64,000 bases of DNA from Mesaphorura yosii (lineage: Eukaryota > Arthropoda > Collembola > Poduromorpha > Tullbergiidae): assembly GCA_009869945.1 (NCBI GenBank), contig WIXG01000032.1, forward strand, positions 186,001 through 250,000, in the 5' to 3' direction. The notes under the pieces were generated by a model. That model made no database searches and was not told where the DNA came from. It was given only the letters and a program-made list of their open reading frames with translations. The translations under genes were made by a program, and so were the position numbers. This document shows positions 1 through 64,000 of the stretch, piece by piece (positions within the stretch are counted from its first letter, which is position 1; the number at the start of each line of letters is the position of its first letter).

Positions 1-3000
1 TGTGTTTATATTCGATGATGTCTTCCACATGTTCAGCTATGTTCTGATATGAAGTAAGTTCGCACAGAATGCAGAATGCTCGAGCGTGAAAGTATCTCAC
101 TTTCCTCAAAGCACAACAGCAGGTCGATATGCACTAAATATGTACGTAATTTAGGTAATTATTGTCGAGTCGATATTCGTAAATGATCTTGCTCACATTG
201 TTCCTTCAACTTTCTCTGAATGGTATTTGCTAAATCAGTCAGACTCACAGAAATCGCAAACCCAACTCGGAAAAGAAATAAACGGTGAGACTCAAGTTGA
301 GATGTTTTCGAGATGAGACTCTGTTGTCAGAATTTCTGGAGCGAGCGGGTCGAGTGCAGTGCAAAGAAAAAGAAAGCGTCGCGTCGAGGAAGATGCTGAG
401 AGCTGAGTTACGTGAGAAGCAATGAATTCGGATGAGGAAGAACCGACGCGAGAAAGCAGTTTTCTCTACCAACAACTTGATTTGCTCCGGTTATGGTTGG
501 GCTTCGGGTCGCCTGCCTGCCCTACCTTTCCTTTTACACCTTGGCTTGGCTTGGTTTCTCTTTCGCGTTCGCACGACTCCTCAACTCTCAGCTCGTATTT
601 TGTGTCTCAGCGGTTTCAAAGACGAAATTTTACTGCTGGCGAGTGGTGATGGCATAACGCGGTTTCGGTGAATTACTCGACGGCTTTTATGCCGTGTTCC
701 ATGCCTGTTAGGTTGATGCAAATCATGCCGGAGTTGATCAGGAAGATTGTATCTGACATCATCCCGTGTCGGGACGCACGACAAACTAAGAAAACTGATC
801 TCCCAGTACAAACACGACAAATCCGAGGTATATTTCAACAATCTACTTTTGCGAATATTTTCACACTTACGCGTACGTATTTGGTTAATTTTTGTAGACT
901 GAAGGCGAAGTCAATGAAGAGTTATGGCACGACCCAATCCAAGCCAGACAAGCGGATAAGGCAAGTACGTGGAAAATTTACAAAAATCGAAGAGCAGGCA
1001 GCCTGCAAACAAAAAGAGAAAGACAGGCGACGAAAAATAAAGAAAAATTGATGATGACGATGATGAGCCAAAATTTGAATAGAACCTGAATGCATTATTC
1101 TCATTATCGTGATGCATTACACGGCACGGATACTTCTAACGAGTCTCAGTCTCAGGCACGGCCACGCGTGCTGAGTTTTTATGGGCAGAATTGAGACAAA
1201 AAGTATTACAAACGACCATTAGCAGGCTTTCCGTGCCCTGGTTCGCCCGATTGCTGGAGAAGGTTCGCTTCTCCAACAGTATTTGCATTCGAACGCAAAA
1301 AACTGTAATGCTGATGATGAAAGACAGAAAAGAAACCTGTCAATAATACTCCAGCAGCGCCTAATGCAAGGAGAAAGCTCCGTGGCGGCCGTGTTTTTCA
1401 CAGCTCTTTTGGGCATGGTCGCGTTCACTATTCACTTGAGTCTTATGGCCTGGTCGTATATTTCACGCTATGGCTTGGCTATACGCTGTCGCGATTATTA
1501 GATTTTGTTCTCCATAAAATGCGAATACGGGACTTGATGAATCTGAGACTGCTATAATAGGACGACACAGACTGGGAGCACGTCGCATGTGCGACGCTCC
1601 GGAAAAATATATTTCACTCAAATCAAATCAAATCAAGGTTGTCATTGACATGGCTTGTGCATGGCTTGTTCCAAATTGAATTTGAATTTTTCACGTACAC
1701 AAAATGGATTCACTTCTCATTAGCGAAGTTGCTCTGTGCATAAAAATGGAGCTGGAGGCAGTAGAAAACTCATTGGGACATGCCGCTCCTGCTCTGTTCC
1801 TTTTGACTTGAAGATCAACAAATGCAAAATATTGAAAAAATAGTCAACAGAGTTGTTGAGCTGTTGTTGTAATGTCAATTTTATAGACTCAAGTACGAAA
1901 TGATCCATGGCAAGTCGCTTTCATTCACTTTCTTTGGCTCACTTCGTTTTTTGTCAATTTCACGTCCAGGCAGGGTTTGTTTGCATGACGAGCGTTTTTA
2001 TTGCTGAAGTCAAATAATAATCCGGACAATGACAATGGACCGAGATATGAGACGGAACACAATAGACACAGCCTCCCGTCAAAATCTTTTGTGTACTTGC
2101 ACATTGTAATTCTTCTCACTGCATGTCGGGATCGTTTAAAAGAGAAAATGCTACAATGAGAAATGGGGAAGACTCTTCACGACACGGACATTTCCTAAAG
2201 TGAGAACGAAATCTTTTGGGCTTCTTAAAATCGATTTGGTAGCAAAAGCAAATAGTCAATGATACACCTACCAACTTTTTGCACTTTCATGGCTGCTTGA
2301 CCCCTTTTGACATGGGGCGCCAACATCACCGCCAGACAGATGCGAAACTGCCCGACGGACCCCGACTTCATAAATGAGCGATTAGTTTGGCTTTTACATC
2401 ATTTAAATCTTGCAACTGCAAGCAATAAAGGCCTTAGCAAATTAATGTTTCCTAGCATGACATGATAGCAGCATGAGTGATCATATAGGATTAATTTTTG
2501 GTGATTGTAACCATATCATTATTAATGATCAGTAGAGATATGACTTAATTCCATATAAAACATTTAATTGGCTGCTATTTCCAATGCAGCTAATTGCGCG
2601 TATGCATCTGGCATGCACTATGCAATGCCGAGTGTACAGGACGTTAAGCTCATCTTGCCTAGGGAGGACGTTGACTTAGCAGCCACGCGCGAATTACGCA
2701 TCTCAACTTTGTATTCCGGAACCTCCGGTTTGGAATTGATAAAATCTTTTTCCTCCTTTTATTAATTCGGCCCTGAACTTCAAAATTCATTTCTTTTATC
2801 CAAATTAGCTGGTAGAAGCTAGAGAGATGAGCCCAAATTTGAAATTGGTATTTTAATTGCCCCCTCTTATCAAAATTCACATTTTCTCGGTCTAAATTAC
2901 TGTTCTACTCTAATTAAGTTAACTTATCTGGTTGTACTGCACTGCTTTCCTGGGGAGATTGGTCAGGGATTTTCATTCAGCAGTTGTCTGATCACAACTT

Positions 3001-3049
3001 AACTGATTACTTGGTTGTTTGATCTTCGAACGTCTTCTACCAGATCAAC
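1..3049. other. Intergenic region upstream of the first gene
   Basis: No coding region could be supported here on either strand. Open frames of 60-127 codons exist but lack convincing splice partners or a recognisable domain, and the longest (668-1051) opens with GTG, not ATG. The last ~100 bases are probably promoter and 5' UTR of the gene starting at 3050. Confidence 0.5.
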
Positions 3050-4363
3050 ATGAGTAAGCGATCAAAGGAGTCAAAGGGAAAGGAAAAGAAGAATCAGTGC
3101 TCAACCGATTATGAAGACGACGAAGGGTACGCATCTTCGCCAGGCAGCGCAGTAGAGGAAGTTGCAAATTCTGAGGTCTCTAACGGCACAAGAGATGTGG
3201 TCGATAATGAGCAACCGTGTTCTAGCAATACCGCAAAGAAACGTTGGGAGGCTGAGGATAACCGAAGAAAGGGTAAGTTAGTTCGAAGAAATGATAAAGG
3301 GCAGTTAGGGTCGGTGATCCGAAAGTTAGGGCCTCAGTCTGTTATTGTGAACAGACTCCAATACTAAGCTACCAAACTCTCGTTACAGAAGAGACTGACA
3401 CTGGAGCCGAATTAGGCGACTCAAGTTTTCGACGGGGAGGAAGATCACGAAGCCGGAAGAGAGATGTACGAGGAAACGACGAAGATGATGACTACCAAGG
3501 GGACAATGAGGAAGACGTCAATGGAAATGTGAAGAGGAAAGTGGTCAAAAAGTTAAAGAGGAGAGGATGGACGCAGAGGAGTCTTCCCTCTAAAATGGCA
3601 TCCCGAGAGACACACTCCCGTAAGAAGCCAAATTTTCGCGAATGGAAGGCTAAGAAGTCCAAGTCAGTTTCTGAGGTTGACGAGTCTGACAGCTGGTCAT
3701 CTGTGTCGTCCTATGATGGCCAGCCACTGGAGCCAAAAGACTCGAAGATTATGTGGAGAGAGGGAGGAATTCGAGGATGCCTGCCCTTTGCTCGGTCACA
3801 GTAAACACTCTACTTCTGCACGACCAATACTTTGACGTCAGCAATTAATTTGAAATAATTTTACATTTTGAAGCACTCGAAATGATGCGAAGTCTTCCGG
3901 TAGAAGTCAAGCGTCTAAGAAGTACGGAAAGAATTCACCGATCGAACGTTTGAAGTTGAAAGACGATGCCGCCAAGATCACACTGGCTGGAGAAGCTAGA
4001 AGACTGCTACAAGCGAATCGTGCCCGAAGATCTTTGATCTTCGACCGTAAAATCCACGTGCTGACATTTAGTAAGAGAATGATACCACATCGAGTTGGAG
4101 AAGCGATTCAAGGTTTCGAAGGTGAGACTTTTCGTCCTAATCCGCTCCCACCTGACACGCCGCAGAGGGATCGAGAACCTATCAGAGGGATTCTGAAGAA
4201 GTCGAAGACCAAGTCTACCAAGTCATTGTCAAAGAGCAAGACATCTTCAAAGAAGCGAACAAAGTCGAAACCACGGTATGTCAAATTCCAATTTAATCTA
4301 CACACTTTATTTATAGATTCGTAGCTAATTATTTTCCCACTCCTGTCCTTCAGGAAAAAATGA
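3050..4363 (+). CDS. Unrecognised Lys/Arg- and acidic-rich protein, probably nuclear
   Basis: Four-exon model: 3050-3272, 3389-3800, 3874-4275 and 4354-4363. It closes in phase and gives 348 residues. The last coding exon is only 10 bases: the split Arg codon, two Lys codons and TGA. The product is strongly charged and low in complexity. The N-terminus is Lys/Ser-rich, an RS/RG-like basic patch (GGRSRSRKR) opens exon 2, an acidic stretch follows, then a very basic segment. The C-terminus is a Lys/Ser/Thr tail containing GILKK and repeated KSK. No enzymatic or structural domain is recognisable. Composition suggests a nuclear or chromatin-associated protein, which is inference only. An AATAAA lies about 180 bases past the stop. 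The next gene, ataxin-3, is on the same strand about 0.84 kb away. Confidence 0.7.
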
Positions 4364-5201
4364 AGCACGCAATATGGAGCACATTTGCCATCAAGAAGAC
4401 AAAAAGCTGACCTTTCTCTCCAAACCGGAAGAACTACGACAAAATTATTTAAACATTAATCTTCAAAATTTTAAAATTTTATTGCATCAAAATTCAAATT
4501 AATTCTCACTCGATCCTGGTTATCTGTAATCATACTCGAGATTGGAATAAACACCGTCTCTCGAAATACTTAACACTTAATTCCTGCCCGTTAGATAAGG
4601 TATTTGTAAGTACGATAAATGGACAATATATTACAACGCGGGAACAGTCGGTACTTCTCGTTAACAAAGTGAGATTGAGATTATGAGATCACAGCATTGG
4701 TTGCATCCACACGCGGCAAGTTTGTGTGAAGCTGAAGCAGGAACATCTCACTTCTGCTTGTCATTCTCTCACTCTATCTCTCAGTCGGCGACTTGCTGTT
4801 CGATTGCTGCTGGACTTACCGGTGAAACTGTTCAGCTGTTTAGGGTGTTTGGTTTTAATTTTAATAGTCAGCTCACTCGTGTCAGTTGATCAAGTGGTTC
4901 AAAGTCAATCGATTTAAGATAAGACAGTTCTTTAAGTTCTTTTCTAAGCTGGAAATTACAATTCTCAACTGATTGAATAGTGTGGAGGTCTGAAAGCAAA
5001 CCAATTAATTATATCGGACTTTGAGCTTATACCCGTGTTAAAGTGTGTGCAGTTTTGATTCTACTATTCTAGTTACATCTGTATCGTATTATCGCATCGT
5101 TGCAGGCTTTTAACTAGGCCCTTTGACTAAAGGTCGATATTTATTACTGGTTACAAGACAAAATTTCTTGGTGGGTGTGATTTTCACGGCACAGTCTGGC
5201 A
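4364..5201. other. 3' UTR and ataxin-3 upstream region
   Basis: Holds the AT-rich 3' UTR of the preceding gene, then the presumed promoter and 5' UTR of the ataxin-3 gene. No further coding exon was recognised. Confidence 0.5.
4546..4551 (+). terminator. Polyadenylation signal AATAAA
   Basis: Canonical AATAAA about 180 bases after the stop of the basic-protein gene at 3050-4363. Confidence 0.5.
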
Positions 5202-6370
5202 ATGGCAAATTCTACTCGTTCAAAGGCTAGGGCTCGAGAATTGGGCATTCCTATACCCATTGACTCTGTTTTCTTCGAAAAGGTAAGGTACCAATGATTG
5301 ACACTGATTTATTTTAGCATTCAAGTTGGCTAGATATGCAACTAAGTATTGATTTACATTTCAGCAAGATGCACGGCTTTGTGCCCAGCATTGTATCAAC
5401 AATGCAATGCAAGAAAGGGTCGTGGATGCTGTTCTGCTCAGTGAATATGCGCGAAAGATTGACGAGGAGGAGCGAAAAGTTGCTTATGATGACGACCTGG
5501 TAAGCGGTCATCAATTTGTACCATAATTTTACTTGCTGGTATCTAATTAATTTAGTTAGAACTGAATTTTTCTTGTTAATTACTTTAGGATAGTACCATT
5601 TCAAACAATTACGACGAGACTGGATACTTCAGCCTTCAGGTTATTCAAAGCGCTCTGGCTCCGTACGAGTTAACCCTGGTTCCAATTAACGAAAACAGTG
5701 CAGTCGCTGCATCTGCAAAGGAAGACCCTGTGTAAAGAGGATTTACTAATTTTCTCAATTTGTTCAAACGTAGGATTTTGGGTTTGAATATCATTTTATA
5801 TATTTTTCTGAATTTTAGCAATGCAAAGCTCTTCATTTTCCACGAGAAGGATCACTGGTATTGTGCCCGTCGCTTTGCCGGCAAGCAATGGATTACAATC
5901 AATTCACAGTTCGACCCTTGCGAGATAAATGACAGGGATCTTGCTTCTCTGGTGACCACGAATGTGACCGGTAGTCGCCGATTACTAATCAGTTCAGAAT
6001 TCTCACTTCAGCGTTATTAAAGCGTGTTTCTGTTCTTCCAGGGCGTCAGGTCTTCTTGGTTTCTGGATTTCTAAAGGACTGTGCTGCTGACGAAGTTTAT
6101 TCACGCGTCTTTAAGGACTCTGCCGGAGTTACACACTTCTTCACAGACAGCGGCCAGACTGTTGGTTCCCGAAGCGAGGAGGAAGCCTTCCAGGAGGCTG
6201 TTTCTCTTAGCTTGGGCAAGTCACCGCAAGAACTTCTTCGTGAAAAACGTGCAAAGTTTCTTGCTGATCTTGAGAAGAAGAAGGAGTCGGCTTCGGAAGG
6301 GGGTGCAAGTGCAAGCTCGAGCGAGAGCGGCAACGGTCCAAGCCCGAAGGACGGCGGCGGTGGCATGTAA
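5202..6370 (+). CDS. ATXN3: Ataxin-3-like Josephin-domain deubiquitinase
   Basis: Exons 5202-5282, 5365-5499, 5589-5731, 5819-5970 and 6042-6370 give 279 residues. The Josephin domain runs from about residue 23 to 200. It carries the catalytic Cys33 in LCAQHC, His132 in the KDHW context and Asn148 in TIN, the three positions of the family's catalytic triad. Other family landmarks are the DEEER stretch and the TGYFSLQVI segment. One ubiquitin-interacting motif is visible at about 215-230 (EEEAFQEAVSLSL). It is followed by a helical RExRAKFLxDLEKKK segment that matches the region just before the polyglutamine in the human protein. There is no polyglutamine tract, and the tail is Ser/Gly-rich. 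A roughly 20-residue N-terminal extension precedes the usual family start. Known family role: ubiquitin-chain editing in protein quality control, in cytosol and nucleus. Confidence 0.93.
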
Positions 6371-7306
6371 ACTCCAAGTATGATAAGAAATCGTACTTTA
6401 CGTATTTGTGACGAGCTCAAAATTAAATCTCATGAAGTTTCCTAAGTCCGCCAAGCCAAGACTTGCTAGTTAAGAGAAATTAAATATAAGTTTATGCCCT
6501 AATTAAGTACAAGTTTACCAAGTGATCAACTTTGTCAGTGAAGCACGTGGCTCGTAAAGTTGGGAATTTAAGAATTCATATTTTTGTTAATCATTTTGTC
6601 AGTTAATGCATACTCAGGACCTAGCAAATTAAATTAAACTTTAACTTGGCCTACCGCGCACTTCATATCAAGATATTGACAATGCCCTTTAACTTGTTCT
6701 CTCTTGTAACTGTCTTAAGTTTTTTTTTTACGTTCCGCGCCCCATCTTTGCTCCGTAAACTATTTTCTGATAAAATGAAGGATTACTTGATTTGAAAATT
6801 ATGGCTGTCTGAAATTATTTGCCTTACATGAAAATAACAACGCCATGTCGATCGTAAGAAGCGTTTAACAAAAGACAAAAGCAAGAAATTGACTACGCGA
6901 CGACCATGACTCCAAGGAAGGATCTCGGAATAATACTGCTCATTTTTTCAAAAAAGTCTGAGCTGTGTATCTTGCTTCTCAGATTTCATGGTTCACGGCT
7001 CATCGCACAATTGCTCGATCAGATACAAAGACAGCAGTAGCACAAGTTGAGGCGATCTGCTCATCCTGTCACGCGCCAGTGCGCTCGCGAATTTTGCGAA
7101 TTGGCTGGAATGATTCACTCGAGGGCAGGGCAGAGCAGGAGCAGCATTCAGGAGTCACCTTCCATGCTAGTTGTGATTGTCGTCTGCCATTTACACGAGG
7201 CAGCAGAGATCATCTTGCCTGTTAGTCTTGACAAATTGGTCATACGTGCAACATGCGAACAAACTGGCGAAAATCCTTCGATTGTGCTCGATAAACACCT
7301 GCAGCC
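6371..7306. other. 3' UTR of ataxin-3 and peroxidase upstream region
   Basis: AT-rich 3' UTR, then the presumed peroxidase promoter and leader. Overlapping short frames at 6965-7380 show no domain and no splice links, so they are not called. Confidence 0.5.
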
Positions 7307-10300
7307 ATGTGCCTCCGCAACAGCAAGCATTTTTCACAACTATTTTATACTCTCGTCCTTTCTTACTGTTTCTGTTCCGTAACCAAAAGCACAGAATTTG
7401 CAAATTCTTCTCGGGAATTTAGCTCGGGCAACGCGACGCTATCGTCCAATTCAAACTCGGCGGCATTTGACTTGTTCAGCGGCGAGGATGATCCCTTCTG
7501 GCGTTATGGCGAAGGAGGTGGACCCGATTTCGGTCGTCGTCCGACTTTAGTCTCAAGTGGGAACGGGACAAGAATCGTCGTGTGGAGTGGCGAGGGGCCG
7601 GAGAAGGAAATGTACGGGAAACAAATTATATTTGGAGATGGCAGCAGCAGAAAAGGATGGGGCTCTCGAGGTGGGTGGTCCGGTGGAGGCAGCGGTGGTG
7701 GCGGGTGGCGAGGAGGTGGCGGTGGCAGGGGTCAGGAAAAGGGCGATGGTGGCAAGGGCAAAGGCAAAGGCAAAGGAGGATGGGCAGGTGAAGACATGCC
7801 ATGGCATCGATTCGGATGGGAATCTAAACTGATGCTCTGTGGACTTTTATTGTTCGTATTCTTCTTTCAGAGGGTGGTGAAAATGGTGGTGGCGGTGGAT
7901 ACGTCGGACTCGCTGGCAAAGGGCCTTCTCCAAAGCCTCCAGCTCTGCCCATTCCCGTGGAGCCATCGGCCCCCGTCGTGTTTTGCTCGCAGAAGGACAA
8001 ATGCTTCCATTTTGTGCACTGTGCCAGTCACCTGCAGAAGTACTTGAAGGAGAAGGAGCGGTGCTGTCAAATAACGTACGAGGTACGCAAGCTCAAACTG
8101 CAAGCTTTTAGCACGTTTCCATTCATTTTGTCTCAACCTCTGCCGTTCTCTAGGCCAAAGGAATGTGCTGCATTGGCCTCCCGAGCGGCCCTTCGCTGAC
8201 GGAATACGAAGACGACGACCAAACGGAGCCTGTTGGCAACCATTTTCGCCCATACTCGACGGCGGTTGTGAAGATTCATCCCATCTCAGCCGAGTCTCTG
8301 CAGTACGTCGCCGACAAGGCGTACGAGTACAAGGAAACGTACTTCGACATTGAGACACAAATCCTGGAGCAGGGGCTCATCGTGAAAGAGGGCACCTCGG
8401 CGTACGGACACCTGCAGTTTTTCCAGGTATGACTCGAAGAAGACTAAGACGAGGTACGTCGTGGCTGAGCATCAGTCAATAAACGCGATACGCGATACTC
8501 GAGCCATGCCGCTCGAGCAGGAAGTGACTTTCACGTGTGGCCAATTGATTGATTTGGTTGTGGTACTCAGATGAATGAATCAAGTGAATGCTAATTTTTT
8601 GCCGCCTATGCTCTTTCGACCGCAGACGACGCCAGCCATCTTGAATATCGGCGTGCAAAATGTCCTTGTGCTGAAGGCCACGGGACACTTGCAAGACAAG
8701 TAAATGAACGAAACCATTAACAACACGTTGCTCGCTGTCGCTGTGCGTGCAAGTTATAGGCGAGTCATTAATATTTGCTAAATTTGCTTAGGTTCTTCTT
8801 AACGCCGGCCCAAGCTGGCATCGGGCTCCAGGCGTACGGATTCATGCACACCGTCCTTGGAAGCACGTGCCCTCCGTCTCCGACTTGCAACGAATACGCG
8901 AGGAAGTATCGGACAGCGGACGGCTCGTGCAACAATTTCAATACGCCTAAACTTGGACAAAGCGGAACTCCACTCCTGCGGCTGCTGCCTCCCGACTACG
9001 CAGACGGTACGAACTACGAATCATATCTCAAACTTTGTGCCAACAAAAATATAGCGGCCAAATGTGTAACTTAGGAATTTGGAGCCCCAGAGTTCGCCGA
9101 GATGGTGGGGCACTTCCATCGCCTCGTTATATCAGTCGGAATCTGGTGCCAGACATGGACATTCCTGATTTGCGATACTCCCACCTTCTCATGCAGTTCG
9201 GACAGGTGGCTAGCAGCTTTTCTTAATTGTTACGTCAGTTTACAATTCGTTGTCATTTCAATTTTGTGTTCAACTGCAGTTTGTTGATCACGACCTGACC
9301 CACGTGCCAATCTTTCGTCTCCGCGACCTCAGTGGCATCGATTGCTGCGGCGGCGCGGATGGAGGCGGCAGCGGCAACAAAGGTGGTGGGGGCGGAGGTG
9401 GGTACGGAAGGAAGAAGAGATCCACAAAAGCCAAGCAGAGCCATCGCCGGCGGCACTACGAGGAAGACGAGGACGGCGAGGAGGGACAGATTCTTCAACA
9501 CCCTGCTTGCTTCCCAATTCCTCTCGACCCGAATGATCCGAAATTCGGAGGAAAAACTTGTATGAATTTTGTGAGGTCACTCGTAGCGCCCCGACTGGAG
9601 TGCACATTTGGACACGCCGATCAGGTTGGGAGTTAGAATTTTTGATTGTGGTCAAAAGTGCAATATTTTGGTTTAATTTTCAGCTGAACCAAGTCACGCA
9701 CTGGCTGGACGGTTCCCAAATATACGGAAGCACCTACGACAAGATGGAGCAGCTTCGAGCGTTCGAGTACGGCCTGCTTCGCGTGACCCGGGATCCCAAC
9801 GGAAGGCAGCTGCTGCCGGTGGATCTCCAGGACACTGAAGACTGTGTTGGCAGCAGCAAAAGCAGTGGAGGCGCTGGGCTCCATTGCTTTGTGGCCGGAG
9901 ATCGTCGAGTGAACGAGCAGGTTGCACTGACAACTGTTCACACGATCTGGACACGAGAGCACAATCGGATTGCCACCGAGCTCCGTTTCCTGCACGGGGA
10001 CTGGGACGACGAAATTCTTTACCAGGAAACTCGGAGGATTGTGATTGCAGAGTACCAGCATATCATCTACAATGAGTGGCTGCCTATCGTCATCGGGCGC
10101 AAGTACATGCAAGTGTTTAACATTTTGCCCTACGCTGAAGGCTACTACACCGCCCACGACGTGATCACCGACCCCACAGTTTCAAATGCGTTCGCGACCG
10201 CCGCCTTCCGCCTGCACACGCTGGTGTCGGGCTGGTTTGAGTAAGTCTCGCAGCTTAATTGGTCACGGCCGCCACGAATTAGAAAATTCTCAACCCTTAT

Positions 10301-11262
10301 ACTCTTTATGGGTCACACTTTGTTTAGTTTAAACGACGAAAACACAAATACTGTCAGTCGGCTTCCCATTCGAGACTTCTTCAACAACCCCCACATTCTG
10401 AGGGAGCCCGGAACGATCGATGGACTCGCCAAAGGATTACTCACGCAGCCCATTCAGAGATTCGATCCTTACGTGACGACTGAGGTGAGACTATCTGTCT
10501 GTTGTATCCTGCTTTCGTGCTATTCGTGCTCACTGAACTCAGTTTCTGGTTTCTCCAGCTTCGGGACCACTTATTTGAGACTGGCACGCACGACGGGATC
10601 GGCATGGACTTGGTCGCCCTGAACATTCAGCGAGGCAGGGATCACGGACTGCCCAGCTACAACGAATACCGCGACCTGTGCCGGCTGGGCAAAGCACGCA
10701 GTTTCGCCGAACTGGCCCCCATCATACCCTTCTACAAGACGGAGCACTTGCAGAAGATTTACGCGAGTGTGGACGACATCGACCTGTTCATTGGAGGGAT
10801 TCATGAGTCGCCGGTGGAAGGGGCTCTGGTGGGGCCAACGTTCCTGTGTATCATTGGAGATCAGTTTGCCAGGCTGAAAAAGAGCGATCGATACTTTTAC
10901 GACGTTGGAGGAACACCGCATTCCTTTACGAAAGGTATCTGGGTTTCGACATTCTTTTATGGCACGGAATATGATTCTAACTGGTTTTGCCCACACAGCG
11001 CAAATGTACACAATTCGTCGAGTGAGCATGTCTCGGATCATCTGTGACAATACCGAAGAGATTCGATCGATTCAACCGCTCGCGTTTCACCTTCCCAACA
11101 ACGGCTAGTAAGTCAAATAACACCAGACTCTGAAATATCTTCACATGTGTTTAATATGTTTAGCTAATTCGGTGTCGCTGCATTTAATTATATTCTAGCA
11201 ACCCAATTTTCCCTTGCGGAAGTCCGTCCATTCCAAGACTCGATTTGTCTGCGTGGGCATAA
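7307..11262 (+). CDS. Secreted animal haem peroxidase (peroxinectin/chorion-peroxidase-like) with Gly-rich insertions
   Basis: Twelve exons: 7307-7787, 7871-8082, 8154-8426, 8626-8699, 8792-9006, 9075-9205, 9280-9624, 9684-10240, 10328-10484, 10559-10934, 10999-11107 and 11199-11262. They give 997 residues. A signal peptide (hydrophobic core about 11-24) is followed by a Gly-rich stretch, roughly residues 103-170, with a KGD at 145-147. A Cys-rich pro-region comes next, then the peroxidase domain. Domain landmarks are YRTADGSCNN, DHD with distal His466 and haem-linking Asp465, the HTIWTREHNR motif, proximal His755 in FRLHTLVSG, and NIQRGRDHG. A second insertion of about 50 residues follows DCC484-485. 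It is poly-Gly, then RKKR (506-509), a basic run and an acidic run. It sits where myeloperoxidase is clipped into light and heavy chains. Likely role: extracellular peroxidase in defence, cell adhesion or matrix cross-linking. Confidence 0.93.
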
Positions 11263-11372
11263 ATCGCTTCCTCTTCTCCACTGGGGCTTTCCTGGAGACC
11301 AACTTCAGTGGATGCTTTCTTCCATGATTACTTGCTTCGAGTATTGAGAGCATTTATGCAGTTTGGTACAAT

Positions 11373-11378
11373 AATAAA
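11373..11378 (+). terminator. Polyadenylation signal AATAAA (peroxidase)
   Basis: AATAAA 111 bases after the peroxidase stop. An opposing signal for the convergent hydrolase gene lies at 11443, so the two transcripts probably end within tens of bases of each other or overlap. Confidence 0.6.
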
Positions 11379-11442
11379 CAAACACCGACTACAGATACGT
11401 TTGGACTTGGATTTTCTATTCTTGTATTTATGTGCTTCGTCT

Positions 11443-11448
11443 TTATTC
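11443..11448 (-). terminator. Polyadenylation signal AATAAA (HIU hydrolase)
   Basis: TTTATT on the plus strand reads AATAAA on the minus strand, about 170 bases beyond the minus-strand stop at 11621. Confidence 0.5.
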
Positions 11449-11620
11449 TTCGATATGATTTTTACACAATGATCCAATCATCTTTCGATAAAATGTCATG
11501 TTAAAATTCTTCTAAAATGTTTCGTTTGAAGAACAACGAACAAACATACTCACATTTCCAGGCGAAATGTTCGTCAATGAATTAGATGTGTGTATGAATG
11601 GTTGATTTCCGTCCCCCGTT

Positions 11621-12312
11621 TTAGCTGCCTCGATACGTGGAGTAGCCATACGGGCTGAGCAGCAGCGGCACGTGGTAGTGCTGTCTTGGATTGGTGATTT
11701 CAAACACGATTTCCACGAAGGGGTAGAATGTGACTGTGCGGAGCCCCTCAAAGTAGCCTTTTGTGTCAAAGTAAAACTTGTAGATGCCCGGCGTGAATTC
11801 AGCGTCTGCCAACAAGTTATTCAAGCGGCCGTCGTGGTCAGTGTGTCTGTCGAAATAACCAATAAGCTTGATTAGACTTCACCCCTGTCATTAACTGCTT
11901 AACTTTAAATTCCAACTTTCGGAAGCCTCACCTCTCCAGAATCTGCGTCCATGTTTCGTTTGCTCCCATTCTGTACAGCACGCAGCGGACGTTCTTTGCT
12001 GGGAGGCCGAGGGTGGTGTCCAGAATGTGGGACGTCAGCGGATTGTTAACTTGGGCCATCGTCTGCAATACAAACAGAGGAAAGGCTGTTTAAATTCAAC
12101 CTGGTCAAAGTCGAAGTTGAAACCCCAGGAGGGAATTAGTCGAATTAGTACAGCAGCGCAGCGCAGCAAAGTATTACATTCCCGGTGGCGGACTCTGCAG
12201 ATTCGTCCACGTCTATTGCATTTGAGTCTTCGTGCTGATCACTCGGAGCAAGCTGAGATTTGTTAACGAACAATAGAAGAGCGAGTGACGCTAAACTCAA
12301 GGGAAACACCAT
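11621..12312 (-). CDS. URAH: 5-hydroxyisourate hydrolase (transthyretin-like) with an N-terminal secretory leader
   Basis: Minus-strand exons, 5' to 3': 12312-12178, 12062-11932 and 11846-11621. They give 163 residues. Exon 1 encodes a hydrophobic leader (LSLASLALLLFV) and an acidic linker. Exons 2-3 encode the whole enzyme: LTSHILDTTLGLPA with His57, HDGR with Arg96, HYHVPLLLSP with His147, and the diagnostic C-terminal STYRGS. These match the family's catalytic His, Arg, His and Ser. The YRGS ending separates HIU hydrolase from true transthyretin. The reaction is hydrolysis of 5-hydroxyisourate to OHCU, the second step of urate breakdown. Exon 2 begins ACG-ATG, so a leaderless product starting at Met47 is also possible from an alternative first exon. 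The gene is convergent with the peroxidase. Confidence 0.93.
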
Positions 12313-14122
12313 TGTTGCTTTGCTTGGACCAGGTCGGTCGTAGTTAACCAGTGTACAATTAAGTTTGGAGCTTGTGACACAGTTGCGAATGTCACCTTCT
12401 GCAGGCACGGGCGAAATTTAGACTGCACTGTGCTAACGCATACGCAAAGTCAAAGCCTAAGCCACTCTGAAGTTATCCACTACTGCAAAGAACGGAATTG
12501 GAATTAGTAAGACGCTGTGCTATCTTATCACAACATCCTGATCCTGTACACGCAACTCTCTGCCTGAATTCCAGCCTTGGAACTGTAAACCGGCAGTGGA
12601 GGCTGAAACCTTAAACTGGAGTTACTGCGGACTATTTTCAGACAAGCCTACGATAACTGATGACATTGTCTAACTTGTACACTTCGCAAGCAAGAGAGCA
12701 ATAAAAGCAAATGATCGTCAAACGCAAATTAGGACAAGCAACTCGTTCAATGGCTCAATTCGTTGCCGTCGTCTTCTCGTCTTCCCGTCTCCTGCTGCCT
12801 GCTGCGCAAAGAATTTGCGTACGATGCGAGTTGGTAGTTTTTAGTTTATAACCTAGTAATTAATGCTAATGCAAGAAACAGCAATAATACGAAATGTGGA
12901 CTTGGACTTGCTTACGGAAGATGCAGATGCTGCTGCTGCTGGTGCAGTGGCGTCAGTCGCTGTTGTCCGCAAATGTCCCGAAATCACTTGGAGTCTGGAG
13001 TTCTTTGTGTTGGACATGAATTGTTACTCGTACCTTGCACCACAATTAATGATTACTGAAAGTGGAACAGATTGGGTCTGTCTTCTCCTCTTAAAGCGAG
13101 AATGTGCTCTGTGGTAAAGGGAAGAAAGGCCATGGCCTGATGACCTCTGCCTTCCGCTCGTCCAGCGCAGCGTTGATACGAGCGAGCAGGAGGAATGAAC
13201 AAAGTTATTAGCATGTAGAATAGAAATCCGTAGGCATTGCACGATTATCTTCCGGCAGACTTCCAGTTCACTCGTCTCCGTGGTGCTGCATTGCACGCTT
13301 TGACTCGCCTCTCGCATCGCCAAACAAATTGCATGTGGCATGCTACCGAGTGCGAATTCAAAGTCTGTGCAAGAAGAGGTAAACGAAATCTTATTCATTC
13401 GATTAAATTGTCTACCATTTAATTTGCGAACACCAAGTTGTTTGAATTTGTTGAACGTCATTAGTTAAATCCTAAATAGCACAATTTTGTGAATTCGGGG
13501 GTTCAATCTTTATTAAGGGGTTGTATTTGGCAAGAAATCGCTGTTTGGACCTGCCATCGCGTGAAATTGAGTTGGAGAATTCATCGTTCCAAGTGCACTG
13601 ACTGAATGAGTGGTCAAATCATTGTAGACAAGTCTCATCAAAAGCTTTGACTGACTTTTGAAACCTATTAAAAACATAAGGTAAGAAGGCTCAAGGCTCT
13701 GATCTCTCATCTCTGGTTTATAAAGTGAGCTTACTTGATTGGTCATCAAAATCTGTAAATTTTCAGGCTCTTATCTGACATTTTCATTCTCGTGATATTT
13801 AATTGCTGAACTGAGGAACTTTCCACATTGCTGTACGAAGTGCTGTGAAAATTAGCTATGTTAATTGACTGCAACTTAATTACGAATTGCAATAGATCGT
13901 AATAAGAAATCGGCCGATACTAAGTTAATACTTCAGGCCGGAGCTTTGATTTGTCTGACAAGAAGATATCCCGACTACTGGTTGCATCGGAGTATCTGAG
14001 TGCAACCGCTTATCGTTAACCTTGTCGTATCTTTGAGTTTTGGGGTCCTCGATCGAAGAAACAGCAGCTGCTCCTGATATCTACATTCTTTCCAAGTTCA
14101 TTATCTATTCAGACGTAAGAAA
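12313..14122. other. Intergenic region, probably divergent promoters
   Basis: Lies between the divergently transcribed hydrolase (minus) and INCENP-like (plus) genes and so probably holds both promoters. Only short open frames without recognisable domains or splice partners were seen. Confidence 0.5.
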
Positions 14123-15887
14123 ATGCCTATCACCAGGGCTATGGCGAGAAGGTTAGAAGTCGAAGCAATTCCTGCACCAATGGAAGCTCCACTAGTCGCC
14201 CCGCTTCCAGGTGTTGGCATTCCACAGAAGAGGCCGCGTGGAAGACCGCGTAAAAATAATGGTCAGGCACAAGGTCCTCCAGCCACAAAGATCAAGCGTC
14301 TAGGAAAGAAAACAGCCACCACGCTTGTAGTCAAGCCCATCACTCCAGTCCAGAATGATAAGAGGAAGAATCAAGCGTCGATCAGTATGGAAGCACGAAG
14401 GAAGAATGCAAGTTTCTCCTACAGAACTGCGGCAAAAGATCAGTTGACACAAACATCACTGGCGAAGGGACCCGGGCCTTCAACTCTCACGGTGGGCCCG
14501 AATTATGACATCAATGACTCTGTGATCTTCTTGGAGCAGGAAACAGCGATGGCGACAGCTGCTACTGCCTCTGCTCAAAATAAGCCGCAACATTCATCAG
14601 AGGGCGTTGCAGATGACTCAGGGATAAAGCCAGATTTAACAGCTGATACTTCAGTTTTAAGATATTCACTTGGGCATCAGACAGGAAGTTTCGCAAGTGA
14701 ACTCCGCCAAGTGCGCGACGGGGGGTTGTCGGAGATTGAGGTAATTGGGCATTGAGACGTCCGTTCATACTAACTATAAATGTCTTGTCTTAACTCACTA
14801 TCTCACATGTCATATCACAGAGCGCCTCAGCCAGAATCCAAGGCCTATTCCAGAAAGTCCATTCTCGGATACAGACGGCAGCAGCTGTCAACAGCTTGGT
14901 GAGTAATTTAGGTGATCTTTCATTGGAAAGGGAAAAGTCCGACATTCCAAGGGGACCGCCAATGGGCTTGAGTAACGTGCATAATGAATCAGATGAGGCG
15001 TCCAACGTTGAGTCAAGTCACAAACTGAATCTAGAAAGCAAACTGGGAGCATTGTGTGTAACAGAAGAACAGCAATGCGCGATGGGTACGCCACCGGCAA
15101 CTTCTCCATCCAATTCTGAGAAAGAGAGTGCCGCCAATCGCACTTTGTGGTTCGACTGCCTGTCGGACTTATCAGAGGACGAGGAAAGCAGCTTGGAAGA
15201 AAATGAAGGTGAACCTAGCAGCCAGATGATGACGTGCATGGGCACTATACTAGAAGAAGATGAAGAAGAACATGAAAATGAAAGGAAAGACCAGATAGTT
15301 AATTTCGACCCAATTCTGGAAGAAGATGAAGATGAGGAGGCAGATCTCCACAACGAACTCAACGAGAGCAACCCAGCAGAAGTTCCAGGAAATGAAGGAA
15401 TCGAAGATGATGAAATACTCGATGACAATGAAGATGCATACGAACACGAATTCGAAGTGGACGAAATCGACGGCGGCGCAAGAAATGAAACTGGATCGGT
15501 TAACAATTACGAAATAACACTCTACGAAGAATTGAAGAACAGTGACGATGAAGAGGAACGACGCGCCCGGAAGCCTATTCCCGCATGGGCAGCAAATGGT
15601 GAGAAAAACACCACCTCTAATACGATAAAGCAGTAAAGTCTCAAATACAGACCTTATTCCAATTATTTCTCTCATTTACAGCCGAGAAGCTTCACTACGA
15701 ATTGTACCTTCAAAACCCTACATTAATGGCAATGATCGATGAACTTTCCGCCGAATACGGGGTGCCGCCTATGACCAGTCGCATTTTTCCGAAAATGAAG
15801 AAGCCACTACCCCTATTTAAGACTGACAGACGCTTGGCTGATGAAAAGAAGGACCCGGAATCTGAAGAAGATGAAAGTACAAGTTGA
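14123..15887 (+). CDS. INCENP-like protein: AT-hook, acidic middle and C-terminal IN-box
   Basis: Exons 14123-14740, 14821-15598 and 15682-15887 give 533 residues. The N-terminus carries an AT-hook, KRPRGRPRK at 36-44, which binds the minor groove of AT-rich DNA in other proteins. The middle is very acidic, with long Glu/Asp runs at about 325-450. The C-terminus has RKPIPAWA (456-463) followed by a helical segment ending IFPKMKKP. Order and spacing resemble the Aurora-kinase-binding IN-box of INCENP (PIPxWA, helix, IFKKSKPR-like end). The usual Thr-Ser-Ser activation motif is not recognisable, though Ser/Thr occur in the last four residues. INCENP activates Aurora B in the chromosomal passenger complex; this role is inferred from the IN-box alone. 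A consensus-like GTGAGT at 14899 lies inside the open frame and could mark an alternative intron. Confidence 0.75.
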
Positions 15888-18800
15888 AGATTGATCTTTT
15901 ACTCGTTTACACATAACCTACGATTAAGTTCGCTTCAGTCTAATGCATTTCTTGAGTCAGTACCAGAGCCTAATCCTTAATGATCTAACCGTAAGAGGCT
16001 CCTTTATGCATGCTCTTCTTTTAACAACAGTTAATTTCTTAAGTATTCAACAATTCCTTTTCGGAATAATTTTAATTTTAATTTACAAACGAGGCAAGTA
16101 AGTATCAGTTTTAGTGTATGCAATGAGTAAGTTAATCAAGTACAAGTTTCACGTATCGTGTCGTTTGCATCGATCAGTACAATGCTAGAAAGAATTCCAA
16201 TCAATAAACAGATGAAACTTCGAGTCAATTGTCGCTGCCGAACAAAGCCATGAGCGAGTACGTTGATCGCTGTCGCTGGTCTTCTGTGAGTCACTGCGGG
16301 ACACGAAATGGTTCTGACATCAACCGTGCAAACTGCGAACCACGCAAGGTCACTCTTTCCTCTTAACGCTCTGCCTGTGCTCCACACTCTGATTATTCAT
16401 ACAGCTCAGCTTCAGCTGCTTCGTCTTCTCTGCTGTGGCGTGGCTGTGGCTGTCCCTCTTCTTCTGTATTCTGTGGGCTATGCAAGCAGTTGTTTGACTC
16501 GACTCGACTTTAGGCTCTGGGTTTCCTCTTTGCTCCTACCGTCGTACAGTGTTATTGTTATTTTGAAAGATTCAACAAACAAGTGGACTGTGGATGTGGA
16601 TTGGAATTTCGTATTCGTATTTCGGATTTATTAATTTATCGGACAACTCTTGAACAGCAGACGCCACTGAACCCTCACCTGCCACTTGCTTTTATTCAAC
16701 CTGGCACGAGGAAACCCTCATACGGGCGAGCCGGAGACCTTCGCGGGCGCCTGTTCCTTTAATGACGGCTTTTAGTTGTTGTACTTGTAGTTAAATTTTA
16801 ACGACAGCCACATGTGCTTAGTTTAATGCCGTGTCGGCTCGCGTCGGCTGGATTTGTGGTCAGTTAGTCAAAGTTTTCTGACTGTGGTAAGTGGCAAGAT
16901 CAATCAACACCAGGCAGGAGTGGAGTGAATCAATATTTCAAATCACTCCATTGGATCTTACTGCTCCATTGTCAATTCAGACAGCAACTGACTCGGTCGA
17001 CTCCAGATCAACTGATATCGTGAACGCCACATCTATTTTAGGTGAGTTCTTATTAAGGCTCTGGATCTATTTCGACATTCTGTTAATCAACCTCAGCTAA
17101 ACTTTCATCCTTCATGCTCTGCCCCGTTCGGCTTTTAGTGTAATTCTGATTCTGACTATCTTAATACTTAATTAATAGAAGGAATTAATTCACACTGACA
17201 TTTTTCACGAATACGGGGACTGGGGTGCCAACAGTGGTGTACAAAATTTGCATCTTACATGTACCACGAGTGATTCATCACGGAAATCGTAATCATGATT
17301 CATAATCTTGTTATTGAATAGCAAGCAACTCGTTAATTGGTATAAAATAAATCGAAGTAATCTCAACTTGCAAGAGCATCAACTTGCCGGTAATCCAAGT
17401 TAGATATGAGTGCTAGTACTAGATAATATTTGCTAGAATGCTGGACGATGATGACGAATACGAATCACAAGTAAATTCTGAGTTGATTCTAATGTATAAA
17501 TTCTAAATTCTGAATCGAAAACAATCCGAATTCCACCATTCCACGCCTATTGCGAGAACGGCAAAATGGAGACGTGACATTGCCATTGTGTGATTCTGGT
17601 CATTAGTGAAGTCAGGGCTTAGTCTACCTCGTCCCGCATTGCATTCATAGTTTCGATGATCAGTGACGCCGTAGCCGTGGCATAAAAATCCTCTGATTAG
17701 ATAAGCTGCCTGTCATGGTGCTGACCCTGAAAATTCCTACGCACTTCTTCCCTTATTGAGTTTAAGTTCAATACATTCAGTACGCAGTCTACGCAATCAG
17801 TACTTTAATGAGTATTTGAGTATGAATTTAATTTTTGCACTTTCCCATTAAAAATCGTCGCTCGATCACTTGCTTTCTTGACCCGAGATGTGTTTGAAAT
17901 ATTAATTATCGTGTTTCTCATCTCTGCGTCTTTCTCGTCGATCGTCGTGGTCGACGACGCCGAAGACGAGTACCGGTGCAGATGCAGGTAGAAATGCTGA
18001 AATGCAGATGTAAGATGTTGTGTTGGCAGAGACGCCTTTGAATAAATCACTGCTGCGCCGCCACAGAGTGCGTGATCATGTTGAGGTGTGCCTCACCACA
18101 AGTCCCAAGATGCAGTTGCGATAATCTAATCTCAATAAACAACTTTTCCCTCAGCAGCCAAAGCGCCTTAAATCTGCGCAAACGCAAAGTGCAAACGATT
18201 CAATTCATGAATTCGCATTCGTATTAACATAACAGACCGAGAGACAAGACAACCACGACTGTTCGCAGTGTGAATGGGATGCTGCGGCGCACAATAAACA
18301 CAATACAATGATGTCAAGTTAACCTCTGATGCTCGCATTCACTCCATTGTTGTTGCTGTACAACGCTTAATCTCACGCGTACCAGTTTCGGGCCTCGGAA
18401 TTTGCGTGTATGGTATTTTGATTGACTAATCAACAAAAATTCTTGTTGCCTGTTGTTTGCTTTGCACGGCTCAGGCAGGCATGGGTTCAGGTGTTCTCAT
18501 TTAGCACAATGCGGTGCGGTATGCGAATTGCGAATCCATTCATCAGATTGTGCTGACACTGACATCGACGCGACTACGACGGCGAATTTGTGCCCATGCA
18601 TTTAATGCTGACTTGCCTCCTGCCTGCCACTGTTTCGTCGGTTCAAGTACTTTAATTCAGATTAACATAAACCAACGCACACAGACGAGACTTGTGACAG
18701 CAAAGAATTTACAACCACCCAGCATCAGCTCTCATGATAACGATAGTCGAGTGGGATTGCGATTGCGGAGTTGTAAAAATATTCAAAATTTCAATTTCTG

Positions 18801-19013
18801 CTTGCCATCACTTGACTATCGACATGTGACAGGGCTCTCCGTACGTGAGGCTGACTCTGCTCGTGCTCCTGCCTGCTGAAGTGAATTGAAAAGGTTTTTT
18901 GTTATCAGTTTGCTGCGCTACATTGAAACCTCACTCGCACCAGTGATCGAGTGACCTGGCTCGGATCCGAACCCTGTTGCTCTCTTTCTCTGATTCGCCA
19001 CGACCGTTTTGCT
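15888..19013. other. 3.1 kb intergenic region upstream of syndapin
   Basis: The 3' UTR of the INCENP-like gene lies at the left; an AATAAA at 16203-16208 may be its poly(A) signal. The rest is AT-rich with TTAATT clusters and probably holds untranslated first exons and regulatory DNA of syndapin. Frames at 16308-16634 and 18514-18879 show no domain. Confidence 0.5.
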
Positions 19014-22000
19014 ATGGTTCGACAGGTCGAGCCCGAAATGTCTCACCACAGTGAAGAAGGCACGCTTATCGCTTCTTCAGACTCCTTCTGGGAACCTGGA
19101 AATTACAAACGGTAAGTATGACCATCAACGTCAGTGCAATCAAGCGGCCCTCACTTTTGTGGCATAACAAATAATGCAATGCCTTCGTTCCGATTTATTT
19201 CGTGCAGGACAACAAAGCGGATCGAGGACGGGTACAGACTATGCAATGACTTGATGACGCTCGTCCAGGAACGAGCAGACTTGGAGAAAACATACGCCCG
19301 GAGTCTAAAAACCTGGTCGAAGAAATGGGCAGAGAATATCGAGAGGGGCCCCGAGTACGGGACGACAGAGGCAGCTTGCAAAGGAGTGCTCGTGGAGGCG
19401 GACCGTCTCTGCGACCTGCACTCGACCATAAAGGAAGACCTCCAGAATGACGTGATTGGCCAGATTCGGGGCTGGCAGAAGGATAATTACCACAAGGTAA
19501 CGAATTAACGAAAGAAGATTACAAAGTGTCAAATGTGTATTAATTTATTAATCATGTGCTCATCACTCATGAATCGGACTAATTATTTGCATTTTTGCTT
19601 GCAGAACGTGATGAACTTGAAGGAGAAGAAAGAAATGGACGATTTATTCAAGAAGGCCCAAAAGCCATGGGCCAAATATCTGACAAAAGTGAACAAGGCA
19701 AAGGCGGATTATCACGCCGCGTGTAAAAACGAGAAGTCAGCCCTCAACCAGGAACGAAACGCCGAGAGCGACTCGTCGCTATCAGCCGATCAGGTAACGG
19801 GAATCGTTCCAGGCTCCGCACGCGCAGAATTCGCATCACGCCATTCGTTCGCCTTTAGAATTCACGTGCCAAGACTTGTTGACTTGTTTACGTCTCCTTC
19901 CCAATGCCACGTTCACCCTTTCAGTTAATAATCCGGTTCGATCAAAGAAGAAAGTGAATTTGAGGCAAGCCTTGCACACGCTCATAAAAGGAATCGGCCC
20001 AAATAAAGAACCACGTTCACGTTCAGAGCTCGTGTGGGATACGATTTTGGTGCGCCTTCGTGCAGTCAGCCGCTATGCACTAATATGAGTCACATTAATT
20101 CCTAATAACTTTTACTCACTGCCCTGCCTTAATTCTCGGTTGTGTAAGGTGATGATGGTGCAATATTTGAGATTAGTATCAACATGCGACTTGAACACCT
20201 GTAGAATTAAATATTTGAATGAACACCCAAATCCAATTTGTCATTTGCTCCTTTTGTATTTTAATGCGGCGACAGCAGACGACCTCCAATTCATCAAATG
20301 TGAGCCTGCGCCAATCGCCCAAATCTTTCCCAGAAAACTGCTGACACCTTCATTTCTTTAACATGACTAATTTTCCATGTGTTTTCAGGTAAAGAAAATG
20401 AAAGACAGGCTCGCGAAATGCAAAGAAGACGTTCAAAAGACAAGAATAAAGTACGAGGAAGCCCTCGCCGAAATTACGCAGTATAATCCCAAATATATCG
20501 AAGATATGCGGGAAGTCTTCGATAAGTGTCAAGAAATGGAAGCGAAGCGGCTGAAGTTTTTCAAGGAAGTCATGTTTTCGCTGCATAAATGCATCAATAT
20601 CGCCGAAAAGGAAAGGTACATTAGCCTTCTTAAATGCGTTGACATCGACACGTGTAGACGGAATCTTTTGTTGCTAATTCCTTACGACTGTTTTTGTTTT
20701 CCAATCTTTAGCTTACCTCCCATTTACGAGGAATTCCATCATACAATTAGCAACGCTGATCATATGAAGGACTTGAAGTGGTGGTCCAATAACCATGGAG
20801 TTAACATGGCCATGAACTGGCCCACGTTCGAGGTAAGTCATCCAGTGAACGGAGCGGTGGGACGCTGTGTTATGGGATAAGCTGAAGGGTTTTTCTGGTG
20901 CCCGGTCTTGTGTGCAAATATTCGCTTCGGATGTGCAATTCCACAATTAAACTGTAGGAAGCGTTAATTTCTTGTAGCAGCTTCGGCTTTGTGTGTTTCG
21001 CTTGTAAATGTTCAATGTCCGGGTTTGGGGCTTGTAGCACCTGCACCTGAAATACGTTTCAGGAAGTTGGCTTTCTTTGCTGGTGCTGTGCTGTTTGATT
21101 GCTTAGGGTTTGGCGTTTGTTTTCAAGAGCTTCATAAAGTACGCCTAATTTATTCTCAGTCTTCAAAATCTGGTCGTAGTAATAAAATCAATAGTTAGTC
21201 GTTAATGTGATGGTTCTAATTCGGTCAGGTAGTTTTTAATGGAAGCAATCCCTCTAAATAAGTGTAGCCCTGAGCTACTCTTGACAGCCTCCAGCTTCGT
21301 TCTTGGTATTGGTTCATACTCACAATATCACAGTGCACAGTTCCACTTGCTAACTTCTTTAAAGTTGCTCAAGTTGTTATTTGCAGTGTCGATCAGTTAC
21401 GTTCAAGTAATTTGTAATTTATGGCTGTTGGTGATTTGTAGCCATTTACTATACGTTAAACGTTATGTATCCATTCCACATTGGTTTCATTTGGTTTTCA
21501 TTTTTTATACTTTTGCCTTTTGATTTGTGATCGTAAAACGAAACTCGCAGGATTACTCTGAAGAGTTCCGAGATATAGCGAAACAAAGAGTGAAAGACGT
21601 TGGACCGGGAGGAATTACACTCTTGACGCAAAAATCAGTGTCCGATGACTTGCCAGTAAGAATCCTTATCATTCATTCTCTCATTCAATCATCCTATCGT
21701 TCAGACTCCACACTCCAGAGTTATTGAAAGTGCATGCGAATTTGCCTTGGCCGTTTCCTGCAAAAAATTATTATTGTGTTTTCGCTTGTGCATGACGGCG
21801 ACCTTCGTCGCGATTTGAATTAATTCCAAGCGCCCTGTACATAAAAGTTTTCTGTGTGTCGGCGGCTTTTGTTTGACTTGAACGCTTGCGTGATTTGAGA
21901 CATGAAAGGTCGGAGAACTGAATTTCATGACCATGGCCCGGTGGAAATCAGTCTCGATTTATTTAGGAAAGACATGGAATTGATCACAAAAAACCTAACA

Positions 22001-22694
22001 AGTGAGCGAGTTGAGTTGAGTTGGGGAAGATGGAAGACAACGCGCTTCAGTCTCGCATGAATACAATTACCCAGCATAATTTATGGCCCTCCAATTTCAG
22101 GGTGGCGGTCCAATCGAAAGACGAGGCCCATCAAAAATGGCGAAAGCCAACTCAAATGGCAGTGATTCAGTGATTCGTCATAACATGAATAGCAACAGTA
22201 CGCAATCGAAGGAGAAAGATGACATGAAGGCAAACGGCTCCAAGTAAACAAGACAATTAATTTGTACCAAAGATTTATTTTATAGGGTGAGCTTCTTTGT
22301 TAATTCTTCGTTCTATTCTGCTCATGCCAACAGCAAAGAAAAGAACCCGTTCGAAGAGGAGGAATGGGACGAATGCTCCAATAGCGAACGTGCGCTTGTG
22401 GACTCTGGCGAGCCGGGCGTTCCTGTCAAGGCTCTGTACGACTATGACGGGGCTGAAGATGATGAGCTAACATTCAGACAAGGTAATTGGATACCAGTAT
22501 CGCCTCTCGCCTGCACAATGACGAAAATGAGTAAAGGATCAGGTTACTAATGACCGCTTTCTTCTTTTCACCATCGTCTTTCAGGAGACGTATTCGAGAA
22601 ACTTGAAGATGAAGATGAGCAGGGCTGGTGTAAAGGACGGAAGAACGGGCGTGTCGGTCTCTATCCCGCAAACTACTGTGAATTAGTTCAGTAA
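19014..22694 (+). CDS. Synd: Syndapin / PACSIN (F-BAR and SH3 protein)
   Basis: Exons 19014-19111, 19208-19496, 19605-19793, 20389-20615, 20712-20832, 21551-21655, 22101-22243, 22334-22482 and 22585-22694 give 476 residues. The N-terminus has [10 protein letters not shown], the hallmark entry to the PACSIN F-BAR domain, which runs to about residue 300. A Ser/Asn-rich linker follows. It holds one NPF motif (395-397) before an acidic patch; NPF binds EH-domain proteins. The C-terminal SH3 domain (420-476) has ALYDYDG, GWCKGR and YPANYCELV. Known role: membrane curvature and actin-linked endocytosis with dynamin and N-WASP. Met9 is a possible alternative start. Introns within the F-BAR and linker regions (595, 718 and 445 bases) are long for this window. 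An alternative in-frame acceptor before exon 8 is noted in the findings. Confidence 0.95.
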
Positions 22695-24536
22695 ACTAGA
22701 TTAGATTAGGATTAGAATAAAATAGACAGCGGCAGGCAGAGTATTATTGCTAGCTTAGCAGTAGTCTAATTAAGAGCAGATTCTATGAATTCTGTCAAGC
22801 TATACACGATGATGCGATGATACTGTTTTTGAGTCTGAAGTTAAGTGTCTACGTCCCATCCGTAATCTTCCTGCGTATTGTGGTTCAGCATTCAGCTAGT
22901 TTCTTTCGATTAATTCTAACATTTGGCCTGCTTGATTTCGAATCGATTTACAATTTTACAAATACTGTATTATAAAAATTATGTGTTAATGTCAAAGCAT
23001 CCGGTAATTTATTTAGTTTTGAGAATCATTGTATGGAGATTTATTTTATGGTTTTAGGCTTATAATTAGTACAAACCCACAGACCAAGTACCTTGCCCTT
23101 TTGGCTTAGGTTTACGGCACGCTGTTCACTGTTCAGTCTCACCTGCACTGAGAGCTCATATATAACATGAATAATTAATCCTTATTCCTTAGTCTAATTA
23201 ATTTTCAGTTAATTCCCCTACGTAGCCAATGCAAATCCAAATGTGAGTGTAGTTTAGATTTTGCTCATTTATTCCATCTTTTAAACCCAATTGTCACTGC
23301 ACGCCTTTATACGTACTAGGCTAGCTAGAATTTATTTTAGTTTGGCAGCAGTTGAGTGATTAATGTGCAAATAATGAGCCTAAGGTTGTGTCATCACGTT
23401 CAAGTAATCGTTGCCGCTTTCCTCGATTGTTATCGTTATTTTAAGTTGATTCAGAGTTTAATTTAAATGTTATTCCTCCTCGTATTTTAGCATGTCCTTC
23501 AATACCATATTATACGTATCCGTAATTTCGGGAACCACACTCAATTCCATTACGATTATCATAAGCTTGAGAGGATGCGCGCTGAAGTAAAATTCGTTAT
23601 ATTTTATCAAATTAAAGCTTAGAAATATTAGCCAACTTAATGTGATTAAGTACTCGTAAGTGGAAGAGATAAACAGCAACGGCTAAGCATTTAGGACTGT
23701 AACCGATGCGTAAGATTAGAGATTAGTTTGTTAAATATGATAGTTCACTGCAATTGAACTTGAATCCGCTTGCATGCATGGTCCCTTCAAAATGGAACAA
23801 AATTAACCTGATTAATGCATCGTGATCAGTGCAAAATAGAAGGTGTCAATCGAAACAAATTGCAACCGTTTCAATAAATGTCAACTGTTTTCCCAAAACA
23901 AATATTGCAAAAATTGATTACTTCTTTTTGGGTGGCATTGTAAGTTTTATCTCGGCCTGCGAATCTCTGAGACGGAAACAAAGACACAATCACACAGCCA
24001 AAGCCACTTCATAATTTCGTTTCAAGAGCGAATCGTAGCGCAACTGTAACAACAGTACAGCGAACTAAACTTTTGTTACGTAGCGAGACAATTCCACCCG
24101 AAAACAACCTAGACAAGCCACACACAAAGGACTGTTCTCTGATTGGCTTCCATCTCCTCTTATCGAAGGGCTGGCGAGAAGGTTCAAAACGTTTTGCTTG
24201 CTTTTGTAACCGTCTCGTCCGCCGTGCATTGCGTTGCACTTCGTCTCTGATTGCAACCACTCGACAGTCTGCATTTGAGAGCGTCGTGTTTTCTTTTTGC
24301 TGGGATGTCATCAACGGCATTCGAGATCGTACGAGCCTGCAACACAGTTCGGAGCCTCGATTCTTATTAGTAGCAGTATTCGATTAGGGATCAGAAGTGA
24401 TTTTCGACCGATTCATCTGGGAGATCCAACCCGAGGAAGAAACAATTAGTTCAAACCTGCAATCATCATCAAGATTTTCAACAATTGAAGACAGCTTTCG
24501 TACTAGAAGTGGTTGCTGACGATTCGCTAATCTAGA
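22695..24536. other. Syndapin 3' UTR and Piwi upstream region
   Basis: AT-rich DNA without a supportable coding exon. The left part probably belongs to the syndapin 3' UTR and the right part to the Piwi promoter and leader. Confidence 0.5.
22716..22721 (+). terminator. Polyadenylation signal AATAAA (syndapin)
   Basis: AATAAA 22 bases after the syndapin stop. This is very close, so a more distal signal may be the main one. Confidence 0.35.
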
Positions 24537-27500
24537 ATGAGTGGTGCCCAAGGAGCTGGTGCGCCTGGCGGCGCTGGCCGTGGCAGAGGACGTAGAGTGG
24601 TTCCAGTGCCAGATCCAAAGGTAGGTTTAGTTGCATTGGATTTCGAGGCATGGATTTTATCAGACACCAATGTGCATGGGGCTATTCCATGGTGTCGTGT
24701 TACCCGTAGGCGGCGACACCACCTCAAGAAGTCATTGATAATGCAGCAGCTGTAGGCCTTCCAGCAAGTAGACGAGGTCGAGGCCGTGGCGTTATTCAAG
24801 CCCCTGCACGGGAGGTACGAGCATTTCTAAAGTGCACCTTCAACATAATGTGAGATAACAGCATAATATATGCAATACGGTTGGGCTTTATTTTAGAGCC
24901 CTGGAGCCTCTGGTGCGTCAGCTCAAGGGCAACCTGGACTACCTCGGCTAGGTGGTGGTCAAGGCGCTCCAGCGCAGCCGACACCACCACCCCAAAAGCA
25001 GCAAGCGACAGCTGTACAGCCGGTTCAGCCCATTGCTGATCAACAACAGGTAGAGGAAGCTGGAGCAGATCCTTCTGCTGTGTTGGGAGCGATGAACCTT
25101 GGCAGAGGTTAGGTGGCTTCTGCGTCTTTAAATACAAAGACTTTTTAATGCGTTAACTTCAATGCCGACACATCACTGATTCATTGCAGGCGGGGCAGGG
25201 GTGCAAGGAAGGGGCAGAGGTCGCGGTAGAGGAGACTTGATTGCTGAAGGCGGGCAACACCCTCCAAGCGTAAGTACTGGTTCCAGCGGGGCCACTGAAA
25301 CCACTCACTTCAGCGGAGAACCCAAGCAAGCTGTGCCTCCTGTTTTGCCGTACGGATTTATACTTGTAACTGCACATTTGCCAGTACTGTTACCGTTACC
25401 TTAAAATACTTAATTTAGAGTGGCTCAACGTGGGAGTTCTGGGCCCGAAACTACAAATACACAACCTCCCCCGCGTCCATTTAAGCCAATGAGAGGAGAC
25501 AGGGGCATTCAGTAAGCAGGCGGTGTGCATTTGCTTTGTAGTATTGACAATTACTCTTTGACCTTCCAGAGTTCTGGTCACCACAAATTTCTTGAGAATG
25601 TCTGTTGCTGAGCAGATGGGGATTTTTGAGTACCACGTTGACTTTGAGCCTCAGTTTGACTTAATTGCTAGTTGCAAAAAGATTGTTTACAAGCTTCAGG
25701 AAGAGTTGGGCCCAGTGCGTATTTTTGATGGAGCAAAGCTTTGCCTCCCGAAGAAATTGCCTGATGAGGTAAAATGTCTTCTGGTGTGAAGGCCATCTTA
25801 TGGTATGACAAATTATGCTTACATTCTGGTTTACACTGACAGATAACAGTTTTCGAAGGAGTTGACCCATTCGATCCGGCAGTGAAGGTGAAAGTAATTG
25901 TAAAGTACGTCAAAAAGACCCCGTTGGAAGAATGTGTAAAATTTTACAACGTTCTTCTGCGAAGAGTTTTGGAAATGACCAACTTGAAGGAAATTAATAA
26001 AAACTTTTTTGACGCTGAGCACACTCACAACATGCCGGAGCACAAGTAAGAAACTTGGGGTAATTTTTAAAAGCGATTGCAAATTTTGATACGCCTTGAT
26101 TTGTTCTTGAAGGTTGGAGATTTGGCGTGGATACGACACTGCTATTGACAAATATGACGGAGGATTGATGGTCTGTGTCGAGACACTGCACCGTGTTTTG
26201 AGAAATACGACCGTTTTGGAATATTTGTAAGTAATTAAAAATAAACTTGAAGTATTCGGAAATGTCCAATGCTGAGTCTTGCATTGCATTTCCATTTGTA
26301 GGCAAAGTTTGAGAAATACCAAGCCAGATTGGAAGGAAAGATTTTCTGAGGCCGTTATCGGGCGAAGTGTTCTCACCCGCTACAACAACAAGTTCTATCG
26401 GATTGATGACATTGACTGGACTACCAACCCGACTCACACTTTCAACCTCAAGAAATCCGGACAAGATGTAACGTGATTCGAATTTGGTTTTTAATGTCGA
26501 TAAGCTGCGTTGTCATTTCTTTAATCTTCAAACAGATTACGTTCATCAATTATTTCTTGAAACATCACAACGCCGCCGTTACAGACAAGACTCAGCCAAT
26601 GTTGATCAGTCGCATTAAACCCAGGAGAAATGATCCAACAGTAAGTTTAAACAATGAAATTCTGAAAATTAAACACGACAAATTGAAAGTTTCTTTTTCT
26701 GAAATTAGGGTGAAACGAAAACAGTCTTGCTTGTTCCTGAGCTTTCGTATATGACTGGCCTTACTGAAGAAATCACCTCGAACTTCAACATCATGAAGGA
26801 TCTGATTAGCAAAACCAGGATCAATCCAGTGGACAGACTCCAGCATTTGAACGAGTTCATTGAAAGAGTCACAAGTACGTGCACGTGCACGCAGGTTTAA
26901 TTCCTTTAAAAGAGATAATAGTGTGCCAACCACATTTCCATTTTATTCTCAGATTGCGAAGAAGGACAGAGGCTTCTGGCCTCTTGGGGACTTTCCCTGA
27001 ATCCCGAGCCTGTTCGAGTGGAAGCCAGAGAAATTGAAGGCCCAGGAATTCGTTTCAACGAGAGAACGGTGAGACAGAGTCCCGACGATAATGCCTTCGC
27101 GAGACAAGCCACCAGTGCACCGTGCTTCAGACCGGTAAGAGAAATCCATCCAACGACCGAAGAGATTCCGCCCCGCATTCGATATTCCTGATTATAATTC
27201 TAATTTCAGGTGGGATACAAGCGTTGGATGGTCTTTGCACCTCAACAGGAAGCAGAAAAGGCCAAAAGGATGATTGAGATGATGAAGGCAGTGGTTGACC
27301 AACTGGGGATTCAATACACCGCGCCTCTTGTGATCACCGTCAAAGGGAGCGGACGCTTTCTAAATGGAAATGATTACGCCAAATGCTTGAGGGAATCTGC
27401 ACAGGAAGATCAGGTTCGTGTATCGCTTCTAAGAGACCTTCAAAGTATTCAAAGTACATGAGCCCGTCTTAAATCGTGATTACTCTATTACAGGTGCAGT

Positions 27501-28848
27501 TTGTAGTGGTCATTATGTCGCAACAGCGAGATGAGTTGTATTCTGCCGTCAAAAAGCAGTGCCTTGTGAATAATTCCATTCCTTCACAAGTCATCTTGTC
27601 AAAAACCCTGTCCAACGAGAAACGAATGAGATCCATCATGCAGAAAGTAGTTTTGCAAATCAATTGCAAATTGGGAGGTGCGCTTTGGGGTCTGGAAATT
27701 CCAAAGGTAAGAAGAGGACACCTGAAAAACTTGGATTGGAGGATTTGACCACATAATGACAATAAAATGATATACTTGTTTTTAATCTGATACGTAGAGT
27801 CTAAAGATCATGTTTGTTGGAATTGACGCCTACCACGACCCGAAGAGGAAGAACAAAAGTGTCCTGGCGATGGTCGCAGGCATGGACAACGAATGCTCGG
27901 AGCATTTCAGCAAAATGGCTTTCCATTCTGCTGCCCACCAAGAAGGCAGCGCGGTGTTTGGTCCTCTATTCGAGCAATGCCTGAAGGCGTACTGTGAGGT
28001 AAGAATTTGCACTGCTGGCACTGTATACACAAGTATCTCAGCTCAAAAATATCAACCCTTAATATTCTCTTCCCAGAACCAAAGATGCTTACCCAGCCGA
28101 GTGATCGTATTCCGGGATGGTGTTGGTGACGGTCAAATGAGAGAACTCGAAGTGCAAGAAATCGAACCAATCAGGCTCATCTTGAAACATTATTACCCAG
28201 TAAAAGAGATGCCAAAGTTTTCCTTCATTGTTGTGCAGAAGAGAATCAACGAACGGATGTACAAGCCAGCGGGTGTAAGTGACAGACGCTGAGGAATACT
28301 TCCAGCAGAGCAGAGTATTCTGAGGCGAAATGAATGGTTTCTTTGTTGCAGGGAAGAAACATGGACAACCCGAGGCAGGGAACTGTCATCGATCACACCA
28401 TCACTCGCTTTCATAAGTACGACTTCTTTTTGATTTCACAACTCGTCCGACAGGTACGTCATTTTTCATTTGTTCTTAACTTTGATATTCGTTCAAAGTG
28501 CAAAAGTCCAAGTGTAGTCTCTTGTAAAATGCTGTAGGGAACTGTTGGTCCAACTCACTACACAGTTTTGGAGGATAGCAACGAGGAAAAGCCAGACTTG
28601 CTGCAGAAGTTTGCGTACGCGCTTACTTTCATGTACTACAATTGGCCAGGGACAATCCGAGTTCCGGCCGTTTGTCAGGTAAGACATTTCTTCGTGAGCC
28701 TTTGTAAATTGGTATCAATTATGAGTCAAACGCTGAAACGCTTCCTGTGTTCGAATTCCAGTATGCTCACAAACTCGCCTATTTGGTCGGACAACACTTG
28801 ATGGCGGCCCCGAAGTCAAATTCGGATACCAAACTCTTCTATCTGTAA
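24537..28848 (+). CDS. piwi: Piwi-clade Argonaute protein
   Basis: Nineteen exons joined by introns of 58-91 bases give 977 residues: 24537-24620, 24710-24814, 24897-25107, 25190-25349, 25419-25511, 25570-25768, 25843-26045, 26113-26226, 26302-26467, 26536-26640, 26709-26874, 26953-27134, 27210-27413, 27494-27706, 27798-27998, 28077-28274, 28352-28453, 28538-28678 and 28762-28848. The first five exons encode a disordered Gly/Pro/Gln-rich tail with RG clusters at 15-20, 49-55 and 141-148. Such clusters are typical sites of symmetric arginine methylation read by Tudor proteins. The N, PAZ (around ITFINYF), MID and PIWI domains follow. Slicer residues are visible: Asp745 in FVGIDAYHD, Asp816 in FRDGVGDGQ and His952 in YAHKLAYL. 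The enzyme is therefore expected to cleave RNA. Known role: piRNA-guided transposon silencing in the germline. The exon 4 donor is the least certain junction. Confidence 0.95.
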
Positions 28849-31026
28849 ACCCTGGTCTCCGTCATGTTACAGCTCAATTCAACGCTGTGGGGTCAAGGTT
28901 TAATAAAATTCTAGCCTTAGGATTAGGTTAGGTACTTTTTCACGTAAAGTAATTAATTAGATACTACCCAAAAGCTAAGCCAAGACGGTAGACAGTAGAC
29001 TACACACTGAAGATGTGCTAAGATAACTAATGAAATGGGTCAGGTTTTTATCCAGGCTCTGACCACAGACTCATTTGTAAGGAAATGACTGACTTATGAA
29101 TTACGTACTTTTTTTTATTGACATTGACACTGAATAAACTTTGGATGAAAAAATACACTTGGACCTAATCACTGCAAACGTGTCTCATCTTCCCCTACGT
29201 CGTAGTACGCAGCATTTCCGTGGAAGCTGTACAAGTGGGATGACGACACGCGAAAGTTGACACGTGGAGAACTTGTGCACAGAGATCTCTGTCGCTCCTA
29301 TTCATTCATTCCTACACACACTGGAGATTCTCCTGTCGTCACCTCCTTTCTCGGTAACCCTGGCTTCCGAACCTTTCTTTCACGCGTGTGTTCTGCTCTG
29401 TCTCGTCCTCGACGTGCATACAACGAACGAGGTTCTCCTTCGCCATGCCATGAGCCAGAGTCATGATACCTACATACACACGCAACACTTGAGCCCGTGC
29501 CAGGCTCCAAGTTCCACGAGTTCGCGATTCTTCTCGGTTCTTCTGACGAATCCAAAAGCCCGCACGCGACACGGGCTGTGAGCTCTTGCCCGTCTTGTTC
29601 GTGTGCATTGCACACGCACTCATCGCATTTGGTGCTCCGACTTGTATTGTGGTTTGGCACTCTCCTTTCATTACACATGCAAGGTGCCATTGCCCATTGC
29701 CATTTCTGCACTTCGTTTCTGTTCGCATTTAACCTGCTGTACAGATTCGATCAGCAGGAGCAGCCGTGCTATTCCTTGTGAGAACATCGACGTGCACATC
29801 AGCTCAACAGTGTCACTGGCTTGGCTTGGGAGTCTGGAGTTAATTTCACTGTGATTAGTGATAGGTCACAGCTACAGCCACTGCGATCCGCTGACCTCCA
29901 GAATAAGGTGGAACGTGGAAAGGTGCTTGTCTGAATCAACGGGAAAATTAAAATACAACACCTCGGAGATTTAACGGAAAATTTATCATCGTCATTTACA
30001 GATCGGGCTAGTTTCAAGCTGCCTGCGCAACATTCAAGTTCAAATCTGTGAAGGGTAAGAAACTGACCTGACTTGACTGATGCTCGAAGGCTGTGGTCTC
30101 ATTTTGGAAGAATTGCGTACATCTGCAGTATCAATTCGTGACTCATTTCGGATGAGATGCAGACTTGCAATCAGCGCGTAGGCGTTAGACGCTAGCGTTA
30201 ACATGCGTAGACTAGAAATGGGTCTCCAGTGGGTTCGGATTTAATTCCGACCAGCCTGGTGTAGTCGTGTAGTCTACCAATCCGGATAAACAAGACAATG
30301 AAATGAAATTGCAATTACGCAAATTAAAAGCAGAGCAGTCATAACGTCTGAGAGTGATGAAGTTTCGAGACTCATTCATTCAGCATTCCCTGGCGACGGC
30401 GACTCGGCTGCTGCCGATGCCAATATTCATAGACAAACAAATTACATATTATTGGATTCTAGGATTCCACTTTATTGATTTATAATTCTTCCTGCATGCA
30501 TGATCTCTTTCCATTACACAGTGTTGTACATTTTGCATGTACAACACATTTCATCGCCATCGCAAATATCAAAGGCAGACGCGACCATCATCGTCTTGCG
30601 GTTGTGGTCGTGTTGACATCCGAACATCACATTTCAAGGCCCACGTTCTTATCGACAACTGCACTGACACAGCCATGACCCATGCATGTCGCACGTAAAC
30701 GCATGCAAAACAAAAGAGAAACGTAATGCTGAAAATCACTAAATTACCAGATTACAGTCAAATTTTACAACTTTATTTTCCTGTCTGGATGAGACGACGT
30801 TCGACGGTGAATTGAGAATTGAGACAAAGAAGGCAGCAGAAGACGAAAATAAAGTGGCTTGTTTATCGATTTGCTCGCAAAAGGCAAAGAGAACAGCTTA
30901 ACGGCTCGTGCTCAGATATTTACGACTGTTGACCCAAATAACATACGGCAAAAATGGATACGCATTGTTTCTTGTGGTGTTCCAGCTTCAAGTCTAAACT
31001 ACAATTGCACCGCTACCGCCACCGCC
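28849..31026. other. Intergenic region upstream of the CFAP97-like gene
   Basis: Contains the Piwi 3' UTR and the leader of the next gene. Overlapping frames at 29257-29781 on both strands look like chance openings in a GC-richer patch. A 28-codon upstream frame at 30954-31037 overlaps the start of the CFAP97-like coding region in another frame. Confidence 0.5.
28902..28907 (+). terminator. Polyadenylation signal AATAAA (Piwi)
   Basis: AATAAA 54 bases after the Piwi stop; another AATAAA occurs further on, near 29133. Confidence 0.5.
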
Positions 31027-33130
31027 ATGTCAAGTAGTGGTAATAAACCGGGTGCTGGAGGAGGCAATTCTGGAGCATACGCCGGACTCGTCGGACTCGG
31101 CGACACGGACAGACTGGACTCTTCGCTGTACGACGAGCAGGTCGACTTTGACTTTTTTGAGACGAATGCAGGTCGGGACAGCCCCGTCAACAGCAGCGGA
31201 CTCACGGTGACGGTCGAACCCCCGACCCCGGTCCCCGGGCCAAAGAATAATATTTTGCTCCAAGTCGCTCCGTCGCAGACACCCTTCTCTGTCGCGGTCT
31301 CCACGTCGTCCTCCGCAGACGCCGACACGGACACCCCGCCGTTCTCCACGCACCTGCTCATGGCCGCGCTGCAGGATACCAACACCAACAACGACGGGTC
31401 CGACTCTCCTTCGAGCCAAGACAAGGAACAGCAGGAGCAGCAGCCCGTTCGTGTTCACCTCTTCGACCTGACTGACTCGGAAGACGACGACGCGGACGAG
31501 CTGGAGTTGGCCGAAATCAACGGCCAGGTCGCACAGGCAGATGTCGCTGGCCAGCTTCATTCGTGGGAGGCTCACGACTTTTACCACCACCAACACTTGC
31601 AGCAGCAGCACGAGCGAGCCCAACGCCAAAAGAAGAAGCTGCGGGTCCACGCAGCTGCTCAAGAGCCAGCTGGGGTTTTGGGACGTCGGTCGGTGTCGGA
31701 CGACGACCGCGTGAATGACGAGAGCTCGGACGACGACGAAGAAGGCTACTACCTGTCCGACAGCGAACGGTCGGACATCACGGACGTGACGCCCATGTCG
31801 TCGGTCGCCTGCAGCCCGATGCCTCCCTTCGCGGGCAGCACAAACGGAACAGCTCCGTACTCAGGTGGCCTCGTGGCGGCCCCAGGCGAGTCTGATGACT
31901 CCTTCGATGGCTACCCAATCAACCGCGAAGCCGGCGAAGAGGGCTCGGAGGACTGCGACGGGCTGGAGGACGAGCTTGGGAGGATTACACCGTCCGAGGA
32001 CGACGACGACATTGACGAAATTCTTCGCATCTTGCCAAACTCTGCGACAGGCCAACACTTTGAGATTCCCACCGAGGGAGACGTCGACCCGTTCATGAAA
32101 ATGTATCGCGACGGACCAAATTCCCCGCCCGCAGACGCCCATGAGGAGGAGGACCGCGAGAAAGATTACAATAACCAGTACACAATGAATTCTGTATCTG
32201 CTGGACTGGACCGCCACTATTATTCCGTATCAACCGAGATTGCCAACGAGAGAGCAACCTGTGATAAAAAAGACGGAGCTGCACAGAGACCCATGGCAGC
32301 AGCATTGACTGGAGGCAATGGCAACAATTTACTCACAGTCAACTACGGCAACACGAGCAAGAGCTACGGTACAGCAAATGACATTTTATTTCTCAACTAA
32401 ATAACAAAGCTAAGGATCGTGATCATGCTAAAGGGAGATTTTCAATTATTCCAGTCGACGCCCAACGGAGGCGAATGCTGGCCGCCGCCCACGCACACCA
32501 CACCGCACGACACCACGGACTCGCCAACGGAGCTGGACCGAAGCTCAACAAATTGCACCATCCAGGCGCAGGTGGACACGGACACGGGCACGCGCACCAC
32601 CATCACCACAACCACCATGGACCGGGCTCTTACTTCTATGGCACGGGTCACGGAGGGCACCACTTCAACCACCACCACGCCCACCACCACAACAACTACC
32701 ACCAGCAGTATCACAACCTCACCATGGCTCTGCAGCGAAAGCGCCAAAACCAGCAGAAACAAATCGACCACGATAACTCAGTAAGCCAATTTGTCAAATT
32801 ACGTTTCGCAAATCGTCCGGACTTTATCGAATTAAGATTAAATTTTGATTTTGAATTCCCAAGATCCTCAAGCGCAAGCTTCAGAGCGTGAAGCCGAGTC
32901 TGGATATTCTGAAGGCGTTTGGTCCCGGCGTCGTCGGCTCCGTCATCACATCGAGCTCCACGTCTTCCTCCTCTGCCGGCACCCCTGCGCCGAACGACAG
33001 CAAGAAGAAAGGCTCGGCGCCCAAATGCGGAGGCGATGGCGGATACGCCTCGTCCACGGCGTCCAGCACGACCACAAGCAGCAGCAGCAGTAGCAATGTA
33101 GCTGCGAGCAGCGGAAGTGACAAAAACTAA
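31027..33130 (+). CDS. CFAP97 / hemingway-like protein with acidic and His-rich regions
   Basis: Exons 31027-32368, 32455-32780 and 32864-33130 give 644 residues. The start is the first ATG of the long frame, in a good context (CCGCC before ATG). The long first exon encodes a disordered protein with several Asp/Ser-rich acidic patches and a YYLSDSERSDITDVTP segment. The second exon has a strongly His-rich region (about 460-530). It ends with a coiled-coil-like stretch ALQRKRQNQQKQIDHDNS, continued by ILKRKLQSVKPSLD from exon 3. That junction resembles the core of the CFAP97/KIAA1430 domain, a short helix with a conserved D/E-N-x-x-L pattern. The C-terminus is a Ser/Thr-rich tail. Family members act in cilia and sperm flagella (Drosophila hemingway). 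The assignment rests on this short motif and the acidic N-terminal half, so it is moderate. Confidence 0.7.
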
Positions 33131-34082
33131 TGCGTGTGGCACGTAGTCCGTAAATGGCGACCGGAGCGTTTGACTCCGTCCAAGATATGGGAAGCTAAAT
33201 TCCAATTTTATAAGAGATGCCTCGTTTATTTTGACTGTTGACTTCTACACTGAGCCACAAGACTCCGTCTTTGACTCTAATTTTTGTACCCTCTGACTTT
33301 TGCCAAAGCCAAACCATCTATTTTCCACGTTTTAAATTATGTTTCGGTAGCTTGTAAAATCTCGAGCAGTCTCCATGATGCTCATTTTACTAAGTTTATT
33401 TAGATTTAGTACTACACACATAGGATAATATATACTTTATAAGTATACGACGACTACTGAACGAAAGGTTTCGGTCTACGTCGTACTCGTGCAGTATTCT
33501 CGATAATAAACATTCTTTCCGTGCTGTGGTGCGTATGTGCTGAGAATAAATTTAATGCACCAGTATGAGGCATTCTGAGACACAAGCGTGGGAGTACCCA
33601 TGAGTCTGCCCTGCTAAAACTCTTCAAAATTCCGGTCACAATTCATAAACTCAGACAAGGTCCTTACTGCTAATTGCCTGATTTGCCGTGTTTGTGTTAA
33701 TTGTAAGGCAGGCAATTGCAATTATTGCTTGTGAGCGTAATCCGCATTTGAGCCGTTGCCCTTGAGCAGGTGTTCGGGCAGGTTTCCCGTGAGCACGTAC
33801 TCGAATTCAGACAAGACAAGTTTGGCAGAAGCAACTTTTGCAGAAGGAAACCGTTCTTATTACGCAGAATGGTGCAAAAAATTCCATCTTTAGATCGTGA
33901 ATCCAAAGAAACCAGAGACACAACGTAGATTTTATTAACTACTTAATCCTTAATGGAATCCACAATAGGAGAACATTGGTAGCAATGCAATCGCAATCGC
34001 AATGTGATGTAATGTAATGGAATGTATAATGCAGATCATAATTCAGAATAGCCGCATCTGCGGTGGCAACGCAACAGGCGCT
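33131..34082. other. 3' UTRs of two convergent genes
   Basis: No coding exon was recognised. It holds the 3' UTR of the CFAP97-like gene (plus) and of the Gly/Ser/Asn-rich gene (minus). A minus-strand AATAAA is at 33931-33936. Confidence 0.5.
33505..33510 (+). terminator. Possible polyadenylation signal (CFAP97-like)
   Basis: AATAAA about 375 bases after the stop; a second occurs about 35 bases further on. Confidence 0.35.
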
Positions 34083-34754
34083 TCAACCCCGCGAATTGGT
34101 CGATGCAGCCGACGACGAGGACGCAGCAGAGGCGCTGCCGACGGCATTATTCAGATTATTGTTGTTATTTCCATTTCCAACTCGAATATCGGCTGGGTTC
34201 AGAGGCTGCCCGAACGCGTCGAGGTTGCCCTCGTTTCGAACGGGCGTTCCAAACACGGAAGAAATGACCGTGTCCGCCACTCCTCGCACGTTGTTGTTGC
34301 GCGTAAACATAAACGACCCGCGCAGAATCTCTTCGAGACTTCCCATGCGCACTCCGTTCAGAATGGTGCTGATCCCTCGGTTGATGCGCTCCATGCGGAA
34401 CGGCTCATAGTACGACCCACCGTACGATCCGGAGCCAGAGCCCAGGCCTGCACCACTGCCAGCCGAGGCGCCTGCCCCTGCTCCGTTGGCTGCTGCGGCG
34501 ACTCCATTGTTCTCCGATGCTTGGGCAGCAAGTCGCTCGCGCTCCATGAGCCGCTCCAGCCACCGACGACGTGGGGAGGCCTCGACATAGAGGGAAGACG
34601 CCTGCAAAGATGTAATGTCCAAAGGAGTCAAGCCAAGTCAAGTCCTGCTTAATCTCGGCTTCAGGCGAGCAGCCTCACTTCGTCACTGCTCAAATGCTTA
34701 ACTCACCACAAGCAAAGTGGCCACGATGACAAAGAGAATTGCTTTGCTCGCCAT
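34083..34754 (-). CDS. Small secreted Gly/Ser/Asn-rich protein of unknown function
   Basis: Minus-strand exons 34754-34707 and 34601-34083 give 188 residues. Exon 1 is just the start of a signal peptide (MASKAILFVIVATLLV). It ends with a clean GTGAGT donor, and the peptide is completed by ASSLYVEA from exon 2. The mature part begins with a charged helix (RRRWLERLMERERLAAQ). A Gly/Ala/Ser-rich linker follows, and then a more ordered-looking block containing RINRGISTILNGVRMGSLEEI and VADTVISSVFGTPV. The tail is rich in Asn, Ala and Ser and has no cysteine. Low-complexity secreted proteins of this type occur among cuticle, silk and matrix proteins, but nothing here identifies a family. AATAAA on the minus strand at 33931-33936 is a plausible end signal. 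Confidence 0.75.
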
Positions 34755-36347
34755 GTTTACGTCGTCGTTGAACGTCGTTGTACAGTCGCGAGAGTCAAAC
34801 TAAAAATGAATGGAGTTGCTCAAAGAATCGTTGATCTTGGATCTCGATCTCTTTTCCTCTCAAGCCCACAGCCCCCTGCCCACAGCTCCTGTGTGACCGT
34901 TCACCATGCCGTGCCCAACAATTCAATCTTGTGCACTGCTACCTTGCACAACTCGCGAGTGTTCGCCTACCCACCACAAATTTGCAGAAACTAGTTGAAA
35001 ACTTGTTTTGGTGAGAATAAACATGGAAACATGCAAATTTACAGCACAAACATGATTGCCTTTGTCACGTCTTTCTTCAGTTCAGATGATGCAAAAATCC
35101 TTTCGTTCCTTCTGCTACGTACAAATTTGTAATTGTTTTGATCCTGTTTACCTGTCCAGTCCATCAGCTTGATTTGCAGCACTGCTGTGATGACGCGAGT
35201 TGAGATTTGATCCTGAACTTGTTTACGACACAACTGCGCCCTGAACAACAAAATGACAGTGACAGCGCAAATATTTTACAGATTACAGGCAAATTCCGGT
35301 CTCCGCCTCAGTTTCCATTCAGCTCGGAGGTCGAGTCGTCCATTGGGAATTGAATTAATTAATCTAAGCCAAAGCAAAGGATCGTCTTTCATGATGAAAG
35401 TGGGAAATCACTTTTGTTTTGACATTGGAATTATATTGGAATTGTTTTCTAAGAACCCACTCGAACAACTCCCGCTCATTGGCCTGGTCAGCTCGTTGGC
35501 CTTGCACCCTGCCGCCTGCATGTTTGATGACGGCTACTCACTCACCACATGATCATTATCACGTACTCTTTGTTCTTTGTTCTCTGTGCTGCGTGCAGTG
35601 CAGAACAGCCTACAAATTGCGAATTAACTTGGCTCATGTGCGTGTGCTCCAAAACCCATTCATGATACATTCAATTTCATTGTCAGCGCCGATGTCTCAT
35701 TTAGGTCACAGGGCTACCATTGCAAGCACGGTGCATGAGCAATGCAATGCTTGCAAATTTGCAAATTTGCAAATTGTGAATTACCGTTTACATTTTCATT
35801 TCTTTCACATGCATGCATGCGCAATAATTAGTAATTGACAAAAACAGGTTTCTGAATTGAACACTGAACTGAATGAACTTCAGCGACATGTCTGAGCGCT
35901 GAAGTAAATGAAAGTGCGAATAAATCTGCAGGGATGAATCACTGCAATTTGTGCAATGGCAATGGCAACGCAATCAAATGCAGTATTACGCTGACTGACT
36001 CCGTTCTCTGTCGCTTGCATGCATGTGTTTCCGTTTTGTATTCGACTCGTCACAAGTTGCTTGTGCTCCTCGTACGGTTTATGGCCTGTGTACTATTATC
36101 ACTTTCACGCTGGGCCACACGCCACAGCCCGGAAGCAGAAGAAATCCACCCTTTTGATCTCCGGGTCTAAAAATAGAAGAGAGATCGCCGCGTGCGCGTG
36201 CTGCTTCTAATGAGCAGGCTCATGAACTGCTTAACCGCTTCCATGCGTTATGAAATTCAAAATGCAACCCAAGCCTGCATTAGTCCGCAGTAGACTTGTG
36301 CAGGCGTGTGCGTGTTTGGCGTGGCGGTGGCAGTAGCGTGAGCAGGC
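34755..36347. other. Intergenic region, divergent promoters
   Basis: Separates the minus-strand secreted protein from SMYD4 on the plus strand. AT-rich, with a short tandem repeat at 35751-35775. No coding exon was recognised. Confidence 0.5.
35751..35775. repeat. Short tandem repeat, about three copies of GCAAATTT
   Basis: An 8-base unit is repeated about three times in non-coding DNA. Confidence 0.7.
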
Positions 36348-38693
36348 ATGATCCCCACTTCGAAGGAGCGAATTGCGGCGTCGATCGGCCCCGACCGAAC
36401 CCACCACGTGAAGGAGGCCGGAGACCGCATCCGGGCACTCATCACCGGAGCGGATTGGAGCCACTTCGAGGGGTTGCCCACCGAGAAGGCCCGTGTGGAG
36501 TGGCTCTGGAGTATGGAGGCAGCACGGGCCGAACTTCAGGCGTGCGTTGAGAGACTTCAGGAGCTGCTGAAAGTGCAGAATACTCCAGTCGGTAAAGCGC
36601 GCAATGACAGCGCACAAGATGACTGGAAATTCCGGAAGGACGAGGCGAAAGCTCTGCACTGGAAGGCGAGGGGCAATAAAGCGTTTGGGGCTGGAAATAA
36701 TCTCGAGGCGCTTGAAATGTACAACGAAGCTATTTTATGGATACCAGAAGACACTCCAGGTAAACTCGGTTGTCACCATAGCTTCAACTGCGCGTAATTA
36801 CGTAGTTGTTAATAAGTTTAAAAGCTAGCTTTGTTTTGTAAAAACTTACAGACATGCCAATTCTGTACGCAAATCGATCGGCCGCCCTTTACCACATAGA
36901 CGAGCACCAACTCGCCCTGGATGACATTGCCACGGCGATAAAGGCGGGCTATCCATGTCACCTGCTCCATAAATTGTACGAGAGGGCAGGGCGCTGCTGG
37001 CTGCGACTGGGCAACAAAGATGAGGCTAAGCGTAACTTTCAACTCGCCATTGCAGCAATCGAGCAAGTACAGACGAGGGACCCGAAGTTAAATGAGACCC
37101 TTGACAAACTGCGGGCGCTACTGGAGAGCGCCAAGAAATCGACATCTGCAGCACCTGCAGCACCTTCCTCGAAAGCCCTTCAAACAAGAGTGTGCGAGAT
37201 CCCAAAATTGTCAGGTGGCCCAGGTGCCTACTTTCAGAATGCGTCGAGAAAGCTGAGGATGATGTCCGCTCCTGCGCAGGGGCGATTCATCGTCGCAAGT
37301 CAGCCGATATACCCGGGCGACGTGCTCGTCGTGGAGAAGGCATTTGTGTCACGAATCACGCCGGAGTACCAACATCGACAGTGCTCGCAGTGCTTTGCAC
37401 AGTAAGAATTTTTTTAATTGACCCACTACTTCTACCATGGAAATTCTGACGGTAATTTCAATAATTATTTATGTGGGCTACAGGATCCGAGCCCCGATCC
37501 CGTGTAAATCCTGCTCGCTGGTCTCGTACTGCTCCGTCGCGTGCAGAGACGACGCCTGGTCCCAGCACCATCGGCACGAGTGTGAGATCGGAGGATTACT
37601 GAACGAAGCGGGCCTTTCTATCACTTCAGCGATGGCGCTGAGGGTCATTACAAATGTAAGTGTGTATCCCAAGCATTTACACAAAGCCATAAATGAGTGA
37701 CACTTTAAGAATACAATAATTACGGTCGTGTGGCAGGGTGGCTCACTCTCTTCTGTCATAAAGTGGATGTGTCTGCCTGAATTAGACTCCCCGAACGCGG
37801 CAGGCGACCTTGCGCCAGCCCAAGGCTCCGTATACCCAGCCAGCGATATTCTGTCCTTCCTTCGCCTCGTGACGCACTCGGAGCGTCGAACAGTCGAAGA
37901 CTGGTTTCAGCGGAGCGTCATGGCCTCCTTCCTCCTCACCGTCCTCAGACTGAGTCCCTTCTGTCCCGAGTCGACGTCCTTCAGCGACGAAGTTGACCTG
38001 GCCACTCTTCTCTCCCGCGTCCTCCAAACACTGCAGTTCAACGCTCACGAGGTGGCTGGCTGGGATCCGACTGAGCCCAAGTCGTACTTCCTCGGCGGGG
38101 CCGTCTTCCCGACGCTCGCTCTCTTCAACCACTCCTGCGCCCCGGCCATCGTGCGCTACTTTGTGAATGACACCGTCGTCGTACAGGCCATTCGGTCCAT
38201 TGCGCCAGGCGAGGAGGTCACTGAGAACTACGGGCCGCTCTACACGACGATGGACGTAGGGCAGCGCCAAGCTCACCTCCGAGCGCAGTACTGGTTCGAG
38301 TGCCGATGCCAGCCATGCGTGGAAAACTGGCCACAACTCCCGGCCATGAACACGGACACGCTCAGCCTCCGCTGTGCGGCGTGCCACATGCCGCTGCACA
38401 ACTCGAGCAACGAGGATGACGACCTGGCCTTCGTCCTCGACTGCCCCGCCTGTCGGCAGCCCTCCAACATGCTCAAGACGCTCAAGCTCATCGAGGCCTC
38501 GGAGGAGAAGTTTTCCCGCGCCAGCGCTCTGCTGACGGAAGGCGACCTGGAAAAGGCGCGTGCAATTTTCGAGCAGCTGCTCAAGTTTTTCGACACCGCG
38601 CTGGTACTTCCGTTCCGTGACTACCACCTCTGCCAGGAGGGACTCCGCAAGTGCATCCTACCACTGGGCAACCAGACCACAAAGTACTGGTGA
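36348..38693 (+). CDS. SMYD4: SMYD4-like TPR / SET / MYND protein
   Basis: Exons 36348-36759, 36852-37401, 37484-37655 and 37737-38693 give 696 residues. TPR helices lie at about 107-210 (KARGNKAFGAGN, LYANRSAALYH, LALDD). The MYND zinc finger is complete: Cys315, Cys318, Cys328, Cys331, Cys337, Cys341, His350 and Cys354. It is inserted in a split SET domain whose core motifs are NHSCAP (509-514), GEEVTENYG and the post-SET CRCQPC. This order of TPR, split SET and MYND is that of SMYD4. The NHSC and NYG motifs are intact, so a methyltransferase fold is expected; the substrate is unknown. The protein ends soon after the start of the C-terminal helical domain and is shorter than vertebrate SMYD4 (about 800 residues). 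An AATAAA lies 78 bases past the stop. Confidence 0.9.
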
Positions 38694-38770
38694 ACTGGAT
38701 TTCGTACTGGCAGTCAGCAGTGTGGAGGAGGATGGATATCCAATATTTATTCTCATGCGGAGATGCGCAC

Positions 38771-38776
38771 AATAAA
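38771..38776 (+). terminator. Polyadenylation signal AATAAA (SMYD4)
   Basis: AATAAA 78 bases after the stop, giving a short 3' UTR. Confidence 0.55.
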
Positions 38777-39092
38777 ATGAAGTCATTTTATTTGCACGGT
38801 TTCATGATTTGAGTGAGTGTAAACCTGAGCTCGGTCGGTCGTAAAGTGAATAAATTAGATTAATTGAAACCCGACACCTCTCCCATAACTAATGGACATT
38901 GAGATGATCGTTTGCGTTGAATTCTCTGGGGACTCGCCGTTCTACAATTTCTGTGTACTCAATCTAATTAGGTTTTAATTTTGGCACCATGGACAAATAG
39001 GACAAAGAGAGCAATGTGGCTGGCTCTGTTGGCTAGCACTTGACAACAGCCGCCACCGAGGTGGTCGCGGAAAAGTCGGACGGAGACGCTCA

Positions 39093-39099
39093 TATAAAA
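39093..39099 (+). promoter_or_regulatory. TATA box (TATAAAA) upstream of the LGR receptor
   Basis: TATAAAA in an otherwise GC-rich stretch, about 285 bases before the ATG at 39380. Transcription would start near 39125. Supported by sequence and position only. Confidence 0.45.
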
Positions 39100-39379
39100 G
39101 CCAGCGAACGCCCGTCGCGCTTCGGTTCCTTTCCCGCACCATCGCACCCGACGGTGCTTTGCCCGAGAAAATGTTTGGTTTCGTCATCATCAAACGCTAC
39201 TGGAGTCCCGAAGAACTCGAGATACTGATCGTCGAAGAATGGGAGCCCAGCACCGGAAGTAACGCAGACCAGGAGCACACAGCCCGGCACTCACACATAT
39301 GGCGTATCAGGCTCCTCTTCTCTAAACGCCTGCCCAAATTCCTCTTCTACTGAACCGACGAGGTCTGAGGCGCCTAGGC

Positions 39380-42300
39380 ATGCCCCGACGCGGCACGCGC
39401 ATTGGCCAAACGGAGCGCGCTTTCATCCGCCTCCTCCGCTTCTTCGCACAGGTCAAATGCGCCACCAGTTTCGGAACCATTCTCATCCTTATCATTGGCT
39501 TTGGGGTGTTTGGTGTCTACATTTTCTCAAAATCGTCGACACACCGTAAGTTACACATTCGGAGGCGCTGAAAAATAATACGCTTTCTGTCTGTTTCTTG
39601 CATGCAGTCCAGTGCGGCAAGAGAACGTTTAGGTGTCCGGAGGAGGAAAAGTGTGTCGGGTTCCGGTATCTTTGTGACGGGACTCATAATTGTCTGAGAG
39701 GAGCCGACGAGTTCGCCATCCACTGCAGTAGGATACATTCATATATTTATTCATTCTGCACGCACAGTAAATTAATAGCCCTCTTCATTTGCACTACTGC
39801 GTTCCAGGGGACTTGAGCAACCTGCAACAAATTTTTGGAAACGTCATGAACCTAGACGTTATCGCCACCAACTCGCAGCAAAAGCCCAAGATTAAGGTCA
39901 CAGTCGAAGGCGGCTCCTGCGGCAACTTTACAATTGACGAGGAGGTAGTCAGCTCAGATGGCTGCTTCTGCAAGCCAGAGTACGTCTTTTGCGAGGGGAA
40001 TAATTGGCCACCCACCTTCGAATGGAGCAACCTGCCCAACAACACCAAGCGCTTGTAAGCACAATAAAGAAACCTAACCAAACCACCTTAATTTAATTCT
40101 GTGGCTGATGACTGTGCCTGTGTTTCAGAGTGCTGAAACGGACTTTTACGCGAAATATGACCGTCTGGAAGCCGCAGACCATGACGCACTTCAACAACCT
40201 CCAAGTTCTGTGAGTTAAATACAAGTTAAAGCCCAAGCGTACGTGCATCCAGAATAGATGGAATGAAAAATGAATGTTTGATCAGAAAGATCGAGAATCA
40301 CCACAAGTATAAAAACTTCACCTGGAAATTCCTGCAAAATCGTGAAAACTTGGGAATTTTGTAAGAGCCCCGACAAGTCAGCCAAAAGCCAAAATTAGGC
40401 CATTGTATTTCATGTTGACATGAATACTTTTATTCATTCACTCCCAGCTACCTGACCCACAACGGGATCAGAGAACTGAAGGTAGACGACTTTGAGGGCA
40501 TGAAGCGGCTGCAGTGGCTGTTTCTCGGGAGTAATCTTCTCACGCACTTGAATCCCGATGCCATCAGCTACCTGCAGACGCTTCGACTGCTGGATGTGAC
40601 CAAGAATCATCTACGATTCAGCAACGAGTTTAGATTTCCAGCATTGGCCAACCTGAAGGAGCTGTAAGACTAAAGAGGGCGTGCGCGTGTGTATACATTT
40701 TGTGAGAATGAATGCTCTCTTCTGCTCTGCTCGCAGGTATTTACAAGGCAACAAGTTGGACACGATAAACGAGAATTTATTTGCGGATCTCCCGAGGCTT
40801 CAGTTTCTGTAAATATTCATAATAAAAATAGGCTGATTAATACTGAGCCAATTCGTCTTGCAATTGTATTTGCTAGAAACCTTGGCGACAACAACATTCA
40901 GATAATCCACAGCAAAACGTTCCAACACAACCCCTTCCTGATAGATTTGTAAGCAATGCGCTCTGCGTTCAGTAATTAATAGGTCAAGTCAAGGTCAAGA
41001 TCACGAAATGACTCGTGTCTATTCCATTTTTTTCCAGGGACCTCTCGAAAAACAAATTTCAGCAATTCGAGCCTGACCTGCTTGAAGGGCTGGATAACAT
41101 GACCAGGCTGATTCTGTACTCCAACCCAGTCACGTACCTCCCACCCGAACTGTTCCAGGACAAGGTTTTCATGCACTCTCTGTAAGCATCCATGAAATAA
41201 CATTCCACGTAACACATTACTGCACACTGGAGTCATTACAAACTCAAGACTACTCAATTGCAGGGATTTGACTGGCCTCGAGATCAAAAACGTGAACATG
41301 GAACTCTTTGCCGACCTCATTCGCTTGGAGTTTATGTAAGAATTTTATTTTATGCATTAAAAGCGCAGAGTTGCAGTAAAGTTAAGACACGATTCGATCA
41401 TTCGTTGTGTAGCTTCTTCAAGAAATTTGAGTACTGTCGCTATGTGCCCCGAGTCCCCAAGTGCTGGCCAAGCACAGACGGTAAGTTGGCATGACAGGTC
41501 GCAAAAGTCGCAGCAGTGCAGGTCGAGACGAGAATTCTAGGAATCGTGCTCTCAATTGTCTCTCTTCTAGGAATGTCATCTACAACAAACCTGTTGCAAG
41601 GCGAATACTTGCGCTACGCCGTCTGGATGTGTGGCGTGATGACCCTGATTGGCAACACCGTCCTGCTCACGAACCGCTGCTTCAAGCACCAGCCGTCTAA
41701 ATTCATTATTGATATTTTCGTGAATCATTTGGCAGGTGACGGCGGACGGAGCATGTGGAGGCATTTGTAATTTTTTTTATACTCAATGAGTATCTGATTT
41801 ACAGCCGCAGACGCGCTGATGGGGCTTTACTTTCTGACGCTGGCCATCAAGGACGTTGAATACCGGAACAAATACAGTGCGAATGCGTACTTGTGGAGCA
41901 CGTCCAGCCTGTGCACATTTGTGGGGAGCCTGGCGATGATCTCGCGAGAGGTCTCGCTCCTGATCCTGACCACCGTGAGCATGGAGCGCTACTTTGTAAT
42001 CACGGGTCCGTACTCGTATCAGCGGCTCACGAAGCGGTCGGCCGTCGGTGTCATGAGCGCCATTTGGGCGGCGGGGATCATCATCGGAATCGTGCCGATG
42101 ACGAGCGCGAGGCTGAAGCACTCTTTCTACGGGAGCTCGGGGCTCTGCTTCTCGCTCCACCTGAACGAACCGTTCGCATTCGGCTGGGAGTACAGCACCT
42201 TCGTGTTTGTGTTTGTCAACACGAGCTGCCTCATCTCCACGACGGGATTCTACGGCAAGCTGTTCTGGAAGATTAAGCGCACGCGGCTCTCGACTCCGAT

Positions 42301-42797
42301 CGAGATTGGCGAAACGAAGATGGCGACGCGAGTCTTTATGATGGTCATGATGGACTTCTTCTGCTGGGTGCCCATCATCTTCATTAAGCTCGCCACGCTC
42401 CAGGGATACGAAATTCAGCGTATGCGAAATGAATGAATGCATAATCATAATTTTTTAATGACAAGCAACTTTTAATAATTTTGTTATTTATTCATTTCCA
42501 TTTCGAATTCTTGCAGCCGACTTGCACGCGTGGGCCATCATCATCATTCTGCCCATCAACGCGGCCGTCAATCCACTCATCTACACGCTGTCATCGACCA
42601 AAGTGGGCACTCGCTTCATTCAGTTCTTCATCAAAGTCACGCATCTCGGTCGCTATCACTCGTACTACGATGCGACGCAGTTCACGGCGGCATCGGACGA
42701 CACGACAAAGTGGAGCATCACCGACTGGAAGTACGAAGACAGAGAAATTGAGCGAGACCCACCAAGCACGCCAGTATTCGACAGTATTGTGAAGTAA
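39380..42797 (+). CDS. Relaxin-receptor-like GPCR (type-C LGR: LDLa, LRRs, 7TM)
   Basis: Fourteen exons: 39380-39545, 39608-39727, 39808-40054, 40129-40209, 40286-40360, 40448-40663, 40737-40808, 40877-40948, 41038-41181, 41264-41335, 41413-41480, 41571-41735, 41805-42419 and 42517-42797. They give 797 residues. A basic N-terminus and a hydrophobic segment (about 28-49) are followed by one LDL-receptor class A module (Cys58 to Cys95, with LCDG and ADE). About ten leucine-rich repeats follow, then a Cys-containing cap. The LRR exons are 72, 75, 81, 144 or 216 bases, all joined in phase 2 at the repeat boundary, typical of LGR genes. The 7TM part is rhodopsin-like: ERY at the end of TM3 and NPLIY in TM7. 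The LDLa-plus-LRR layout is that of RXFP1/2 and insect LGR3/LGR4, receptors for relaxin-like peptides. N-terminal exons upstream cannot be excluded. Confidence 0.9.
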
Positions 42798-45700
42798 TTT
42801 AGTGCGCTAGCTTCATTATTGCACTTGCACTTGCGTATTAGTTTAGACTTTAATTTCCATAGCATTTCTTGTGGATACTTGAAATGAGCTTGAAAAAAGG
42901 AAGTAAATACACTTACTACCAATTTTATTAGAATTAAGTATGTAGTCAATCATCTATGTATAGTCAGGCTGTTAATTGCATGCTTATTATCAACCCGTGC
43001 AAGTCCCCTGGTTGATATCAGACCAAATACGTGGGTTAGTCATTCCATGGTGCAGATTAATCACAGTTAAGAATACAGTTTGGCTACAAAGCATCAAAAG
43101 ACATGGAATAATCTTAAATAAAATAGTAGATAGTGGATTATTAGTAGAGTAAAATTCAATGCATAAATTTGCACAAAGCACTGCTAAATAAAAAGCCGAT
43201 CCAGCTGCTGTTGTCTTGCTTGCTCTTGCTTGTTGCGATTGCGATGCTTTGACTCTGGACACAGGATATTGGCGTCCCGAAGAGCTAGACTGGGGCTCCA
43301 AAATCGGAGTCCAATGCAGTCTACCTCTTCCAGGTGCCAAAGCCCCACACGAGTCTCACTGGATAGAGAGTTTCGAGAGCGATCCCCAACCGAGTCCGTG
43401 GAGCGAGGAAGGCGCATCTCAGGCCCACAATTCTTAAAAAACTCGAGCTTAAAACATGCAACTTGAGCTCAAACTTTCTAATACACGTGAACTTGCAATT
43501 TCAATCGTAGTTGGCTTGGCTTACGTGTGAATTTAATGGCGTTGTTTACCAAGCAGAGGACAAACGGCCCGAAAAAAGCGAGAAAAATAAAAGCTGCCGC
43601 ATTCCATTTGTAATAAGCAATTGCAAAAGGAGCCCCAGCCTTGCATTAACCTGTATACCAGACGAGTCTTGTGTCCATGATTCATCATCGTCCGTCTTGT
43701 GACGTGGCATGACTGGGCTCGATCGTCGATTGTCTTGTCCGCTTGGCTGAGACGAAGCTCCGAGTTTAGCTTTGTTTGCACCTAAACCGGAGCGCCTGCT
43801 CAACCAAGGCGACAGCAGTGCCCAGCCAGGATGAAGCCATGTCATGTGGGTATCCACTCGCGAATATCTTTGACAGCAAACAGGGTTAGAAATAAAAAAA
43901 CGTCGAACTTTGAACGTCATGTGCGCCCATTTTCTTGCATCAAGTTGATCAAAGCTTTAAATTTTTCATTCCTGGGACATTCCTGGCCATTCATTCGTAT
44001 TGCTTTGTAACACTAAGCGAGCAAAGCAGTGGCAGTGGCCAAGGCGAAGGCAAAGCGAAGCAAGCATCAACCTGCTTCGAAGTCGAGCTGTGTTGCTGAT
44101 TGTGGTCGCCTCATGCTGCCTCGTTCACAGCTGCCAAGAGGCCAAGACGTTGGTTGGCGAGTGCCGTGGTTGGCTGCAGGAGGACGTTCCTAGCGTTTCG
44201 ATTTGCAAGCTAGAGAATGCTCCCTACAGCCAGCTACGGCACGGCATGGCAGACATTGCAGGGATTGCAGGGTCGAGAATGATATGAATGCAGTTTTGTA
44301 GCCGTACGCGTACGTTTTTAACCAGAAGGTTTGCGCAAGCGCGTGAAAACTCAGCCTCTGACTGTCACGTCCGAGCAGATACAAAATGCCCAATGCGCAG
44401 TTTTAGAGTGTGGGGAAATTGTGAAGCTGTGTGAATGCAATGGCGAATGACCTGCTTTCTATGAAAATTTGCAAGTTTTGGTCCGGAAACAAGTGAACGA
44501 ATGAAAGCTTCGGAGAGGAGAAGAAATTAAAGAAAGTGAACTCACGAACTTCTGATGCCTGCCTTCGTCGTGGCTCGTGGGTCGTGCTAATGCTGATCTT
44601 GTTTTGATGCTTGCTGATGAACTGATTCAGAACTCTTGAAAAGCATCAAAATTAACGAAACTGTTGGAAATTCTCGATGTCTTCGCCAGTCGTCTGAAAG
44701 AGTTGAACTGAAAGGAGAAAGCAGATGCAAAGTAAAGAAAGATGAAACTCGATCGGAGCAAGACAAGAGAATGTCTGAGAAGAAGAAGCAGAAACGTTGC
44801 GCGAGTGAAGACGCTTCATTGCAATAGTAACAATAGTTTAGTGTTACAGACTTTTGGTTGCGAATGCGATGCTGGCTTTGTTCTCCTTCTCCTTCTGAGT
44901 TAAAGGGGTTAAATTTAAGAATTGTGGTGTGAGTCACCCGACCGGCCCGACCATGCCGTATGCCATCGCCATTACCATGCATCCAGCAGCCAGGCCGTGC
45001 CACGTCCCCACGTGTGTTTCGTGCAAACGCTCCGAAATGGCAGTCGCAGTGTATTTCGGGCTCATCGCCAAGTATAACCTGCATTAACAACTGGTACTCA
45101 ATTACAAATGCAGTGTACTACGGAAATTTGCACATGCTACGAGTACAAACCCGATGCAGTGCAGAAATACGGGTTTCATGCGGGTTCGTTCGGTTGTTTT
45201 CCTCTCTTCTCATTGGCCAATGGATTTGCGATCCTCAATTCGCAGTTCGCTTGCTATTTAATTCTCTCAAGCCTCGGCTCTTGGATTGAAGCGAAATTAA
45301 TACGAACGAATTCTGAGTCATACCAAAATTCAGCATAAGCATTAGAGAAAATGTATTAAAAATGATTCACTAAGAAATGCGAAATGCGAAAATCGACTTT
45401 GATTTGTGTCTTTCAACATGTCACCATTAATTTATCTGCCTTTTATCACTTCTGTCGCACTCGCTTCCTGTCGAGTTGAGTGTCAGCGCAGCGCAAAAAC
45501 GACCTCGTCGCCGCCTGCCCGGGTTCAAATTCCGATTTACAACGCACTTACTTGGATATTTAACTATTAAGATTAACCTTTTGTTTCGTTCGACTCAGCA
45601 AATAGGAAACATTATAATAAATCTTAAAATATTTCAATGTTCGTTCATGCAAAGTGCGCAGTGCAAATGTGTCCTGCTCGTGAGATGTGAAATGATCTTC

Positions 45701-46904
45701 TGACCTTTCTCAGGCTTCAAGTCTTTGTCTGAAGGAAATCACTACTCGCACCATGAAAAGGCAGGCAGGCAGGCGCGTCGGCGCGTGGAGATTATTTTAG
45801 TGCTTGAGAAGGAAAAAACCATTCCGGTAAGTTTAAGTTTTAAGTTTTACGATCATCTTTCAACTTGCAGATTCCTGCCAGATCCTTGAACTACGGCACT
45901 ACGAGACTCCTGTCTGCTCTCTCGTATGAAATGGAGTCTGAGTCTATATTCGGGAATGCACAAAGACAATGCCAATGCGCAGTTTAATTCATGCAGAACG
46001 ATTCGCACGTCCTCCATGCATGCATTAATTACGTCCGGGCCACATTGCATCTCGCCTCGCACGCATGTAGCGAAATTGCGCATCGTCTTCATCGTAAATC
46101 TGAAGCGAGATGCGAGAAAAAGAAAAGGACCATTCTCAACCGTGACTGACTGCATCATCCTCATTCTCATCGCATCTGTGCCATTGTCATTGTGCATTGC
46201 AAAATAAGAAAGGTAAAAAGATAAATCTGCATGAAGTATGATTCTTAATCGCAATCGCAATTGCTAAAAATAAATAGGATTGGCGATGGAGGGGAAGGGA
46301 AAGGATCCTCGCCGAGTATCATCATGCGAGGGACTGGGGGCGCCTCAAGTCTGTCTGCAAATTCGACGGTACACAAAGAAACAAATGAACGAAATGCACG
46401 GAACACGAAACAGCACGGCTTTGGTCGAAAGTCATTACACTGTGCGAGTGCAAATTTATTCAATCATTTTATTTATCGTTTTATTACCCTGCAAGTAATT
46501 GTTTCTCTCCTTCCCCACATTGCTAAACGTAATAATGCTACAGAATGAATGACGTGTGTCTAAATTTAGCTTAACCAACATGAAGTAATATAATTAAGTA
46601 GGAATTGCGAACTGTAGTTTGATAAACGGCAGTTTTGTGTGTACATGCAAGTGGATTTTATGGCTTTCGTGCATCATCTGTCCTAAATTAAGCCTCATGC
46701 CTCACGACGGCAGTGTCATTGCCACTGCTCACCCCTGCAGCCGCTGCGCTGCCGAGCCATTTTCTTTTTCTCACGAACGCTCTCGAGCAGTTGCACTGAC
46801 AGAGGATCGTCAGCGCTGTCAACCGCCACCGCCACCGCCACAGCGCGCCGACGGGTCGCCATCCCATTCAGCTTCTTGGTTGACTCACCAGTGCCAAATA
46901 TTTT
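42798..46904. other. 4.1 kb gene-poor region
   Basis: The start holds the receptor 3' UTR (AATAAA at 43117-43122). A coding-looking open frame ends at 43437 but has no partner exon. The rest contains only short frames, AT-rich DNA and a small (AGGC)4 repeat at 45759-45774. Confidence 0.45.
45759..45774. repeat. (AGGC)4 microsatellite
   Basis: Four perfect AGGC units in non-coding DNA. Confidence 0.8.
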
Positions 46905-47615
46905 CTAAGAAACGAAAAGGCCGAACTTAGAGAACTGCGCAAGCACAGCAATGCGAAGGTCAGACAGGTCATGAATCACCTTTGACGCTGGCTGCTTGGC
47001 CGTGGCGACGCTCAATGAAATGCAGGCCACGTGCGCCACGAGCTGGTCCTCAGCGGCTGCCATGTCGAGGGCGCCACGTTCCTGCCATGCCCGAGCGAAG
47101 GAGTCGCCGATGCTTTCCGGCTCAGGTGAGTTTGGTGGGACAGCGCTGAGAGGAAGAAACGGAAAAGAAAGAAAGAAGCTCATGCTGCATTCATGCTAAA
47201 GAGGCATGCTAAAGTCAAGGGTAAATCCGTAAATTTGAGCTCACTTGAGATTCAATGCTTCAAGACTGCCCCTCATGTCGTTTGAGACCCAGTTGTCAAT
47301 GCTCAAGTCCTCCGTCCACAGAACGCCAGGTTGAGCCAAGCAGTCTGCCTTCGCACTTGACGGGCGGCCACCGACAATTGCATCCTGCAAACAAATGCAG
47401 ACTCACAAACACGAAACACGAAAGGATGCTTCTACAATTTAACATTAGCGTATTGCTGTGCGTGAAATTACCAGCTGGGTGTGGCCGTTGCCGTTGTGCT
47501 GCTCAGCCAAACATTGGCCGCTACCCACGACATCCACCTCCATTTCACCAATTTCCCCATCGTGCATTCCGAACATCTTCGTGAACTCGTCAAAAGCACT
47601 ACTAAATTCGGCCAT
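46905..47615 (-). CDS. Unrecognised 174-residue acidic protein
   Basis: Minus-strand exons 47615-47472, 47384-47245 and 47145-46905 join with consensus GT-AG junctions in phase, giving 174 residues from an ATG. The N-terminus (MAEFSSAFDEFTKMFGM) looks like an amphipathic helix. The middle is acidic and includes PGVLWTEDLSIDNWV and SLEALNL. A PPNSPEPES linker leads to a probable C-terminal helical segment of about 70 residues. There is no signal peptide, membrane segment or known domain. The short acidic/hydrophobic segments with Trp and Leu resemble transcriptional activation or docking motifs; that is speculation. A donor-like GTGATT sits inside exon 3, so the C-terminus may differ in another isoform. 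Confidence 0.6.
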
Positions 47616-50600
47616 GGTGAAAGCAGTCTTGTAGCTTTCACCTGTAGTAATTTGGGGATTGCAGGCAGGGCAAACAAAGCGTGACCTGCGTTTATTCAGT
47701 GCTCAGCCAGTCCGTCGGTCGTGTGATTGGGTCCGGCGCTAATTTCGACTGAGAGAAACCGTTCTCTTAAGTATTGACTTAATGGGAAGAATGCTTTACA
47801 ATGCGCTGTCGTAAATATGTCTGGCAGTCTTCGTCCAATGCTAAAATGTGATGTTTGTCCGAGCTCAAGGCCAGCCCCGTTTGCACATAGAAGCTTGCAG
47901 CTTGCTGGTGCTCCGTCAGCGTCTTTTCGCAAAATGATACGACTTAAAGGATCAAAAGTGGCCACGAATCGCGGCTGTTGACCTGTGCCGTGCGGCTCTG
48001 TCTTTTAGCGGAGATAAACAAGGTCTCGACACTTTTGTTTGTAGCGTCGCCGATTATGGCATGACTTCGCTACTTTTCTTTGTCACAGAATGTGGACTTC
48101 ATGTGCCTGCATTCGAGCTCTTGCGCATTGGCGTCTTTGGCGTATTACAAAGAACGTTGGCATCACATAGCGCCGATCGTTGTTTGAATTGTCAACAGCT
48201 AATCGAAACTATGAGGTGCTCCCACTCTCTAACTCCTACCCGGCGTTCTGGTGTTATGGCGTCCGCCCGTGGAAAATGTTGGGCGTTTTCGGGTGACTCT
48301 CAATACACTGGTCACCAACGCTACTGACCCTGTGACTACAGTTAATTGGAGTTCGCTTGAAAAGCGCAGCCGTCCAGTCGGCTTCTTCTGGCCTGCCTCG
48401 TCACAGGAATGCATGTAGAAAGTACCGGATTGCTTGTTGCTGCGTGAGAAGAATGAGAATTCAACACTGCGCAGTGCGTGTGTGACGGTACGATTCAAGA
48501 GTCGGTACACAGCAGCACAACGAACCACGCGATGTCAAACCCTCGAGGCTTGGCTTGACTTACGTGAGGGCGTGACGACATGTACGAATGCACGATGCAG
48601 CTGAGTGGTTCAAGCAAAAGCAAAAGCGGTAGCAAAAGTGCATTCTACGTACTTCTATTTTTGCTTTTACCCTTCAGCTGCTGCTATGCTGCTGCTACTG
48701 CACAAATCTTGAGGGATGCGATGATTGAGCCTTACGGGGCAAGTTGAGATGCTTTCTTTTTCCAGACGCACACTTCCGTTCTATTCTGTTCGTACAATGG
48801 AGCGAAGCATTGGTTCAGAAAGTCATTTCATTGCGTATGTTAAACAGTGAGTTACTGAACCAATTACAGCGCTCCAGTGCAATGCAGTACAGCATTCCGC
48901 ACGCACACGCGCACACGTTGGAGACAGTCCGGCCGGCCGGCCATCAACATGAATTCTCGCTGGAGACGCTGCCCTGGTCTGTTGAGCTGTCTGGAATTTA
49001 GTTGCTACTTAAGGGCAGTATTAGCACTCAACGCATGCTCATACTGCACAAAAGCAACAGACAAAGACCAGATTTGTTGCTGTCCAATCGACGTACGTTT
49101 ATCGCCAGCATGCGGCCGGCCATCTTCCTCCTTTGCTGATGGGTCGAGTCGAGTCCATGAATTCACGTATTCGCCACCAGAAAATAGCGATATCCACTCT
49201 CTGAATATCACGAGTGCAGCGATTTTCGGGTGGCAAAGCACAAAGTTTGCCACGGCCATGCTGACGGTCGCAAACGTCTGAAGTCGTTGTTCTACTTTTG
49301 CCGCTTTGTAACGGGCAAATTTAAGAAGAGCACGGACTTCAAAAGTCACGCATATCGTCGTCATCATTTCCAACTTTCCCATTCATGGATCAGCCTATAT
49401 TCTTACACGACAAAAACATAGCCATTAAAGCAGCAATCCGAGCAAGCACATAAAACAGGCTCAGACTCGAAACAAACGAAAGAATTCAAGTCGCAAGCAT
49501 TTTTCGCCAGAAAGCATGAGTCACAAGCACATTAAAACTAATTCATATGAGCGTCAGTGGCGAGCGGATGACGTGATTTCCTGTCACAAATAAATGACTG
49601 TACGGCATAAATGCGCAGAATTTTGTGAGCCGGGAGGGTGGAGCTGTCCAGGTGCAGGTGCGATACTCCGAAAGTGCCTCTGTCAGGTTGTGAGCATTCC
49701 CAGTCCAGTTCCACTGGTCAACTGCGAATTACACATCACCTGGCGAAAACACTCCGGAAAGAACAGATCAGTGCGGAATGAGGATGAGATGAGTTCAGAT
49801 TTCTCGAAATTCGGTTATTTCATTATGTGGCCCACGATGAGTCTTGACTGAGTTCTCGAGCAGCTCGACTCGGCGACTTGAAACATTTGAATTGATGGGT
49901 TTCAACCTCAGCAAGCCAACTGCTCAAGAACAGGAGTGCTAATCATTTTCCATGGAATGGAGTATTCGTATGCTTTGTGAATGTGAATGCAAATATGACA
50001 GCATGGCAAGGAACTGAATATGAATCATGCACGATTTCGCGAAACGGGCTCCGCGCATAATCGAAGAAGGACTGGAAGACCAAGATCGGCAACGAACGAC
50101 ATCTCGATGAATGTCCTGGCCAAACTTGAATTAGACGTTCCACTTCCAGGTTCAACTCCGCCTGACCTACTTTTAACCAGCCTGGCAGCTCCTTCGACCT
50201 TCCGCTTCCTGTTTCGACGCACCCTTTTCAACTTTTGCCAAGTCTGGCGACACATTCCTAATTTTGGAAAAACCTGTACGACAGAAAGATATTACAATGA
50301 ATTTGTCAAAACGGTGAGAAATGTTGAGAAAAACTCGACAAAACAAAGCTCAGGGCATATCTCATTGCATCCTAGGAACCTGCAATCTTAATGATTATAA
50401 CTTCCTGAGGCGCACAGCGCGTTGTTCTTTGTCGGCGCCTTTTGTTCGCTGACGACCTGCATTTCTCACACTCGGTCAGCCTGACTTCATCTCCCGCAAT
50501 AGAAGGAACGAAAGACGGGATCACTGGCTTGCGTTCCTCTCGCTCTGGCCTGACCTGTCCCACTCTTCGTAGAATTTAGTCACTTATGCCCATCATCTGA

Positions 50601-51166
50601 AGCAAGAACAGTACAGCTCCAGTTAATGGACACAAGGGACCAAATCCCCGATAAACCAGTGCGTCTGGCCCGTTCTCCGCCCGACTTCCCCCGCCGCGCC
50701 GCACGCTTCCTTTGTGCTTTGTCGTTGCTGTCGTTCGAGACGAGTTTCGCACTCACGGGTCCCGACATACTGTGGGGAATCATACAGTACGTTGAGAGCC
50801 TGAAGCAGAAACGCGCCCGACCCCGGCGCGGCGCTTTATTTCAAGAAAGCAAAGCGATAGAGGCTACCATAAATCAGTATATGCGAATCAGTAATGAAGC
50901 ATGGTCTTTGATTTTAAAATTAGGTTCGAGTTTTTGGTCAAGTATATCTAAAAAGTGTGCAACACGTAAAACTAAAAGAGAAGCCAAAGACCTCGCATCG
51001 CATCGGCTCGCATCAGTTATCTTCAGCTGGACCGTCAAAAGATTCCTTTGGTTTATTGCTGCAACGCAAATCAAACAAATAAAGCATGCCAATTAATAAA
51101 AAGCTCATAATAAATCAACGGTGAGATCATGGAAGTGAAATATTATCCTCATATGCAATGCGATGC
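47616..51166. other. 3.5 kb region without a confident gene
   Basis: Short frames only. Two are mentioned elsewhere: a cysteine-patterned frame at 49594-49851 and a 156-codon frame at 50626-51096. Neither has a supporting signal peptide or splice partner. The 3' UTR of the F-box gene occupies the right end. Confidence 0.4.
51052..51057 (-). terminator. Polyadenylation signal AATAAA (F-box/LRR gene)
   Basis: TTTATT on the plus strand, 110 bases beyond the minus-strand stop at 51167. Confidence 0.5.
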
Positions 51167-53757
51167 TTACTGTTCCAACTTGAGCTTCCTCTGCTGGATG
51201 AAGACCAAATTGTTCCGGAAGCGTTTCCAATATGTTGTCCATTGCTGCCGAGTCAGCAGGCCCTCCTTACCCGCCTCCCAACGAAGCTTGCACTCCTCCA
51301 GTCCGGGATTGTTGGTCGAAATGGTCATGATGACTTCGGGGTCAATCTGTGCAAGGCAGGCAGCAAGCAGACAGCCTTGTAAGTTGTGGCGCATGAGCAA
51401 TCAACTCCGTGCGCGCCGACGATGGAGCAGACGCAGACGCAAAAGCAGAAATGCAGAAACTCACCACCGGCATTCCAGTCACAGTCAGCCTCTTCAGTTT
51501 TGGAAACTTGAAGCCATGCGTGATTGCTTTCCCCGAAATACGTCTCAGCAACTTTAGCTTTAAATCCTCCAAGTCTAAAGACCCCAGCATTTAAGAATTA
51601 AGTGGCAATTTCGCCATTTCGTAGGTGAGACAATCAGTCAAATTAGTCTGCAGTTTCTCAATCAAAGGGATTACTCTTACTTGGCAGTGAGCAGAAACGA
51701 GAGCAGTCTTCGCGGCCATTTTGAGTGTGACTCCAGTCCTTGTGGTCGCACACGAACGAAGCGTCGGTCAGCTCGGAAGCGCAGTCGATGTGCACGCTGA
51801 CCAGGAAAGCCATGTACTTGGCGAGGATCTGCACGAATGCGAAGTCAATCACGTGGAGCGGCCGACCTTGACCTTCGTCATCTGATCTTGGCCGAACCAT
51901 GTGCAGATATTTGATTTCGCTGAACTGAACCGCGAGCGAGGCCGGCCAGTTTTCGGCGAGGGTGCCGCGAACGTCCCTCGAGTTGTGGTACGGGTTGCAG
52001 TGGCCGCAGTACAGCTCGAGGTGCTCGACGCGATCGAACCACTTCAGATTGCACGTCTGGCACCCGAGGTTTACGTACAGATAACGGATCTTGTTGTTGA
52101 TCTCTGGCGAGATGAGCATCGTCATGTACGCCGTGGAGCAAGTTCGGTACAGTTTGACCATGCAGTTGAAGTGCTGCAGGTTCTTCAGGCGCATGGCGAA
52201 GTTGACGACTTCATAGTCGTTATTATGAAATATGTAGTTGGACGACTGCAAGTACGTACTGTGGTAGCCCTTGTCGAGTTTCCGCACGGGTGGCTGCAGC
52301 GCCCCAAATGTCGTGATTGTGTCCATCAGTTGCTTGTTGTCCAGAAGTTGTTGGATGCGGACTTGGTTCGAGTACGACGCCCAGTTGGACACGTTGTTGA
52401 AGTGCACACCGAGAGTACGCAGCGTGCCGGAGTTGCGGCAGATGAAGCCTGTGATGTCGTTGAACATTTCGGCGTACATGACGATGGCATTGGGACAATC
52501 CACCTCGCAGCACGGCTCGAAACGAAGGTGCACAGCGTGCAGTGAAGTGGTCGAGTCCTGAATCTTTTTCAGCATAAACTGTAGCTCGCCCATGTACGCA
52601 AAATCAAGCTCGAGGACTCTCAGCTTCTTGAAAATGGGGCGATAATCAAGCGTACGTTTCGCGAGTATGGCCGCCACCCTTGCAAACTCCATTTTATCGA
52701 ATTCGTTGAGTATGAATGCGCATTTGATGAGAGCCAGCTCCTCCAGGTTGGGGAAGAGGACGAGCAGTTGGACGAGTGCGTACCACGTAAATACGCCGTG
52801 CTTGAGCTTCACAGAGACAACGGCGGCGCATTGCTCTTCCGTTGCCCCAAAGTTCTTGGTCAGTTTGTCGGCCATTTTGTTGTCAGCGTTCTTCAAGATC
52901 AGATACTGCCAGGCGATGTTGGACCGACCAAAAACTTGGTGTTGGGATTTGTCTATACACTGGAAGTCCAGGACGAAGGCCGTGATGCTAGGGAATTTGG
53001 TCAGGCCAGCGATGATGCAGCCCCAATCAGAAAACGAGACAGCACGAGCAAGCATGAAATCACGCGGAGTTGAGAGATTCTCGAATATTTTCACTTTGAG
53101 CTCTGCCTGGAAATATTTCGGACGGGTGAAAATAAAAACTAAACTAAAAGAGTCGTACTTTTAAAAGATTTTATGGTTTTAAGTGGAAATTGACCGTCTG
53201 CATAAAATCGGCGGTACACAAATAGTGATTTTTATTTAAGGGTGGTGGCTCTTAGTTTTCAAGAAACATTCGAATGCGTCCATGAATGAATTTAGTTGAT
53301 GAATTTTGTGAAAGACTGAGAATTATTCGTACCTACCGTGCATGTCTTTGACAAACGTTTTCTAGTAATAAAGTGTTTTGTGTTTGATTTGCTTTCTCTC
53401 AATTAAGGCAGAATATTGAATACGAAAAGTCTGTGCTCAACCTCACATTAATTTTTTGCTTCAGAGAATGATGTGACCATTACAAATTGTATGTAGGCAT
53501 TTGTTTTTAATGAACTTCGAGACCACGGATGAATTCATGCTGTGCCATGCCATATGGAACGCAGCCGAGTGAATAAAGCCGTATTAAATAAAAAAGGAAA
53601 GATTGCCCTAAAAGCCAGAAAAATCAGGAAATATTGCACTGCTTACCGGTAAGCTTTGGAAATTTGCCTCACGTACGCCTTGGGCGTCGTTGGACAACTC
53701 CCTTTTTCGGCTACGACTGCCTTCAGCCGTCGAAGTGCTTGCAACTTGCTTTTCCAT
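51167..53757 (-). CDS. F-box / leucine-rich-repeat protein
   Basis: Minus-strand exons 53757-53647, 53106-51681, 51574-51465 and 51346-51167 give 608 residues. The F-box spans the first splice junction: SLP at the end of exon 1 and AELKVKIFENLSTPRDFML from exon 2. This matches the LPxEllxxIFxxL pattern bound by Skp1. It is recovered only after splicing, because the long frame in exon 2 has no ATG at its start. The body contains irregular leucine-rich repeats (LVLFPNLEELALIKC, KLRVLELDFAYMG, RVEHLELYCGHC, FPKLKRLTVTGM), as in FBXL-type substrate receptors. It is unusually rich in cysteine (CQTC, CGHC, EPCCEVDC). Expected role: substrate adaptor of an SCF ubiquitin ligase; the target is unknown. 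The first intron (540 bases) is long for this window. Confidence 0.8.
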
Positions 53758-56193
53758 CTTGAAACTTCGAATTTTTTTATGAAATTTACCACTTGGAAGG
53801 AAAATAAATGTTGTTAATCAATTTCAAGAGTAAAAATGGCACTTTCTAATAAATTTAAATGGTGGAAGCTAGTTTGCAGTATGGAAGGCTTTGCTGAAGG
53901 GGCTTCAGGATGCAGACACTTTCTAGAGAGACTTCTGACTTGCGACTGGGGTGAAGAAGGAGAATACAGTCGAAGCTAAGCTAAGCTCGGCCAGTTAGCT
54001 AATGCATGCAGGCGTGTAAGAAAACGATGCTGCACCTTTACTTTGCTTGCACTGGTTACTAGCGCCGAGCGGAGGCTGGGCTTGCAGAGGTTGCACGAAG
54101 GTGACACTGAAACAGCCACGAGCCACCACGCCGTCGTGGTGACATGGCTGCCGTAAAGAAAAGCCTCTACCGGGTACCTCGTTGGATTGGGACAGGGTTG
54201 ACAAATCCGCAATCGCGCATGGTTCGCGCGACCTTCGAGATTCGAGAAACGTCGACAGACTTATAACTCACAATGTCGCTAGTCAATGAGTTAATATGCG
54301 CATGCACATGAAATTCGCAATATCGGAACTTCGAGCCGAGTCTCGATGCAACTCATGCAACACTACTCCTCCACTCCATTTCCTCTGCAGAACGCTAACG
54401 TTCAAAGTAAATCTGAAGTAGCGTAGCGTGCACATTTAGCATACGAATATGAATACGACAATCGCATTAAGTATTCATGCTAGTGGTCGGTCACGGCAGC
54501 ACAGCGGCAAGAAATGCATGATGCTCATACCTTGAATCATATTGACGACAGATTTCTGATTTTTGAACGCGAATTCTTGTTAACTAGATAAGAAGGAAAG
54601 TCGTAAGCTCAAGCTTAATTGCCTATTTTAAAGGAGTCCAAATTATGCCCAATCTTCAGATCATCTGCCAGACGAGAGAATAGTTGAAATGACTTGATGA
54701 CCATAGAGAACTTTCTGAAAGGGAAGGAAGCGACGCAATTAAGTTAAGCGCAAAATTTAAATTGACTACGATGATAAGCTCATGAAGAATGCTTTTTATG
54801 ATTTGTGCTTCGACTGCATGAAGCGTGAGATGAATTTCGCAAATGAGCTGATCTTGGTCGCATTCCTCCCAACACAAATTAGTAAAGCCATAAATACTAC
54901 TGGTTAATTATCACGTGTTCTTGTCTACAGGTCGTTCATGTACGTAATAATGACGGAACGACGCACAAATCGATACAGAAACACGATCGACTGTACTCAA
55001 TTTCGTCAGGGCTGTCAGGGCAATGCGATGCTTCATGCCTATTCTGCAAGTCTGCAAGTCATTCTATTATCTCAAATGTGCCATAAATCAAGAAGTGTCA
55101 AGAAGATGCAAATGCTTCATCTCATAAATTAATGCAATAAATGCCACGAACAAGAATCGGTGCCTTCTGAAAAATGTCTTTCTCACACCAGGACGTCTGA
55201 AGCCAAGCCATTATTAGATTAGATTAGATGTTCGATTTGTCGGTACAAAATTTTAGACCAGCCACAAAAGTGTCGCAATTTAATCTTAATCTCATCAGCT
55301 ATGCTAATTAAGTAATTATTGTACCTTCCTGGAATAAAAGAGAAAGAACTTGGACGTCTGTATTCCTTCAGAACAATTCGAACGAAGACCTCATAAACGT
55401 TCAACTCCACTCCACTTCCTTCGTCGGGTTTCTGGCCTAGCCGGAGCTCTGCATCACTCTTCTCTACAATCGCAACGCACCAATTGAGAATGCGGGTCGA
55501 GGTGACGGTCTCAGCTGACGAAATGCATTTCGAATTGTGTCGGGGGCGTTTTTACGCAAGAAGCTGGCCAGGAATTCGGCTGGGCAGAGTCAACAGCAGA
55601 GTAGTTCTTTCTTGCTCTGTGAACAAAGTACAAAGCAGCAACAGTTTAGATAGCCAACAAGTGTCTTCATTTAGGCTTTAGGCTTCAGTATTAATGGGAA
55701 AATGCGAGTTCCAATGCGAATAAAAGTCGCAAAATCGCGATAGAGACATTATCGCGAGGACATTATTTTTGAGTCGTGAATTCCAAAAATCAGCACTTAA
55801 CCAGCCAGCAGCGGCAGCAGCGCCGTAATGAATAGCGAATCGTAAGCGAGTTGGCCGGGCCATCGTCTGCATTGAGCTAATACTTTGCCTTTTCGCCTTT
55901 TGTTACGCCTGATAATTTGCATTTTGCATGGACCGTCAAATGCCACTAATTTATGTCTTATTTACATTTCCCAAAATTATATAATGCAAAGATGATAAGC
56001 CTTTGAACCTGGACTTCGCCTGGACACCTTGGAGTTTGTTGCTCAGACAGACGTCTGAAAACAAGACAGATTTGTGAGTCCAGATAGTCCAATAAAGACG
56101 GCAGAACAGTTAACACAGAAGCCTAAATTTTAATAGTACGTGTATTTCGAGGCGAAGTTCATATTTCATCTTTTAATTGATTACTGCACCAAG
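53758..56193. other. 2.4 kb intergenic region
   Basis: Contains the presumed F-box gene promoter at the left and that of the cysteine-rich peptide at the right. No coding exon or repeat of note was recognised. Confidence 0.5.
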
Positions 56194-56810
56194 ATGGCAT
56201 CAATTAGCATCAAGCGCCTTTTAATTGCTATCCTGCTGACCCAATTCAGCATTGTAAGTTGCTCAGAGAACGCGTAATGCGCGTAACGCATTGCTTTTTG
56301 TGAGTATGACTTGATTAACAATTTTCTCCTCGTTCCTGTCGTTCCAGGTGCAAATTTCGTCCTACTGCGCCGACTACGCCCAAGCAGACTGTGAGAATAT
56401 TTGTGCTCCAAACAGTGTCCGAGTTGCCTGCAGCCCGTGCACTCAGGAACCGCCACAATGTCTCTGCTGGTGTCCAAGTCTCGTAAGTTTCCATTCTTCG
56501 CGTTCGCATACTTTTCTTGCTCTCCTCGAGCACCTCACTCTCCTGTTGTGAGTTCGACCGCAATCTTTTGGTATGCATGTGCAATGTGCTTGTGCAGCCA
56601 CCGTCGAATTCTTCCTTCTGCAACTCGACCCCGTCAGAGTACTGCCGCAGCTTCTGTGGACAAAGCGCCATCGGCTTCCAGTGCACGGGGCCGTCGGGCT
56701 ATCACGAGTGCGCGTGCTTCTGTCCAGCTGCAGATAGTCCAGCGGCACCAAGAACCGGGAAGGAAGGCACTGGAAATGGTACGACACCGTCATCCACATG
56801 GTGGCTTTGA
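56194..56810 (+). CDS. Secreted protein with two tandem CS-alpha-beta (defensin/drosomycin-like) domains
   Basis: Exons 56194-56253, 56348-56482 and 56598-56810 give 135 residues; all introns are phase 0. Exon 1 is a signal peptide (MASISIKRLLIAILLTQFSI). Exon 2 is domain 1, with Cys27, 35, 39, 48, 51, 58, 60 and 62. Exon 3 starts with domain 2, with Cys73, 81, 85, 94, 103, 105 and 107, and ends in a Pro/Gly/Thr-rich tail. Both domains share the spacing C-x7-C-x3-C-x8-C-x(8 or 9)-C-x-C-x-C-P. CxxxC and CxC in this order are the signature of the cysteine-stabilised alpha-beta fold of arthropod defensins and drosomycin. One domain per exon in equal phase points to exon duplication. Domain 1 carries an extra Cys51. 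An antimicrobial or signalling role is inferred. The gene is convergent with the WAP gene. Confidence 0.82.
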
Positions 56811-57181
56811 CATGGACATCGCACGCAGTGAGCCTATTCGCTTATTCTCATCAGCGACAGCTCCATGACAGCTCAGCCGCTTCTACCTCAATTCAGACGA
56901 TACACAAATTGGTTTGCACTGTCCATTTTTAACAAATAATAACATTTGAATACGAATAATTAATTTAATTTCAAATTTCATGCAGAATAACATTCTCAAA
57001 TGATCTTTTATTCAAATGCAAATGAACGAATGATGTCGAACCGAAGTAATTGATCAATAACATTATGAATTGCTTTTATTTTCCGTGGTTATCTGATCTG
57101 ATTTGTCTGATTTACTTGACTTGACATAAATAAATTCATGCATCACGCCCCTGGAGTCCTTCGTTTGAATGGTCGATGGAG
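56811..57181. other. Convergent 3' UTRs of the two cysteine-rich peptide genes
   Basis: 371 bases of AT-rich DNA. A minus-strand AATAAA for the WAP gene is at 57075-57080. No canonical AATAAA was seen on the plus strand. Confidence 0.5.
57075..57080 (-). terminator. Polyadenylation signal AATAAA (WAP peptide)
   Basis: TTTATT on the plus strand, about 100 bases beyond the minus-strand stop at 57182. Confidence 0.5.
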
Positions 57182-57509
57182 TTAACCAATGCAGTGGAAG
57201 TCGCATCCCTTCGAGTAGTCTTCGCAGCAAGTCTGTCCTGCAGCGCAGTGGTTCATCCGGCAAGGGTTGACGAAGCAGTTGGTGTTCGTCGGGTAGATTG
57301 GGCACTGCGCCTTGCCAGGAGCAACAGCTGCAATCAGGAGATGGTACGAATTAGATACTACAAAGATACCGTATCCGAGACGAGATCTATTGTTAATTGA
57401 TAAATCTGTGCAACTTACACTTGCTCTCGACTTCCTGAACTGCAGCCATCGCCACCAGCATGATGACCAGTAGAGCCAGCAGAGAAACGATACAATTCTT
57501 CATCGCCAT
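57182..57509 (-). CDS. Secreted single-WAP-domain (four-disulfide core) peptide
   Basis: Minus-strand exons 57509-57419 and 57327-57182 give 78 residues; neither exon alone reveals the product. Exon 1 encodes a strong signal peptide (core IVSLLALLVIMLVAMAA). The mature peptide has PGKAQCP, matching the KxGxCP entry of whey-acidic-protein domains, and eight cysteines: 39, 48, 53, 58, 64, 65, 72 and 76. Their spacing is C-x8-C-x4-C-x4-C-x5-CC-x6-C-x3-C, which has the CC pair and C-x3-C end of the four-disulfide core. WAP peptides act as protease inhibitors or antimicrobials; single-domain forms and crustins are common in arthropods. A minus-strand TATA box lies about 130 bases upstream. It is convergent with the CS-alpha-beta gene, 371 bases away. 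Confidence 0.85.
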
Positions 57510-59426
57510 TGTAGAACGTCTTTGGAAATGTGTAGTTGATGTTGAAGTTGAAGGGTGAATGGCAAAAATAACTTGATTTGAACTGCTGTTATGTTAGCAG
57601 ATGTCCAATACCTCTGCTCACGTTGGCAATTGCCCTTTATATGTGTGAGTGCCATTAGAACAATAAAAGCACACTGGGCTACTCGACTGTGCTGTGGTTT
57701 AAGCTCGTTGAGTGACTCTAAATTTCCGTGGAATTATTGCTCGTAAATTGCTTAGCTTTAGCTTCGAAGCGTGGTTGCGCATATGGCAAATCACAGAAGG
57801 TGCAGCGCAGTGCAGTGCCAACTGCAAAAGTGGAACAAACAATTCAATTCACGCGATGAATGTGAATGACGAACGAGCCTTCCGACGTTCCAACCGCAAA
57901 ATTAAGCTTGTTAAGCTCAACTCTATTACGACAATCAACAATCATGCATTCTGGTGTAGCTGTATGCTAATTACGCTTGACGTCAGAGTAGTGTGTGGAC
58001 CCAACCTCTCAACAGGTTTTGTGCTTTGTCCTCCATCATTCTTCCTTTTATTGTACCCGACTCTCCTGATTATTAGGTTGATTGCTTTTGAGGATGAATT
58101 GCGTCGCAGTTACAGTCACGGCAGATCAAATCAGGCAGGCATTTCGCGAAACTCGGCTCGGGCTGACCAGGCTTTGTGCGATTGAGTTGACAATTTGATG
58201 TGCACTGACTACGCCGATGACTAACTTCCGACCTACAAGTCATTCATGTTTAGATTAGAGATCCAGCAGGTGTACTTCCAAGCACCAGGTGCCAAGAAGC
58301 CATGCACTTGGCTTGGCTAACATGGGCCGCCGTAGAACCGCAACCGTGCCGGTTGTTCGGAGATGCTGGCTGAGTCGACTCCAATCCACAGTTATTCTCC
58401 AAGCGCCTACATGTAGTAGCCTACATGACCAGTACAGATGCACAGGGTTTTTGAGTACAGACCAGTACAGAGACGTTCTTTCCTTGCTTCTCTCGCTTGC
58501 TCGACATGGTTTTCTCGTTTGTAGCACTTTGCGATGACTCACAGTGTACATTTGACTTCCTTGGAGTCAAGTTCAAGTTTGGTTCGCAACTTGAAGATTT
58601 AACTTGTCTAGCAGCAGTGAATCAGGAAATTGGCAGTTAAAACGATCCGATTTCACTCGGACAGGGTTCGGTTAAAGTGTGAGGTTAAGTTAGAGTCTGT
58701 TGTTGGTCGACGAGGCTTCTGCAAGTTACAAAGCGCTCGCTTTCTGCCGTTTTGACCGGATAACTGCAAAACCAGACGTCAATCCGAAGATCGGACAGCG
58801 ACAACAGGTTGAAGATGTTTTGATTTGGACTTGAACTTTAAGTTGACAGGTAAATATTCCAATTCCAGCCCCACTTGCAATAGATGGATTAGTAAATGTC
58901 GAAGTACACTTTACGTATCAAACCACTGACTAATCTTGATCTGGTCTGGTTAATTTACAGATCAGAAGTTCTTTCCATAAAATGTTGATGTACTGGAGAA
59001 TGGAATACGCTTAGCAAATCGCGCATCAATGTACACCTTCCTTAAGCAATCATGCCCGCAAGCTGATCACGTAATTGGAGCAAGATACGTCATTCGCCCA
59101 CGCCAAGAATAAGCGGTTATACGAAGACAAGAAAGTGAAAGGGAACTTTGACACTGTCATTCCAACATTACGAGATGAATTTGAAAGTTCGAATTCGACA
59201 AGTACAATTTTCGGTTTCGACAAATTAGTAAAAGTAGCGTGTAAAAGTACAGAAATGGTCAGGCATACCATTGAAAATGGTGCCGCTGTCAACATGAAGA
59301 CGACAGACAACTAGGACAGCATGTGACCATTAAGCCAGATCAGATCTAAACGTAACATACCGATAAGTTAACTGTTAGAGTAATTAAATCTCATCGCCTG
59401 ACTGCCCGAAGGTCAAGCTCCCAAGC
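57510..59426. other. WAP promoter and leader region of the PLEKHJ1-like gene
   Basis: The WAP TATA box lies at the left. A possible untranslated first exon of the PH-domain gene ends near 58850, just before GTAAAT. A 79-codon frame at 59075-59314 is coding-like but has no recognisable family. Confidence 0.4.
57635..57641 (-). promoter_or_regulatory. TATA box (TATAAAG) of the WAP peptide gene
   Basis: CTTTATA on the plus strand reads TATAAAG on the minus strand, about 126 bases before the ATG at 57509. This fits a start site near 57605 and a leader of about 100 bases. Confidence 0.5.
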
Positions 59427-62041
59427 ATGAGATTTAACAAACAAGAGCTGGTCACACTTGCATCGCATTCAGAACACAAATTCCAGAAGCAGGGCGTTCT
59501 GATTCTCAGGGAAAAGTCCGACGGCTTCTTCCATCGATCAGAGAGTAAGTTTCACCATTTTGTGCTCATCTTTTGCATGATGTCGGAATGAAAATATCAA
59601 ACTGAAGTAATCACGTGAGTGTCTGGCAGTTTTTGTTTCGAGCTTATTGTGTGGCAAAGATTTGCATTTGAGTTTATACATGATCATGTTAATTTAAGGA
59701 TTCGTGAGCATGAATTTCTAGGAAACTCATAAATCATCCGACGTTGCCGTGCGCTGCGCTTCTTCACCGCATTCATCCAATACCCTAATTGTAATTGCGG
59801 TTATGACTGTATGCGTTAGGCATAAGCGGAGTGAGCAGGATAACATTTTAATTACCAAACTTTTAACTGCCGCCATGCGATAGGCGTACGCGTAGGCGCG
59901 GGGTTCACGTACGAACATGAGTTTTGAATGCAAATTAGGAAACATCATTGTGGTTAGCGTGAACATTAGCATCAGGTATGCTTTAACTTTAACTTGCTCT
60001 GGTGCAATCGTGCAATTAAGTGCGTATGATGAGTGAGTTTACAAAGCGAGTCCATTTCCAAGCTGTTCTTTCTCGACATGGAAGAAGTGGAATGGTGAGG
60101 AGGAAACAGGAAGTTGGCTCTCGTTAACTATTCCATATTTTAGCATATAAATGCTTGCTCCCGTTTTTTCTGTCTGCCTTCTCTCGAAGCCTAGGCCTCT
60201 GCGACGCTGCGGTGTGAGCGAGCAAGGGTTACATAATTTATGGGGAATTAAATGGCTTGATGGGTGCTCGTGCGTTTTCGTGTTTATTACGCCGCTATTA
60301 ATAGGATCCATTTAATGGGAATCTCTGCAGCCGTCGCCGTTGTGCGACACGACCCACACAGCTTCGACGGCATGGCGCGTGAGGCACTTCATCATCGGCG
60401 CATTATTTATTACCCGAATTGAATGTGAATTTTGAATCCAACACACATCGTTCGCATTCGCGTCCTGGTTCCAATTCCAATTCTATGCGCTTCGCCGTCT
60501 GAACTGCAAATGGCTGAGTTTTGAATTAAAATCATGTCGGTGAATATTTCGCCATTTCTCATTCGCATTTCGTTAATCGCCAATCGCGTGCCTGCTTAGA
60601 ATACAATGAAACAAGTGTAAAGTGTTCATTATTCTGAATACCATGCAGATGGAAGTACTCAGAGTAAAGGTAGCGCTAGAAAAGGCAGTGGAAAAGGAGT
60701 CAGCAAGGATGCTGCTCATTCCGACGACGACGACGATGCGGGCGGCTTCGACGAGGCACGGCAACGGCAGCAAGAAGAGTCGAATGCCTCTGCAAAGGCG
60801 AATTCTCAGCCCAAGCGGAGCAACCCGTTGAAAAAACTGAGCAGGAAGCGGAGCTCGCTGAGCTGTATCGGACCCATGAGCAGTCCAGGTATTTGGAATA
60901 GTTTGGATAATTTGCTATTCCAGTCTTTCTTCCGTCTCCGCTCGGGTCTTTTGTCTTTGGTACGGTCGGTGGTGGGCAGTTGTTTTATTCAAACTTGGTG
61001 TCGGTGGTGGTTGGGTTGCTTCTTCCTTGCGTGATTTAATTTCCAGTGTCCAATTAATCTCGGCCGACGTGACCCGCACGGTCGCTGTCAGGTACACTCG
61101 GAAGCACGAACAGGACGCTTCGAGTTCTGAAATTGAGAAATATCGAACATTTTTTATTCCGAAAATTGAAAATTTTGTTGAATTACGCGGTTTCGATTGC
61201 CATATATCAAAGTCTGTGTGTCTAATGCACTGCTCCGCGTGCGTGCGTGCGCTGCTCCGCTTCTCCGGAGCGGTAATGCTAAAAAATGGAGGAACGAGAT
61301 TATAAAATAAATTTGTCTTGACATAATAAAGAAGTATGAAACTCGTCTGCCTCTGCCGCTCCCGCTGCCGAGTGCGGCTGCAGCAGTGGCAGTTTGTTAT
61401 GCAGATGCGAACGAAGAAGAAAAAAGAAATATGTGAAGATCTTCTTGCATTACGCTACGCGATCCACAATTCACGAGCCCACTTTCTCCAGTAACAAGAT
61501 AAAGTGGCAGAGTAAAATGTCCAGAGTTCTCAGGTATCATGCACTCACACCTTCGCTTCCTCTTCCGCGTCTGCCGCCGCATCCTGCCGTCCGCCTCGCT
61601 TGTCCTGTGACGTGGCGTATGTTTCTGTGTTCATGTCGACCTGTTTTATTGATATGGCCATGCAGTACCCTCTTTTATCGTTTTATTCATCCGCTTGTTG
61701 CTTGCCCGTGCTGCCGTGCTTCCTGATTTACGCTTTACGTGCAATTGCCAATTGTAGAATTGCTGCACGTCGTTTGTGGTTTTAATTGTCACGATGATGA
61801 TGATAATCTGTTTCGTTCTGCGTATCCACAGTCAGCACCGAGCGATGGTTTCGTCTCTGCGGGAATCTGCTCTTCTACCTGAAGTCTAGAGACCAGTGGT
61901 CAGAGCCGGTGGGAGTCATTGTGCTGGAGAATTACACCGTCCGGATCGATACCAAAACCACAGCCACGTACCACCCCGGAGCGGCCGCCGGAGCCGGATC
62001 ATCGTCGTCTCATCAGCAACAAGTCTTCTACTTTGTGATCG
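59427..62041 (+). CDS. PLEKHJ1: PLEKHJ1-like PH-domain protein, 5' part only
   Basis: Exons 59427-59544, 60649-60888 and 61832-62041 give the first 189 residues. No later exon was found, so the gene probably runs past the window end. The N-terminus (MRFNKQELVTLASHSE, then QKQGVLILREK) is close to the PLEKHJ1 start. The third exon contains RWFRLCGNLLFYLKS and EPVGVIVLENYTV, the beta-strand core of this PH family, related to PHETA/sesquipedalian. Between them exon 2 inserts an 80-residue Ser/Lys/Asp-rich segment into the PH domain, between its first strands. A Gly/Ala/Ser/Gln linker interrupts a later loop. Exon 2 is 240 bases and phase-symmetric, so skipping keeps the frame. Known family features: phosphoinositide-binding PH fold, function poorly known. 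Introns here (1.1 and 0.9 kb) are far longer than elsewhere in the window. Confidence 0.75.
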
Positions 62042-64000
62042 GTAAGGAAATCCAAGCCAAAGCCAAGCCTTTGTTAATTTACGATTCAAAAATTGCAATT
62101 TGAAATCCGCACCCGCGCATTCGAGAGCTCAGTTCATCGGTTGCAGTGCAGAGTCAAAGAGTAAACAGCAAGTTTTGCTTGTTTTCTGGGCTCAAATGAC
62201 ACGTCGTGTCATACGACGTACATGTGTGATGGAAACTTCATCCGATCATGATTCATTCGCATATCGCATGTTTGGTCTTCCAATTCGCATAGTGTGAGAA
62301 ATGGGACTCTGAGTCTTTCGTTCCTGCTGCAACGGGCCGCGTGGCGGTGGCACGCCGCACCGGCAGTAAATCATACGACATGCAATTCTCAGTTTGAAAT
62401 ATGCACGAAACGACTCGGGAGAATGTTTGCCAATTTGTCACTGTGAAGGGATTCTTTTTCTGTTCTGTCTTCATCTTTTGTTTACACTCAACTCGCATCC
62501 TCGCATGGCCCGTGTCGGCCCATGCACACACGGCGAGTGGATCATTTTTCAAACTCTGTACGCCAGCTTCCTTCCTGTACGTGCCTCTGCGAACTTCTGC
62601 CACGTCATGCAGATGAGTCAAGATGAGTTGCAAGCAGGCACGGCGGCTGGCATAATTCATTTTTCGCATCTTCCTTTTATCGTAATTCAATCTCTGAGCC
62701 CAAATTAAGTTTACCAGCCGCACTGTTTCCCGTAATGGAGAAATCCGAGCCCGGAGCGCAGCATAAACACCACAGACCTGAAGCGTCCCGAAAGGATTGC
62801 TTTCACTCGCTTTCACTGCATCCGTCCATCATTTTGCGTCTTGCCAGCCTCTTCCCCGCAAGCCGACGAATGCTCATGCATCACACTGGCTATCGCGGAT
62901 CATCTGCGTTGTTAAATCGCTCGGCCTCGCATTGATGACGGCCATAATGAGGCGCAAAGTCTCACTCGCTGATTCTATCGAGGCTATTACGAAGATTTAA
63001 TGCATCGCCAGTGCAGCGCATGGATGCGGATGCGAATGACCGCGCAGGGTTCGTTCGTTCTAAATTCTTGCATTTCTGCTCACTGCTCTCCGGCTCAAGT
63101 GAGTCCGGCCGCCGTGGAAACTGGAGCGTGGCAGCAGCAGCAGCGGCATGGCAGAGCTGAGGAAGCAGCAGAGAATGAGAGAAGTGCACAGCTTTAATTT
63201 TATACACTTCATTACATTTAATTTGATTTCCATTTCCACGATTCTCGTTCTTGTACCGCTGTGCGAGAACGAGTGCGAGGAGCAGTTAGAGTTGTGCTTC
63301 TCCTCCGTGCCGTGCCATTCCATGCCGGTTCCGTTCCAGTAAAAGCAGAGTAGCAGAATTGTGCGACTACAACATTTTCCGTGCGAGGCGCTTTCACTTT
63401 GCTGCGTGACACACCGACCGTCTCATACTTCATACTCGCGCTGCTCCATTTTATTACGACGTAACCTGGAATCGGAATCCAGTGTGCACCGGGCTGAACC
63501 AAATTGCACGGTACAACTCCACTGGCAGCATGCAATTCGCAAGCAGAGGCAGAAAGAAACACAAAAGACACGACACTGGCAAAGTGGAGTGCCTATTGCG
63601 AAAGCGAAAAATCGAAGTTAAATTATATGGCATGGGAAACGGTTCAGGAAAGAAAAGAAAAAGAACGTGGCGATGCTAAAAACTAAAAACCTTTGCAACT
63701 CTGCAAAGAAAATGCAAAATAAAAATTCTATTTCTCACTCGGCTTCGGTATCGCCGCAATTTAAATACAAATTCGTGAATCCGAGTGCTGCTGTGAGATT
63801 TTGATTTCGTTTTCGTTCCTGCCTTTCCAATTCATTAACCCGAATGCGCCTTCTTCCGTGCGTGCGTGCAGTAGGAACCCGACTGGGGTAATTTGAGCAC
63901 ACTTTGCGTCTCGAGCATTCACTCACTCTCTCCGTCCGTCCGTGGCAAAGTGCTCTCCATCTCTTTACGATTATGACAATGCGTGGCAGCCACTTAATTT
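62042..64000. other. Probable intron of the PLEKHJ1-like gene
   Basis: Follows a consensus GTAAGG donor. No exon completing the PH domain was found up to the window end. Many short frames overlap on both strands without domain or splice support. Confidence 0.45.

Follow-up and report, generated by a model that had tools for sequence, protein, structure and literature searches.

A glycine-rich insertion with a candidate convertase site in the joining loop of a Mesaphorura yosii haem peroxidase

Myeloperoxidase, as described in excerpts of PMC5437232, is parted into a light and a heavy chain by a cut in which four to six residues (ASFVTG; A273 to at most G278) are lost immediately before V279-N280-C281. 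This cut is ascribed to cysteine proteases, and the N-terminal propeptide of proMPO is removed by a proconvertase. The excised hexapeptide is surface exposed. Each of the disulfides C281-C291 and C285-C309 is internal to the heavy chain, so the two chains of myeloperoxidase are not joined by them (PMC5437232). In peroxidasin, furin takes part in a cut near the C-terminus that releases a 143-residue C-terminal fragment; PXDNL has a predicted convertase site that stayed uncut in the cells tested, and its motif was cut once placed in peroxidasin, which indicates that context decides (excerpts of PMC8533639). Drosophila Dfurin1 and vertebrate furin have different preferences for the residues adjacent to the cut, so a predictor trained on vertebrate sites is only a guide (excerpts of PMC3014772). 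Gly-rich insertions inside the peroxidase domain are described for the PERCAL sequences, bacterial animal-type peroxidases with the calcium motif G-x-D-G-x(2)-[GN]-[TN]-x-D-D (excerpts of PMC3396595). The excerpt of a salmon-louse peroxidase paper contains nothing on processing, and in the two papers that contain both "heme peroxidase" and "furin cleavage site" the terms stood in unrelated places. Among the open-licence literature matches listed, we saw no report of a peroxidase loop such as the one described here.

The window, that is, the whole stretch of 64,000 nucleotides analysed here, contains a gene for such an enzyme. The gene model is as follows.

7307..11262, + strand: animal haem peroxidase gene, spliced model of 12 exons and 997 aa
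7307-7787, 7871-8082, 8154-8426 and 8626-8699, + strand: exons 1-4
8792-9006, 9075-9205, 9280-9624 and 9684-10240, + strand: exons 5-8
10328-10484, 10559-10934, 10999-11107 and 11199-11262, + strand: exons 9-12

All 11 introns are GT-AG and the 997 codons are open. Pfam family PF03098 matches aa 386-970 over its full profile (positions 1-530 of 530, E 3.3e-192), and no other domain was found in the modelled protein at E up to 1. The closest PDB relatives by phmmer are myeloperoxidase (best E 1.3e-93) and lactoperoxidase. By these matches, the predicted protein is an animal haem peroxidase of the peroxidase-cyclooxygenase superfamily. Alignment with both enzymes places H466 in DHD, R652 and E655 in GDRRVNEQ, and T582, D586 and S588 opposite the Ca2+-loop residues; we take these to be the distal His, the catalytic Arg, the haem-linking Glu and the Ca2+ loop, respectively. 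The proximal His, H755, is present, but the Gly that precedes it is not (FRLHT instead of FRxGHT; window 10206-10220, aa 752-756). The pattern R-x-G-H[ST] is found in all 80 bacterial relatives used (the best 80 of 207) and in 10 of the 11 paralogues with a readable motif, the exception being L123, which also has FRLHT; eight regions were unread. Its absence from the window protein may alter the proximal haem pocket.

Upstream of the peroxidase domain, at 7984-8171 (aa 199-237, exons 2-3), the cysteines follow C-x5-C-x5-C-x13-CC-x9-CC, an outline common to the paralogue L112 and reminiscent of a CLIP domain. A CLIP-like N-terminal domain was rejected as an assignment: the window segment has no Pfam match and L112 reaches E 0.23, under the curated cut-off. 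Elsewhere in the window, part of a HIUase/transthyretin-family gene lies directly downstream (11621-11878, − strand; PF00576, E 5.5e-27), followed by open frames with an F-BAR (FCH) domain (19122-19505, + strand), a Piwi domain (27798-28289, + strand; PF02171, E 8.1e-21) and a rhodopsin-family receptor (41798-42433, + strand). A tRNA scan and Rfam at the gathering threshold returned nothing over the whole window.

An earlier note on this DNA had placed a Gly-rich, furin-like insertion at 9280-9624, which is exactly exon 7 of the gene model, in frame. The features of this exon are listed here.

9280..9624, + strand: exon 7 (aa 463-577), with the distal-His segment, the insertion and the conserved PACFPI segment
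9343..9348, + strand: Cys484-Cys485, equivalents of myeloperoxidase C281 (by alignment) and, putatively, C285
9349..9486, + strand: insertion stretch (aa 486-531), Gly-rich, then basic, then acidic
9409..9420, + strand: RKKR (aa 506-509), an RX[KR]R convertase-type motif followed by Ser-Thr; coordinates by codon count
9508..9510, + strand: Cys539, equivalent of myeloperoxidase C291 (by alignment), probable partner of Cys484
9559..9561, + strand: Cys556, equivalent of myeloperoxidase C309 (by alignment), probable partner of Cys485

H466 (in DHDL) is followed by C484-C485, the insertion GGADGGGSGNKGGGGGGGYGRKKRSTKAKQSHRRRHYEEDEDGEEG (aa 486-531) and QILQHPACFPI, which agrees with the order that the earlier note had read from the letters, including RKKR at 506-509. 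Gly makes up 16 of the 46 residues, and the net charge is +9 over aa 506-521 and −7 over aa 521-531. The phmmer alignment with myeloperoxidase (5mfa_A) covers aa 349-484 and then aa 532-996, leaving a gap of 2 residues in the enzyme versus 47 in the window protein. The alignment thus breaks in the loop that connects the halves of the peroxidase domain, where the insertion had been said to lie. Its size had been put slightly too high, at about 50 extra residues; the excess is ~45 residues over myeloperoxidase and ~37 over the nearest paralogue.

The myeloperoxidase cut, as described in the excerpts, corresponds to the junction of aa 481 and 482 in the window protein, or to a point one to two residues before it, and the insertion starts about four residues past this cut. 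The claim that myeloperoxidase is cut in the same loop is therefore correct for the joining loop as a whole, but the myeloperoxidase cut precedes C281 and is ascribed to cysteine proteases (PMC5437232). By alignment, RKKR is inside the C281-C291-type disulfide loop, and topology suggests that C485 corresponds to C285. Chains cut at RKKR would thus stay joined by two disulfides, in line with the disulfide-linked halves that had been suggested.

We compared the loop with PDB entries, with paralogues of one genome and with bacterial relatives. The search of the genome (93.0 Mb in 1127 contigs) gave at least 83 exon-level family matches, the window gene's own included. The 19 other regions marked by these matches were fetched, and the loop was readable in 12 of them (L111-L117, L121-L124 and L128) and unreadable in seven (L118, L119, L120, L125, L126, L127 and L129). 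Counted from the last cysteine of the loop ahead of the stretch to the PxCFP cysteine, the spacing is 53 in the window protein (C485-C539) versus 5-16 in the 12 readable paralogues, none of which has RX[KR]R in the loop. Among the readable genes of this genome, the insertion is peculiar to the window gene. When the assembly was searched with the DNA of exon 7, the copy in the window was the only one found. The nearest paralogue, L112 (C15:4520-6433), is 50.2% identical over 510 core positions with the insertion left out (from collinear matches), or 51.5% over 575 by looser stitching. Its loop, GIECCSEGGRGFLPPNFRHPFCLPI, has the same GI[DE]CC ... HPxC[FL]PI context as the window protein but a spacing of only 16 and no RX[KR]R, and the Gly before its proximal His is kept.

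Four of the fetched regions (L118, L119, L120 and L125, on contigs C888, C536, C593 and C725) are peroxidase-family genes with long open frames. The best-match frames span 364 to 1791 aa on C888, C536 and C593 and 257-810 on C725; the contigs are 17-42 kb, and the peroxidases on them are 31.5-33.5% identical to the window core (from collinear matches). L125 has a GC content of 60%, versus 46% in the window. Contamination and an unusual clade both stand as readings of these four regions.

A three-row profile matched 207 of 286 bacterial candidates, the best 80 of which were used. In 79 of these 80 the distance from DHD to DxSxYG is 57-70 (in the remaining one, L076, DHD is absent from the open frame), compared with 121 in the window protein and 82, 84 and 86 in three paralogues. 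RX[KR]R was found between the two motifs in none of the 79. A scan of bacteria with a single sequence found no relatives, and neither did two scans of viral contigs.

The sequence R506-K-K-R509 followed by S510 fits the convertase motif R-X-[KR]-R. R-K-K-R then Ser, with Gly-rich surroundings, is the arrangement usual for furin sites. The only other RX[KR]R in the protein is RVRR at 424, in the conserved core, with none before it. The context of RKKR is low in entropy and Gly-rich, and it lies beside the loop that is exposed in proMPO, according to the excerpts of PMC5437232. Four loci of the genome (C88, C144, C191 and C236) have P-domain and S8-peptidase (subtilisin-type) exons within ~3 kb on the same strand, and from this domain pairing among exon matches they look like kexin-type convertases. 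The proprotein-convertase site of the earlier note stands as a motif with Gly-rich surroundings in the joining loop, and cutting at it is a prediction. When the residues of the insertion were shuffled, RX[KR]R appeared in 7.6% of 20,000 shuffles; in shuffles of the whole protein it appeared at the place of the insertion in 1.9% of 5,000. RX[KR]R by itself is thus only moderately unlikely for a stretch of this composition, and it is the length of the insertion, judged by the distances from DHD to DxSxYG, that exceeds chance.

Could the stretch be an in-frame intron taken for an exon, or an assembly error? The insertion had been called constitutive, and its coding within a single exon is borne out by the gene model; the rest of that claim has its basis in splice scores rather than RNA. 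Donor and acceptor matrices were built from the gene's own 11 introns and are weak at 11 sites, with real acceptors scoring down to −3.2 when left out. Many in-frame removals are allowed by GT and AG dinucleotides, and the donor at 9398 inside exon 7 scores like real donors. However, the acceptors from 9364 to 9550 all have negative scores (−3.0 to −3.5 for 9382, 9435, 9440 and 9550, a range that the lowest real acceptors also reach), and the best-scoring in-frame pair, 9398-9586, would delete PACFPI as well. The stretch is also 66% GC, and only 8 of its 138 bases are T, whereas the 11 introns are 31-48% GC. A retained intron was rejected, as excision of the insertion alone is unsupported by the splice scores, with the caveat of the weak 11-site matrices, and we regard an artefact of either kind as very improbable.

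A nearly neutral expansion is a much more serious contender, which we hold to be plausible if tentative: GGN slippage and charged repeats would have lengthened a tolerant loop of a one-chain enzyme, with RKKR as a by-product of composition, as the 7.6% of insertion shuffles with the motif would allow. The insertion resembles a low-complexity tract born by slippage. It has weak tandem periodicity (period 12 at 9385-9408 and period 9 at 9458-9482), and loop length varies from 5 to 16 among the readable paralogues. The gene also has a second tract of this kind:

7640..7930, + strand: Gly/Lys-rich coding tract (~aa 112-181, exons 1-2), spanning the intron 7788-7870

This second tract, covered by a low-entropy stretch at aa 103-193, lacks RX[KR]R, which fits neutral low-complexity growth and counts against cutting. 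Repeat families D1 and D2 link it with the exon 7 tract, and the two share a 44-base match that is 70% identical and in the same codon frame (hand count). Among 1000 codon shuffles, 4 gave such a match; this test was picked after the match had been seen and is only suggestive. The simplest origin would be slippage of GGN-rich DNA, perhaps with copying from the tract of exons 1-2. Against neutral growth as the whole explanation, the basic and acidic runs form separate blocks that follow no simple repeat, and RX[KR]R sits in the very loop that is broken in a related enzyme. The other proposal of the earlier note was binding to matrix or microbial surfaces. A charged arm that stays uncut and attaches to these or to polyanions would make use of the same charges, +9 followed by −7, but the adjoining acidic block would partly neutralise the basic one, and we consider such an arm unlikely.

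We favour cutting of the loop linker after R509 by a furin/kexin-type convertase, with a probability of roughly 0.4. This reading draws on the place of the insertion in the joining loop, its unusual spacing, the absence of the motif from the 12 paralogue loops and the 79 bacterial relatives, the single other RX[KR]R in the protein and the four convertase-like loci, as well as on the exposure of the neighbouring myeloperoxidase hexapeptide and the precedent of peroxidasin and furin, both known from excerpts. The shuffles, the second tract and the uncut PXDNL (PMC8533639, excerpts) argue against it. A low-complexity expansion would have arisen by GGN-rich slippage in the surface loop between the halves of the peroxidase domain and, lying between cysteines of the C281-C291 type, would form an exposed, flexible linker. 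In the secretory pathway, a furin/kexin-type convertase would then cut after R509, giving a predicted N-terminal chain of ~51 kDa (counted from aa 29, sugars excluded; signal-peptide end by eye) and a C-terminal chain of ~55.5 kDa. These would be held together by C484-C539 and probably also by C485-C556.

It is possible, though we doubt it somewhat, that one paralogue of an expanded family evolved a two-chain enzyme independently, through a convertase site that grew within the loop disulfide. Under this two-chain reading, a protease of a different class would cut near the myeloperoxidase site and leave covalently joined chains with two long charged ends, a set of properties that we put forward with equal reserve. 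Were the loop cut, haem peroxidases would have reached the two-chain form convergently, and the gene would illustrate how a processing site can arise from a low-complexity expansion in an enzyme that is conserved otherwise. If it is uncut, it shows how much extra length the joining loop can take.

Among the described systems, the PERCAL sequences share with the window protein a Gly-rich insert within the peroxidase domain, but neither the calcium motif in its excerpted form nor the looser G-x-D-x(6)-[DE]-[DE] occurs in the window protein, which was searched throughout. Peroxidasin, also a haem peroxidase, undergoes maturation by a proprotein convertase (PMC8533639, excerpts) and is a precedent for the reading favoured here. 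It differs in carrying leucine-rich, Ig-like and vWF-like modules; PF03098 was the only Pfam match in the window protein at E up to 1. Myeloperoxidase belongs to the same family, is 38% identical from aa 532 of the window protein on, and is likewise parted in the joining loop, where the window protein has its candidate site. It is cut before C281 according to the excerpts, whereas the window motif lies between the equivalents of C281 and C291. At the position of Gln656 of the window protein (by alignment), lactoperoxidase also has Gln, and myeloperoxidase has the Met that, beside the Glu, links the haem.
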